Source: Acholeplasmataceae bacterium
Lineage (GTDB): Bacteria > Bacillota_I > Bacilli_A > Acholeplasmatales > Acholeplasmataceae
Length of the DNA: 49,101 bases
Assembly: GCA_016934015.1 (NCBI GenBank)
Contig: JAFGTQ010000021.1
Location: 1 to 49,101 of the forward strand
Direction: 5' to 3'
A model generated the notes under the pieces. The model had not been told where the DNA came from and ran no database searches. It worked only from the letters and a program-made list of their open reading frames with translations. A program made the translations under genes and the position numbers. This document shows positions 1 through 49,101 of this stretch, piece by piece. Position 1 is the stretch's first letter. The number at the start of each line of letters is the position of its first letter.

Positions 1-108
1 AAAATACTAGAATTTGCATAGAAAGTGTATTAATATCATTCATATAGTATCGTATATCAGGGTTAATAAGCGTGATTCTATGATTTAATTGACTCATATT
101 ATTCGATA

Positions 109-137
109 TAGACTTCAAAATCAATAAATGATACAAT
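109..137 (+). promoter_or_regulatory. Promoter of the ABC exporter operon
   Basis: TAGACT (109-114) and TACAAT (132-137) are separated by 17 bases, close to the sigma-A consensus. It lies about 60 bases upstream of the ABC ATPase start. The rest of positions 1-185 shows no gene. Confidence 0.5.
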
Positions 138-197
138 AAACTATAAAGAAAACAAGCAACAAAAAAATATTGTTAATTCAAGCTTGTGGAGAATTTT

Positions 198-1094
198 ATG
201 AATAAAATAATCATCGATGTAAATCATATTACAAAATCCTATGGTCCTAATAAAGGTGTTTTTAACCTTTCGTTTCAAGTGAATCAGGGTGAGGTTTTTG
301 GTTTTATTGGACCCAATGGCGCAGGGAAAACAACGACTATTCGACAACTTCTCGGCTTCATTCAACCTGAAGAAGGATCGTGCTCTATTTTAGGTATGGA
401 TTCAAGAAATGATGCATCTATGATTCAAGAAAGTCTAGGGTACCTTCCTGGTGAAATTTCTTTTTTTGATCAGATGACAGGTCAGTCTTTTCTTGATCTT
501 CTTTGTGAACTTAGGCATTTAAACGATTTAAGTTATCGAAAACATCTCGTTACCTATTTTGATTTAGATACCAATGGTAAAATTCGAAAGATGTCAAAAG
601 GTATGAAGCAAAAATTAGCATTAGTGGCCGCATTCATGCATGAACCACAAGTCTTAATTCTAGATGAGCCTACCAGCGGACTGGATCCATTGATGCAATC
701 AAAATTTGTTGAGTTGATACTTGAAGAAAAGAAGAAGGGAAAAACTATATTAATGAGTTCCCATAGTTTTGAAGAAATAGAACGCACATGTGATCGTGCT
801 GGAATCATAAAAGAAGGGGTTTTGGTTGCTCTTGAGGATATCCACCATTTGAAGCAGTCTCAACGTAAAGCCTATCGAATTCGCTTCAAATATGAAAATG
901 AAGCAAAAGCTTTTGAAATTGAAGGATTCGATAGCACCCCATATAATCCGCTCGAATATGATGTGACGATTAGTGGAGATGTTAACCCCTTGATAAAGTC
1001 TCTAGGAAAATATGTTATTGAAAGTTTAGAAATCAAAATTCAATCACTTGAAGAAATCTTCATGGATTACTACAAAGGGAGTGAAAATCAATGA
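198..1094 (+). CDS. ABC transporter ATP-binding protein
   Basis: ATPase subunit of an ABC-2 type exporter, probably cytoplasmic and bound to the permease encoded next. It is 298 residues from the ATG at 198, preceded by GGAG with a 6-base gap. A GTG at 186 is in frame but overlaps that ribosome site, so the ATG is preferred. Visible motifs are Walker A GPNGAGKTT (about residues 38-46), an ABC signature in the variant form MSKGMKQKL (about 132-140), Walker B LILDEPTSGLD and the switch histidine in SSHSFEE. The C-terminal 80 residues are the extension usual for DrrA/bacitracin-type exporters. The gene overlaps the permease by the ATGA motif. The substrate cannot be read from the sequence; drug, peptide or lipid export are all possible. 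Confidence 0.9.
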   Translation: MNKIIIDVNHITKSYGPNKGVFNLSFQVNQGEVFGFIGPNGAGKTTTIRQLLGFIQPEEGSCSILGMDSRNDASMIQESLGYLPGEISFFDQMTGQSFLDLLCELRHLNDLSYRKHLVTYFDLDTNGKIRKMSKGMKQKLALVAAFMHEPQVLILDEPTSGLDPLMQSKFVELILEEKKKGKTILMSSHSFEEIERTCDRAGIIKEGVLVALEDIHHLKQSQRKAYRIRFKYENEAKAFEIEGFDSTPYNPLEYDVTISGDVNPLIKSLGKYVIESLEIKIQSLEEIFMDYYKGSENQ

Positions 1095-1891
1095 ATTGGA
1101 CGCTCTTCAAAGCAACGCTAAAAGCCAATTATAAGGTTCTTATCATTATTTTCCTCATCTTGATGATGTATTCATCAATCATTATCGGTATGTATGATCC
1201 TTCTTCGATGGAAGCTTGGGATGCTATGTTATCACTGCTGCCTGAGTCGTTATTAAAAGCAATGAACTTTACGATGGATGAAGCTTCCTTTTTAGGCTAT
1301 ATTGCAGGATACTATTATGGATTTATCATTGTAATGTTTCCTCTCATTTATATCGCAATTATAGGTCAACGGATGATTGCACGTTATGTGGATACTGGTT
1401 CCATGAGTTTTTTGCTCGCTACACCCAATACGAGAAAGAAAATTGCCACAACACAAGGCCTTTATCTTTTTGTTAGTACCATGGTGCTCTTAATCTTAAC
1501 TGCATTGATGATTTTGATATTTGGAATCTTGATGTTCCGAGGAGAACTATCCATCGGAAGATTCATCATACTAAATCTCAACGTGATTGCTTTATTTGTT
1601 TTATTATCAGGGATAGCGTTTTTGGCAAGTGCTGCCTTCAATGAAGTGAGATTAGCAGTATCTATCGGTGCGGGTATCCCCTTTGGATTCTTCATCGTCG
1701 AGATGTTATCAGGCGTTTCTGAAGACTTAAGTTTTTTGAGATACTTCACACCATTTACTCTTTTCAATACGAGTAAAATTTTGGCCAGTGATTCCATCGT
1801 ATGGCTTCACATGGGTGTTTTAGTAATATTGGGACTCATCTGCTATATCGTAGGAGTCTATATCTTCGACAAAAAAGATTTACATATTTAG
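1091..1891 (+). CDS. ABC-2 family transporter permease
   Basis: Membrane subunit of the exporter, 266 residues with about six hydrophobic segments spread over the whole length, beginning at residues 17-35. A soluble loop after the first segment (residues 37-68) probably lies outside the membrane. The ATGA overlap with the ATPase indicates translational coupling and a two-gene operon. Length and hydropathy fit ABC-2 permeases of the antibiotic or peptide exporter group; no extra domain is present. The substrate is unknown. No terminator was found just after the stop codon. Confidence 0.85.
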   Translation: MNWTLFKATLKANYKVLIIIFLILMMYSSIIIGMYDPSSMEAWDAMLSLLPESLLKAMNFTMDEASFLGYIAGYYYGFIIVMFPLIYIAIIGQRMIARYVDTGSMSFLLATPNTRKKIATTQGLYLFVSTMVLLILTALMILIFGILMFRGELSIGRFIILNLNVIALFVLLSGIAFLASAAFNEVRLAVSIGAGIPFGFFIVEMLSGVSEDLSFLRYFTPFTLFNTSKILASDSIVWLHMGVLVILGLICYIVGVYIFDKKDLHI

Positions 1892-2603
1892 AAATATCCT
1901 GCCAAGATAAAAAAGTTTCAACAAAGAATTCTGTTTTTGTTTTTCAATACATCGTGTTGATAATCAAAATAATGATTTATTTTTGGAATCCAGAGTGGAC
2001 TTAACAATTATTGTTCCTGGTTGGTATGATGTTTTATAAGCGGGTTATACACCCTATGTATAGTTCCGAAATGACTCGATGATCAGCCCATGAAAAAATT
2101 ACAATATACTCACTGATAATGAAGAATAAATAACTTATGGTGTTAATTGTAATTTGCTGAGCCGTTTTCAAGAGGTGCTAAAATTATATTAACCCCCTGT
2201 ATCTTAGACAATTTGAATCGAGTTTTTATTGGTTTTAAACTAAACATATTTGTTTTATATAATCTCGGATAGTAAACACTTGGGCTATTTGAATTGAAAT
2301 TATTAATTACAAGCAATTTATGGAAATACTTATGGAAGCTAAAAAAGGAATATTGCTAAAAACTGTTATTAATTATAGAATAAGTGCAATAGGATACCTA
2401 AATTATGTGTTTTAGTTAAGCCATAATTAAATGGTGCGTAAATTCTAAATAAATGTGCACAATTGTATTAAAATAAATCATACAACCCACAAAATTATAT
2501 TTAATTTGATATATTATTTTGAATCTTTGTCATAAATTTGCACAAAGAAAATTTTCTTTTGAACTTTTCTATTTTCTCGTATAATATAATTAAGAATTGA
2601 AAG
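1892..2603. other. Gene-poor region of about 0.7 kb, possible decayed sequence
   Basis: No convincing gene was found. Two weak readings exist. One is an open frame without a start codon at 1911-2039 (+), ending in the residues DLTIIVPGWYDVL. The other is a 31-codon frame at 2320-2415 (+) without a ribosome site. Both could be remnants or chance. The end of the region holds the promoter of the next gene: TTTTGA (2557-2562), 17 bases, TATAAT (2580-2585). Confidence 0.4.
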
Positions 2604-2615
2604 TTGGGATATATT

Positions 2616-3143
2616 ATGATTCAATATAAATTCAAAGAAGCATTGATAATTAGAGAAGCAATTAGAGAAGACGCCAAAATAATTCTTGAATATTTGAAAA
2701 TCATTGGGGGAGAGACCAATAATCTCTTAATCGATATGAATGGTTTACCATATACAATTGAAGAAGAGGAAAAAATCATTGAAGACAGAATTAAATCAGT
2801 TAATTCAAAAATTTTTCTTGGCTTTATCAATGGAAAAATTGTTTCTTCACTTAGCTTTTCAGGATCAAACCGGAAGAGAATTGCCCATAATGTAGATTTG
2901 GGTATATCGGTTCTAAAGGCTTTTTGGGGAAGAGGAATCGGGCAGAAAATGATGGAGTATGCACTTGATTACGCAAAAGGAACTAAGGTAATAAAAAATG
3001 TATTTCTCGAAGTTCGTACTGATAATATTCGTGCAATCAAGTTTTATGAAAAACAAGGATTTGAGAAGCTAACAATTCTTGAAAACAAAATTCTAATCGA
3101 AAAAAAATACTATGACGATGTCTTGATGGTTAAACACTTATGA
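2616..3143 (+). CDS. GNAT family N-acetyltransferase
   Basis: Acetyl-CoA-dependent N-acetyltransferase of the GNAT fold, 175 residues from the ATG at 2616. A TTG at 2604 is in frame, but neither start has a strong ribosome site, so the start is uncertain. The acetyl-CoA binding motif A is clear: GISVLKAFWGRGIGQKMMEYAL, in which the R/Q-x-x-G-x-G loop is GRGIGQ. Motif B follows as LEVRTDNIRAIKFYEKQGFE. The gene overlaps the next GNAT gene by four bases, so the two are likely co-translated. The layout resembles RimL/YhhY-type enzymes, but the acceptor (protein, small molecule or antibiotic) cannot be told. Confidence 0.85.
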   Translation: MIQYKFKEALIIREAIREDAKIILEYLKIIGGETNNLLIDMNGLPYTIEEEEKIIEDRIKSVNSKIFLGFINGKIVSSLSFSGSNRKRIAHNVDLGISVLKAFWGRGIGQKMMEYALDYAKGTKVIKNVFLEVRTDNIRAIKFYEKQGFEKLTILENKILIEKKYYDDVLMVKHL

Positions 3144-3619
3144 CAGTTCATGGGATGAAAAAGTTTCTTAAACATATCGAAGAACAATACGTTACTCTTG
3201 AAGATGACTTAATCAAACTGGTTCTTGACAAGATGACCGAGCCAATTGAAATGACATGCAATCTTCCTGCTTACCTGTTTGTTATCGTAAAAAAAGATAC
3301 TGAAGAGATTGTTGGAGAATGTGATTTTAGAATTGGAACCAATGAATCAGTGAATTACGCCGGTCAGATTGGATATATCATTTACAACCAATATAGAGGT
3401 CATCAATACGCATATCATGCACTAATGTTGTTGCTAGAATTGGGCCGTAGACATCAATATCCCAAGATTATTGTCACAAGTAATCCAGAAAATATAGCAT
3501 CCATAAAGACAATCATAAAAGCAGAAGGCAAATTCATTAAAGTCATTGATGTCCCGAAGGATCATGGATTATACAAGCACGGTGAATACAAGATGAGCGT
3601 ATATGAATTTAGATTATGA
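3140..3619 (+). CDS. GNAT-like N-acetyltransferase
   Basis: Second acetyltransferase-like protein, 159 residues, whose ATG overlaps the stop of the preceding GNAT gene. The family is suggested by the strand GECDFRIG, the motif GYIIYNQYRGHQYAYHALMLL in the position of the acetyl-CoA pyrophosphate loop, and VTSNPENIASIKTIIKAEG near the end (compare N-x-x-S-x-x in RimJ/RimL enzymes). The loop RGHQYA departs from the usual R/Q-G-x-G-x-G/A. It may be a diverged RimJ/RimL-type enzyme. The tandem pair suggests related roles. Its substrate is unknown. Confidence 0.75.
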   Translation: MTVHGMKKFLKHIEEQYVTLEDDLIKLVLDKMTEPIEMTCNLPAYLFVIVKKDTEEIVGECDFRIGTNESVNYAGQIGYIIYNQYRGHQYAYHALMLLLELGRRHQYPKIIVTSNPENIASIKTIIKAEGKFIKVIDVPKDHGLYKHGEYKMSVYEFRL

Positions 3620-3621
3620 AA

Positions 3622-3656
3622 AATGGAATTGGATTTTTCCCAATTCCATTTATTTA
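3622..3656 (+). terminator. Terminator after the GNAT pair
   Basis: An 11-base perfect inverted repeat, AATGGAATTGG (3622-3632) and CCAATTCCATT (3640-3650), with a 7-base loop lies directly after the stop codon. The tail is T-rich rather than a pure T run. Confidence 0.6.
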
Positions 3657-3775
3657 TATTCTATCAACAATCAAATAATTTTTCCGTTTGCATTTTGGTT
3701 GTTTTAATCTTGATAGTACTGCATCTTACACCATCATACTATGAATACGATGTTCACAATTATTTCTTTGAAATA

Positions 3776-6256
3776 CTAAATAAAGAGATTATGGTTTGCT
3801 TGCATAGTGTCTGCAAGATAACTAGCAACACCTGCGACTTCAACACCATCAATCAATTCTTCCTCTTTAATTCCCATGATATCCATGGACATCGCACATG
3901 CGACAATTTTAACACCCATAGCTTGCGCATTTGTCATCAATGTTTCTAATGAATCGACATTCTTTTTCTTCATAATCCCTTTGATCATCTTAGGACCCAT
4001 GCCTAACATATTCATGTTAGAAATAGGTAATTTTTTGGTGCCTCTAGGCATCATAAAGCCAAACATTTTTTCAATAAAGGCTTTTTTAACTCTGACCTTT
4101 TTTGCTTTTCTTAAAACATTTAAACCCCAGAATGTGAAGAATAAGGACACATCTTTACCTAAAGATTTAGCACCAGATGCGATAATGAATGCTGCAATTG
4201 CTTTATCTAAATCTTGGCTAAAAACAACAATGGTTGTTCCTGAAGGACCTTCCTTGATTTCATAACCTTGTTTATTTTGCTTAACAGCGCCCTTCTTCAA
4301 ATAAGCAGTAATCACTTTGCCTTCTTTTTCAACATTTAATAGCGTGTTTCCTGTTTTATCTGCCCAAGCTTTAATATCCTTCATGAAGCCTGGATCGGTT
4401 GCTTTAACTTCAAGGATTTCTTGGTCGTTTAACTCCTGCATTGTTTGATATACCTTAACAATAGGACCTGGACACTGTAATCCACAAGCATCAACACTAA
4501 TCTTGACTTTCTTTTCATCAACTACTGGAATTGCTTCTTCCAATGTTTTCAAATTTATGACTGGGACTCCAAGTTCATCAATGAGTGTGAAACAAATTTC
4601 ACTACCATCATGATCATAAACGCAAGAATAAGATTTGAAACCACCATCTAAGTTTTTTACATTAAAACCATGCTGTTTTAACACACGTGCAGCTGTATAT
4701 CCTCTTGTTCCAACATGGCAGTAAACATAAATAGGTTGATCCTTTGGAATTTCATCTAGATGATCACGGAGTTCAGTTAAAGGAATATTAACGGAACCTG
4801 GTAAGTATTCTAACATGTACTCTGCACGCTCTCTTATATCTAAAACAAATGATCCTTTAGCAGCAAGTTCATGCATTTCATTCCATGTAACAGTATCAAC
4901 CATACCTTTTAAAATATTATCTGCAACAAAGCCGATCATATTGACAGGATCTTTAGCTGATGAGAATGGGGGAGCATAGGCTAAATCAATGTTCTTAAGT
5001 GAAGTAATTTTCATTTTTGCGTAAATTGCAGTTGCAATAACATCAATTCGCTTATCAACACCCTCACCACCAACGGCTTGAGCACCATAAATTTCTTCAG
5101 TATTTGGATTGAAAAGTACCTTAAGAGCCATGGGCTCAGCATTCGGGTAATAACTTGCATGTGATGTAGGGTGTATATGAATCGCTTTATAGGGTAAATT
5201 TAATTGTTTTAATGTTTTTTCATTTAAACCTGTAGATGCGATATTAAGCTCTAAAAGTTTAGCTGCTGATGTTGCAAGCGTTCCTTCATAAGTGTCATCA
5301 ATTCCACAAATATGGTTAGCAACAAAACGTCCTTGTTTATTAGCAGGACCTGCTAATGCTGCTAGCATGTGGTTTTTAGATACGATATGTGGCACTTCAA
5401 CAACATCACCAATGGCATAAATATCTGGATCAGTTGTTAACATATGTTCGTTAACCTTAACAGCTCCACGCTCTGTGAGTTCAAGACCTGCATCTTTTGC
5501 TAGTTTATTGTCAGGTTTAACACCAATAGCAAATATAGTCAAGTCTGTCATCACTTTTGTGCCACTTGCTAATGTAATTTGCTTACCTTCTTGATCAAAT
5601 GATTTGACACCATCATTAAGGATTAAAGATATACCTTGTTCAACGATATGTTGATGCATAATTTGTGCCATTTCAAAGTCAAACATATTCATGATTTGAG
5701 GTGCCATTTCAATAAGAGTTACCTTCATACCTAAATGATGTAGATTTTCCATCATTTCAATACCAATAAAACCCCCACCGATCACAGCAACTTTTTTCGG
5801 TTTGTTTTCTTTGATGAATGATTTGATCAAATCCATATCTGGAATGTTACGAAGTGTAAATAAATTTATAGCTTCATTTATTCCTGAAATTGGTGGTTTA
5901 ATTGGTTGAGAACCCGTTGATAAAATCAGTTTGTCATATGTTTCTGTATAGGTTTGATTGGTTTTTAAATCACTAATTTTTATTTCATGACGATTACGAT
6001 CTATCGATAAAACTTCATGAAATGTTCTAACATCAATATTGAATTTTTTTTGCATATCATCAGCTGATTGTACGATTAATGCATCGCGAGAGCTAATTAC
6101 TCCACCAATGTGATATGGTAGACCACAGTTTGCAAAACTAATAAACTCGCCTCTTTCAAAAAGTATAATTTCAGCGAATTCATCTAAACGTCTAAGACGT
6201 GCAGCAGTTGTTGCCCCACCGGCAACTCCTCCAACAATTAGAATTTTCTTTTTCAT
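3776..6256 (-). CDS. CoA-disulfide reductase-like flavoprotein with rhodanese, TusA and DsrE domains
   Basis: Large multi-domain thiol or sulfur redox protein, 826 residues. The start is the ATG at 6256, preceded by GGAGGA; a longer frame upstream lacks such a site. Residues 1 to about 455 form a pyridine-nucleotide disulfide oxidoreductase with FAD motif GGVAGGATTAAR and the single active cysteine in SFANCGLPYHIGG (Cys44), as in CoA-disulfide reductases and NADH oxidases. Next comes a rhodanese domain (about 463-555) with active loop CHVGTRG. A TusA/SirA domain (about 585-655) has CGLQCPGP, and a DsrE/DsrF-like domain runs to the C-terminus. Family knowledge suggests reduction of CoA or persulfide disulfides with NAD(P)H and sulfane-sulfur relay between domains. 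It appears to be a single-gene unit. Confidence 0.9.
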   Translation of the reverse strand: MKKKILIVGGVAGGATTAARLRRLDEFAEIILFERGEFISFANCGLPYHIGGVISSRDALIVQSADDMQKKFNIDVRTFHEVLSIDRNRHEIKISDLKTNQTYTETYDKLILSTGSQPIKPPISGINEAINLFTLRNIPDMDLIKSFIKENKPKKVAVIGGGFIGIEMMENLHHLGMKVTLIEMAPQIMNMFDFEMAQIMHQHIVEQGISLILNDGVKSFDQEGKQITLASGTKVMTDLTIFAIGVKPDNKLAKDAGLELTERGAVKVNEHMLTTDPDIYAIGDVVEVPHIVSKNHMLAALAGPANKQGRFVANHICGIDDTYEGTLATSAAKLLELNIASTGLNEKTLKQLNLPYKAIHIHPTSHASYYPNAEPMALKVLFNPNTEEIYGAQAVGGEGVDKRIDVIATAIYAKMKITSLKNIDLAYAPPFSSAKDPVNMIGFVADNILKGMVDTVTWNEMHELAAKGSFVLDIRERAEYMLEYLPGSVNIPLTELRDHLDEIPKDQPIYVYCHVGTRGYTAARVLKQHGFNVKNLDGGFKSYSCVYDHDGSEICFTLIDELGVPVINLKTLEEAIPVVDEKKVKISVDACGLQCPGPIVKVYQTMQELNDQEILEVKATDPGFMKDIKAWADKTGNTLLNVEKEGKVITAYLKKGAVKQNKQGYEIKEGPSGTTIVVFSQDLDKAIAAFIIASGAKSLGKDVSLFFTFWGLNVLRKAKKVRVKKAFIEKMFGFMMPRGTKKLPISNMNMLGMGPKMIKGIMKKKNVDSLETLMTNAQAMGVKIVACAMSMDIMGIKEEELIDGVEVAGVASYLADTMQANHNLFI

Positions 6257-6483
6257 ATTTGTTCCTCCAACGCCTAATAATATACGCATTTTATTCATTT
6301 TTGTCAACCAATTCGTAAATTGAACTTATCTTATTATGTATGTTTTTAAAGCTATCTTAGTTATATGGTTTCATCAGTCTAAATTATATCGGTAAGTAGC
6401 AATCCAATATCAAATTAATTCGTTTGTAAATACACTAATAAATTTATTTATCGATTAATCAAAGTGAGTTAACAATGGGTTAA

Positions 6484-6603
6484 CTTTCTGAAAGATATAA
6501 TGATCATACATTTGAGTTTTACTGTGAAATTTTCAAGCACTGGTTTGGGGAAAATCTAAAGGATATTAATCATCCAAGAGTCATAGAATTTAGACCAATG
6601 TAA
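6484..6603 (+). pseudogene. C-terminal fragment of an unidentified protein
   Basis: A 39-codon open frame ends in TAA and lacks a start. It follows an in-frame stop at 6481-6483. Its translation has a protein-like composition rich in aromatic and charged residues, including ERYNDHTFEFYCEIF and HPRVIEFRPM just before the stop. This looks like the tail of a deleted or decayed gene. The parent family was not recognised, and chance cannot be excluded for so short a frame. Confidence 0.35.
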
Positions 6604-6721
6604 ATAGATGAATGAAACAACAACTGCTAATGATTTGATGATAAATATATGCACATTATAAAATTTAGATTAACGCCTAAATAAGTAAATTTCTAAAAAT
6701 GTCTGAAAACAATAATTTCAT

Positions 6722-6768
6722 CTTATTTCATAGTGAAATAGTCTTTTTTGTTTCTAAAATGAAATAAG
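6722..6768. promoter_or_regulatory. TATTTCA/TGAAATA inverted-repeat cluster, possible operator
   Basis: CTTATTTCA (6722-6730) is a perfect inverted match to TGAAATAAG (6760-6768), and a third copy, TGAAATA, lies at 6734-6740. The distal copy falls where the -35 element of the peptidase promoter would be, 17 bases before TATAAT (6784-6789). It may be a repressor site or a hairpin; no regulator is known. Confidence 0.4.
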
Positions 6769-6810
6769 GATATTAAGATATGCTATAATTTTTTTAAAGG
6801 AGTGATAAAA

Positions 6811-8610
6811 TTGAAAAAGCAATTACCAAAACGTCATGAACTTGATGTGAATGTTACATGGGATATGGCCAATCTATTTAAAAATGAAGCATTATATCAA
6901 GAAGCTTTTGATTTAGTTGAAAAGGATATTGATCGATTTTGTAAAAAGTTTGAAAACAAACTAAACTCAAAAGAAATGATTAATGAAGCATTGACAATGT
7001 TTCAAGATATTCAAGCAAGATTATCAAGAATTGGTGCATATGGATCATTACAATCTAGTACAGATTCTATTTCTGAAGAAAACCAAATGCGACAAGGAAA
7101 AGCGATGATTCGTTTCCAAAGTATTTCAAAGAAAATGGCATTTTTATCGAATGAATTGAAACAAAATTCAGATGAATTATTACTAGAAGCATCAAAAACG
7201 AATGAAAACAATCGTTATTATTTAGAAGAAATTATTGAAGATAAGAAACATGCACTTATTCCTGAAGTTGAAAAAACTTTAGTAGCTTTATCTCCGGTAC
7301 TCAACGCTTCATATATGAATTATAATCGTTTCAAATTAGCGGATATGAAGTTCAATGATTTTGTTGTCGATGGTATTACATATCCAAATTCGTTCACACT
7401 TTTTGAAAATGAATATGAATATGAAGAAAACACACAAGTGAGAAGAAGCGCTTACGAGACTTTCTATGAAAAGCTTGCAGAATACCAACATGGATTTGCA
7501 AGTAACTATCAAGCACATGTTCAAAAAGAAAAGATCATGTCTGAACTTAGAGGTTTTACCAGTGTCTTTGATTATTTACTGCATGATCAAAAGGTGACAA
7601 AAGATTTCATGGACCGTCAAATTGACTTAATCATGGAAAAACTAGCTCCTGCGATGAGAAAATATGCGATTCTTTTAAAGAAGGTTCATGGACTCGATAA
7701 AATGACTTATGCAGATTTAAAAATTGCAGTTGATCCGAAATTTGAACCTCAGGTAACCATTGAAGAATCTAAAGCATTACTTAAAGAAGGTTTATCAGTT
7801 TTAGGTAATGAATATGGTGAAATTGTAAGACGTGCATTTGATGAAAGATGGATTGATTTTCCACAAAATCAAGGGAAATCAACCGGTGGTTTTTGTTCAT
7901 CACCTTATGGTGCATCCTCTTATATATTAATTAATTGGAACGGTCAAATGGATGAAGTAATGGTCTTAGCACATGAGATTGGACATGCAGGGCATTTCCA
8001 ATACGCCAATAGCAATCAAAGTATTTTAAACACTCGACCATCCATGTATTTTATTGAAGCACCATCCACTACGAACGAGTTATTAATGGCGAACCACTTA
8101 ATTAAAAAAGCGAAATCGGAACGAGAAAAAACATGGTTAAGATCTGTGATGATTTCAAGAACTTATTACCATAATTGTGTCACACATCTACTGGAAGCTG
8201 CCTTCCAAAGAGAGGTTTATAATCGAGTTGATCAAAAACAACCTCTATCAGCCCATATTTTAAAAAATATTAAACTTGATGTTTTAAGAAAATTCTGGGG
8301 TGATGCCGTAGAAATTCCTGATTGGGCTGGCTTGACTTGGATGAGACAACCACATTATTTCATGGGTTTATATCCTTATACGTATTCTGCAGGACTTACA
8401 TTAGGCACTAAAGTATCCAAGATGATTGAAAATCATGAAATTCAACCTCAAGATTGGATTAATGTGTTAAAAGCAGGTGGAACAAAAACACCACTTGAAT
8501 TAGCGAAGATGGTTGGCGTTGATTTATCGACAGATCAAACACTCACTGAAGTCATCCATGAAGTGTCCATGATCATTGAAGATATCATTAAGAACCAAAT
8601 TGAATCATAA
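6811..8610 (+). CDS. pepF: Oligoendopeptidase F (M3 family zinc metallopeptidase)
   Basis: Cytoplasmic zinc endopeptidase that cuts short peptides, 599 residues, normal for PepF (about 600). The start is the TTG at 6811, placed 8 bases after AAAGGAG. A GTG at 6802 is in frame but overlaps that site. The catalytic motif HEIGHAGH (zinc ligands His388 and His392, catalytic Glu389) is present. The third ligand, a glutamate, is expected in FIEAPSTTNELLM about 25 residues later. The N-terminal part is the helical PepF/M3B region. It is a single gene closed by a strong terminator. It probably recycles peptides in an organism that also carries an amino-acid importer next door. Confidence 0.95.
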   Translation: MKKQLPKRHELDVNVTWDMANLFKNEALYQEAFDLVEKDIDRFCKKFENKLNSKEMINEALTMFQDIQARLSRIGAYGSLQSSTDSISEENQMRQGKAMIRFQSISKKMAFLSNELKQNSDELLLEASKTNENNRYYLEEIIEDKKHALIPEVEKTLVALSPVLNASYMNYNRFKLADMKFNDFVVDGITYPNSFTLFENEYEYEENTQVRRSAYETFYEKLAEYQHGFASNYQAHVQKEKIMSELRGFTSVFDYLLHDQKVTKDFMDRQIDLIMEKLAPAMRKYAILLKKVHGLDKMTYADLKIAVDPKFEPQVTIEESKALLKEGLSVLGNEYGEIVRRAFDERWIDFPQNQGKSTGGFCSSPYGASSYILINWNGQMDEVMVLAHEIGHAGHFQYANSNQSILNTRPSMYFIEAPSTTNELLMANHLIKKAKSEREKTWLRSVMISRTYYHNCVTHLLEAAFQREVYNRVDQKQPLSAHILKNIKLDVLRKFWGDAVEIPDWAGLTWMRQPHYFMGLYPYTYSAGLTLGTKVSKMIENHEIQPQDWINVLKAGGTKTPLELAKMVGVDLSTDQTLTEVIHEVSMIIEDIIKNQIES

Positions 8611-8622
8611 CTAAACGAAATC

Positions 8623-8652
8623 AAAAAAGGCTAGATTTTCTTAGCCTTTTTT
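8623..8652. terminator. Bidirectional terminator between pepF and the ABC permease
   Basis: AAAAAAGGCTA (8623-8633) pairs perfectly with TAGCCTTTTTT (8642-8652) around an 8-base loop. A/T runs on both sides let it serve both convergent operons. Confidence 0.9.
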
Positions 8653-8679
8653 TGTTTATAAATCAGTTTTTATTTCTTA

Positions 8680-9327
8680 TTATGTAGATTCTAAATAATC
8701 AAATCTTTTTTCTAAGTATCTAAAGAATTTCACAATAATATAACTAATGATAAGATAAAATGCGAAAGCTAATACAAATGGAGATATTGTGAAATCTCTT
8801 GATACAATTTCTTTCACGTTTCTCATGAGATCAGAAACCGCAATGACAGTGACTAAAGCAGTATCTTTGATTAATGTGATCACTTCATTGGCAATCACTG
8901 GAAATTGAATTCGAATTGCTTGTGGAAGAATTACAAAGCGATAAGTTTTAAATGAAGAAGCACCCATCATCTCTGCGCTTTCGAACTGATCTTTCGGCAA
9001 GCTTTCAATACCAGCACGAATGATTTCGATAAAATATGCACTATAATTAATGGCAAATCCAATGTATGCAACCATCATACGATCAATTGAAATACCAATG
9101 GCTGGTAGTCCATACATGATTAGAAACAGTTGCAACATTAAAGGTGTTCCCCTAAAAAACCATGTGTATATTCTGACAACTTGATTTAAAAACTTATTTT
9201 TTCTTGATGTGATGGAAATAATAAGCGCAACAGGAAATGATATGAGTAGTGTCACAATGAAGATACTTAACGATACAACCGCACCTCTGGCGATATATTG
9301 AGTAACTTCAAGTAAATAATCAATCAT
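8680..9327 (-). CDS. Polar amino-acid ABC transporter permease
   Basis: Inner-membrane permease of the HisM/GlnP family, 215 residues with about five membrane segments. The family-typical FRGTPLMLQLF stretch lies near residue 59, and the EAA loop that contacts the ATPase reads EMMGASSFKTYRFVILPQAIR (about 118-138). Its ATG overlaps the end of the substrate-binding protein gene by four bases. The operon ends at the terminator 8623-8652 without an ATPase gene, so the GlnQ-type subunit must come from elsewhere. Its substrate is an amino acid of unknown type. Confidence 0.9.
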   Translation of the reverse strand: MIDYLLEVTQYIARGAVVSLSIFIVTLLISFPVALIISITSRKNKFLNQVVRIYTWFFRGTPLMLQLFLIMYGLPAIGISIDRMMVAYIGFAINYSAYFIEIIRAGIESLPKDQFESAEMMGASSFKTYRFVILPQAIRIQFPVIANEVITLIKDTALVTVIAVSDLMRNVKEIVSRDFTISPFVLAFAFYLIISYIIVKFFRYLEKRFDYLEST

Positions 9328-10112
9328 CTTAAAAAGATATCCTCATCAAACCATTGCATTGAAATTTCTGATGCTTTTCCATCTTCAATCATTTCAAGAA
9401 GTACTTGGTTAATTTGATCACGGATGCTATCAGATTCTAGTCTAAATCCAACACCATAAGTTTCTTCAGCAAAATTTTCAGAAGCGACTCTATACTCACC
9501 ATTTGATTGGCTGATAATATAGCGTCCCATAATCTCATCAATAACAACAGCATCAATAGTTCCATTCTTTAGTTCAAGTAAAGCTTGGTTGTACTGATCG
9601 TATTTTAATAGCTCACCTAAGCTACTTACAATCGAATTCGCATTAACAGCCTCTTCAGCAGCACTGCTAATTTGCACTCCAACTTTTTTACCAACTAAAT
9701 CACTAATTAAATTGATCGTAGAATCACTTGAAACCATAATCATTTGCGTATTTGCAATATATGGATTACTGAAAAGCATTTCTTCTAGTCTGGCTTCTGT
9801 AATCGTTAAACCATTCCAAATCATATCAATTTTCCCACTATTTAGCTCAAGAACTTTCGCATCCCAATCAATGGGTTGGAATCTTACTTCGATATTTAAT
9901 CGTCTTGCAACTTCTTTAGCTAAATCAACATCAAATCCAACGAGATTACCAGATGTATCTCTAAAACCCATTGGAGCAAACGTATCATCTAAACCGACAA
10001 TAAAATAACCTCTATCCTCGATGTCTTCCCAATTATTAATCACATTTGATTGACAACCAGCTAAGACAAAGAGCGTCACAACAATTAAAACTAAACCTAA
10101 CATTTTTTTCAT
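9324..10112 (-). CDS. Amino-acid ABC transporter substrate-binding lipoprotein
   Basis: Solute-binding protein of family 3, 262 residues. A lipoprotein signal peptide ends in LAGC with lipidated Cys20, so the mature protein is anchored on the outer face of the membrane. The typical start of the binding fold, FIVGLDDTFAPMGFRDTSGNLVGFDVDLAKEV, is visible near residues 37-68 (key parts GLDDTFAPMGF and GFDVDLAKE). The start has AGAGGTG upstream. It is the first gene of the pair and would deliver an amino acid to the downstream permease. The ligand (glutamine, cystine, arginine or others) cannot be called. Confidence 0.92.
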   Translation of the reverse strand: MKKMLGLVLIVVTLFVLAGCQSNVINNWEDIEDRGYFIVGLDDTFAPMGFRDTSGNLVGFDVDLAKEVARRLNIEVRFQPIDWDAKVLELNSGKIDMIWNGLTITEARLEEMLFSNPYIANTQMIMVSSDSTINLISDLVGKKVGVQISSAAEEAVNANSIVSSLGELLKYDQYNQALLELKNGTIDAVVIDEIMGRYIISQSNGEYRVASENFAEETYGVGFRLESDSIRDQINQVLLEMIEDGKASEISMQWFDEDIFLR

Positions 10113-10133
10113 AATTTATTCACCTCTGCAACT

Positions 10134-10188
10134 ATTATAATTTAACGCTTTAGCATTGTAAAGTGATAAAATGATGAAAACGTTCTCT
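10134..10188 (-). promoter_or_regulatory. Promoter and cre-like site of the amino-acid ABC operon
   Basis: On the minus strand TTTACA (10157-10162) and TATAAT (10134-10139) are exactly 17 bases apart. Upstream of the -35 at 10175-10188 the minus strand reads AGAGAACGTTTTCA, which fits 13 of 14 positions of the WGWAARCGYTWWCA consensus for CcpA sites. The position suggests catabolite control, either activation or repression. Confidence 0.6.
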
Positions 10189-10189
10189 T

Positions 10190-10216
10190 AAAAAAAATAG
10201 CACTAATCAAAGTGCT
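10190..10216 (-). terminator. Terminator after the YerC-like gene
   Basis: On the minus strand AGCACT (10211-10216), a 6-base loop and AGTGCT (10199-10204) form a short stem followed by a run of T (A-run at 10190-10197 on the plus strand). Confidence 0.6.
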
Positions 10217-10225
10217 TATTAATTC

Positions 10226-10516
10226 CTACTTATTTGTTTTTTTAAATATTAAATGATATCCTTCAGCGCCATAAAGTAAAGATTTATTAACCCGTGATAT
10301 GGTAGCAGTAGATGCTTTTGTTTCTTTTGTAATTTCTTGGTAAGGGTGTTTTGCTTGAAGCATCTCAGCAACTTTTAATCGTTGAGCCATATCAAATATT
10401 TCTTTAACAGTACATAAATCCTCAAAAAAACGGTAACAGTCTTCTTGTGTTTCCAATTTTAAAATCACTTCATATAGATGATCAATATCTTCGTTTGCAA
10501 ATTTTGACTTATACAT
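10226..10516 (-). CDS. TrpR-like transcriptional regulator of the YerC/YecD family
   Basis: Small DNA-binding protein of the Trp-repressor superfamily, 96 residues, the usual size of YerC/YecD proteins. It is nearly all helical. The middle reads CTVKEIFDMAQRLKVAEML, and the helix-turn-helix is PYQEITKETKASTATISRVNKSL (about residues 58-80), with the T-x-A-S-T-A-T-I-S-R signature of the family. It is transcribed divergently from the tryptophan T-box and trpB, which suggests, but does not prove, that it controls tryptophan genes. YerC proteins lack a proven ligand. The promoter overlaps a cre-like palindrome. Confidence 0.85.
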   Translation of the reverse strand: MYKSKFANEDIDHLYEVILKLETQEDCYRFFEDLCTVKEIFDMAQRLKVAEMLQAKHPYQEITKETKASTATISRVNKSLLYGAEGYHLIFKKTNK

Positions 10517-10537
10517 AAATCCACCTCACTTTATCAT

Positions 10538-10574
10538 AGTATATCACTATTAGGCTAAATTGAAAACGTATTCA
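10538..10574 (-). promoter_or_regulatory. Promoter of the YerC-like gene overlapped by a cre-like site
   Basis: On the minus strand TTTTCA (10561-10566) and TATACT (10538-10543), preceded by the extended TG, are 17 bases apart. TGAATACGTTTTCA (10561-10574) matches the CcpA-site consensus at 13 of 14 positions and covers the -35 element. That placement predicts repression. Confidence 0.6.
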
Positions 10575-10606
10575 TTGTATCATTTTAACGAAAACTAAAA
10601 ATTTGA

Positions 10607-10635
10607 TTGACTTGATGGTTTGGATTTGTTACAAT
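10607..10635 (+). promoter_or_regulatory. Promoter of the T-box/trpB transcript
   Basis: TTGACT (10607-10612) and TACAAT (10630-10635) with a 17-base spacer. Transcription would begin near 10642, immediately before stem I of the T-box. Confidence 0.8.
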
Positions 10636-10639
10636 CTAA

Positions 10640-10901
10640 GAAATCGTTGAACAAGAGTAAGTAGAAAGCATTTGTGTTTTTGTAGAGAGCCAGTGTGTGG
10701 TGAAAACTGGTAAAACCAATGTTTTTGAATGGGCTTGTGAGAGGATACTTGAACAAAAGTAGGGTATCCCGGGGGCTTCCGTTATCAAGAGCTAAAGTAT
10801 GATTGTACTTAAATGAGGGTCTTTTTTTTGATGAAAGGCTAAAGATGAGGTGGCACCACGTTAATTCGTCCTCTACAGAGTTTTCTGTAGGGGATTTTTT
10901 T
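10640..10901 (+). ncRNA. Tryptophan-responsive T-box riboswitch
   Basis: Leader RNA that binds uncharged tRNA and allows read-through into trpB. Landmarks in order: the AGTA of the specifier loop (10656-10659), AGAGAG (10684-10689), GGTGAAAAC (about 10699-10707), and the GAA (10727-10729) that precedes the specifier codon TGG (10730-10732). The T-box motif is GAGGTGGCACCACG (10847-10860), with CGTCCTC (10867-10873) as its antiterminator partner. The specifier TGG means tRNA-Trp. The terminator stem begins inside the antiterminator pairing region, as expected for the mutually exclusive fold. Confidence 0.92.
10869..10901 (+). terminator. Conditional terminator of the T-box
   Basis: TCCTCTACAGA (10869-10879) pairs with TCTGTAGGGGA (10884-10894), with one G-U pair and a 4-base loop, then a run of seven T. 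Its left arm overlaps the antiterminator partner CGTCCTC. Confidence 0.9.
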
Positions 10902-10907
10902 ATGCAA

Positions 10908-10930
10908 GGAGGGGAACCATGAGATTCTGA
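10908..10930 (+). other. Strong ribosome site with a three-codon frame, possible fossil gene start
   Basis: GGAGGGG (10908-10914) sits in good position before ATG AGA TTC TGA (10919-10930), which encodes only Met-Arg-Phe. It follows the T-box terminator at the place where the first gene of a trp operon would begin, 58 bases before trpB. It may be the remains of a deleted first gene or a minimal leader frame. Confidence 0.45.
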
Positions 10931-10988
10931 ATATATATTTTATTAAATAAAGTAACAAAAATACAAAATCATATAAAGGAGAATTATC

Positions 10989-12161
10989 ATGGAATTTCAA
11001 TTTGGAAAATTTGGAGGACAATTTGTTCCTCAACCTGTCATGGATGCTTTAAATGAATTAGAAAATGCTTTTCAAGAAGCGATGAAGGATCAAAGTTTTA
11101 TTGATGAGCTTAATTATTATTTAAAAGACTATGTTGGACGTCCTTCACCATTATATTTTGCTGAAAATTTGACGAATAAATTAGGCGGGGCAAAAATATA
11201 CCTTAAAAGAGAAGATTTAAACCACACTGGCGCACATAAAATCAATAATACAATTGGACAAATATTGCTAGCGAAAAGAATGGGGAAAACTAAAATAATA
11301 GCTGAAACTGGTGCAGGTCAACATGGGGTTGCTACTGCAACTGCAGCTGCCATGTTTGGTATGGAATGCGAAATATTTCAAGGCGAAGTTGATATTCAAA
11401 GACAAAAATTAAATGTTTTTAGAATGGAAATGCTAGGTGCGAAAGTAACAAGTGTTACGCAAGGAACAAAAACATTAGCAGATGCGGTCGATTATGCGAT
11501 TATGCAATGGGTAGATCGAATCAAAGACACTTTTTACTTATTAGGAAGTGTTGTTGGTCCACATCCTTATCCAACAATTGTCAAAACTTTTCAAAAGATT
11601 ATTGGTGAAGAAGCAAAACAACAAATCATCGAAAAAGAAAATAGATTACCAGATTATGTAGTTGCTTGTGTAGGTGGAGGATCAAACGCTATGGGTTTAT
11701 TTAATGATTTTATCATAGAAAAAAATGTACAAATTATCGGCGTCGAAGCCGCAGGTAAGGGATTAGATACTTTAGAACATGCAGCAACTTTAACACTCGG
11801 AAAAGAAGGTGTCATCCATGGTATGAACACAAAAGTTATCCTCGATGATCAAGGTAAAATAGCACCTGTTTATTCAATTTCTGCAGGTCTAGATTATCCT
11901 GGTGTAGGACCTGAACACGCTTATTTACAATCGTTGAATCGTGCCGAATATGTTTCAGTGACTGATCAAGAAGCTGTGGACGCATTTCTTGAGTTATCAA
12001 AAATTGAGGGTATTATACCAGCAATTGAATCAAGCCATGCCATTGCGTATGTAATGAAATTAGCTCCAACTTTAAGTCAAGATAAAATTATTATTGTCAA
12101 CTTAAGTGGTCGTGGAGATAAAGATGTTGAAGCTATAGAATCCTATATTCAATCAAAATAA
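10989..12161 (+). CDS. trpB: Tryptophan synthase beta chain
   Basis: PLP enzyme that joins indole and serine to tryptophan, 390 residues, the normal length of TrpB1. The PLP lysine is Lys84 in [11 protein letters not shown], and the catalytic glutamate is Glu106 in AETGAGQHG. The phosphate loop GGGSNAMG is present. The COMM-region stretch that usually reads MGAEDVERQ is [10 protein letters not shown] here, a noticeable change. The ribosome site is AAAGGAG, 7 bases before ATG. There is no trpA or other trp gene beside it, so it probably salvages indole rather than channelling it from an alpha subunit. Expression is controlled by the tryptophan T-box upstream. Confidence 0.95.
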
Positions 12162-12400
12162 TAAATCGGTTATTTAATTAGATTGTGTTTTTAATGGAAA
12201 TTTTTACACGGTATCATATAATAGAATTAGATTTAGAGATACATGAATTTTATAAATAAACAACAATTTCCATTGATGATGCGTTCTTTAGTTGAACTTT
12301 TTCCATGATCATACTCGTTGAAGAATATTGATTGTTCTATCACTAGAAAATTAATGTATGAAATCGATTGACATTTAATGGATTTTAGGAGGAGTAATAG

Positions 12401-12769
12401 ATGAAAACATTTGAAGATTTTCTAAATACTATTGATCTTGTTGAACATCAAATGAAACTGAAAGAAATTTTGGATTGGATAAAAATTACTTATCCAAATC
12501 TAAAGGAACGTATTGCTTGGAATCAACCCATGTTCACCGATCATGACACATTCATTATCGCTTTTAGTGTGTCAAAGAAACATATTGCTATTGCACCTGA
12601 GAAAGTAGCCATTGATAAATTTCTTAAAGATATCGAAGCTTCAGGTTATGAAACGAGTACAATGCTATTTAGAATTAAATGGAAAGATACTGTTGATTAT
12701 AACTTATTGAAAAAAATAATTGATTTCAACATTGAGAGCAAAAAAGAGCATACGAAATTTTGGAGATAA
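12401..12769 (+). CDS. DUF1801 family protein (YdhG/Fra-like)
   Basis: Small soluble protein, 122 residues, with the DUF1801 pattern: an N-terminal helical part, then LKERIAWNQPMFTDHDTFIIAFSVSKKHIAIAPE (key parts IAWNQPMF and FIIAFSVSKKHI) and a C-terminal helix. Proteins of this family include the Bacillus subtilis YdhG (Fra), described as a frataxin-like iron chaperone. Others have no known role, so a link to iron is tentative. The ribosome site GGAGGAG is strong. A possible -10 TATAAT at 12217-12222 would give a leader of about 170 bases. The gene stands alone and is closed by a strong terminator. Confidence 0.75.
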   Translation: MKTFEDFLNTIDLVEHQMKLKEILDWIKITYPNLKERIAWNQPMFTDHDTFIIAFSVSKKHIAIAPEKVAIDKFLKDIEASGYETSTMLFRIKWKDTVDYNLLKKIIDFNIESKKEHTKFWR

Positions 12770-12792
12770 TAAGATAAGAATAAAATCTATAA

Positions 12793-12826
12793 AAAAAGAC
12801 TAGATCATCATAATTCTAGTCTTTTT
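12793..12826. terminator. Bidirectional terminator
   Basis: AAAAAGACTAGA (12793-12804) pairs perfectly with TCTAGTCTTTTT (12815-12826) around 10 bases. It serves the DUF1801 gene and the convergent DUF1295 operon. Confidence 0.9.
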
Positions 12827-12860
12827 GTTTAATTCTAAATCAATATATTTTATTATAATA

Positions 12861-13652
12861 CTATTTTTTTGGTGGAAGTGGGAAGAAAACAGATGTTTTT
12901 TTAGCATACTCTTGGAATTCAACATTATCTTTATATTTTCGTTCAAGTAGTGGTACTCCAGATACGAATAATAAGAGATGCGTAATAATCATGGGTCCAA
13001 TAAACCCTAAGAGATTCCAACTGATAAGTGATGCCATGGAAATGATCCATATACCCCACCACATCGTAGCTTCTCCAAAATAATTTGGGTGACGCGTGTA
13101 TTTCCATAATCCAGATTGCATGATTTTACCTTTGTTTTCTGGATTTTTAATGAATTTTTTAAGTTGTGCATCACCAACGACTTCAAAGTAATACCCAAAA
13201 ACCCACAACAAGACACCAAATCCATAAACGAACCATCCTAAAGTGGAATTAATACCTACAGTGTACATGCTAGATAGTTGAATGGGTAATGAGATGACAA
13301 ACAATAAGAGCATTTGTGACATAAAAACTCTGAAAAACGCATTTAAAACTTGATGATTTCCCCATTTTTTACGCATATCAACATATCGATAATCTTCTTT
13401 GGCATTCCAATTTCTTTTTGTTAAATGATAGAAGAGTCTAAAACCCCAAAGTGAAACAAATAATGTAATGGTCAATGAAACAATGTTGTAGTTTTGGTTA
13501 TAAATGAGAGAGACGAAAGCGACAACAACAAATCCTAAACCCCACGCAACGTCAGCTATTCCATTATTTTTTTTCTTTTGTGCAATTAAGAAAAATGTGA
13601 CAAAGAAAATGATGAGTGCAAGTAAAACAATTAAGAAACTTAAATAATTCAT
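12861..13652 (-). CDS. DUF1295 membrane protein (steroid reductase-like fold)
   Basis: Integral membrane protein, 263 residues with about six to seven hydrophobic segments. The C-terminal part has the isoprenylcysteine methyltransferase / steroid-5-alpha-reductase type motif [21 protein letters not shown] (about residues 184-204) with the conserved RHPNYFGE. A terminal PLLERKY stretch follows. Members of DUF1295 are proposed oxidoreductases or methyltransferases on lipids or isoprenoids, but bacterial substrates are mostly unknown. Its start overlaps the stop of the DAK2-DegV gene by four bases, which ties it to fatty-acid or envelope lipid metabolism by context only. Confidence 0.8.
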
Positions 13653-15412
13653 GATTTATCTCCTTCAATGTATGAAACAGCAATCGTGCCTAGACCAGCA
13701 TTCATCGCAACAATCGTTGAAATGTCCATGACATAATCTGGTGCACGTCCAATCAATTTTGTGTATTTTTCGATGTAATCATCAACACGCTGTCCACCTT
13801 TCGCATGGACAATTGCATATTTTTCAATCCCTGATCTTTCCATCGCTTCTTTGACATGGTTATATATTTTTTGATCTGATGACTTTAAAGATAATCCCTT
13901 ATCAGAAATAATACCTTTGCCATTTTCATCAATTGAAATAACAGGTTTTAGATTTGTAATTTTACCAATAAGACCAGTTACTTTTGATACACGACCATTT
14001 TTAACCATGTATTTTAATGTTTTAACACTAACATAAATTTTTGATTGTTTTACATAGTGATCCATTTTTTCAACAATATCATCAACAGGCAAGCCTTGTT
14101 GAATTAATTCTTGTGCTTTCATAACTAGAAGTCCTTCAGCACCTGAATTTTGTTTGGAATTAATGACACGAATTTTTTTATCAGAAAATTTTTGTGAAGC
14201 TTCAACAAATGCACGATATGTTCCACTCATTTCTTCAGATACCGTGATGACAATAATATCATCATAATAGGTTGTTAAAAATGAGAAGAAGTTTTCAAGT
14301 TGTTTTTGATTGGGTTGAGAAGAAGAAGGATAAACAGAGAGATCATCCATCATTTGGTAGAAACGATCACTTTTAATCGTAATCTTGTCATAATAAATCG
14401 TATCTTCCATATGAAGATTTAAAGGATATTGGTGTATTTGATGTTCGTCAATATAAGATTCTGGTAAATCTGCAATCGAATCCGTGACAAGTGCAATTTT
14501 ATATTTTGGATGATTTGCAGCTTCAAATTGACGACGCATATCATCAACCTTTTGTTCAGATAATCGACCAAGTTTACTTAATTTTTCAAATACTTGATCT
14601 GGATAATCGGAGTGAATGTGAATACGAACTGTTTTATCACTGCCCGCAACAACTAAAGAATCTCCATCATTTGATAGTGATGTACGGATATCATCCAAGT
14701 TGAAATTTGTGCCACGTAATAATGCTTCAGTGCAATAACGATATTGAGAATCTTCTAAGTGATCCACATGGATATGATCGATGGTTTCTTTTGGAGACAT
14801 ATCGATTTCTTCACCTTTTAACGCTTTAATAAAGCCTTCAATAAAATGAACAAATCCTTTAGCTCCTGCATCAACGACTTTATTTTCCTTTAATACAGCG
14901 AGAAGCTCAGGTGTCCGAGCGAGTTCAATTTTGACCATTTCAAATGCATTTGTTAAAATATCTAAAAAATCATTACCTTTAGTCTTTACTGTTTCAACTG
15001 CATGAGCAAAAGCACGCATCACGGTAATCATCGTACCTTCAACAGGTTTAGAGATTGATTGATATGCATAAGTCGATGCACGCTTTAACATTTCAGCAAA
15101 TGATTCTTTACTTACTTCATTTTGAACATTCAAGGAAAATCCATAAATGTATTGCGCAAAAATAATTCCCGAATTACCTCGAGCACCAACTATTGCTGCA
15201 TCAGCAATCGATTGTAAAGTTTCTTCACTTGTCTTTCCTAATTTGGATCTTTCAATGATGGATTGCATCATCGATGCTAAATTAGATCCAGTATCCCCAT
15301 CTGGGACAGGAAACACATTAATTGCATTTAAACCATTTTTTTCTTGAATCACATTTTTAGCACCTAGAATAAATGATTTGTAGATCAGTTCATTGTTTAG
15401 ATATTCAGTCAT
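13649..15412 (-). CDS. DAK2 domain / DegV fusion protein (FakA-FakB-like fatty acid kinase)
   Basis: A 587-residue fusion. The N-terminus (about 1-200) is the DAK2/DhaL ATP-binding domain with [14 protein letters not shown], where Asp38 and Asp40 would hold Mg-ATP, and GARGNSG. A linker domain follows. From about residue 305 to the end comes a DegV lipid-binding domain beginning [13 protein letters not shown], with the ligand-site stretch [11 protein letters not shown]. In other Firmicutes these functions are split between FakA, the kinase, and FakB, the acyl carrier, which together make acyl-phosphate from host or medium fatty acids. The fusion suggests both in one chain. It is the middle gene of the DUF2177-DAK2/DegV-DUF1295 operon. 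Confidence 0.9.
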
Positions 15413-15421
15413 AAAGCACCC

Positions 15422-15823
15422 CTAAAATATAGTATGGTAGAGAACATAAGTTAAACTTGATGTTGAAGCTCCTAAGAAAGAACCCCACATAAGATCGATA
15501 ATTGTAATTTTAATTGGCCATCCTTCGAGTGTTGCTAAATTAGTTAAATCATAAGTCGCATACGTGATAAAACCGAATAAAGCCCCATAAAGCATCGCCT
15601 TCCAAAGTGTTTCTGATGTGATTGAAGGTTGAATCGCAAAGAAGACTAATCCACCTATAAACAATAAATAGAAGATAATAGCTGCTGTCCAATTTGTGTC
15701 TGTTTTTAATAATGAACCAATTTGATTTTGATAAAGATTTTTTGCAATAACTCCTAACCATATGAGGTCAATGATTAAAAATAATACAAATGCAACTCCG
15801 TAGAGTTTAAAAAATTGTGCCAT
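15422..15823 (-). CDS. DUF2177 family membrane protein
   Basis: Small membrane protein, 133 residues with four predicted membrane helices. It matches the DUF2177 pattern: an N-terminal FLIIDLIWLGVIAKNLYQNQIG with the conserved D-x-x-W-L-G, a central TYDLTNLATLEGWPIKITIID with the conserved YDLTN and WP, and a terminal W-G-S-x-x-G. The function is unknown. It is the first gene of the operon that continues with the DAK2-DegV fusion 9 bases downstream. Its minus-strand promoter has TATAAT (15849-15854) with the extended TG. Confidence 0.85.
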   Translation of the reverse strand: MAQFFKLYGVAFVLFLIIDLIWLGVIAKNLYQNQIGSLLKTDTNWTAAIIFYLLFIGGLVFFAIQPSITSETLWKAMLYGALFGFITYATYDLTNLATLEGWPIKITIIDLMWGSFLGASTSSLTYVLYHTIF

Positions 15824-15848
15824 AATAAACCCCCTTTTTTATGCTTTC

Positions 15849-15954
15849 ATTATACCACGGTTTATTTTGAGGTTAAAATGATTTAATTTGTAAAGATATT
15901 GAAATAATATCCAAAGCGCTTTCACATAATTATGCGACATTCCTGTGTTATAAT
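15849..15954. promoter_or_regulatory. Divergent promoter region of DUF2177 and lipoate ligase with a cre-like site
   Basis: Minus strand: TATAAT at 15849-15854 preceded by TGG. Plus strand: extended TGTTATAAT with the hexamer at 15949-15954. Between them, CCAAAGCGCTTTCA (15911-15924) is a palindromic CcpA-type site matching TGAAAGCGCTTTCA at 12 of 14 bases. It lies just upstream of the -35 position of the ligase promoter. Confidence 0.55.
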
Positions 15955-15982
15955 GATGCTAGAAAAATGGTGGAGGTATAAC

Positions 15983-16972
15983 ATGATTTTAATCAGACAT
16001 CATAATGAAGGGAACTTAAAACCTTACTTTTATTTTGCACTCGAGGAGTATGTGTTGACACATCTTCTTAAAGATGATGAAACCTATTTTTTTACATGGG
16101 AAATCCATGGTGTCGTAATTGGAAAGAACCAGCTCATCGAAAATGAAGTGAATTTGAACTTTTTGAGAGAAAATAAGATTGATATTTATAGACGACCTAC
16201 TGGTGGTGGCTGTGTTTATGCTGATCATCGAAATACCATGTTTTCAATCATTACTAAACGTAAAAATACGCAATTTAGTTTTAAAACTTATTTATCAAAA
16301 ATTATTGACTCAATGAAATTACTTGATATTGAATTAACTTTTAGTGGTAGAAATGACCTTTTGTTTGAAGGAAAGAAAATTTCAGGAAATGCATTTCTAC
16401 AAAATAAACATGGGATGCTCATGCATGGTACGTTTTTATACGATTGTGATTTAGAAACGATGGTACGTGCAATTACACCTAGTGATGAAAAACTTGTGAG
16501 TAAAGGAATTGACAGTGTCCGGTCACGTGTTACGAATTTGAAACCTTATTTAAATGGATTAACCCAAGATCAACTTATTAAGCATTTCGAAAATACACTG
16601 ACATATCAGACTTATCATTTAAGTGAAAAAGAAGTCGATTTGATTTTAGAAATGGCGAAAAAATATGAAGACCCAACCTGGATCTATAAAAAACAACCTC
16701 CCCATACAAAAACACTTAAAAAGCGCTTGAGTGGAGGTCTATTTGAAGTTATTTTAGATTTATCAGATGGCCATATTCGAACATTATCTTTGCGTGGTGA
16801 TTTCTTTGATACAAAGTCAATGGAATTATTTGAAAAACAATTTCAAGGCGTATCTTATGATTTAGAAACTGTGAAAGGCATTCTTGATAAATACCCGATT
16901 GAGGACTTTATCCTTGATGCAAATTCAAGTGAATTTATCGAATTATTAAAAGAAGGTATGCTAACTTATTAA
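15983..16972 (+). CDS. lplA: Lipoate-protein ligase A
   Basis: Attaches free lipoate to lipoyl domains of dehydrogenase complexes or GcvH using ATP. It is 329 residues from the ATG at 15983, which has GGTGGAGG before it; an upstream in-frame ATG (15932) lies in the promoter. The lipoate/ATP-binding motif RRPTGGGCVYAD is near residues 70-81, and GRNDLLFEGKKISGNAF carries the conserved lysine. The C-terminal accessory domain of LplA is present. No lipoylated enzyme is encoded in this window. A cre-like palindrome upstream suggests catabolite control. Confidence 0.92.
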   Translation: MILIRHHNEGNLKPYFYFALEEYVLTHLLKDDETYFFTWEIHGVVIGKNQLIENEVNLNFLRENKIDIYRRPTGGGCVYADHRNTMFSIITKRKNTQFSFKTYLSKIIDSMKLLDIELTFSGRNDLLFEGKKISGNAFLQNKHGMLMHGTFLYDCDLETMVRAITPSDEKLVSKGIDSVRSRVTNLKPYLNGLTQDQLIKHFENTLTYQTYHLSEKEVDLILEMAKKYEDPTWIYKKQPPHTKTLKKRLSGGLFEVILDLSDGHIRTLSLRGDFFDTKSMELFEKQFQGVSYDLETVKGILDKYPIEDFILDANSSEFIELLKEGMLTY

Positions 16973-17045
16973 TATTTATGATTTTTATAGAAAAAACCTT
17001 CAATTTTTGGTAAAATATAAGAAGTATTAGGAAAGGTGGATTACG

Positions 17046-17663
17046 ATGCAAACTACGAATTCAAATGAAGTTAACAATCGTTTAAAAAGAGTTGAACAGT
17101 ACTTTAAAAAAGTTTCTGGAAGCACTGCTGAAGACATTCATAAAATTATGCATGAAGATTACAATCGTGCGATAAAAAGAGCTGAACTCATGGCATCCAT
17201 CGATCGAAAAAGTTATGATCAACCGTATGTTTTATTGATTCCATTTCAAAAAGAGAATGGTCGAAAAGTTTCTTATCGACTGGATTTACTAGCGAATGGT
17301 GCTCAAACATTGTTATATGATCAAACCTTAATATCCGTTCTATTTTTTGCCGAAAATACTTTTTATTACTATCAATCCCATATTGATCATCAAACTGGTG
17401 AAATATCCATGGATTTATCTGGTGAGTTCGATTATTTTGATGTCGTTCATATTGTCACCCGTTTAGGTTATGATGATCCACAGAAACCTAAATATGAAAC
17501 ACTAGATCTTGAAATCGGATTATCTGATGGAGCAGTAGTACCCATTCATTTAAGAAGTTATCGATTACAAAGCGATTATAAGCCAGAAATCTTCATTTCA
17601 GAAGATGAACTTAAAATCATTAACCGTTTAAAGAAAAATGTTCGTGAAAGTCGTCAAGGTTAA
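17046..17663 (+). CDS. Unrecognised protein
   Basis: Not recognised. A 205-residue soluble protein with a good ribosome site (GGAAAGGTGG before the ATG). The first 60 residues look helical and charged (NRLKRVEQYFKKV, HKIMHEDYNRAIKRAELM). The rest alternates strands with aromatic residues (FFAENTFYYYQSHI, GEFDYFDVVHIV), and the end is a basic helix. There is no signal peptide, membrane segment or cysteine cluster. It sits between lplA and the DUF177-rpmF pair, 73 bases after lplA, and seems to be expressed alone or with lplA. Confidence 0.7.
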   Translation: MQTTNSNEVNNRLKRVEQYFKKVSGSTAEDIHKIMHEDYNRAIKRAELMASIDRKSYDQPYVLLIPFQKENGRKVSYRLDLLANGAQTLLYDQTLISVLFFAENTFYYYQSHIDHQTGEISMDLSGEFDYFDVVHIVTRLGYDDPQKPKYETLDLEIGLSDGAVVPIHLRSYRLQSDYKPEIFISEDELKIINRLKKNVRESRQG

Positions 17664-17698
17664 TCACTTATTTAAGCGATTTTTAACAACCTAAATCA

Positions 17699-17727
17699 TT
17701 GACAATCTATCAAGAATTTTGTATAAT
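17699..17727 (+). promoter_or_regulatory. Consensus promoter of DUF177-rpmF
   Basis: TTGACA (17699-17704), exactly 17 bases, TATAAT (17722-17727): a perfect sigma-A consensus, in line with the high expression needed for a ribosomal protein. Confidence 0.9.
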
Positions 17728-17747
17728 ACTTTCGTTGAGGTGATATT

Positions 17748-18179
17748 ATGAAAATTTCAATTCACGAGTTAAAAGATGTAACCTCAATTGAGTTTAAAGC
17801 TGATTATTCCAAACAAATCGAATCAATCGTTGATTTTATTTCGATTCAACCTGCATTGATTAAAGGGACGTTAAGAATGATTGATCACGAGTTAGTATGT
17901 GATGTGCATGTCGATGTTGAAACCGTCCTTGCATGTTCAAAAACACTTAAACCTGTCAATTATTCTATGAACTTTGATGCTGAAATCATTTTTGGTGATT
18001 CAGAAGATGCAGATTATCCATTAACTGAAACTATTGACTTATCTGATATTATCTTTGGATACATCATCTCAGAAAAACCATATACCATCTATCATCCAGA
18101 TGCGATTGACACTTCATTCGAAAAAGAAAAAAGTCCACATCCTGCATTTGCTGATTTAGATAAGCTGTTGAAAAAATAG
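17748..18179 (+). CDS. YceD/DUF177 family protein
   Basis: Member of the DUF177 (YceD) family, 143 residues, near the usual size. These proteins sit upstream of rpmF in most bacteria and are linked to 23S rRNA accumulation and ribosome assembly. Visible features are the central [32 protein letters not shown] (key parts VLACSKTL and the CxxxL pattern) and an acidic region. The C-terminus, about residues 125-143, carries a proline-rich then lysine-rich tail. The gap to rpmF is 11 bases, so the two form one operon from the perfect promoter at 17699-17727. Confidence 0.88.
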
Positions 18180-18190
18180 GAGGTGAACAG

Positions 18191-18382
18191 ATGGCTGTTC
18201 CATTTCGTCGCACGGGTAAAACTGCGAAGAGAAAAAGACGTACACATTTTAAATTGACTGCGCCAGCTCTCGTTGTTTGTCCACAAACCGGTGAATTTAC
18301 ATTACCTCACCGCGTGACACCAAACAGTGGCTATTACAAAGGACAACAAGTATTAGCTAAGAAAGAATCCAAAAAGGATTAA
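18191..18382 (+). CDS. rpmF: 50S ribosomal protein L32, zinc-free form
   Basis: Ribosomal protein L32, 63 residues, starting [22 protein letters not shown], where only the N-terminal MAVPFRRT-K-x-K-RRTH pattern is needed for recognition. In zinc-binding L32 two CxxC pairs follow. Here only the first cysteine remains (VVCPQTGEF), and the second pair is replaced by TPNSGYYKG, so the zinc ribbon cannot form. This is the C-minus type. It is preceded by AGGAGGTG and followed by a short terminator. Only one rpmF copy is seen in the window. Confidence 0.95.
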
Positions 18383-18387
18383 GGAAG

Positions 18388-18407
18388 AGTGCCTTAGGCA
18401 CTTTTTT
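18388..18407 (+). terminator. Terminator after rpmF
   Basis: AGTGCC (18388-18393), a TTA loop and GGCACT (18397-18402), followed by a T run. Confidence 0.75.
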
Positions 18408-18442
18408 CTTTTGATAAAGCCATTTTCGTTTATTTTCGTTCG

Positions 18443-18471
18443 TTGACAATTTGGATATTTTAAAGTATAGT
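18443..18471 (+). promoter_or_regulatory. Promoter of rsmH
   Basis: TTGACA (18443-18448), 17 bases, TATAGT (18466-18471), directly upstream of rsmH. Confidence 0.8.
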
Positions 18472-18493
18472 AAAAATAGATAAGGGGATTTCT

Positions 18494-19396
18494 ATGAAAC
18501 ATGAAACAGTCTTGCTGAATGAAGCCATTAAGGCACTTCAAATTAAATCAGATGGTATTTATGTTGATGGTACACTCGGTGGTGCCGGTCATTCTAAGCT
18601 CATTTTAAATCAATTAAAAAATGGTTTTCTTTATGCTTTTGATCAAGATAATTTTGCAATTGAATTTGCTAAAAATGTGTTAAAAGATTTCTCTAATTAT
18701 CAAATCATTAAGAGTAACTTTCGATATATTAAACAAGAGTTAAATTCGAGAAATGTTAAAGAGGTCGATGGTATATTACTTGATTTAGGTCTTTCGTCTT
18801 TTCAAATTGATGATGAGAAACGAGGGTTTACCTATCTAAAAGATACAAAACTTGATATGCGCATGGATCAAAATCAAGAGTTGACAGCAGAAATCATCGT
18901 GAATACCTATAGTTTAGAAGATCTTGCAAAAATCTTTTATTTATATGGTGAAGAAAAAAACGGCTACAAAATTGCAAGAGAAATTATCCAAAAACGACCA
19001 TTATTAACCACCATGGACCTTGTGAAAATTACGGATAAAATTAATCGTAATGAAAAAGGGCATAGTGCAAAAAGAGTTTTTCAGGCTTTAAGAATCGCAG
19101 TAAATGATGAATTAGGTGCTCTTGAGGAAGTGATCAAAGACGGTATCGAATGTCTTAAACCCGGTGGTAGAATGGTGGTCATTACTTTTCATTCGTTAGA
19201 AGATCGTATTGTGAAACATTATTTTAAAGAGAAAACCACAATTTCAATTCCTAAAAATTTACCGATTCAGCATATCCCATTAGCAGACTATCAATTAATT
19301 ACATCGAAACCTATTTATCCAAGTGATAGTGAATATGAACAAAATTCACGCAGTAAATCTGCGAAGATGCGTGTTATTCAAAGGAGAGAGCAATGA
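18494..19396 (+). CDS. rsmH: 16S rRNA (cytosine(1402)-N(4))-methyltransferase
   Basis: SAM-dependent methyltransferase that modifies C1402 in the ribosomal decoding region, 300 residues. The SAM-binding motif is [14 protein letters not shown] (about 21-34), [12 protein letters not shown] is the DLG-S region, and [13 protein letters not shown] is the conserved H-S-L-E-D-R motif near the end. In most Firmicutes it follows mraZ and precedes ftsL in the cell-wall cluster. Here neither neighbour is present, and it is followed by mgsA with a four-base overlap. That fits a lineage with a reduced or missing dcw cluster. Confidence 0.95.
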
Positions 19397-19755
19397 AAGT
19401 AGCTTTAATTGCCCATGATAAGAAAAAAGACGAATTAATTTTATTTATTAAGCATCATATTGAAGTGTTTAAATCACATGAACTCTATGCGACTGGTACA
19501 ACAGGAGGTAGAATTATTGATGAAACTGGATTAAACGTAAAATTAAAAAAATCCGGTCCTCTTGGTGGTGATCAAGAAATTGGATCGATGGTTGCGAATG
19601 GTTTAATTGATATGGTCATTTTCTTTAGGGATCCATTAACAGCTCAACCTCACGAACCTGATGTTTCAGCACTTTTAAGATTAAGTGATGTTTATAAAAT
19701 TCCACTTGCTACGAATCAAGCATCTGCTGAATTATTTATCCATAAACTTATATAA
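19393..19755 (+). CDS. mgsA: Methylglyoxal synthase
   Basis: Converts dihydroxyacetone phosphate to methylglyoxal, the first step of the glycolytic bypass that frees phosphate. It is 120 residues, slightly shorter than E. coli MgsA (152). The substrate and catalytic motifs are complete: [17 protein letters not shown] (with the catalytic Asp in GDQ) and [14 protein letters not shown]. The final stretch, [11 protein letters not shown], is also conserved. Translation is coupled to rsmH by the four-base overlap, and a strong terminator follows. Confidence 0.95.
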
Positions 19756-19758
19756 AAA

Positions 19759-19783
19759 AAGCATGGTGTGCATCACCATGCTT
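19759..19783. terminator. Bidirectional terminator between mgsA and the Fur-family gene
   Basis: AAGCATGGTG (19759-19768) pairs perfectly with CACCATGCTT (19774-19783), with a 5-base loop and A/T-rich flanks. Confidence 0.85.
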
Positions 19784-19789
19784 ATATTT

Positions 19790-20212
19790 TTATTTACGCT
19801 TTCTAGCAGCTGAAATAATTATTCGAATGTACTCTAAATCTAAATCTTTAAATGCTTTATGATTGCTTAAGTATTCGAAAATATCGGGGCTATTGACTTC
19901 CGTAATTTCATTGGTTTCCTTATTCATGATATGAATATGACTATCAGCGCTATGCATTGGGTTTCCCATTGCAAGATCGTAATATTTGGTGTCATTAATA
20001 TAGATTTCTACAACAATTTTTTGATCCATGAAAAACTCTAAATTGTTATAGATGGTTGAAACATTGTAAAAACCACGATTAGCAAGTTCTCGTTGTATTT
20101 CTTTAAATGTTAGATGCTGATTTTCAAGGATTTCGATCATAGCTTTACGACTTTTAGTTAATCGCATATTTTGTTTGCGGATTTTTTGAAAATAACGTTC
20201 TTTTGCGTCCAT
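19790..20212 (-). CDS. Fur family transcriptional regulator
   Basis: Metal- or redox-sensing repressor of the Fur/PerR/Zur family, 140 residues. The winged-helix part reads RLTKSRKAMIEIL, then TFKEIQRELANRGFYNVSTIYNNLEFF (about residues 34-60), with the V-S-T-x-Y-x-x-L signature. In the dimer domain the stretch HSADSHIHIMNKETNEI matches the His-rich metal site. The CxxC that normally follows for structural zinc is absent, and the protein has no cysteine at all. The type (Fe, Zn, Mn or peroxide) therefore cannot be assigned. A palindrome overlaps its own -10, which suggests autoregulation. Confidence 0.88.
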   Translation of the reverse strand: MDAKERYFQKIRKQNMRLTKSRKAMIEILENQHLTFKEIQRELANRGFYNVSTIYNNLEFFMDQKIVVEIYINDTKYYDLAMGNPMHSADSHIHIMNKETNEITEVNSPDIFEYLSNHKAFKDLDLEYIRIIISAARKRK

Positions 20213-20245
20213 TTACTTCACTCCCTAGTGAATATTTATATTACA

Positions 20246-20279
20246 TGTTAATTATAACAGTATTTAGAAATGATTTAAA
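20246..20279 (-). promoter_or_regulatory. Promoter and possible operator of the Fur-family gene
   Basis: Minus-strand -10 TATAAT (20251-20256) with extended TG, and TTTAAA (20274-20279) at the -35 position 17 bases away. TGTTAATTATAACA (20246-20259) has 5-base inverted arms and covers the -10. This is the expected place for an autoregulatory site. Confidence 0.45.
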
Positions 20280-20378
20280 GAAATATGCTTTTATGCATGA
20301 TTAAGATGATTATTTCTTTCTACACTGGATTTTATAGGATTATAGAAGAAAATATTATATAATAATATTGGTGATTTC

Positions 20379-20942
20379 ATGATACTTATCTATGGTGGTT
20401 CATTCAACCCACCAACTATTGCACACCAAGCTATCTTAGAAAAACTAAATAACCTCTATCCAGAGGCTAAAATTATCGTTGTACCGGTTGGAGATGATTA
20501 CCGGAAGAATGATTTAGCCCCTTTTTTTCATCGTGTTGAGATGGTAAAACTTATGATTGAATCTTATGATTCTGTCATTTTATCAACGATTGAAGGGGTT
20601 CATCCGTTTCATGGAACAATCGGAACTTTAAATATTTTAGAAAAAACTTATCAAGATTTATATATTGTCATTGGACAAGATCAACTTGAAACTATTCATA
20701 CTTGGATTCGATCAGATGAACTTATTAAAAAATACCCATTTATTATCATGAAAAGAAATGGACATATGAATGAAGTAGAGTTTCAGAGAAAGTATTCTAC
20801 TTTGAAGGATAATTTTACATTTATCGATTTTAATATGGACATATCCGCAACGATGTTTCGAGTAAATCCACATCATCAAATGAACTTAATTCCACAAAAT
20901 GTGAATGAATATATTAACAAGCATCAACTATACAAGGAGTAG
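20379..20942 (+). CDS. nadD: Nicotinate-nucleotide adenylyltransferase
   Basis: Transfers AMP from ATP to nicotinate mononucleotide to form deamido-NAD, 187 residues. It has the nucleotidyltransferase motif GGSFNPPTIAHQ (residues 6-17, equal to the GxFxPxHxxH pattern), VIGQDQLETIHTW in mid-sequence and ISATMFR near the end (equal to the ISSTxxR motif). The start follows a weak site, TTGGTGATTTC. It lies 3 bases before nadE, so the two final steps of NAD synthesis are encoded together, followed by mnmA. A -10-like TATAAT lies at 20358-20363. Confidence 0.95.
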   Translation: MILIYGGSFNPPTIAHQAILEKLNNLYPEAKIIVVPVGDDYRKNDLAPFFHRVEMVKLMIESYDSVILSTIEGVHPFHGTIGTLNILEKTYQDLYIVIGQDQLETIHTWIRSDELIKKYPFIIMKRNGHMNEVEFQRKYSTLKDNFTFIDFNMDISATMFRVNPHHQMNLIPQNVNEYINKHQLYKE

Positions 20943-20945
20943 ATT

Positions 20946-22802
20946 ATGTTTAAACATGGAATATTGAAAGTTGCAGCAGCAACACCTAAAATCATTGTTG
21001 GTGATGTTGATTTCAATCAAAAAGAGATTTTAAAAATCTTAAATGAAACAAAAGCATCAGCGATAGTATTTCCAGAATTAACGATTACTGGCTACTCTGC
21101 AAGCGATCTTTTTTACCAAGAATCTTTCATAGACAAAGCTAAAAATGCTCTTAAAAACATCATGGAAGAAACAACATTTAAAGGCATTTATATTCTTGGT
21201 GCTCCATTAGAACTCTATGGTATTCTTTATAATTGTGCCATCATTTTTCAAGGAAATAAAATTTTAGGTGTGGTGCCAAAGCACTATTTACCAAACTATC
21301 ATGAATTCTATGAAAAACGCTGGTTCCATACAGGATTTAAAACTGAAATCAAATCGATTCAACTCTTCGGTGAACAAGTACCATTTGGTTATTTGATTTT
21401 TGAGGATGAAGCAGATGGCATTCGTTTTGGTGTTGAAATATGTCAAGATGTATGGGCAGCATACACACCATCAGATGACATGAGTTTAGCAGGAGCTAAC
21501 CTTATTTTTAACTTGTCTGCATCGACTGAAAGAGTCAATAAACCAGCAGTTAGAAAAACACTAGTTTTAGATCATTCGAGAAAACAAATGACCGCATATG
21601 TTTATACCAGCACAGGTCATTTTGAATCAACTTCAGAAGTTGTATTTTCACCACACAAACTTATCTGTTGTTCTGGTCAGTTAATTGCAGAAGACCGAAC
21701 ATTCTTGATGGAATCAAGTGTTTTGGTGGCGGATGTTGACTTAAAGGCTATTAATTATCAAAAACGAATGGATAGTACATACCGTGATATGCATATGCTC
21801 ATACAACATGAATATGCATTTGTTCAATTCAACATGAGTGAATCCGAAACATTTGATTTTGAACATAAAGTAAATTCATTTCCATTTTTAGAAACACACA
21901 ATCCTTTAGATAGTTTTTTTGAAGCAAATCAGCTTCAAGTTTATGCTTTAATGAATCGTTTAGAATCACTACCCTCATCTGCAAATAAAATTGTGATTGG
22001 TATTTCTGGTGGTCTTGATTCAACACTCGCTTTATTGGTCAGTCATCAAGCCATGAAAAAACTGAATCGCAGTACAAAAGACATTATTGCAGTGACAATG
22101 CCTGCTTCTGCAACTTCATCTAGAAGTTTAAAAATTGCAGAAGAACTTATGCTTAAATTAGAAGTTACAAGTTTAAAAATTAAAATTAAAGAATCTGTGG
22201 ATCTTCATTTAAAATCCATTCAGCATAATCAAATTGATGTGACTTTTGAAAATGCTCAAGCACGGATGCGAACAATGATCTTAATGGATTTAGCAAATAA
22301 ACATGGTGGTTTTGTTTTAGGCACCGGTGATTTATCAGAGATTGCTTTAGGCTTCATGACATATAATGGTGATCAAATGAGCATGTATGCCATTAATGCA
22401 GGTTTACCAAAAACATGGATCAAAGCTTTAATTGAATACCATTCAAATCATGAGTATCAATCAATTAAAGATTTATTAAATGAGGTCCTTTCATCTCCGA
22501 TTTCTCCTGAATTACTTAAAGATCAAAAAACTGAAGAAGTTATTGGACGCTATGATATGAATGATTTTATTTTGTATCATCATTTAGAATGTGGTGCAGA
22601 TAAAGATAAAATCCAATGGTTGTTAACCTATGCTTTTGATACGACGAAAAAGGAAGCTAAACATTATGTTGATCGTTTCTTTAAACGTTTCTATGAACAA
22701 CAGTTTAAGCGTCAAACCTTACCTGAAGGACCTAAAATCCTTGGTATTTCATTATCTCCAAGAGGACAATATCGTTTACCATCGGATGTTAAAGTGAAGT
22801 GA
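20946..22802 (+). CDS. nadE: Glutamine-dependent NAD(+) synthetase
   Basis: Makes NAD from deamido-NAD using glutamine as nitrogen source, 618 residues, the long two-domain type. The N-terminal nitrilase-like glutaminase (about 1-280) shows FPELTITGYSASDL (catalytic Glu), a lysine in VVPKHYLPNY and the catalytic cysteine in VEICQDVWA. The C-terminal synthetase begins near residue 345 with the ATP loop ISGGLDSTLALL and has LGTGDLSEIALGF. It is translated right after nadD and 4 bases before mnmA. It probably generates ammonia in situ, so free ammonia is not required. Confidence 0.96.
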   Translation: MFKHGILKVAAATPKIIVGDVDFNQKEILKILNETKASAIVFPELTITGYSASDLFYQESFIDKAKNALKNIMEETTFKGIYILGAPLELYGILYNCAIIFQGNKILGVVPKHYLPNYHEFYEKRWFHTGFKTEIKSIQLFGEQVPFGYLIFEDEADGIRFGVEICQDVWAAYTPSDDMSLAGANLIFNLSASTERVNKPAVRKTLVLDHSRKQMTAYVYTSTGHFESTSEVVFSPHKLICCSGQLIAEDRTFLMESSVLVADVDLKAINYQKRMDSTYRDMHMLIQHEYAFVQFNMSESETFDFEHKVNSFPFLETHNPLDSFFEANQLQVYALMNRLESLPSSANKIVIGISGGLDSTLALLVSHQAMKKLNRSTKDIIAVTMPASATSSRSLKIAEELMLKLEVTSLKIKIKESVDLHLKSIQHNQIDVTFENAQARMRTMILMDLANKHGGFVLGTGDLSEIALGFMTYNGDQMSMYAINAGLPKTWIKALIEYHSNHEYQSIKDLLNEVLSSPISPELLKDQKTEEVIGRYDMNDFILYHHLECGADKDKIQWLLTYAFDTTKKEAKHYVDRFFKRFYEQQFKRQTLPEGPKILGISLSPRGQYRLPSDVKVK

Positions 22803-22806
22803 GTTT

Positions 22807-23934
22807 ATGAAGAAAAAAGTAATTATTGGTTTAAGTGGAGGCGTTGATAGTAGTGTTGCTGCCTATTTATTAAAAAAAGACGGTTATGATGTCGAAGCTG
22901 TCTTTATGCGCAACTGGGACTCTGCAACTAACCTTGACATTAAAGGTAATCCAAAAGCATATGATGATCTTTGTGAACAAGAAAAGGATTTTCAAGATGC
23001 GAAATTGGTTGCTGAAAAATTACAAATACCTTTGCGACGAGTTGATTTCATTGAAGATTATTGGGATCGTGTTTTTCAGTATTTCTTGAGTGAATACGAA
23101 AAAAATCGCACGCCAAATCCCGATGTATTATGTAATAATGAGATTAAATTTAAAGCATTTGTAGATTATGCGAAGACATTAAATGCAGATTATATCGCGA
23201 TGGGTCACTATGCAAGAGTTGATGAAACCGAAGGGAATCCAAGACTATTACGTGGGCTCGATAGCAATAAAGATCAAAGTTACTTTTTATCTCAATTAAA
23301 ATCTGAACAACTTAAAAACGTCTTATTTCCAATAGGCCATTTAGACAAAAAAGAAGTAAGGAAGATTGCAATTGAGCAAGGTCTTCACACCGCGACGAAA
23401 AAAGATTCTACCGGCATTTGTTTTATTGGCGAAAGACATTTTAATGAGTTTTTAAGTAATTATTTACCAGCCCAGCCTGGAGACATGAAAAGACTTGATG
23501 GAACTTATGTGAAACCTCATCAAGGACTTATGAACTATACAATTGGTCAAAGAAAAGGTTTAGGCATTGGTGGATCTAAGGAAGCATCTGGTGCGTGGTT
23601 TGTCGTTGGGAAAGACTTAAAGACTAATACGCTTTATGTTGAGCCAAATGGAGATCACCCTTATTTAGTTTCTGATGAAGCAATCATTACAGATGTGATC
23701 TGGCGTGGGAAAAAACTGAGTGGAAAAATGACAGCGAAGTTTCGTTATCGTCAACAAGACCATGAGGTTTTTGTTGAATGGATTGATGAACATACCATTA
23801 ACGTCAAATACCCACAAGGTGTGAGGTCTGTTACACCTGGTCAGGTATGCGCATTTTATTTAGATGAGGTATGTTTAGGTTCAGGATTTATTCATGAAGC
23901 ATACTTTCAAGGAGTTAAACGTCAATATAGTTAG
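22807..23934 (+). CDS. mnmA: tRNA-uridine 2-sulfurtransferase
   Basis: Adds sulfur to C2 of the wobble uridine of tRNA-Lys, Glu and Gln, 375 residues. It has the ATP-pyrophosphatase loop GLSGGVDSSV (residues 8-17) and the two catalytic cysteines, Cys109 in NPDVLCNNEIKF and Cys205 in STGICFIGER. The C-terminal beta-barrel region runs to the end. It closes the nadD-nadE-mnmA operon and is followed by a hairpin terminator. The sulfur donor, a cysteine desulfurase such as IscS, is not in this window. Confidence 0.96.
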   Translation: MKKKVIIGLSGGVDSSVAAYLLKKDGYDVEAVFMRNWDSATNLDIKGNPKAYDDLCEQEKDFQDAKLVAEKLQIPLRRVDFIEDYWDRVFQYFLSEYEKNRTPNPDVLCNNEIKFKAFVDYAKTLNADYIAMGHYARVDETEGNPRLLRGLDSNKDQSYFLSQLKSEQLKNVLFPIGHLDKKEVRKIAIEQGLHTATKKDSTGICFIGERHFNEFLSNYLPAQPGDMKRLDGTYVKPHQGLMNYTIGQRKGLGIGGSKEASGAWFVVGKDLKTNTLYVEPNGDHPYLVSDEAIITDVIWRGKKLSGKMTAKFRYRQQDHEVFVEWIDEHTINVKYPQGVRSVTPGQVCAFYLDEVCLGSGFIHEAYFQGVKRQYS

Positions 23935-23956
23935 AGGAACAATCAGTTCCTCTTTT
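23933..23956 (+). terminator. Terminator after mnmA
   Basis: AGAGGAAC (23933-23940), loop AATCA, GTTCCTCT (23946-23953), then T residues. The left arm overlaps the mnmA stop codon. Confidence 0.8.
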
Positions 23957-23976
23957 ACATAAAAGATGAGGTTAAT

Positions 23977-26175
23977 ATGGAGACATTAGTAGGACGCGTT
24001 AAGCATTATATGTTTCATAATGAACAAAATGGATATTCGATTGCAAAACTAAATATTGAAGGTCAACAAGAAGTTACAATCGTTGGCTATTTTCCCATTT
24101 TTAGTGAAGATTTTGATTATGAATTTAATGGTGAATGGGTAACACATCCAAGTTATGGTGCACAACTCAAGATCAGTTCCTACAAGCGTATGTCTGAACA
24201 ATCCAAAAGTGGTGTGATCAGTTATTTGTCTTCCTCATTTTTTCATGGGATTGGCCCCAAGACAGCTGAAAAGATTGTCGATGCATTGGGTGCAGATGCT
24301 ATCCAAAAGATTTTAGAGGATAAAAAGATTTTAAGAGAAGTTGGATTGTCGGCTGTTCGAATTGAAAAATTATACCAACAACTCAAAGAACATCAAACCA
24401 ATGAGCATATTTTAGTTGAACTTTATGGTTATGATTTAACGATGAAATTAGCTATGAAATTGATCAAGAAATATGAGTTAGCAACCTTAGAAAAGTTAAA
24501 AGAAAATCCTTATCGCTTAATAGATGAGATTGAGGGTATTGGTTTTATCAAAGCCGATGAAATCGCTCAAAAATTAGGGATTGATACCCATGATGAACGA
24601 AGAATTAAAGCTTCCATTCAATATGCATTACAACAAATTGCCTATCAGAATGGTGATTGTTATTTGACATATGATGCGTTATCAAAGATTACAAATGAAA
24701 TTTTAAGAGAAGAAGTTAATATTGAATCCATGCTTCATATCTTAGTTGAAGATCAGAAAATTGTATGTGAAGATGATCGTTATTATTTGAAACAAACCTA
24801 TATTCAAGAAATCGAATGTGCATCACACATTTTAAATATTTCAAAAACAATGTTGGAATTTGATGAAGCCTATGGAAAAACACTTCTTGATATGGTTGAA
24901 ATTGAAAGAAATATGATCTATACAGATGCACAAAAGGAAGCCATCATGACTTCTCTTCAATCTTCGATTTCCATCATCACTGGAGGACCAGGAACAGGGA
25001 AAACGACCATTATTGATGGATTATTGGAAGTTTATCGAATTTATCATCAATTAAATTATAAAAATCCACAAATCTATGAAAAAATTGGTTTAATGGCTCC
25101 AACAGGACGTGCAGCGAAACGTATGAGTGATTTACTAGACCTTGAATCTAAGACCATACATCGACATTTGGGTTATAACTATGATGGCATGTTTGGCTAT
25201 GATGCTTTCAATCAATTACCCTATGATTTAGTTATTATTGATGAAGCTTCAATGATTGATCTTAACTTAGCACATAAACTTTTTTCTGCAATTAAAACAT
25301 CATGCCAAGTTGTCATTGTTGGTGATGTTGATCAATTACCTTCTGTAGGTGCTGGTCAGTTTTTATCCGATTTAATTGAATCAAAAATGCTACCTGTCGT
25401 GAGACTCGAACAGATTCACAGACAAGCAAAAGACTCTAAAATCATTCGTTTAGCTCAGCTCGTCAATGAGCAAAATCTAAGCCCTCATGACTTGTCATCA
25501 GATCAAGATGTCTATCTTTATAAAGCACATACCAGTAAAATTATGCACGTTTTGATTGAACAAATCAAAGGTGCACTAAAAGAGGGTTATCAACTTTATG
25601 AAGACATTCAAGTATTAGCTCCTATGTATAAAGGCGATTTAGGCATTGATACTTTAAATCAAACACTCCAAGAAACCTTTAATCCAAATACCAAAGATCA
25701 AATCACTTACGGCGATAAAAATTATCGAATTGGTGATAAAGTCATTCAACTTACCAATGATCCTGAACGTCTTATTATGAATGGTGATTTAGGTGTGATT
25801 AAGGATATTCGCTATAATTCGAGTGATCAACCTTATCTCGTCGTTTCATTTGATCAACATGAAGTGACTTATGAAAAATCAGATTTAGAAGATCTCAATC
25901 TCGCTTACGCCATGAGTATTCATAAATCCCAAGGAAGTGAATATCCGATTGTCATCATGCCAATGGTTCGAAACTTCATGCACATGTTAAAAAAAGAATT
26001 AATCTATACAGCCATTACACGTGCTAAAAAATATTTAATCATTTTAGGTGACATGCAGCTTTTAATCTACGCTGCAAATCATCTATCAGAAAAAAGAAAA
26101 ACAACACTTGCTAAACGATTAAATGAAGATATTATCGTTGAACAAGAAGAACTATCACCTTATGATTTTATGTAA
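23977..26175 (+). CDS. recD2: ATP-dependent RecD2-like DNA helicase
   Basis: 5'-3' superfamily 1B helicase for DNA repair and replication-fork maintenance, 732 residues, normal for RecD2. The N-terminal half has an OB-like start and helix-hairpin-helix repeats (FFHGIGPKTAEKIVDALG, IEGIGFIKADEIAQKLG). The helicase core starts with Walker A GGPGTGKTTI near residue 336. It goes on through DEASMIDLNL, VGDVDQLPSVGAGQFL and the final AYAMSIHKSQGSEYP, with a C-terminal YTAITRAKK motif. It lacks RecB and RecC partners, as is usual for RecD2. It follows mnmA after a terminator and so probably has its own weak promoter or depends on read-through. Confidence 0.96.
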   Translation: METLVGRVKHYMFHNEQNGYSIAKLNIEGQQEVTIVGYFPIFSEDFDYEFNGEWVTHPSYGAQLKISSYKRMSEQSKSGVISYLSSSFFHGIGPKTAEKIVDALGADAIQKILEDKKILREVGLSAVRIEKLYQQLKEHQTNEHILVELYGYDLTMKLAMKLIKKYELATLEKLKENPYRLIDEIEGIGFIKADEIAQKLGIDTHDERRIKASIQYALQQIAYQNGDCYLTYDALSKITNEILREEVNIESMLHILVEDQKIVCEDDRYYLKQTYIQEIECASHILNISKTMLEFDEAYGKTLLDMVEIERNMIYTDAQKEAIMTSLQSSISIITGGPGTGKTTIIDGLLEVYRIYHQLNYKNPQIYEKIGLMAPTGRAAKRMSDLLDLESKTIHRHLGYNYDGMFGYDAFNQLPYDLVIIDEASMIDLNLAHKLFSAIKTSCQVVIVGDVDQLPSVGAGQFLSDLIESKMLPVVRLEQIHRQAKDSKIIRLAQLVNEQNLSPHDLSSDQDVYLYKAHTSKIMHVLIEQIKGALKEGYQLYEDIQVLAPMYKGDLGIDTLNQTLQETFNPNTKDQITYGDKNYRIGDKVIQLTNDPERLIMNGDLGVIKDIRYNSSDQPYLVVSFDQHEVTYEKSDLEDLNLAYAMSIHKSQGSEYPIVIMPMVRNFMHMLKKELIYTAITRAKKYLIILGDMQLLIYAANHLSEKRKTTLAKRLNEDIIVEQEELSPYDFM

Positions 26176-26179
26176 AAAT

Positions 26180-26205
26180 AAAGAAGGAACCGAAGTTCCT
26201 TCTTT
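26180..26205. terminator. Bidirectional terminator between recD2 and glgC
   Basis: AAAGAAGGAAC (26180-26190), loop CGAA, GTTCCTTCTTT (26195-26205). A perfect 11-base stem touching the glgC stop codon. Confidence 0.9.
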
Positions 26206-27431
26206 TATTCAAGCGTTGAACCGCTTGGAATATGTTTCGATGTAAACTTACCTGTTTTAAAGATCCGGCAATTTCGACCAATCGTTGTATTTGATGGAAT
26301 GACTGCACCTTTTTCGATTACAGTAATACCAGTTCTAAGTAAATCAGGTTTCGCTTTATTTGGTGTTAGGTCATCACCATAGCCAACATAAGTGTTTCTT
26401 CCGATAATAACTTTCTTATCGATGATACTGCGGTGAACAGTGACTAAATCACCGATGATAACATTATTGAGAATGACACTATCTTTGATGACGGCACCTT
26501 TTCCAACTCTAACTCCTGGACTTAATACAGAATTAATGACGGCGCCTTCAATCACACAACCATTTGATACAAGGCTGTTGTGTAAGGTAGCTTCACTGGA
26601 GACTTTAACAGGAGGTAAATCTTCACTCTTTGTATAGACTTTCCATGTTGGATCGTATAGATCAAGTTCTGTGTAATCTTTCGTCATTTGTAAATTCGTA
26701 TCTAAATATGAATCATAAGTACCGACGTCCATCCAATAATCTTTAAATAGATAAGCATAAACTTCTTTTTTAGTTGACTCGATTAAATGCGGAATAATAT
26801 GTTTACCAAAATCTAAGTCTTCTTGTTTAATTTCAAGTAAGACTTTTTTAAGTAGTTCAAAATCAAACAAATAGATTCCCATCGATGCGAGGTTTGATGT
26901 TGAAGTCTTTGGTTTTTCTTCAAAATGAATAATTTCATCATGCTCATTGGTAGACATGATACCAAATCTTGAGACTTCTTCTTGAGGTACGGGTTGACAA
27001 GCAATCGTTAAAGATGCATTTTTTTCTATATGCACTTGAATCATTTTACGGTAATCCATCTTATAAATATGGTCACCAGAAAGAATTAAGACATATTTTG
27101 GTGTCCGTCTTTCAATGAATTCAAGGTTTTTTAATACAGCATCGGCAGTGCCTAAATACCAATAATTATGGGGTTGTAGTAGCGTAACAGAAGAATCTCT
27201 TCGATCTAGGTCCCATGGTTTTCCACTTCCGATATGTTCATTTAATGAGAGTGGAAGATATTGTGTTAATATCCCAATGTCATAAATGCCTGATTGAGTA
27301 CAATTACTTAATGCAAAATCAATGATTCTAAATTTACCAGCAAAAGGCATCGCTGGTTTACTTCGTCTTTGGGATAGGATATCTAATCGAGATCCTTTAC
27401 CTCCAGCAAGGATTAAAGCTAAAGTTTCCAT
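26205..27431 (-). CDS. glgC: Glucose-1-phosphate adenylyltransferase
   Basis: Makes ADP-glucose from glucose 1-phosphate and ATP, the committed step of bacterial glycogen synthesis. It has 408 residues. The N-terminus shows LILAGGKGSRLDILS with the nucleotide loop, then RRSKPAMPFAGKFRIIDFALSN (key SKPAMPF) and LSGDHIYKMDY with the metal-binding Asp. GIMSTN, EEKP and the YWMDVGT substrate motif follow. The C-terminal third is a left-handed beta helix with hexapeptide-like repeats. It starts 4 bases after glgA on the same transcript. No glgB, glgD or glgP lies in the window. Confidence 0.94.
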   Translation of the reverse strand: METLALILAGGKGSRLDILSQRRSKPAMPFAGKFRIIDFALSNCTQSGIYDIGILTQYLPLSLNEHIGSGKPWDLDRRDSSVTLLQPHNYWYLGTADAVLKNLEFIERRTPKYVLILSGDHIYKMDYRKMIQVHIEKNASLTIACQPVPQEEVSRFGIMSTNEHDEIIHFEEKPKTSTSNLASMGIYLFDFELLKKVLLEIKQEDLDFGKHIIPHLIESTKKEVYAYLFKDYWMDVGTYDSYLDTNLQMTKDYTELDLYDPTWKVYTKSEDLPPVKVSSEATLHNSLVSNGCVIEGAVINSVLSPGVRVGKGAVIKDSVILNNVIIGDLVTVHRSIIDKKVIIGRNTYVGYGDDLTPNKAKPDLLRTGITVIEKGAVIPSNTTIGRNCRIFKTGKFTSKHIPSGSTLE

Positions 27432-27435
27432 TTCT

Positions 27436-28863
27436 TCACACTCCTAATATATTTTGGTAAATCTCTTCGTAAGCTAAAGCCATTTGTTTCAAACTATTAT
27501 CTTGTTTCATTGCTTGAATAACGAGCTTGTTCCAAATTTTTGGTTGATCTTTATAAAGATGAATTGCTTCAAATAATTTTTCTTTAAATTCGAAAGCATC
27601 ATAGTTTCTAAATGAGAATCCTGTACCTTCACCGGTGTACATGTTATATGGTAATACGGTATCTTTAAGTCCACCAGTTTCTCTGACTAATGGCAGTGAA
27701 CCATAGCGCATTGCGATGAGTTGGCCAAGACCGCAAGGTTCAAATCTTGAAGGCATCATGAAGATATCAGAAGCTGCGTATAATTTATGTGCAATAGTTT
27801 CATTAAATCCAATATAATTGCTGACACGATTTGGATATTTATTAGATAAGTAGCGGAAGAAGTCTTGGTAAGAATCATTACCTGACCCCATTAAAACAAA
27901 TCTTGCATTACTATATTCCACAACTTCCTCTAAAGTTCTTGTCATCAAATTAATCCCTTTTTGCGTTGCGAGTCGGCCAATATAAACCACTAAAGGTTCA
28001 TTTAAGTCTACATCAAGATTAAAGTGATGTAAGATAGCTTCTTTATTTGCTAATTTACCTTTGCGATATGTCTTTAAATTATAAGTCTTATCAATCATAA
28101 AATCCGTATTTGGATTATAAATATCTGTATCGATACCATTTAAAATACCGACGAAATCTTTTTGCCGATTATTCAATGCACCATCAAGTGTAAATCCAAA
28201 TTCACTAGTCATGACTTCGTCACGATAAGAAGGACTGACTGTATTAATTTTCGTTGCTCTTTCAATCGCAGCTTTCATAAAGTTTACACGTTCAAAATGA
28301 ATATAAGTGTAATTAAAATCAGTATTGAAAAAACGCGATACAAATGTGTCAAATGAACCTTGATATTCCAAATTATGAATGGAATAAAGCGTGTGAATAC
28401 TATAATATGAATCATTTTGATGACGATAATGCTCATCGAGTAAATATGGAACCATACCTGTTTGCCAATCATTTAAATGTAAAATTTGTGGATAGAATTC
28501 AATCGCTCGCATAGCCTCTAAAATGGCATAGGAGAAACAAGAAAATCTTTCTGCATCATCACTATATCCATAGAGAAGATCACGTTCAAAATAATGCATG
28601 TTTTGAACAAAAATATAATCAATATCTTCATGTGTTAATGAAAAAAGGATCACAATGGTTTCTAACCCGCCAAACTTTATGGGAAACCGAGCGAGTTCTG
28701 TCATTTTTTGGTGATGTTTGGAAATCTGTTTGTAATAAGGTGTTATTATTTTGACTTCATGACCTAGTTTTTTCAATGATTTTGGCAAGAAATAAGCCAT
28801 ATCAGCGAGTCCACCAGTTTTACTGAATGGATAGGCTTCAGCACTACAAAAAAGAATTTTCAT
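27436..28863 (-). CDS. glgA: Glycogen synthase (ADP-glucose)
   Basis: GT5 glycosyltransferase that extends alpha-1,4-glucan from ADP-glucose, 475 residues, normal length. The N-terminal binding loop is SKTGGLAD (residues 14-21), the HLNDWQTGMVP stretch follows, and the C-terminal half has YIGRLATQKGINLM and MPSRFEPCGLGQLIAM with the catalytic E-P-C-G-L motif. It is the first gene of the glgA-glgC unit. Its promoter contains a weak cre-like palindrome between the -35 and -10 elements, which suggests that glycogen storage answers to carbon supply. Confidence 0.95.
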   Translation of the reverse strand: MKILFCSAEAYPFSKTGGLADMAYFLPKSLKKLGHEVKIITPYYKQISKHHQKMTELARFPIKFGGLETIVILFSLTHEDIDYIFVQNMHYFERDLLYGYSDDAERFSCFSYAILEAMRAIEFYPQILHLNDWQTGMVPYLLDEHYRHQNDSYYSIHTLYSIHNLEYQGSFDTFVSRFFNTDFNYTYIHFERVNFMKAAIERATKINTVSPSYRDEVMTSEFGFTLDGALNNRQKDFVGILNGIDTDIYNPNTDFMIDKTYNLKTYRKGKLANKEAILHHFNLDVDLNEPLVVYIGRLATQKGINLMTRTLEEVVEYSNARFVLMGSGNDSYQDFFRYLSNKYPNRVSNYIGFNETIAHKLYAASDIFMMPSRFEPCGLGQLIAMRYGSLPLVRETGGLKDTVLPYNMYTGEGTGFSFRNYDAFEFKEKLFEAIHLYKDQPKIWNKLVIQAMKQDNSLKQMALAYEEIYQNILGV

Positions 28864-28905
28864 CGAATCACCTTCTTGTCTATATTTTATGATTCTATAT
28901 ACTTA

Positions 28906-28934
28906 ATTATAGACTATGGAACCGGTTTTAGCAA
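28906..28934 (-). promoter_or_regulatory. Promoter of glgA-glgC with a weak cre-like palindrome
   Basis: Minus strand TTGCTA (28929-28934), 17 bases, TATAAT (28906-28911). TAAAACCGGTTCCA (28917-28930) overlaps the -35 and spacer and fits about 12 of 14 positions of a degenerate cre consensus. Confidence 0.5.
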
Positions 28935-28973
28935 CCAAAGATAAAACTTATCATTGTAATTAACGCATAGTGA

Positions 28974-29003
28974 TTGATGATTTAAAGGTTCTTGTGATAT
29001 ACT
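28974..29003 (+). promoter_or_regulatory. Promoter of the Nudix-HD operon
   Basis: TTGATG (28974-28979), 18 bases, TATACT (28998-29003) with extended TG. Confidence 0.55.
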
Positions 29004-29033
29004 TTAAGAAAATATGCGACGGGAGATGGTTTT

Positions 29034-29447
29034 ATGGTGAAAGAAAAATCCTGCGGCGCAGTCATTTTTAGAAAACATCAAAATTCTTATCAATTTATGA
29101 TCATTAAACAACGCTTTGGCCTACATTTTGGGTTTCCAAAAGGACATGTTGAAAAAAATGAGAGTGAATTGATGACCGCAAAAAGGGAAGTTAAAGAAGA
29201 AGTAGGGTTAGACATTAAAATTTTTGAGCATTTAAGAGATGTCACAAATTATCACCCAAGACCTTCAGTTTCAAAAGAAGTGGTCTATTTTCTTGCAGAA
29301 GCTACTTCCGATCAGGTAATTCTCCAAAAAGATGAAGTTGATCAAGCAATATGGGTAGATCAAGATGATGTCTTAAATAAACTCACCTACGAAACAGACA
29401 AACATATTTTTAGAAATCTTCTTGAGAAAGCGAAACTACATGGATAA
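29034..29447 (+). CDS. Nudix hydrolase, Ap4A-hydrolase-like
   Basis: Pyrophosphohydrolase, 137 residues. The Nudix box GHVEKNESELMTAKREVKEEVGL fits GX5EX7REUXEEXGU (key parts GHVEKNE and REVKEEVG). The opening KSCGAVIFR and FGFPKGH before the box are typical of diadenosine tetraphosphate hydrolases and RppH-like enzymes. The ribosome site is GGGAGAT. The gene overlaps the following HD gene by 8 bases. The exact substrate (Ap4A, 5'-capped RNA or a damaged nucleotide) is not decided by the sequence. Confidence 0.9.
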   Translation: MVKEKSCGAVIFRKHQNSYQFMIIKQRFGLHFGFPKGHVEKNESELMTAKREVKEEVGLDIKIFEHLRDVTNYHPRPSVSKEVVYFLAEATSDQVILQKDEVDQAIWVDQDDVLNKLTYETDKHIFRNLLEKAKLHG

Positions 29448-30060
29448 AATTCTTCTTGACTATTTACATCATCAAATTATTCCAAAGTACAAATCTTTGG
29501 ATGAGGCTCATCAAATTGAACATGTTGAACAAGTAATCCATGATGCACTAAAAATTGCGAGAGATTATCATGTGAACCTTGATATGGTTTATGTCATTGC
29601 ATGTTTTCATGATCTAGGTTTACTGATCGATCGAAAAATACACCATATCATTGGTGGCGAAATGCTAGTGAGTGATCAGATGATTCAATCATATTTTAAT
29701 TCAGAAGAAATTCATTTAATGAAAGAAGCGATTGAAGATCATCGCGCTTCTAATGAAAATCCTCCAAGAAGCATTTATGGAAAAATCATCGCTGAAGCTG
29801 ATCGAAATTTAGATCCTTTGACCATTTTCAAAAGAACCATTCAATTTGGCTTAAGTCATTATGGTCAACTTACGATAGACGAACATTTAGAAAGAGCATA
29901 CACACATATTAATGAAAAATATGGTCCTAACGGATATCTCAAATTATGGTTAAATACAGAGCAAAATCAGGCAGGTTTAATGAAAATTCATATGCTTTTA
30001 AATAACAAATCTCAACTTATAAACATTCTTCAACAAATCTATGACGAAATTGAAAAATAA
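29440..30060 (+). CDS. HD domain phosphohydrolase
   Basis: Metal-dependent phosphohydrolase of the HD superfamily, 206 residues from the ATG at 29440. A TTG at 29422 is also in frame. Metal ligands are visible in HQIEHVEQV (about residues 22-30) and ACFHDLGLL (the HD pair, about residue 55), and a further His is in the helix before EDHRASNENPP. The size and the R-A-S-x-N-P-P stretch fit YpgQ/YedJ-like nucleotide pyrophosphatases. It overlaps the Nudix gene, so the two probably act on nucleotides together. Confidence 0.85.
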   Translation: MDKILLDYLHHQIIPKYKSLDEAHQIEHVEQVIHDALKIARDYHVNLDMVYVIACFHDLGLLIDRKIHHIIGGEMLVSDQMIQSYFNSEEIHLMKEAIEDHRASNENPPRSIYGKIIAEADRNLDPLTIFKRTIQFGLSHYGQLTIDEHLERAYTHINEKYGPNGYLKLWLNTEQNQAGLMKIHMLLNNKSQLINILQQIYDEIEK

Positions 30061-30093
30061 TCCAATTTTGTCATTTTTTTTATACGTGAATTA

Positions 30094-30125
30094 TGTTACA
30101 ATGTTTCTGTAAGAAAACGTTTACA
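30094..30125 (+). promoter_or_regulatory. Extended -10 promoter and cre site of ald
   Basis: TGTTACAAT with the hexamer at 30097-30102. Nine bases downstream lies AGAAAACGTTTACA (30112-30125), a near-perfect CcpA site within the palindrome TGTAAGAAAACGTTTACA. It covers the transcription start, so repression is expected. The same module occurs before the CBS gene. Confidence 0.7.
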
Positions 30126-30141
30126 TTTTAAGGAGAGAAAC

Positions 30142-31245
30142 ATGATTGTAGGAACTGTAAAAGAAGTTAAGAACAATGAATTTCGCATTGGTCTAACACC
30201 AAGTAGTGTGCGTGAATATGTGCACCATGGTCACCAAGTATTAGTTGAAACTAATGCAGGTATGGGTGCGGGTTTCACAGACGCAGAATATGAAGCTGCA
30301 GGAGCAGAAATCGTTAAAAAAGCTGCAGATGTATGGAAAAGATCAGATATGATCGTTAAAGTAAAAGAACCATTAGAATCAGAATTTGGTTATCTTAGAG
30401 AAGGTTTATTACTTTATACGTATCTTCATCTAGCAGCAAATGAAGCATTAACACATGCTTTAATTCAATCGAAGACACAAGCGGTTGCTTATGAAACGAT
30501 TATGTTGTCTGATGGTTCACTTCCTTGTTTAAAACCAATGAGTGAAGTTGCTGGTCGCTTGAGTGCTATTGAAGGAGCAAAACATCTAGAAAAGCCTTTT
30601 GGCGGAAGTGGTGTGCTCGTTTCTGGTGTTCCAGGTGTCCCAGGAGCTAAGGCAGCAATTATTGGTGCTGGTGTCGTCGGAGAAAATGCACTCAAAATGC
30701 TCGTTGGAATGGGTGCTGATGTCACAGTGTTGGATGTCAATTTAAACAAATTAACATACCTAGATGACATTTACGGTAATCGTATTAAAACATTATTTAG
30801 TAGTTCAGATAATATCGAACATGCTGTTACTGAAGCTGATATAGTCGTCGGTGCAGTGTTACTACCAGGAGCAAAAGCACCTAAATTAATTAAGCGTTCA
30901 TATTATAAGAAAATGAAACCAGGTAGTGTCATCGTCGATGTGGCGATTGACCAAGGTGGATCAACTGAAGTATCTAAAGCTACTTATCATGATAATCCAA
31001 CTTATGTTGTCGATGGTATTATTCATTACACTGTCGCGAATATGCCAGGTGCTGTACCAAGAACTTCAACGATTGCTTTAAACAATGCAACGTTAAAATA
31101 TGGTTTAATGATTGCTGATTTAGGGTTAGATATTGCGATGAATCGTTCAGAACCTTTAAAATTAGGGGTCAATATCTATCAAGGTAATTGCACATGCATC
31201 GGTGTATGCGAAGCATTTAATCTTGAATACGTTCATCTTGGATAA
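30142..31245 (+). CDS. ald: Alanine dehydrogenase
   Basis: NAD-dependent interconversion of L-alanine with pyruvate and ammonia, 367 residues, typical length. The N-terminal signature KEVKNNEFRIGLTP, the catalytic lysine in VKVKEPL (Lys75) and the catalytic histidine in TYLHLAAN (His96) are present. The Rossmann motif IIGAGVVGENAL (about 173-184) follows the glycine-rich VSGVPGVPGAKA. The 5' region carries a cre site, so alanine use or formation is probably under catabolite control. It is a single gene closed by a strong terminator. Confidence 0.96.
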   Translation: MIVGTVKEVKNNEFRIGLTPSSVREYVHHGHQVLVETNAGMGAGFTDAEYEAAGAEIVKKAADVWKRSDMIVKVKEPLESEFGYLREGLLLYTYLHLAANEALTHALIQSKTQAVAYETIMLSDGSLPCLKPMSEVAGRLSAIEGAKHLEKPFGGSGVLVSGVPGVPGAKAAIIGAGVVGENALKMLVGMGADVTVLDVNLNKLTYLDDIYGNRIKTLFSSSDNIEHAVTEADIVVGAVLLPGAKAPKLIKRSYYKKMKPGSVIVDVAIDQGGSTEVSKATYHDNPTYVVDGIIHYTVANMPGAVPRTSTIALNNATLKYGLMIADLGLDIAMNRSEPLKLGVNIYQGNCTCIGVCEAFNLEYVHLG

Positions 31246-31253
31246 ATTAATAT

Positions 31254-31284
31254 GGTGGCTTTCAAAAGAAAGCCACCTTTCTTT
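31254..31284 (+). terminator. Terminator after ald
   Basis: GGTGGCTTTC (31254-31263), loop AAAA, GAAAGCCACC (31268-31277), then a T-rich tail. Confidence 0.9.
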
Positions 31285-31302
31285 ACATGGTTCATATTTT
31301 AG

Positions 31303-31331
31303 TTGGAATTTCAAACCATATAGCGTATAAT
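31303..31331 (+). promoter_or_regulatory. Promoter of the acyltransferase-symporter operon
   Basis: TTGGAA (31303-31308), 17 bases, TATAAT (31326-31331). Confidence 0.75.
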
Positions 31332-31351
31332 AGGTCGTAAGGAGTAATGAT

Positions 31352-32482
31352 ATGAGACTAAGAGAAGAATTGGGTCGACTTGGCCTGCGCATCGTATTTT
31401 ATCCCAAATTTAAGTTTAAGTTTGCGTATCATAATTTTGATCCTAAGCGCAAAGAACCCTATTTTTTAGTTGGTAATCATGCTTCGCTCTATGATCCATT
31501 GTATGTGGGGATGAACTTAAAACACTATCCATATCCAGTTGCAGCAAACCTATTGTATACACAACCACTCATGCGGTTTGCATTAACTAAGATTGTGACC
31601 TCTATTCCAAAAAGAAAAGGTCAAAGTGACATTCAAACCATCCGAAGTATATTAAAGGCTTTTAAAGAAGATAAGAGAGGTATTATGATTTTCCCTGAAG
31701 GAAATTCATCTTACTTTGGTGAAGAGACACCGACAGATTTTCAAAGTACTGCAAAACTTGTCAAAAAAGTTGGTGAAGATTTAGTATACGCTAGAATCAG
31801 TGGTGGATATTTAGCATCACCAAGATGGGGAAAATTTAGAAAAAAAGGGCATTTTCAAATTGATTATGAACTTTTAATGTCAAAAGAACAAATCATTGAA
31901 GCCAGCCTAGAACAAATTGAACAAGTATTATCAGATGCCATCAAGTTTAATGATTATGATTGGAATCGCAAAGAAAAAATCATCTATCGATCCAATCAAA
32001 AAGCTATTGGACTTGAGTCATACCTTTATTATTGTCCAATATGTCATCATTCACAAACCATTGAGACCGATAAAAATGATATATATTGTCATGAATGTGG
32101 AAAAATTGCAACAATCAATGACTATGAATTTTTAGAAGGTTTGCCTTTTGATAATTTAGTAGCATGGGATCATTTACAAAAAGAAGCCTTAAGAAATATA
32201 CTGAAAGAGCCTGTGTATTCATCTGGAGAATTGCTTGAAATAGATTTTAAGAAAAACAAAAGAATTTCACTTGGACTATCAAAATTGGAACTCATCCATC
32301 AGTCGCTTCACATTAAGACAAAAAATGTTGAGTTTTCATTTCCGGTAAAAGAAATTGAAGGAATCGTATTAACGCAAAAACAATACATCTCATTTGATGT
32401 TAACAATATAACGTATTTACTCAAACTCAAAGATTGCAAACTATTCCTTGATGCAATCACATACCTAAAGGAGAACAATTAA
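31352..32482 (+). CDS. PlsC-like 1-acylglycerol-3-phosphate acyltransferase with a zinc ribbon
   Basis: Lysophospholipid acyltransferase family protein, 376 residues. The N-terminal half (about 1-200) is the PlsC domain, with the catalytic NHASLYDP (H-x4-D motif) near residue 45 and the substrate motif FPEGNSS near 114. After that comes a zinc ribbon, CPIC near residue 229 and CHEC near 247, and a C-terminal domain of about 110 residues with no family recognised. The extension is absent from the usual PlsC (about 240 residues). The gene ends 2 bases before a GltS-like symporter gene, so both form an operon. The natural acceptor lipid is inferred only from the family. Confidence 0.85.
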   Translation: MRLREELGRLGLRIVFYPKFKFKFAYHNFDPKRKEPYFLVGNHASLYDPLYVGMNLKHYPYPVAANLLYTQPLMRFALTKIVTSIPKRKGQSDIQTIRSILKAFKEDKRGIMIFPEGNSSYFGEETPTDFQSTAKLVKKVGEDLVYARISGGYLASPRWGKFRKKGHFQIDYELLMSKEQIIEASLEQIEQVLSDAIKFNDYDWNRKEKIIYRSNQKAIGLESYLYYCPICHHSQTIETDKNDIYCHECGKIATINDYEFLEGLPFDNLVAWDHLQKEALRNILKEPVYSSGELLEIDFKKNKRISLGLSKLELIHQSLHIKTKNVEFSFPVKEIEGIVLTQKQYISFDVNNITYLLKLKDCKLFLDAITYLKENN

Positions 32483-32484
32483 CA

Positions 32485-33852
32485 ATGGAAGAATGGGGCA
32501 TTATTTTATATTTTTTGTTACTTGGTTTTTTAATTTTTATTGCTAAAGTATTAAAGACTTGGGTTCCAGGACTTAATCGAGTCGTTATCCCATCAGCATT
32601 ACTTGGTGGTTTCATTGGACTTGTATTTTCATTAGTCCTCGCACCTATACTCATTGGTGAAGATACCTTTATTGATGTGGATCAAATGGGTTATATCGTA
32701 TATCATGCATTAGCCATCGGTTTTATTTCTTTAGCTCTCAAACGTGATGATTCAAAAATCAAGAAAAAAATTTGGTCAACAGGGATGCTTATTACGTCCA
32801 CATATGCGCTTCAAGCAGCCATTGGGATCTTAATTGTGTTTCTGTTATTTTCAGATAAGTTTGTAGGGTCAGGCATGCTCGTTGCCTTAGGATTTGGTCA
32901 AGGTCCCGGATTAGCCATCTCAATAGGTAAAATGTGGAATCCGATGATGGAAGGTAATGGAGCTACCTTGGGTGTCTCTTACGCGTTCTTAGGATTTGTT
33001 TTTGGGGGGACCGTTGGTGTTACGCTAATCAATATTATTTCACGTAAAAAGGGAAAAGAAAAAGTTCGCCATTTCTCTGAAGATTCAGTGAATAAAACAA
33101 CAGTTGAAATTGACACCATCAAAGAAATTAGTGTTCTTGATGGATTAACTACACAAGTCGTTATAATTGCTATCATTTATGGTTTGGTTTATTTAACCCT
33201 TTTAGCAGCAACCTATTTATTAAAGCCACTTGGTGGTATTGGTGATACGATCTTTGGTTTACTCAAAGGTTTTAATTTTATCATTGGTATATTGTATGCT
33301 CTTGTCTATAAGAAAATATTAAAATATTTGGCTAAAAAAGGTAAAAATGTCCGATTTATTACAAATAACTACATGTTATCCAATATTTCTTCGTTTGCCT
33401 TTAACATCATGATTGCTGGATCGGTTTTAACAATTACTTTAGATTTCTTAGCTTCTTATGGGCTTCAACTTATTATTACGTCCATTGTTGCTGGAGTTGC
33501 AACACTATTCTATTTAAAGATGATGACAAAAAGAGTTTACTCCAATTTTCAAGATGAATATTTCATTGGATTATTTGGTATGTTAACTGGTGTAGCGTCA
33601 ACTGGTTTAGCATTATTAAAGGGACTTGACAATAATTTGGAAACACCAGTTGCAGAAGAAATGGTCTTAGGTTCTGGGACAGCGATTACGATGGCTCTCC
33701 CATTGTTCTTGATTCTATTCATTCCGTCATTAACTTATGGAACACCTAATGAAACTTTATGGAGTTGGCTAAGTCTAGTTGGTTGTGCACTCTACACCAT
33801 TGTATTTATGGTCATCTTACTTGTGCGTGGTAAAAGAGGAGTCAATATATAA
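32485..33852 (+). CDS. Sodium/glutamate symporter, GltS (ESS) family
   Basis: Membrane transporter, 455 residues with about twelve hydrophobic segments, a typical layout for GltS. Recognisable are the N-terminal LPGLNRVVIPSALLGGFIGL type segment (here VPGLNRVVIPSALLGGF), the glycine-rich ion/substrate loop ALGFGQGPGLAISIGK (about residues 133-148) and the related second-half loop FGMLTGVASTGLALLKG. A cytoplasmic charged loop lies near residues 185-215. It would import glutamate with Na+, but ESS members with other dicarboxylate or amino-acid substrates exist. It is cotranscribed with the PlsC-like gene. Confidence 0.85.
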   Translation: MEEWGIILYFLLLGFLIFIAKVLKTWVPGLNRVVIPSALLGGFIGLVFSLVLAPILIGEDTFIDVDQMGYIVYHALAIGFISLALKRDDSKIKKKIWSTGMLITSTYALQAAIGILIVFLLFSDKFVGSGMLVALGFGQGPGLAISIGKMWNPMMEGNGATLGVSYAFLGFVFGGTVGVTLINIISRKKGKEKVRHFSEDSVNKTTVEIDTIKEISVLDGLTTQVVIIAIIYGLVYLTLLAATYLLKPLGGIGDTIFGLLKGFNFIIGILYALVYKKILKYLAKKGKNVRFITNNYMLSNISSFAFNIMIAGSVLTITLDFLASYGLQLIITSIVAGVATLFYLKMMTKRVYSNFQDEYFIGLFGMLTGVASTGLALLKGLDNNLETPVAEEMVLGSGTAITMALPLFLILFIPSLTYGTPNETLWSWLSLVGCALYTIVFMVILLVRGKRGVNI

Positions 33853-33860
33853 TAGTTGAT

Positions 33861-33887
33861 AAGGAGGTCATTGATCTCCTTTTTTTA
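33861..33887 (+). terminator. Terminator after the symporter gene
   Basis: AAGGAGGTCA and TGATCTCCTT (33861-33881) form a stem with one G-U pair, then a run of T. Confidence 0.85.
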
Positions 33888-33934
33888 TAAGTTGTGTGAA
33901 ATCTCAGTTATTTTAAGACAAACCATTATAACTA

Positions 33935-33966
33935 TGTTATAATAAAAGTGTAAAAAAGCGCTTACA
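33935..33966 (+). promoter_or_regulatory. Extended -10 promoter and cre site of the CBS gene
   Basis: TGTTATAAT with the hexamer at 33938-33943. AAAAAGCGCTTACA (33953-33966) lies 9 bases downstream, inside TGTAAAAAAGCGCTTACA. Architecture and spacing are the same as before ald. The leader to the start codon is about 120 bases; nothing else was recognised in it. Confidence 0.7.
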
Positions 33967-34073
33967 TTTTATTCAATTAACTTATGAAATTCATACTTTT
34001 TCAAGCGCAAAAATGAATAGGGTCACGTCATTTTACCCAATCTTAAGAATATTTAAAAGGAAAAAGGAGAATC

Positions 34074-34526
34074 ATGAACGTACTATTTAGTTTAACACCG
34101 AAAGAAAAAGTCGCCTATATCTACGACGACTACACGATTCGCCAGGCACTCGAGAAAATGCAGATTTATCGTTACAACTCGATCCCAATTTTAAATCGAA
34201 AGGGATCATATGTAGGAACACTTTCTGAAGGGGATTTATTATGGTACATTAAAGACAATCAGTTGAACTTTGAAAAAACTGAATCAATCTCAGTCAAAAA
34301 AGTGCCGCGTAATAAAGATAATGTTTCGGTACCTATTCATACGAATATGGAAGACATTATCGAAGTAGCTACCAGACAAAACTTCGTTCCAGTTTTAGAT
34401 GATTTCGGTTCATTTATTGGTATTATTACACGTAAAGATATTTTTAATTATATGGTGAAACGAATGAATCAGAAACAATCACATATCAATCAAACGAATG
34501 AAGAGCATTTGCATAATGTTGATTAA
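34074..34526 (+). CDS. CBS domain pair protein
   Basis: Cytoplasmic protein of 150 residues made of two CBS domains, about 10-65 (IRQALEKMQIYRYNSIPILNRKGSYVGTLSEGDLL; key parts NSIPILN and GTLSEGDL) and about 85-135 (with NFVPVLDDFGSFIGIITRKDIF). CBS pairs bind adenosine nucleotides; the length is close to DarB/CbpB, which sense cyclic di-AMP, but that identity is not proven. The ribosome site AAAGGAG is strong. The 5' region has a cre site identical in layout to that of ald. It probably senses energy or nucleotide state for an unknown partner. Confidence 0.85.
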   Translation: MNVLFSLTPKEKVAYIYDDYTIRQALEKMQIYRYNSIPILNRKGSYVGTLSEGDLLWYIKDNQLNFEKTESISVKKVPRNKDNVSVPIHTNMEDIIEVATRQNFVPVLDDFGSFIGIITRKDIFNYMVKRMNQKQSHINQTNEEHLHNVD

Positions 34527-34530
34527 AAAT

Positions 34531-34556
34531 AAAACCGTCAAAAATGACGGTTTTTT
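34531..34556. terminator. Bidirectional terminator
   Basis: AAAACCGTCA (34531-34540), loop AAAA, TGACGGTTTT (34545-34554), with T run. It separates the CBS gene from the convergent DUF6320 gene. Confidence 0.9.
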
Positions 34557-34557
34557 A

Positions 34558-35220
34558 TTAGATATGAAATCTTCGTTTAAACTCTTCACGGCTTGACTTC
34601 GAAGGTAAGATGAAAATTCCTAAGAGTGTAACCACTGCATAAGTGAAGGAAGCTGATGATGGCCAAGTGACAGTTGTAATGTTCAAAAGATTGAATAAAC
34701 CAGGAACTAAACCAATGATCGACATGATCAACAAATTACCAAAGTATTCAAACCATTTTTTTCGGTTAAATATGATTAGGATAGATAATAATAACATATT
34801 CATCAAAAGCGTTAATGGGAATACATAATCAACTGCCCAGCCATAATCATTGATAGCTAACCCTAATAAAATGATTGTGAGACCAGAAACAACCATAATT
34901 TTTGAAATCCTCGATGTCCATGGCGATGCTGGCCACATCATCAAAAACATGACCATAATATAACCATTAGTCACAGCAACAACCCACGACCATGAAAGTT
35001 GTGAACTACCTAAATAATCGACATAGATGGATACTAATGCACTGATAATGTTTAGAAATATAAAAAGGCGATAGAAGAATTGTGCTTTAGGCTTTTTTTG
35101 AATGAGTGAAAATTTATAATATGTTGGTTTATCTTGATCTTCAATGAGTTCATTGTTGCAAAATAAACAGTGTTCTAAATCTGTATCATAGTGGACATGA
35201 CAATTTTTACAATATTTCAT
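34558..35220 (-). CDS. DUF6320-like membrane protein with an N-terminal zinc ribbon
   Basis: 220 residues from the second of two adjacent ATGs (35220), 6 bases after GGGAGGG-type ribosome site. It begins with a zinc ribbon, CKNC near residue 3 and CLFC near 18, followed by about six hydrophobic helices and a basic C-terminus. The pattern of a zinc ribbon plus six membrane helices, next to a condensation-type acyltransferase gene, agrees with DUF6320 proteins. The function is unknown. The gene overlaps the end of the condensation-like gene by 14 bases, so they are cotranslated and probably act together, perhaps on a lipid or an alcohol ester. Confidence 0.7.
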   Translation of the reverse strand: MKYCKNCHVHYDTDLEHCLFCNNELIEDQDKPTYYKFSLIQKKPKAQFFYRLFIFLNIISALVSIYVDYLGSSQLSWSWVVAVTNGYIMVMFLMMWPASPWTSRISKIMVVSGLTIILLGLAINDYGWAVDYVFPLTLLMNMLLLSILIIFNRKKWFEYFGNLLIMSIIGLVPGLFNLLNITTVTWPSSASFTYAVVTLLGIFILPSKSSREEFKRRFHI

Positions 35221-36487
35221 CATAGCCCTCCCGGTAATTCGTATCAAGTGTAACATCGATGCCTTCAGCCACTAAATGTTGAACAAAGAAATTCATGATC
35301 GATAAATCTTTGAGTGGAGAAGCAAGTAATATATTCGTTTTATCATGGATTGAAATACCTGTCATTGCTATTCCATAGCCAGCATTTACAAAATCAGCAT
35401 CTAAAACTTTATGTTTCATACTATCTGGAAGATCAACAATCCCTAAATTCGAGAATGAAACGGTTGAAATCGATTCGCCTAAAATGTTATAACCAATTTT
35501 AAATGCAATAGTTTTAAGTGCTAAAGGTAAAATTCTGATGAAGAAGTTCTTTTCAAAGCCAACAAGTGCACTAATTCGCCCATGTAATATGTTTTTATCA
35601 AGTTGTTCTTTAAACTGGTTTTTGGTCACTTCAAGCATCTCTTCAAAGGTCCATTTTGGTTTATCTGCATCATATGAAGCTTTAATAAATAGTGAGAAGT
35701 TTCTTAATGTAATTGAATCAAAATAAGGTCTTAGATTGACAGGGACTAATGCTTTAATCGGTTTTTTCTTTCCAACAAAATCTAAAGACTCTTTGTAAAT
35801 ACTGTATGCAAAAAGAGCTGTTAAGTACTGAGTGAGTGTGACTTGGTATTTTTCTTTAATCATCGTTATGAATGTTTTTGTATTAAAAGATATTTTAAGG
35901 AGTAAAACCCAATGCCTTCCAAAACTTTCACCCGTAATTTTATAGGCTCGATCTTCTTTTAAATTCAATTTATTTGTTTTATCATAATTGGAAACAAAAT
36001 TATCTTCACTCTCTTTTTTTGAGTAGGGTTTTTCAGATAAAATTTTTCCTTCGGGCGCTATATCAAACCCTCTTAAACGAAAATAAGTGAATGTTATTGA
36101 TTTTAAAAATTGTAAAGCTCCAGAACCATCTGATAAAGCGTGGAAAGTTTCGAGTGTTATTTTATTATCTAAATAATATACTTTAAATAGATAGCCATTA
36201 TTTTGTTCAGGCTTAAAATATTTACAGATTTGTGCGACTTCAGGTTCAACCACAAAATAACGATGATTATGGGAGAAATAGTTCCAAAAAAGTCCATTCT
36301 TTAAAGTAACCGAAAAAGTTTCAAAACGAGGAAGTATTTGATTGACAGCTTGTTCAAGAATATCAGGATCAATAATTTCATCAAGATAAAATGATAAACG
36401 GAAAACATTACTCCGCTCATCTTGAGAAACAGCAGGAAATATTTTAGCTGCATTATCAAGTTTGTACCAGTATTTGCTTTTTCTCAT
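35207..36487 (-). CDS. Condensation-domain / alcohol acetyltransferase-like protein
   Basis: 426 residues from the ATG at 36487, which is preceded by GGAG; a much longer in-frame extension reaches into the divergent promoter and is unlikely to be translated. The fold is that of chloramphenicol acetyltransferase-like condensation enzymes (COG4908 type). The active motif reads HALSDGSG, equal to HxxxDG, near residue 137. The later stretch LVPVNLRPYFDS and SFSNLGIVDLP are typical of this class. It would move an acyl group from CoA to an alcohol or amine, but the substrate is unknown. It pairs with the DUF6320 gene and faces the mhq-like operon across a shared promoter region. Confidence 0.8.
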   Translation of the reverse strand: MRKSKYWYKLDNAAKIFPAVSQDERSNVFRLSFYLDEIIDPDILEQAVNQILPRFETFSVTLKNGLFWNYFSHNHRYFVVEPEVAQICKYFKPEQNNGYLFKVYYLDNKITLETFHALSDGSGALQFLKSITFTYFRLRGFDIAPEGKILSEKPYSKKESEDNFVSNYDKTNKLNLKEDRAYKITGESFGRHWVLLLKISFNTKTFITMIKEKYQVTLTQYLTALFAYSIYKESLDFVGKKKPIKALVPVNLRPYFDSITLRNFSLFIKASYDADKPKWTFEEMLEVTKNQFKEQLDKNILHGRISALVGFEKNFFIRILPLALKTIAFKIGYNILGESISTVSFSNLGIVDLPDSMKHKVLDADFVNAGYGIAMTGISIHDKTNILLASPLKDLSIMNFFVQHLVAEGIDVTLDTNYREGYDEIL

Positions 36488-36514
36488 AGTAACTCCTATA
36501 TTTAATATGTTTTT

Positions 36515-36606
36515 ATTATACCTTTTTTTCATCTTAAAGTCTTCAAGAATGAAACATTTCGAATTCGAAGCATTATCCGTGACTTTGTCATTTAATTTGG
36601 TAAAAT
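36515..36606. promoter_or_regulatory. Divergent promoters with an MhqR-like operator
   Basis: Plus strand: TAAAAT (36601-36606) with extended TG, and GTGACT (36579-36584) as a weak -35, 16 bases apart. Minus strand: TATAAT (36515-36520) for the condensation-like gene. Between them lies TTCGAATTCGAA (36558-36569), a perfect 12-base palindrome with the CGAATTCG core of Bacillus MhqR sites. Confidence 0.6.
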
Positions 36607-36628
36607 AAATAGTGAATGGAGGGATAAG

Positions 36629-37627
36629 ATGAAACCACTTATTGGAATGCACCATGTTACAGCTATGACATCAAGTGCAGAAAAAATTTATGAATTTTTC
36701 ACATATGTTTTAGGTTTAAGACTTGTTAAAAAGACGATTAATCAAGATGATATTCAAGCTTATCATTTGTTTTTTGCTGATGATAGAGGAAGTGCAGGTA
36801 CAGATGTAACATTTTTTGATTTTCCAGGAAATCAAAAAGCAGTTAAAGGTACCAATGAAATTGCGAAAACTGGATTACGTGTTAAAGATAATCAGTCGAT
36901 TGATTATTGGAAAAAAAGATTTGAAAACTTGAAAGTAGCCCATGAAGATATAAAAGAAATATTTGGTCGTAAAGTATTGTTTTTCGAGGATTTTGATGGT
37001 CAAGAATATTATTTAATCTCAGATGAAAATATTAATGGTGTGAAATCAGGGATTCCATGGGATTTAGGACCCATTCCAAATGAATATGCAATCATTGGCT
37101 TAGGACCAATCTATTTTCGTGTCAACGATTTGATGAGAATGGAAAAAGTTTTGACCGAATACTTAACCTTTGAATTTTTGAATCGCGAAGAAAATTTAAC
37201 TATTTATCAAACTGGTGAGGGCGGAAATGGTAGTTCTGTCATTGTTGAAAAAACAATCAATATGTCACAAGGTTATCAAGGTTATGGTGCTATACACCAT
37301 GTAGCATTTGGAGTTTCAGATACTAAAGATATTCATTCATGGACCGATCATTTAAATCAAATTGGTGCGAGACATTCAGGTTTTGTTGACCGTTTCTATT
37401 TTAAATCTTTATATACAAGACTTTATCCTAATATCTTGTTTGAATTTGCAACAGAAGGACCGGGATTTATTGATGATGAAGAACCTTATGAGACACTCGG
37501 AGAACTTTTAGCATTGCCTCCTAAATTTAGAGGAATGCGTGATAAAATCGAAAAGCTTGTTCGCCATATTGATACAAAACGAAGTGACAAAAATTTTAAA
37601 AAGGAGTATTTGAACGATGGAAAATAA
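36629..37627 (+). CDS. Ring-cleaving dioxygenase, MhqO-like
   Basis: VOC-superfamily protein of 332 residues with two tandem glyoxalase-type halves. The N-terminal half opens GMHHVTAMTSSAEKIYEFF (first metal His about residue 8). The second half has GAIHHVAFGVSD (second His, about residue 214) and LFEFATEGPGF (metal Glu). This is the MhqO/YdfO group, which opens hydroquinone-type rings in quinone detoxification. The ribosome site is GGAGGG. It overlaps the MarR gene by 11 bases. Together with the next two genes it forms an mhqO-mhqR-mhqD-like operon. Confidence 0.88.
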   Translation: MKPLIGMHHVTAMTSSAEKIYEFFTYVLGLRLVKKTINQDDIQAYHLFFADDRGSAGTDVTFFDFPGNQKAVKGTNEIAKTGLRVKDNQSIDYWKKRFENLKVAHEDIKEIFGRKVLFFEDFDGQEYYLISDENINGVKSGIPWDLGPIPNEYAIIGLGPIYFRVNDLMRMEKVLTEYLTFEFLNREENLTIYQTGEGGNGSSVIVEKTINMSQGYQGYGAIHHVAFGVSDTKDIHSWTDHLNQIGARHSGFVDRFYFKSLYTRLYPNILFEFATEGPGFIDDEEPYETLGELLALPPKFRGMRDKIEKLVRHIDTKRSDKNFKKEYLNDGK

Positions 37628-38057
37628 TGTTGATTTTAAATTAACTGCGGTTTTATTCCGCGCCATGCAACATGTTCAATCAGTGATTGCTAAAGACATT
37701 GAATCATATGGCTTAAATAGTACTGAATTTGGCACTTTAGAAATGCTTTATCATAAAGGACCAAGAACGATTCAAACCATCTCTAAAAGACTTTTAATGG
37801 CAAATAGTAGTATGACTTATACCATTGATAAACTTGAAAAGAAGAAATATGTTTCACGTTGTAAAGATGATAATGATCGTCGAAATACAGAAATATCATT
37901 AACAAATTCAGGTAAAACATATATTTCAACGATACTAAAAACACATGAAGAAACATTAAGAGAACTGTATAAGATTTTAAATGAAGAAGAAAAACGTTTG
38001 TTGATTGATCTCATGAAGAAACTTGGTTATTATGCAGAAAAACTTAAAGAGGTTTAA
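37617..38057 (+). CDS. MarR family regulator, MhqR-like
   Basis: Winged-helix repressor of 146 residues. The DNA-binding part is TIQTISKRLLMANSSMTYTIDKLEKKKYVSRCKDDNDRRNTEISLT (about 46-91; key parts MANSSMTYTIDKLE and DDNDRRNTE). Helical dimerisation segments lie at both ends. The position between an MhqO-like dioxygenase and an MhqD-like hydrolase, plus the TTCGAATTCGAA palindrome upstream, suggests MhqR, which in Bacillus subtilis represses quinone-response genes. Its cysteine content is low: one cysteine near residue 80, not at the usual sensing place. Confidence 0.85.
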   Translation: MENNVDFKLTAVLFRAMQHVQSVIAKDIESYGLNSTEFGTLEMLYHKGPRTIQTISKRLLMANSSMTYTIDKLEKKKYVSRCKDDNDRRNTEISLTNSGKTYISTILKTHEETLRELYKILNEEEKRLLIDLMKKLGYYAEKLKEV

Positions 38058-38058
38058 G

Positions 38059-38655
38059 ATGAAACATGTTTTTAAACAAGGAACTAATGGTAAAACGATT
38101 GTCTTATTGCATGGAACAGGTGGAAACGAACATGATTTAATTGAAATCGGGTACTTCATCGATCCAGATGCTAATCTATTAGGTATAAGAGGTAATGTAT
38201 TAGAAAATGGGTTACCAAGGTTCTTTAAAAGGCTCTCATTTGGTGTATTCGATGAAGATAATTTGATTGAAGAAACACATCGTCTTCACGAATTTATCGA
38301 TGAATCCATCACAAAATACAAATTAGATCCAGAAAAAATAAGTGCGATTGGTTATTCAAATGGAGCAAACATTCTTGCATCTTTATTACTTTTTCATCCA
38401 AACACGATTCAAAAAGCAATGTGTCTACATGCCATGGTACCTATCAAAAATATTGAAGTGAACAAACATTTAAACACTAAAGCACTTTTAACTTTAGGTT
38501 TAGAAGATCAAATTGTGAATCCTAAAGAAGCATATGAACTAAAAGAAATGCTAGAAATTCGAAATATCAAAGTCGATCTTTTTGAAACACCATATGGCCA
38601 TCAAATCACGAAAATGGAGTTAGATTACTTAAAAAAGTGGTATGATAAAAACTAA
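38059..38655 (+). CDS. Alpha/beta hydrolase, MhqD-like carboxylesterase
   Basis: Serine hydrolase of 198 residues from the ATG at 38059, one base after the MarR stop codon region and preceded by AGAGG. A longer in-frame start within the MarR gene lacks support. It has the oxyanion stretch LLHGTGGNEHDL, the nucleophile elbow GYSNGAN with Ser near residue 100, an Asp in GLEDQIVNP and a His in TPYGHQIT. MhqD/YfhR-type esterases of this size accompany MhqO in quinone resistance operons. Confidence 0.88.
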   Translation: MKHVFKQGTNGKTIVLLHGTGGNEHDLIEIGYFIDPDANLLGIRGNVLENGLPRFFKRLSFGVFDEDNLIEETHRLHEFIDESITKYKLDPEKISAIGYSNGANILASLLLFHPNTIQKAMCLHAMVPIKNIEVNKHLNTKALLTLGLEDQIVNPKEAYELKEMLEIRNIKVDLFETPYGHQITKMELDYLKKWYDKN

Positions 38656-38673
38656 GTAGAGGTGGTTTTTATT

Positions 38674-38985
38674 ATGTTTAATGTTAGTGCAGAAGATATA
38701 AAACTCGTTAAAGAAAAATATGTTACTTCAATGAATCCTTTCATCATTTCGAATTTTCCTCCAAAAGAGAAACGGAAATATATTTTACTTTGTATGATTG
38801 TTCATTTATTTGAAGATAAAAGACGATATACTGAAAAAGAAGTCAATGAGATTTTAAAATATGTTTATCAAGATTATGCCATCATCCGTAGATACTTAGT
38901 AGAATATCGGTTTATTGATCGGTTAGCTGATGGAAGTGCATATTGGCTTATGATTGATAAAAATGATTATATCCAATATATTTAA
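38674..38985 (+). CDS. DUF2087 family protein
   Basis: Small protein of 103 residues from the ATG at 38674, preceded by AGAGGTGG. An in-frame GTG at 38662 overlaps that site. It fits DUF2087: PFIISNFPPKEKRKYILLCMIVHLF, then RRYTEKEVNEIL and RRYLVEYRFIDRLADGSAYW (key parts FPPKEKRK, YTEKEVNEIL and DRLADGSAYW). This domain looks like a winged helix found at the end of MarR/ArsR-type regulators and alone. Its role here is unknown. It follows the mhqD-like gene by 18 bases and may be the last gene of that operon. Confidence 0.85.
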   Translation: MFNVSAEDIKLVKEKYVTSMNPFIISNFPPKEKRKYILLCMIVHLFEDKRRYTEKEVNEILKYVYQDYAIIRRYLVEYRFIDRLADGSAYWLMIDKNDYIQYI

Positions 38986-38993
38986 AGCCAAAA

Positions 38994-39015
38994 AAGAGGG
39001 AAGAAATTCCCTCTT
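38994..39015. terminator. Bidirectional terminator
   Basis: AAGAGGGAA (38994-39002), loop GAAA, TTCCCTCTT (39007-39015). It ends the mhq-like operon and the convergent SDR gene. Confidence 0.9.
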
Positions 39016-40060
39016 ATTGTTTCATAGGTTTATATTGCTTAATGCATAAAAGGACTCTTTTGCGTTTTATGCGTTTCATTTCCGATAAAAATATCATAGT
39101 ATCACGCAATGTTTCTTCAAAATCGCGGATTTGATAATTTAAGTTATGACTTGCTTTTTCATGACTGAAATATGAATTACTTCTTAATGTATAAAGCGAA
39201 TATTTAGTATAGATTGGCGGAAGTTTTCTTAAGCGATAAAAAATTTCTGCAAGTGGTGCTGATACTTTCGCAAACCAAAACGGAAGTACATTAATCGAAA
39301 GTTTTTTCCCAGACAATCTTTTTAATATATCAAACATTTGTTTAAGTTCGATTCGGTGACCTGATAATATATAACATTCGCCAATTTTTCCATGGTCAAT
39401 TGCATTGATGATGCCATTACTGACATCTCTAACATCAACAAAGTCATATGCACCATCAACCCTTGATGATAAATAACCGTTCATGTATTCTTCAATCATC
39501 ATGGTCATATGAGCTTTTCCATAATCATTGGGTCCGATGATTCCAGAAGGGTGAACAATGATCGCATTTAAACCCAATTTAACATGGTCTAAAACATATT
39601 GAGATGCAATGGCTTTTGATTTTGCATAATCATCAACAACTAAATCGGGATTGAAATGGTCAATTTCATGAATGATTTGTTGATGAGTGTTTTCTGGGAT
39701 GGCATGAACAGATGAAATATAGATAAAACGATAAACTTTCTTTTGCGTCGCTAAATCAACAAGTTTTTTTGTTCCATTGACATTAACATCATAGAGTAAA
39801 TGATTCTTTTTTTGAGCGATTGATACGATACCAGCGGTATGTATGACAATAAGTGAGTCATCAGATGTTAAAAGAAGTTCAAGTGTTTCTTGATCTCGAA
39901 TATCACCTTGAACAATTTCACAGCCTAAATTTTCTAAAAGTGTTGTAGGGTCGTTTTTCAAAATAAGTCCACGAACACGTTTTCCTTGTTCACGTAATCT
40001 TCTGACAACAGTATTCCCTAGATGACCATTCGCACCAGTTACAATATATAGTTCACTCAC
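39014..40060 (-). CDS. NAD-dependent epimerase/dehydratase (extended SDR)
   Basis: Extended short-chain dehydrogenase of 348 residues if it starts at the GTG at 40060, 6 bases after AAAGGTG; a GTG at 40069 is also possible. It has the NAD-binding motif YIVTGANGHLG (about residues 4-14), the catalytic YAKSK (Tyr-x-x-x-Lys) and HPSGIIGPNDYG after it. The substrate may be a nucleotide sugar, a lipid or a flavonoid-like alcohol; the C-terminal tail from residue 300 is basic. A promoter TTGATT-N17-TATGTT precedes it. Closest in layout to NAD-dependent epimerases of the dihydroflavonol reductase type. Confidence 0.85.
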   Translation of the reverse strand: MSELYIVTGANGHLGNTVVRRLREQGKRVRGLILKNDPTTLLENLGCEIVQGDIRDQETLELLLTSDDSLIVIHTAGIVSIAQKKNHLLYDVNVNGTKKLVDLATQKKVYRFIYISSVHAIPENTHQQIIHEIDHFNPDLVVDDYAKSKAIASQYVLDHVKLGLNAIIVHPSGIIGPNDYGKAHMTMMIEEYMNGYLSSRVDGAYDFVDVRDVSNGIINAIDHGKIGECYILSGHRIELKQMFDILKRLSGKKLSINVLPFWFAKVSAPLAEIFYRLRKLPPIYTKYSLYTLRSNSYFSHEKASHNLNYQIRDFEETLRDTMIFLSEMKRIKRKRVLLCIKQYKPMKQ

Positions 40061-40153
40061 ACAAATCACCTTTCACCTTGAACATAATCTTAATTTTAGA
40101 TTAAATCAATCATTTAGGGAGAATTTGTAATAATGTGTTAAACTTGACACAAT

Positions 40154-40753
40154 TCATTTAAAAATGGCATCTATAATCACAAGAAGAGCATTTGAAATCT
40201 CTTCAACACTCATCGAAAAAGTATCCGATTTATCTTTTACTTGTTCGTGTGCATATGGGACATGAACAAATAAAGCTTTTGTATCGAGATGATGTTTGTG
40301 AATATAATGGTAAACGCCATACATCAAATGATTACATACATAAGTACCGGCAGTGTTTGATACTTTTGTGGGGTATCCATTTTGCATGAGATCTAGCATA
40401 ATTGGTTTTAAATCAAGGTCTGTTTGATAAGCAGTTGGACCATCAATTTCAATGATAGACTCATGTTTAATGACACCATCATTATCTGCTAATTCGTTGT
40501 CATCTAAATTTACTGCGAATCTTTCCAGTGATATCCCTTGTCTTCCTCCAGCTTGTCCAACCATTAAAACGAGATCAACTTTATGGTGTTTCAGTATATG
40601 TGTAATTGATTCAATCGAATTTTCAAAAGTTGTGGGTATACATAATTTTAGTAAATGGTATTGATCAGATTCTAAGATTTTTATGGCTTCATAAGATGGA
40701 TTTATTTTCTCGCCACCAAAAGGTGTAAATCCACTGAGACAGACAGTTTTCAT
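40154..40753 (-). CDS. pcp: Pyrrolidone-carboxylate peptidase
   Basis: Removes N-terminal pyroglutamate from peptides; cysteine peptidase of family C15, 199 residues from the ATG at 40753 (another ATG lies one codon upstream; GGGG ends 8 bases before). The catalytic triad is readable: Glu77 in LERFAVNLDD, Cys140 in NTAGTYVCNH and His164 in LFVHVPYAHE. The N-terminal LSGFTPFGGEKINPS is typical. The gene stands alone. It fits the peptide-recycling theme with pepF. Confidence 0.95.
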   Translation of the reverse strand: MKTVCLSGFTPFGGEKINPSYEAIKILESDQYHLLKLCIPTTFENSIESITHILKHHKVDLVLMVGQAGGRQGISLERFAVNLDDNELADNDGVIKHESIIEIDGPTAYQTDLDLKPIMLDLMQNGYPTKVSNTAGTYVCNHLMYGVYHYIHKHHLDTKALFVHVPYAHEQVKDKSDTFSMSVEEISNALLVIIDAIFK

Positions 40754-40849
40754 CATAGTCACCCCTTCAGTGTCATTTTATCACGCTTTAAGAACTTTCA
40801 TAGGGTACATATAGAAATCTTACATGCTAAAATAAGAAGGGTGATATAT

Positions 40850-41362
40850 ATGATTAAACAAATTTATAAAGATAGTAGAAAAATCCATTTAGATTATCGT
40901 TATCAAACGTCTTTTTTTTATGACGTCCAAGTGAAAGAAAATGGATTTGAACTTGAATTGAAAACCTTTGATCAAGAGGTGGAAAAACAATTTGAAGCGG
41001 ATTTATTTGAACCATATATCGAAAATCCGACTGTTTTTGTTTATGAAAAAGAGGGATGCGAAGTAGCTTTTATCGAAGGCTCCATACAGTCTTGGAATCA
41101 TACTTATCGGATATGGAATTTTCTTGTTCTAGAAGATTATCAGCATCAGGGAATTGGAAAAGCTTTAATGGAAAAAAGTATTCAACATGCGAGATCACTT
41201 TCTTGTCGTGCTGTGGTTCTAGAAGTTCAATCCTGTAATTATCCTGCGATTAATTTTTACATGAAACAAGGGTTTAAGCTCATTGGCCTTGACACGCTTA
41301 CTTATTCTAATTTTGACATTGATAAAAAAGAAGTGCATTTAGAAATGGGTATGATTTTATGA
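40850..41362 (+). CDS. GNAT family N-acetyltransferase
   Basis: Acetyltransferase of 170 residues from the ATG at 40850 after AAGAAGG; a GTG at 40841 is in frame. The acetyl-CoA loop is EDYQHQGIGKALMEKSI (Q-x-x-G-I-G-K). The later VLEVQSCNYPAINFYMKQGFKLIG matches motif B, and the end, with LTYSNFDIDKKEVHLEMG, resembles streptothricin acetyltransferases of the SatA type. That substrate is not certain. It is 12 bases before an MFS efflux gene, a frequent arrangement for resistance pairs. Confidence 0.82.
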   Translation: MIKQIYKDSRKIHLDYRYQTSFFYDVQVKENGFELELKTFDQEVEKQFEADLFEPYIENPTVFVYEKEGCEVAFIEGSIQSWNHTYRIWNFLVLEDYQHQGIGKALMEKSIQHARSLSCRAVVLEVQSCNYPAINFYMKQGFKLIGLDTLTYSNFDIDKKEVHLEMGMIL

Positions 41363-41374
41363 TAGAGGTGGCTC

Positions 41375-42604
41375 TTGAATCGTTTATGGACTAAAAATTT
41401 CACCATACTTACCTTAGGTTCATTTGTCTCAGCGTTAGGTAACTCTGCAGCTGCGATTGCTTTTGGTATACTCATTTTTCAGAAAACTGGATCTCCTTTT
41501 ACACTTGCAATTTATACGGTTTTAAACATTATTCCAAGAGTGCTTGTTGGATTTTTAGCAGGACCTTTTGTTGATCGGCACTCAAGACGAAAAATGATTT
41601 ATATCCTTGATTTTATGTCGACATTATTCTTTTTTGTTGTCTCTCTGATCTTATTCACCGGGTTTTTTAATGTTATTATTTTCACAGGGATTGCGATGGT
41701 TTTTGGTATTATGGATACCATATATCAACTTGCATTTATGAGTTTGTTTCCTGAAGTTATTGAAAAAGGTCAACATATGCGTGCATATTCTTTATCCAGT
41801 TTAATATGGCCAATTTCAGCAGCAATTATGGCTCCAATTGCAGCGCACATGATTGAAAATTATGTCTTTGGTGTAGCCATCTTGATGGCGTTTAATAGCT
41901 TAACATTTTTTATTGCTGCAGTCATTGAGACAAGAATTAAAGTTGATGAGGTACTCAATACAAAAGAAACAAGTGGTTTAAAGTTTATTCATGATCTCAA
42001 AGAAGGATTTCATTATTACAAAGCTGAGAAAGGTATTTTAGGGATTGGGATATTATTTGCTGCATTTTCTTTTGTTTATGCTACGCATGATTTACTGAGA
42101 ATGCCCTATTTCATCACAAGTTCAACATTTACGCTTCAAGATTTTTCATTTTTAATTTCAGCAAGTTCGGTTGGTAGAATTATTGGTGGACTCATTCATT
42201 ATGCTTTTCATTATCCTCCACATAAACGATATCAAATCGCAATCACTGTTTATATTACCGTTGAACTTTTAGGTGCAACCATGCTATATATGCCTTACGT
42301 ACTTATGATAATTGTAAGTTTTACTGTGGGGCTATTATCGGTCACATCCTATAATATACGCATGAGTGCGACACAAGTATACATCCCAAATCATATGCGA
42401 GGTCGAGTAAACGCTTCTCAAAACTTATTGTGGAATTTAGGAGCAATCTTAGGAGCTCTTATGATGGGTGCTATCGCTGAATTTAGTCATCTTGATTATC
42501 GCTTAATTATGCTTTTAGCTGCAGGAATTAGTTTATCAGCAATTTTCTTGATTCCGATTCGTATGAAAGATGATTTTAAAAAGATTTATAATGCAGATAT
42601 ATAA
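41375..42604 (+). CDS. MFS transporter
   Basis: Major facilitator family exporter, 409 residues with twelve predicted helices. The start is TTG at 41375, following AGAGGTGGC. The cytoplasmic loop between helices 2 and 3 has GPFVDRHSRRKMIY, the usual D-R-x-x-R-R motif. A second stretch RGRVNASQNLLWNLGAILGALMMG is near the end. The overall pattern is the MefA-like or enterobactin-exporter-like MFS subgroup. Drug efflux is possible given the upstream GNAT gene, but the substrate is unknown. It is followed by a strong bidirectional terminator. Confidence 0.85.
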   Translation: MNRLWTKNFTILTLGSFVSALGNSAAAIAFGILIFQKTGSPFTLAIYTVLNIIPRVLVGFLAGPFVDRHSRRKMIYILDFMSTLFFFVVSLILFTGFFNVIIFTGIAMVFGIMDTIYQLAFMSLFPEVIEKGQHMRAYSLSSLIWPISAAIMAPIAAHMIENYVFGVAILMAFNSLTFFIAAVIETRIKVDEVLNTKETSGLKFIHDLKEGFHYYKAEKGILGIGILFAAFSFVYATHDLLRMPYFITSSTFTLQDFSFLISASSVGRIIGGLIHYAFHYPPHKRYQIAITVYITVELLGATMLYMPYVLMIIVSFTVGLLSVTSYNIRMSATQVYIPNHMRGRVNASQNLLWNLGAILGALMMGAIAEFSHLDYRLIMLLAAGISLSAIFLIPIRMKDDFKKIYNADI

Positions 42605-42631
42605 AAAAAGTAGTGATTTCCACTACTTTTT
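42605..42631. terminator. Bidirectional terminator
   Basis: AAAAAGTAGTG (42605-42615), loop ATTTC, CACTACTTTTT (42621-42631). It overlaps the stop of the convergent methyltransferase gene. Confidence 0.9.
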
Positions 42632-43801
42632 AACTTTTAAGACAATGCATTTTAAATATAAGGATTCATCTGAAGAAATAAGCATAGGGTGATCACGTCC
42701 TTGAATCCAAAAATCAATCATCTGCACAAGTCTATTCGCATCTTTACTAGCATCTTTTGTCATTTCCATGAAAAGTTCAGGTGTCATAAAATGTGAACAC
42801 GAACATGTAATCAGTGTACCACCTGGTTTGATGAGTTTTAATGCTTGAAGATTAATTTCCTTATAGCCTTGATAGGCTTTTTTTGTATCCTCTCGCTTTT
42901 TAGCGAAAGCAGGAGGATCTAAAATGATGACATCAAATTGTTCTTTTTGTTCTTGATAATCTCTCAGGGCTTGAAAAACATCTTTTTTTAAGGCAGTGAT
43001 ATGCTCTATATTGTTTAATTCAGCATTACGTTTTATTTGGTTGACAGCTTGTTCACTTATATCTAAACACGTCACTGATTTTGCACCAAATGATGCAGCG
43101 TGCAATCCAAAGCCACCAATGTGTGAAAAACAGTCCAGTACAGTTTTATCAACCACATAATCTTTGAGTTTTTTGTGGTTTTCTTGTTGATCTAAAAATG
43201 TTCCGGTTTTTTGACCAGTTTTTATATTGATTTCCATATTTAAATGATTTTCTTTGATGATGATGGTATCCGGTACCTCACCATAAATTGTTCCAGTAAA
43301 CAATTCTAGACCTTCTTTTTTTCGAACAGAAGCATCACTTCTTTCATAAATTCCTTTTGGATGGAAAAGATCCACTAAGATATCAATAAACATGGATTTG
43401 ATGACATCAATTCCATAGGATAAAATTTGAATGGACAAATAATCGTCATACTTGTCAACAATAAATCCAGGAATACCATCAGCTTCACCAAACAAAACAC
43501 GATAACTGTTTTGGAAGCCAAGTTCAAGACGCATTTGGTTACTCTTATGAATGATGGATTCAAAAAAATGATGATCGATAATTTCATTTTCATCTCTTGA
43601 TAAAATTCTCACAAAAATTTTACTTGCTGTGTTTAAAAAACCTTTACCAATAAAATTTCGTTGATGATCATAAACATAAGCAATTTCACCACTTTTTATC
43701 GATCCTTCAATATTTTTTATTTCGTTGTTATAAACCCAGGGGTGTCCTTCAATAATTCTTGTTTCCTCTAAAGGTTTTAATATAATTCGACAATTTTCCA
43801 T
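42623..43801 (-). CDS. Class I SAM-dependent rRNA methyltransferase, RlmI-like
   Basis: 23S rRNA (cytosine-C5)-methyltransferase-like protein, 392 residues. The N-terminus is a PUA-type RNA-binding domain (about 1-75; RIIEGHPWVYNNEI). The EEHE-like central domain follows, then the SAM fold with VLDCFSHIGGFGLHAA (about 218-233), VIILDPPAFAKKR (the D-P-P-x-F motif) and TCSCSHFM with the catalytic cysteine. This order is that of RlmI/YwbD-type enzymes, which methylate C1962. The ribosome site is GGAGGA. A minus-strand TATAAT with extended TG lies about 25 bases upstream. Confidence 0.88.
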   Translation of the reverse strand: MENCRIILKPLEETRIIEGHPWVYNNEIKNIEGSIKSGEIAYVYDHQRNFIGKGFLNTASKIFVRILSRDENEIIDHHFFESIIHKSNQMRLELGFQNSYRVLFGEADGIPGFIVDKYDDYLSIQILSYGIDVIKSMFIDILVDLFHPKGIYERSDASVRKKEGLELFTGTIYGEVPDTIIIKENHLNMEINIKTGQKTGTFLDQQENHKKLKDYVVDKTVLDCFSHIGGFGLHAASFGAKSVTCLDISEQAVNQIKRNAELNNIEHITALKKDVFQALRDYQEQKEQFDVIILDPPAFAKKREDTKKAYQGYKEINLQALKLIKPGGTLITCSCSHFMTPELFMEMTKDASKDANRLVQMIDFWIQGRDHPMLISSDESLYLKCIVLKVKK

Positions 43802-43841
43802 ACATATCCTCCAATTTCTTATTATACCATGTGCAAATCAT

Positions 43842-43870
43842 TTGAATGATGGTGATAAATTGGTTATGCT
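43842..43870 (+). promoter_or_regulatory. Promoter of the nitroreductase gene
   Basis: TTGAAT (43842-43847), 17 bases, TATGCT (43865-43870). No MhqR-like palindrome was found here. Confidence 0.55.
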
Positions 43871-43891
43871 ATCCTTAGAGGTGAAATTTAA

Positions 43892-44428
43892 ATGAAGCTA
43901 AATGAAATTATTAAAAACCGTGTTAGTGTAAAAAAATATTTGGATGAAAAAGTTGATATATCTTTATTAACTGAACTACTCGATGTTGCAGTTTATGCCC
44001 CTAATCACAAAATGAGAGAACCATGGCGATTTATTTTGATTGATCAAGAAAGAAAAAATGAATTGAAACAAAACTGGATTAATCAAAGTGGAACTATTGA
44101 TCCACAAGATGAAAAGAAATTTGATAACGTCTTTAGTGCACCGATGGTGATTGCATTTATCATGAAATTGAATCAAAACTACAATGATGAAATTGAAGAC
44201 TTACAAGCTGTCGCTGCATTGATTCAAAACTTTATGTTACTTGCTTATGAACAAGGATTAGGTACAGCTATAAAGACACCAGGATTTATCGAACTTGATG
44301 GGTTTAAAGAAGCTTTAGGGATCCAAACAGATGAGATTATTGCTGATCTAGTCATGGTGGGTAAACCAGAAATAGTCCCTAATCCAAAACCAAGAATTCC
44401 AGCAAAAGAAAAGATATCTATGTATTAA
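43892..44428 (+). CDS. Nitroreductase family protein
   Basis: FMN-dependent NAD(P)H oxidoreductase of 178 residues. The N-terminal FMN motif NRVSVKKYLDEKVD is followed by APNHKMREPWRFILI. The central stretch DLQAVAALIQNFMLLAYEQGLGTAIKTPG (key parts AALIQNFMLLA and GLGTAIKT) binds FMN phosphate. The end, MVGKPEIVPNPKPR, is usual. Members reduce quinones and nitroaromatics; MhqN of Bacillus belongs to the same broad family. The distance to the mhq-like operon, 5 kb, and the lack of the palindrome leave that link open. A short terminator follows. Confidence 0.88.
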   Translation: MKLNEIIKNRVSVKKYLDEKVDISLLTELLDVAVYAPNHKMREPWRFILIDQERKNELKQNWINQSGTIDPQDEKKFDNVFSAPMVIAFIMKLNQNYNDEIEDLQAVAALIQNFMLLAYEQGLGTAIKTPGFIELDGFKEALGIQTDEIIADLVMVGKPEIVPNPKPRIPAKEKISMY

Positions 44429-44450
44429 AAAAAGCCAAACGGCTTTTTTT
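44428..44450. terminator. Bidirectional terminator between nitroreductase and glpK
   Basis: AAAAAAGCC (44428-44436), loop AAAC, GGCTTTTTT (44441-44449). Confidence 0.85.
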
Positions 44451-46317
<1,867 letters not shown>

Positions 46318-46318
46318 G

Positions 46319-47572
46319 TTAAACCTCCTTCACAGCAAGTACTAAATTTGATTGACCTGTGATTTTATCCTTTGGTACAGCAATTCTTAGCATTTCAGCA
46401 GGTACCAAATAACGTGCTTTCTTCGTTTGAATCACTTCATTATTTTGTAACACTTGAATGGTTGCGGCTGAAATTTTCTTTGTCACTCGAAATGATAATT
46501 CAACGTGTTCAACTTCAAGTTGGTTATAAGCAATCGTTTGTGGTACAACATAACGCACATTTTCATTTTTTTCAACGAGAAGTGTTTTCTTATTTTGATG
46601 ATTAAAACTCAAATAACGAATTGCAGCTTCTCCAGCTTTTTTACTTTCTATCGAAACTTCATCCACTAAATCATGGACATGTAAAGAATTACCACATGCA
46701 AAGAGTCCAGGAATATTTGTTTCATAGTTTTGATCAACAACAACACTCTTTGTGATAGGATCAATTTCTAATGTGAGAGAATCAAAAAGGGTGACATCAG
46801 GAATTAAACCAACAGATAGAAGAAGAGTATCGACATCAAAAGATTTCTCGGTGTTTGGAATGACTTGGAATTTTTCATCGACTTCTTGAATCGTAATGCC
46901 TTCGAGTTTTTCTTTTCCTCGTATATCTGTGACTGTATGTGATAGATAAAGTGGAATATCAAAATCATGAAGACATTGAACAACATTACGGGTCAAGCCA
47001 TTTGAAAATGGCATGATTTCTGCAACGCCGTGAACTTTCGCACCTTCTAGAGTCATTCTTCGAGCCATGATAAGTCCGATATCTCCACTGCCAAGAATAA
47101 AGACATTTTTACCAACTAAGTAACCATCTTTATTTAAATAGCGTTGAGCACTACCAGCAGTCATGATTCCTTTTGGTCTTTCTCCAGGAAGTAAGATGGC
47201 CCCACGAGTGCGTTCATAACATCCAGTAGATAAGATAACAGCATCAGCTTCAATTTCAAATAATCCATTTTCTACAGATGAACACTTGATTGTGAAATGA
47301 TCTTTTCTCACAATATCTAATACAGTTGTACTTAATAAATAAGGAATTTTAAATTCATCAAGTTGATTCATAAATCTTGTGGCATATTCAGGGCCAGTTA
47401 ACTCTTCTTTGAATTCCTTTAGACCAAATCCATTATGAATACATTGATTTAAGATACCGCCTAATTCACGATCACGTTCGACGACTAAAACGTTGAAACC
47501 TTTGTCATAAGCTGAAACGGCCGCTGCCATACCTGCAGCTCCACCACCAATGACTAATAAATGTGTTTTCAT
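46319..47572 (-). CDS. FAD/NAD(P)-dependent oxidoreductase of the glp operon
   Basis: Pyridine-nucleotide oxidoreductase of 417 residues from the ATG at 47572 (another ATG at 47575 gives an ATGA overlap). The N-terminal FAD motif is VIGGGAAGMAAAVSAY, and the ATG stretch reads ILSTGCYERTRG. The NAD motif is VFILGSGDIGLIMARRM near residue 155, and the second FAD motif is IPGLFACGNSLHVHDLVDEV. The C-terminal 70 residues form an extra domain. It probably accepts electrons from the dehydrogenase encoded just upstream and passes them on to NAD or a quinone. That partner relation is inferred from the operon. Confidence 0.88.
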   Translation of the reverse strand: MKTHLLVIGGGAAGMAAAVSAYDKGFNVLVVERDRELGGILNQCIHNGFGLKEFKEELTGPEYATRFMNQLDEFKIPYLLSTTVLDIVRKDHFTIKCSSVENGLFEIEADAVILSTGCYERTRGAILLPGERPKGIMTAGSAQRYLNKDGYLVGKNVFILGSGDIGLIMARRMTLEGAKVHGVAEIMPFSNGLTRNVVQCLHDFDIPLYLSHTVTDIRGKEKLEGITIQEVDEKFQVIPNTEKSFDVDTLLLSVGLIPDVTLFDSLTLEIDPITKSVVVDQNYETNIPGLFACGNSLHVHDLVDEVSIESKKAGEAAIRYLSFNHQNKKTLLVEKNENVRYVVPQTIAYNQLEVEHVELSFRVTKKISAATIQVLQNNEVIQTKKARYLVPAEMLRIAVPKDKITGQSNLVLAVKEV

Positions 47573-49008
47573 CATTTCACCTTCGTTTCTTTCCATAAAA
47601 TCGGAGTATCTTTCCCATAATAATTAATTTTATCTAATGGTTGATTGGTTTCTCTTGCAATAATTTTTAAAACAGTATTTTCACAATATCCACCTTGGCA
47701 TAAGCCACTACCAGCTCTAGCTCGTTTCTTAATACCCTTAATGGTATCATTTCCTAGTGGTCCATGGATGGCTTCTAAGATTTCAACTTCAGTAATTTTT
47801 TCACACTTACAAACGATATTTCCATAAAGTGGATTTTCTTTAATCTTTTTCTTTTGTTCTTCCTCACTCAATGTGTAGAAGAAAATCTTTTTTTCTCGAA
47901 TTGGATCATAGTCATCTTTCTTACTTACATTTGGTTTAATGAGTTCATCCACTAAATAACGTGCGATTGCGGGTGCAGCAGTTAAACCTGGTGAATCAAT
48001 ACCAGCAACATGGAAAAAGCCTTTATACTCTTTTGATTCTTGAATATAGAAGTCTTTATAAGTAGAGCCAGCACGGATACCTGAGAATGTACGAATTGTT
48101 TTATCAAATGGAATATTTTTAGCGAGTCTTGCAGCATCCTCTTTAATTTGTTTCATACCATCTAATGTTGTATTTGTTCTTGTCTTATTCAATTGTTCAA
48201 CAGAAGTAGGTCCGACTAAAATATTCCCGTGAACTTGAGGAACTAATAATACGCCTTTACCTTTTGATGTTGGAAGAGGATAAAGTACTCTTTCTAAATA
48301 TCCTTTTACACGACGGTCTAAGACATAGTATTCACCACGTCGTGGTTTAATGGTATAAGGAACATTTTTTTCAAGCATATGAGCGATTTGATCAGAAAAT
48401 ATACCAGAAGCACTTATGACATTTTTAGTTTCAATTTTGTCTTTAAAGTTTGTTTCAACGACAAAATGATCGTTTATCCATGAAATATTGGTGACTTCTT
48501 GGTTCTTTTGAAACTCAACCCCGTTTTTCATGGCATTTTCTAAACACGCAAATGCAACTTCCCAAGGATAAGTGACTTTTGTTGTTGGAAGCGATAAAAC
48601 TTTCGTAGCACTATCACTCATATGAGGTTCAAGTTTTCTTGCAGTATCACCATCAAGGATGGTTGAACTTGGAACACCATTATGGTCAGCTCTGATTTTT
48701 AATTCTTCGAGCATTTTTTCTTCCTCTTCATCATGAGCTAGCACAAAAGCACCCGTTTTTAGAAGCGGGATGTTAAGTTCATGTTCTAATTCTTCATAAA
48801 GCGCATTACCTTTTACACAAAGGATTGCTTTTAAAGAACCTTCAATTGGATCATGACCAGAGTGAATAATCGCACTGTTTGCAACAGTTTGATGATTAGC
48901 CACATCATTTTCTTTTTCTAATACTAGCGTTTTGAAAGGATACTTACTGAGCTCACGTGCAATGTTAGTCCCAACAATCCCAGCTCCAATAATAATAAAA
49001 TCGTACAT
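47572..49008 (-). CDS. FAD-dependent glycerol-3-phosphate dehydrogenase-like protein with BFD [2Fe-2S] domain
   Basis: First gene of the glp operon, 478 residues. The N-terminal DAO-type FAD domain (about 1-360) has DFIIIGAGIVGTNIAREL, with the GxGxxG motif, and IRAGSTYKDFYI near residue 330. The C-terminus (about 395-460) is a BFD-type [2Fe-2S] domain with CKC in NIVCKCEKIT and GLCQGGYC, that is, four cysteines. It resembles the anaerobic GlpA subunit rather than the oxygen-using GlpO, which lacks that domain. It would oxidise glycerol 3-phosphate to dihydroxyacetone phosphate. The start has AGGAGGC. The distantly related L-2-hydroxyglutarate oxidase group is the alternative. Confidence 0.88.
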   Translation of the reverse strand: MYDFIIIGAGIVGTNIARELSKYPFKTLVLEKENDVANHQTVANSAIIHSGHDPIEGSLKAILCVKGNALYEELEHELNIPLLKTGAFVLAHDEEEEKMLEELKIRADHNGVPSSTILDGDTARKLEPHMSDSATKVLSLPTTKVTYPWEVAFACLENAMKNGVEFQKNQEVTNISWINDHFVVETNFKDKIETKNVISASGIFSDQIAHMLEKNVPYTIKPRRGEYYVLDRRVKGYLERVLYPLPTSKGKGVLLVPQVHGNILVGPTSVEQLNKTRTNTTLDGMKQIKEDAARLAKNIPFDKTIRTFSGIRAGSTYKDFYIQESKEYKGFFHVAGIDSPGLTAAPAIARYLVDELIKPNVSKKDDYDPIREKKIFFYTLSEEEQKKKIKENPLYGNIVCKCEKITEVEILEAIHGPLGNDTIKGIKKRARAGSGLCQGGYCENTVLKIIARETNQPLDKINYYGKDTPILWKETKVK

Positions 49009-49032
49009 AAATGCCTCCTATAATATTGAAAA

Positions 49033-49059
49033 GAGAAAAAACATGATTTGTTCTTTCTC
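49033..49059 (-). promoter_or_regulatory. Hairpin in the leader of the glp operon
   Basis: On the minus strand GAGAAAGAACA (49049-49059) pairs with TGTTTTTTCTC (49033-49043), 11 bases with one G-U pair, loop AATCA, followed by TTTTCAATATT. It lies about 25 bases before the start codon. It may be a terminator or attenuator in the operon leader (as with GlpP control in Bacillus), or the terminator of the gene beyond the window. Confidence 0.5.
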
Positions 49060-49101
49060 TCTCTTAGTCTCTTTTTTGATTAACATGTTAAATCCATAGT
49101 T

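Follow-up and report, generated by a model that had tools for sequence, protein, structure and literature searches.

A probable MhqR-type operator before a dioxygenase–marR–esterase operon in an Acholeplasma-like bacterium

The closest described counterpart of the locus studied here is the mhqRED operon of Staphylococcus aureus, which combines a MarR repressor, a dioxygenase and an esterase. Its published operator is TATCTCGAA-aTCGAaATA (PMC6798810). In Bacillus subtilis, a single MhqR serves multiple scattered targets (azoR2, mhqNOP, mhqED, and mhqA), among them ring-cleaving dioxygenases, an esterase, and a flavin-dependent reductase. Related loci occur in Bacillaceae and Caryophanaceae, e.g. 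Viridibacillus arvi (L101), Perspicuibacillus (L097), and Lysinibacillus composti (L130), with a regulator 45–49% identical to ours and an adjacent dioxygenase (58%) and/or FMN reductase (51–64%); in V. arvi, marR, the dioxygenase gene (58% identical to ours), and the FMN reductase gene (63%) are consecutive. In 60-odd Bacillaceae and allied loci, sites of the TATCTCGAATTCGAGATA type lie 20–70 bp upstream of marR, between marR and its adjoining genes, and also precede the adjoining dioxygenase or FMN reductase genes. Here we describe a locus of this kind in the window, i.e. the whole stretch of 49,101 nt that was analysed, which comes from an Acholeplasmataceae MAG of 77 contigs and 83% completeness. 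It carries the palindrome TTCGAATTCGAA, very probably, as judged from comparative sequence evidence, the site at which the MhqR-type repressor encoded in the operon docks.

The operon lies on the forward strand and starts with a ring-cleaving dioxygenase of the vicinal-oxygen-chelate type, MhqO/MhqE/PcpA-like (36629–37627; PF00903), whose PDB matches are 1zsw (213.9 bits), 3oaj, which is MhqO (156.4 bits), and 4huz (93.3 bits), a 2,6-dichloro-p-hydroquinone dioxygenase. The gene for the MhqR-type MarR-family regulator (37617–38057) shares 11 bp with the dioxygenase gene and is followed by genes for an alpha/beta-hydrolase esterase (38059–38655; PF02230) and, last in the operon, a DUF2087 protein (38674–38985; PF09860; syntenic in genera g1 and g11). 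A terminator-like hairpin is predicted 3′ of the operon for both strands (38994–39015). The esterase scored 147.5 bits against the NCBIfam MhqD model NF047577, short of the curated cut-off of 325, with MhqD still far ahead of rival models; since the B. subtilis match is also below the cut-off, we judge the latter narrow, and the score leads us to call the protein MhqD-like only. An earlier note on this DNA had described an operon with dioxygenase, MarR regulator, and esterase in the mhq manner, and this is the content we found, plus the fourth gene. In contrast to S. aureus mhqRED, the dioxygenase gene comes first and the regulator gene second, and the DUF2087 gene is extra. With the B. subtilis regulon, our locus shares the operator class, known to us through PMC6798810, and the target kinds, as ring-cleaving dioxygenase, esterase, and flavin reductase are all present by domain and PDB matches. 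Here, however, only two loci were found, and the reductase belongs to PF03358 (FMN_red). A plasmid search for the dioxygenase returned only distant relatives, with <60% identity, which is no indication of a recent transfer by plasmid. In one relative, G078, the DUF2087 gene remains with marR although the dioxygenase and esterase genes have been relocated.

SaMhqR served as the MhqR reference, B. subtilis MhqR being absent among the 80 loci kept from the genome scan. It is the best match of the window regulator by sequence (9qdr, 93.7 bits by phmmer; runner-up 48.6) and by fold, ranking first in a Foldseek search with the AlphaFold model (pLDDT 91). In a tree of 111 proteins, the window regulator groups with Acholeplasmataceae and Bacillaceae proteins and SaMhqR, separate from the family's other MarR proteins and from the genome's own second MarR protein; this tree came from a quick search with weak root branch support (45) and weak deep branches, and is compatible with vertical descent. 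The nearest named relative among the matches listed is Acholeplasmataceae bacterium UBA6181, of the Mollicutes, whose regulator is 95% identical. These data bear out the idea of an MhqR-type regulator beyond Bacillus. As for the phrase 'far from Bacillus' in the earlier note, the Mollicutes are indeed another class, but still within the same broader lineage.

The SaMhqR residues S65 and S66, which are essential there for DNA binding (PMC6798810, PMC12893000), and Y69 correspond to S64, S65, and Y68 of the window protein and are invariant in 51 Acholeplasmataceae-side proteins; at the positions of SaMhqR S64 and S68, the window protein has Asn and Thr. Among the wing residues required for DNA binding in SaMhqR, i.e. 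D88, K89, V91, and Y92 (PMC6798810, PMC12893000), D88 is kept while K89 is replaced by Arg, V91 by Asn, and Y92 by Thr, and the wing varies within the family; D88 and R90 are invariant in the 51 proteins. The only cysteine of the window regulator (position 82) is Phe in a 95%-identical relative (L010), and there is no conserved cysteine, in agreement with the non-thiol sensing mechanism of MhqR (PMC6798810). Two Listeria loci (L138 and L152, marR near 4001–4414) encode MhqR-like proteins with the loop ISNGNTTY, in which S66 is replaced by Asn and H111 apparently by Phe. No matching operator was found near marR in these two loci, and their proteins have perhaps diverged in specificity.

The pocket residues F39, E43, and H111 of SaMhqR correspond to F38, E42, and H110 of the window protein and are invariant in the same 51 proteins, as would suit a quinone-like ligand. 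F11, however, is replaced by Thr10 in the alignments. F11 has not been demonstrated as essential in SaMhqR, and single pocket mutants of SaMhqR retained quinone binding (PMC12893000), so conservation of the pocket is no proof of the ligand. These points leave some room for a reading in which this MarR protein does operate at the site but responds to another aromatic compound or electrophile, or serves a catabolic role, and one report ties MhqO-type dioxygenases to lignin-fragment degradation (PMC12673573). We consider such an inducer unlikely, given the three invariant pocket residues and a gene set, namely a hydroquinone-type dioxygenase, an MhqD-like esterase, and an FMN reductase, that is the one known from quinone detoxification.

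The palindrome lies at 36558–36569, exactly where it had been noted beside the operon, and its end is 59 bp upstream of the ATG of the first gene (36629). From the sequence and the cross-genome comparison we propose an 18-bp operator of two 9-bp halves, CATTTCGAA|TTCGAAGCA (36555–36572, without strand). The site, CATTTCGAATTCGAAGCA, has five mismatches to the 18-bp MhqR-type consensus TATCTCGAATTCGAGATA; its outer bases fit poorly, and perfect symmetry is confined to the inner 12 bp. The description of the operator as perfect thus holds for these 12 bp and not for the full 18. The note had given the CGAATTCG core as that of the operator reported for MhqR in B. subtilis; the published S. aureus operator has CGAAaTCG at its centre instead (PMC6798810). 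The 9–9 inverted repeat with its CGAA/TCG centre is present at the target promoters, and the family consensus is that of the MhqR class except at ±6. Two more CGAATTCG cores in the window, at 876 and 9633, have no flanking TT/AA pair and are regarded as chance occurrences.

A consensus scan and the arrangement in relatives place the probable promoter at 36579–36606 on the forward strand, with a −35 element GTGACT (36579–36584) and an extended −10 element TGg-TAAAAT (36598–36606), followed by the ribosome-binding site GGAGGG (36618–36623). Six base pairs separate the −35 element from the end of the operator, and in genus g11 the operator lies ~10 bp upstream of TTGATA-17-TAAAAT. In the FMN reductase promoter of relatives, it occupies the 17 nt that separate TTGATA from TATAAT, a position that fits a repressor. 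Repression is less obvious at the operon of the window, because here the operator is upstream of −35, unlike in S. aureus, where it lies across the start point.

Chance rates were estimated by Markov models from the composition of the window and by a reversed control pattern. In the 1.17 Mb genome, the Markov models predict 0.09–0.24 copies of TTCGAATTCGAA, and two exact copies were observed, one in the window (C19:36558) and one at C11:2316 (L001:1501), 33 bp upstream of a gene for an NADPH-dependent FMN reductase (PF03358). Each copy occupies the promoter region of a quinone-stress-type oxidoreductase gene; all six single-mismatch copies are within long open frames. The assignment of the second site is supported by the recurrence of dioxygenase and FMN reductase targets in Bacillaceae. 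No third convincing target was found in the genome with one to three mismatches, and further ones may be missing because the MAG is 83% complete.

We then compared 88 Acholeplasmataceae genomes, 37 of which carry a regulator orthologue (at least 80 bits). The exact 12-mer occurs at 52 sites in 33 genomes, against five occurrences of the reversed control in five genomes. It is present in 31 of the 37 genomes with the regulator and in 2 of the 51 without it (Fisher p ~2e-15 with kinship ignored, an upper bound on the evidence since relatives do not count as independent). Of the six exceptions, four (G023, G026, G027, and G041) show a site with one mismatch at the corresponding position. Most sites (43/52) are just upstream of the targets, 31 at the dioxygenase operon and 12 at the FMN reductase gene; the remainder are mostly inside coding frames or lack such a neighbour. 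For FMN reductase orthologues (at least 60% identity), the site is present in 12 of 18 genomes with the regulator, leaving six orthologues without it although the genome has the regulator, and in 0 of 6 without the regulator (p = 0.014). The small genomes of genus g12 lack the regulator altogether (0/29) and have a single stray site. Across the class, a search of 296 genomes found the 18-mer TATYTCGAATTCGARATA in 13 genomes with no control matches, the T/A form being the only one to come up, and outside the family seven of the eight exact 18-bp sites precede a dioxygenase–marR pair. The site is thus conserved at the same position before the dioxygenase–marR–esterase operon across the Acholeplasmataceae, and likewise in further families of the class.

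Two further arrangements were seen. In Acholeplasma laidlawii and relatives (L081, L082, L083, L084, and L154, the last from A. laidlawii), a tandem pair of ring-cleaving dioxygenase genes stands before marR and the esterase gene, and a perfect or almost perfect 18-bp TATTTCGAATTCGAAATA operator precedes these operons. At L173:2044 (G034:C25), a full 18-bp TATTTCGAATTCGAAATA lies ~75 bp upstream of the gene for an uncharacterised membrane-anchored protein with a weak, sub-cut-off Peptidase_C92 match, a possible additional target.

The position of the operator also raises the question of the divergent genes. On the reverse strand, a gene for an acyl/alcohol acetyltransferase-like protein (35207–36487), with an HALSDG motif, a weak, sub-cut-off match to PF07247, and conserved synteny, is paired with a DUF6320 gene (34558–35223, also reverse). 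The pair adjoins the mhq-type operon in genera g1, g11, and g13, and has its own TATAAT promoter pointing away from the operon. As the operator lies between the start of the acetyltransferase-like gene and the operon, and between the two divergent promoters, this gene is a possible second target. One might go further and suppose that the MarR protein acts as an activator here, or controls chiefly the acetyltransferase-like gene: the operator is upstream of both −35 regions, a position relative to −35 seen in the window and in genera g10 and g11, and the divergent gene is kept in three genera. Both suppositions seem improbable to us, however: the site still accompanies the dioxygenase in other genera and families that lack the divergent gene, it does so in G078 despite the relocation of marR, and its place in the spacer of the FMN reductase promoter fits repression. 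A site that belongs solely to the divergent gene is rejected for the first of these reasons. A function-less, A+T-rich, self-complementary 12-bp run is rejected as highly improbable: the motif by itself would be unconvincing, as the window contains 16 perfect palindromes 12 bp or longer, together with three CGAATTCG cores, but the same sequence at the same position before the same operon across genera and in other families, its co-occurrence with the regulator, and the near absence of the reversed control pattern are convincing.

The family differs from its relatives at one pair of operator positions. Its consensus is TATTTCGAATTCGAA(A/G)(C/T)A, with a symmetric change from C/G to T/A at ±6 as compared with the operators of S. 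aureus and the Bacillaceae. Acholeplasmataceae-side loci have T/A at ±6 in all 62 half-sites and Asn at the Ser64 position in all 51 proteins, whereas in Bacillaceae and allies Ser64 is found in 61 of 63 proteins and C at ±6 in 75 of 92 half-sites; the operator there is also near marR itself. In SaMhqR, S64 is a predicted base contact, yet the S64A mutant binds normally (PMC6798810, PMC12893000). Because there is one deep split between the two groups, the association of Asn64 with T/A amounts to about one event and is a lead, not proof. It is conceivable, though we lean slightly against it, that regulator and operator have shifted together on the Mollicutes side and that the resulting DNA specificity only partly overlaps with the one of Bacillus MhqR.

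Taken together, our comparative data make it highly likely that an MhqR-type repressor uses the site as operator in a small, autoregulated regulon for quinone or electrophile stress. A dimer of the MarR protein encoded at 37617–38057 would bind TTCGAATTCGAA beside the operon promoter and the second copy in the FMN reductase promoter, thereby holding off both loci. A quinone-like ligand, in the pocket formed by helices 1, 2, and 5 between the dimer interface and the winged helix, would release the repressor. The operon would then yield the ring-cleaving dioxygenase and the esterase, and the second locus the flavin reductase; the dioxygenase may cleave the hydroquinone ring with the assistance of the other two enzymes.

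In the literature searched, which excluded most subscription journals, we found no earlier description of MhqR or an MhqR regulon in Acholeplasma, and nothing relevant on MarR regulons in Mollicutes or on a hydroquinone dioxygenase in Acholeplasma. Our finding extends a known regulator to the Mollicutes and does not describe a new kind of regulator. Binding sites are known for few Mollicutes transcription factors. Confirmation of the present case would add a factor whose operator and two target loci are defined and whose probable signal can be named, and would provide a clear example of a MarR recognition residue and an operator base changing together. Very probably, the quinone-stress circuit of Bacillus and Staphylococcus is also present, with a slightly altered DNA code, in their small-genome Acholeplasma-like relatives. 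Quinone-stress control would then have outlasted genome reduction in these bacteria, with the regulator and its site absent, bar one stray site, from the smallest genomes of the family in genus g12.
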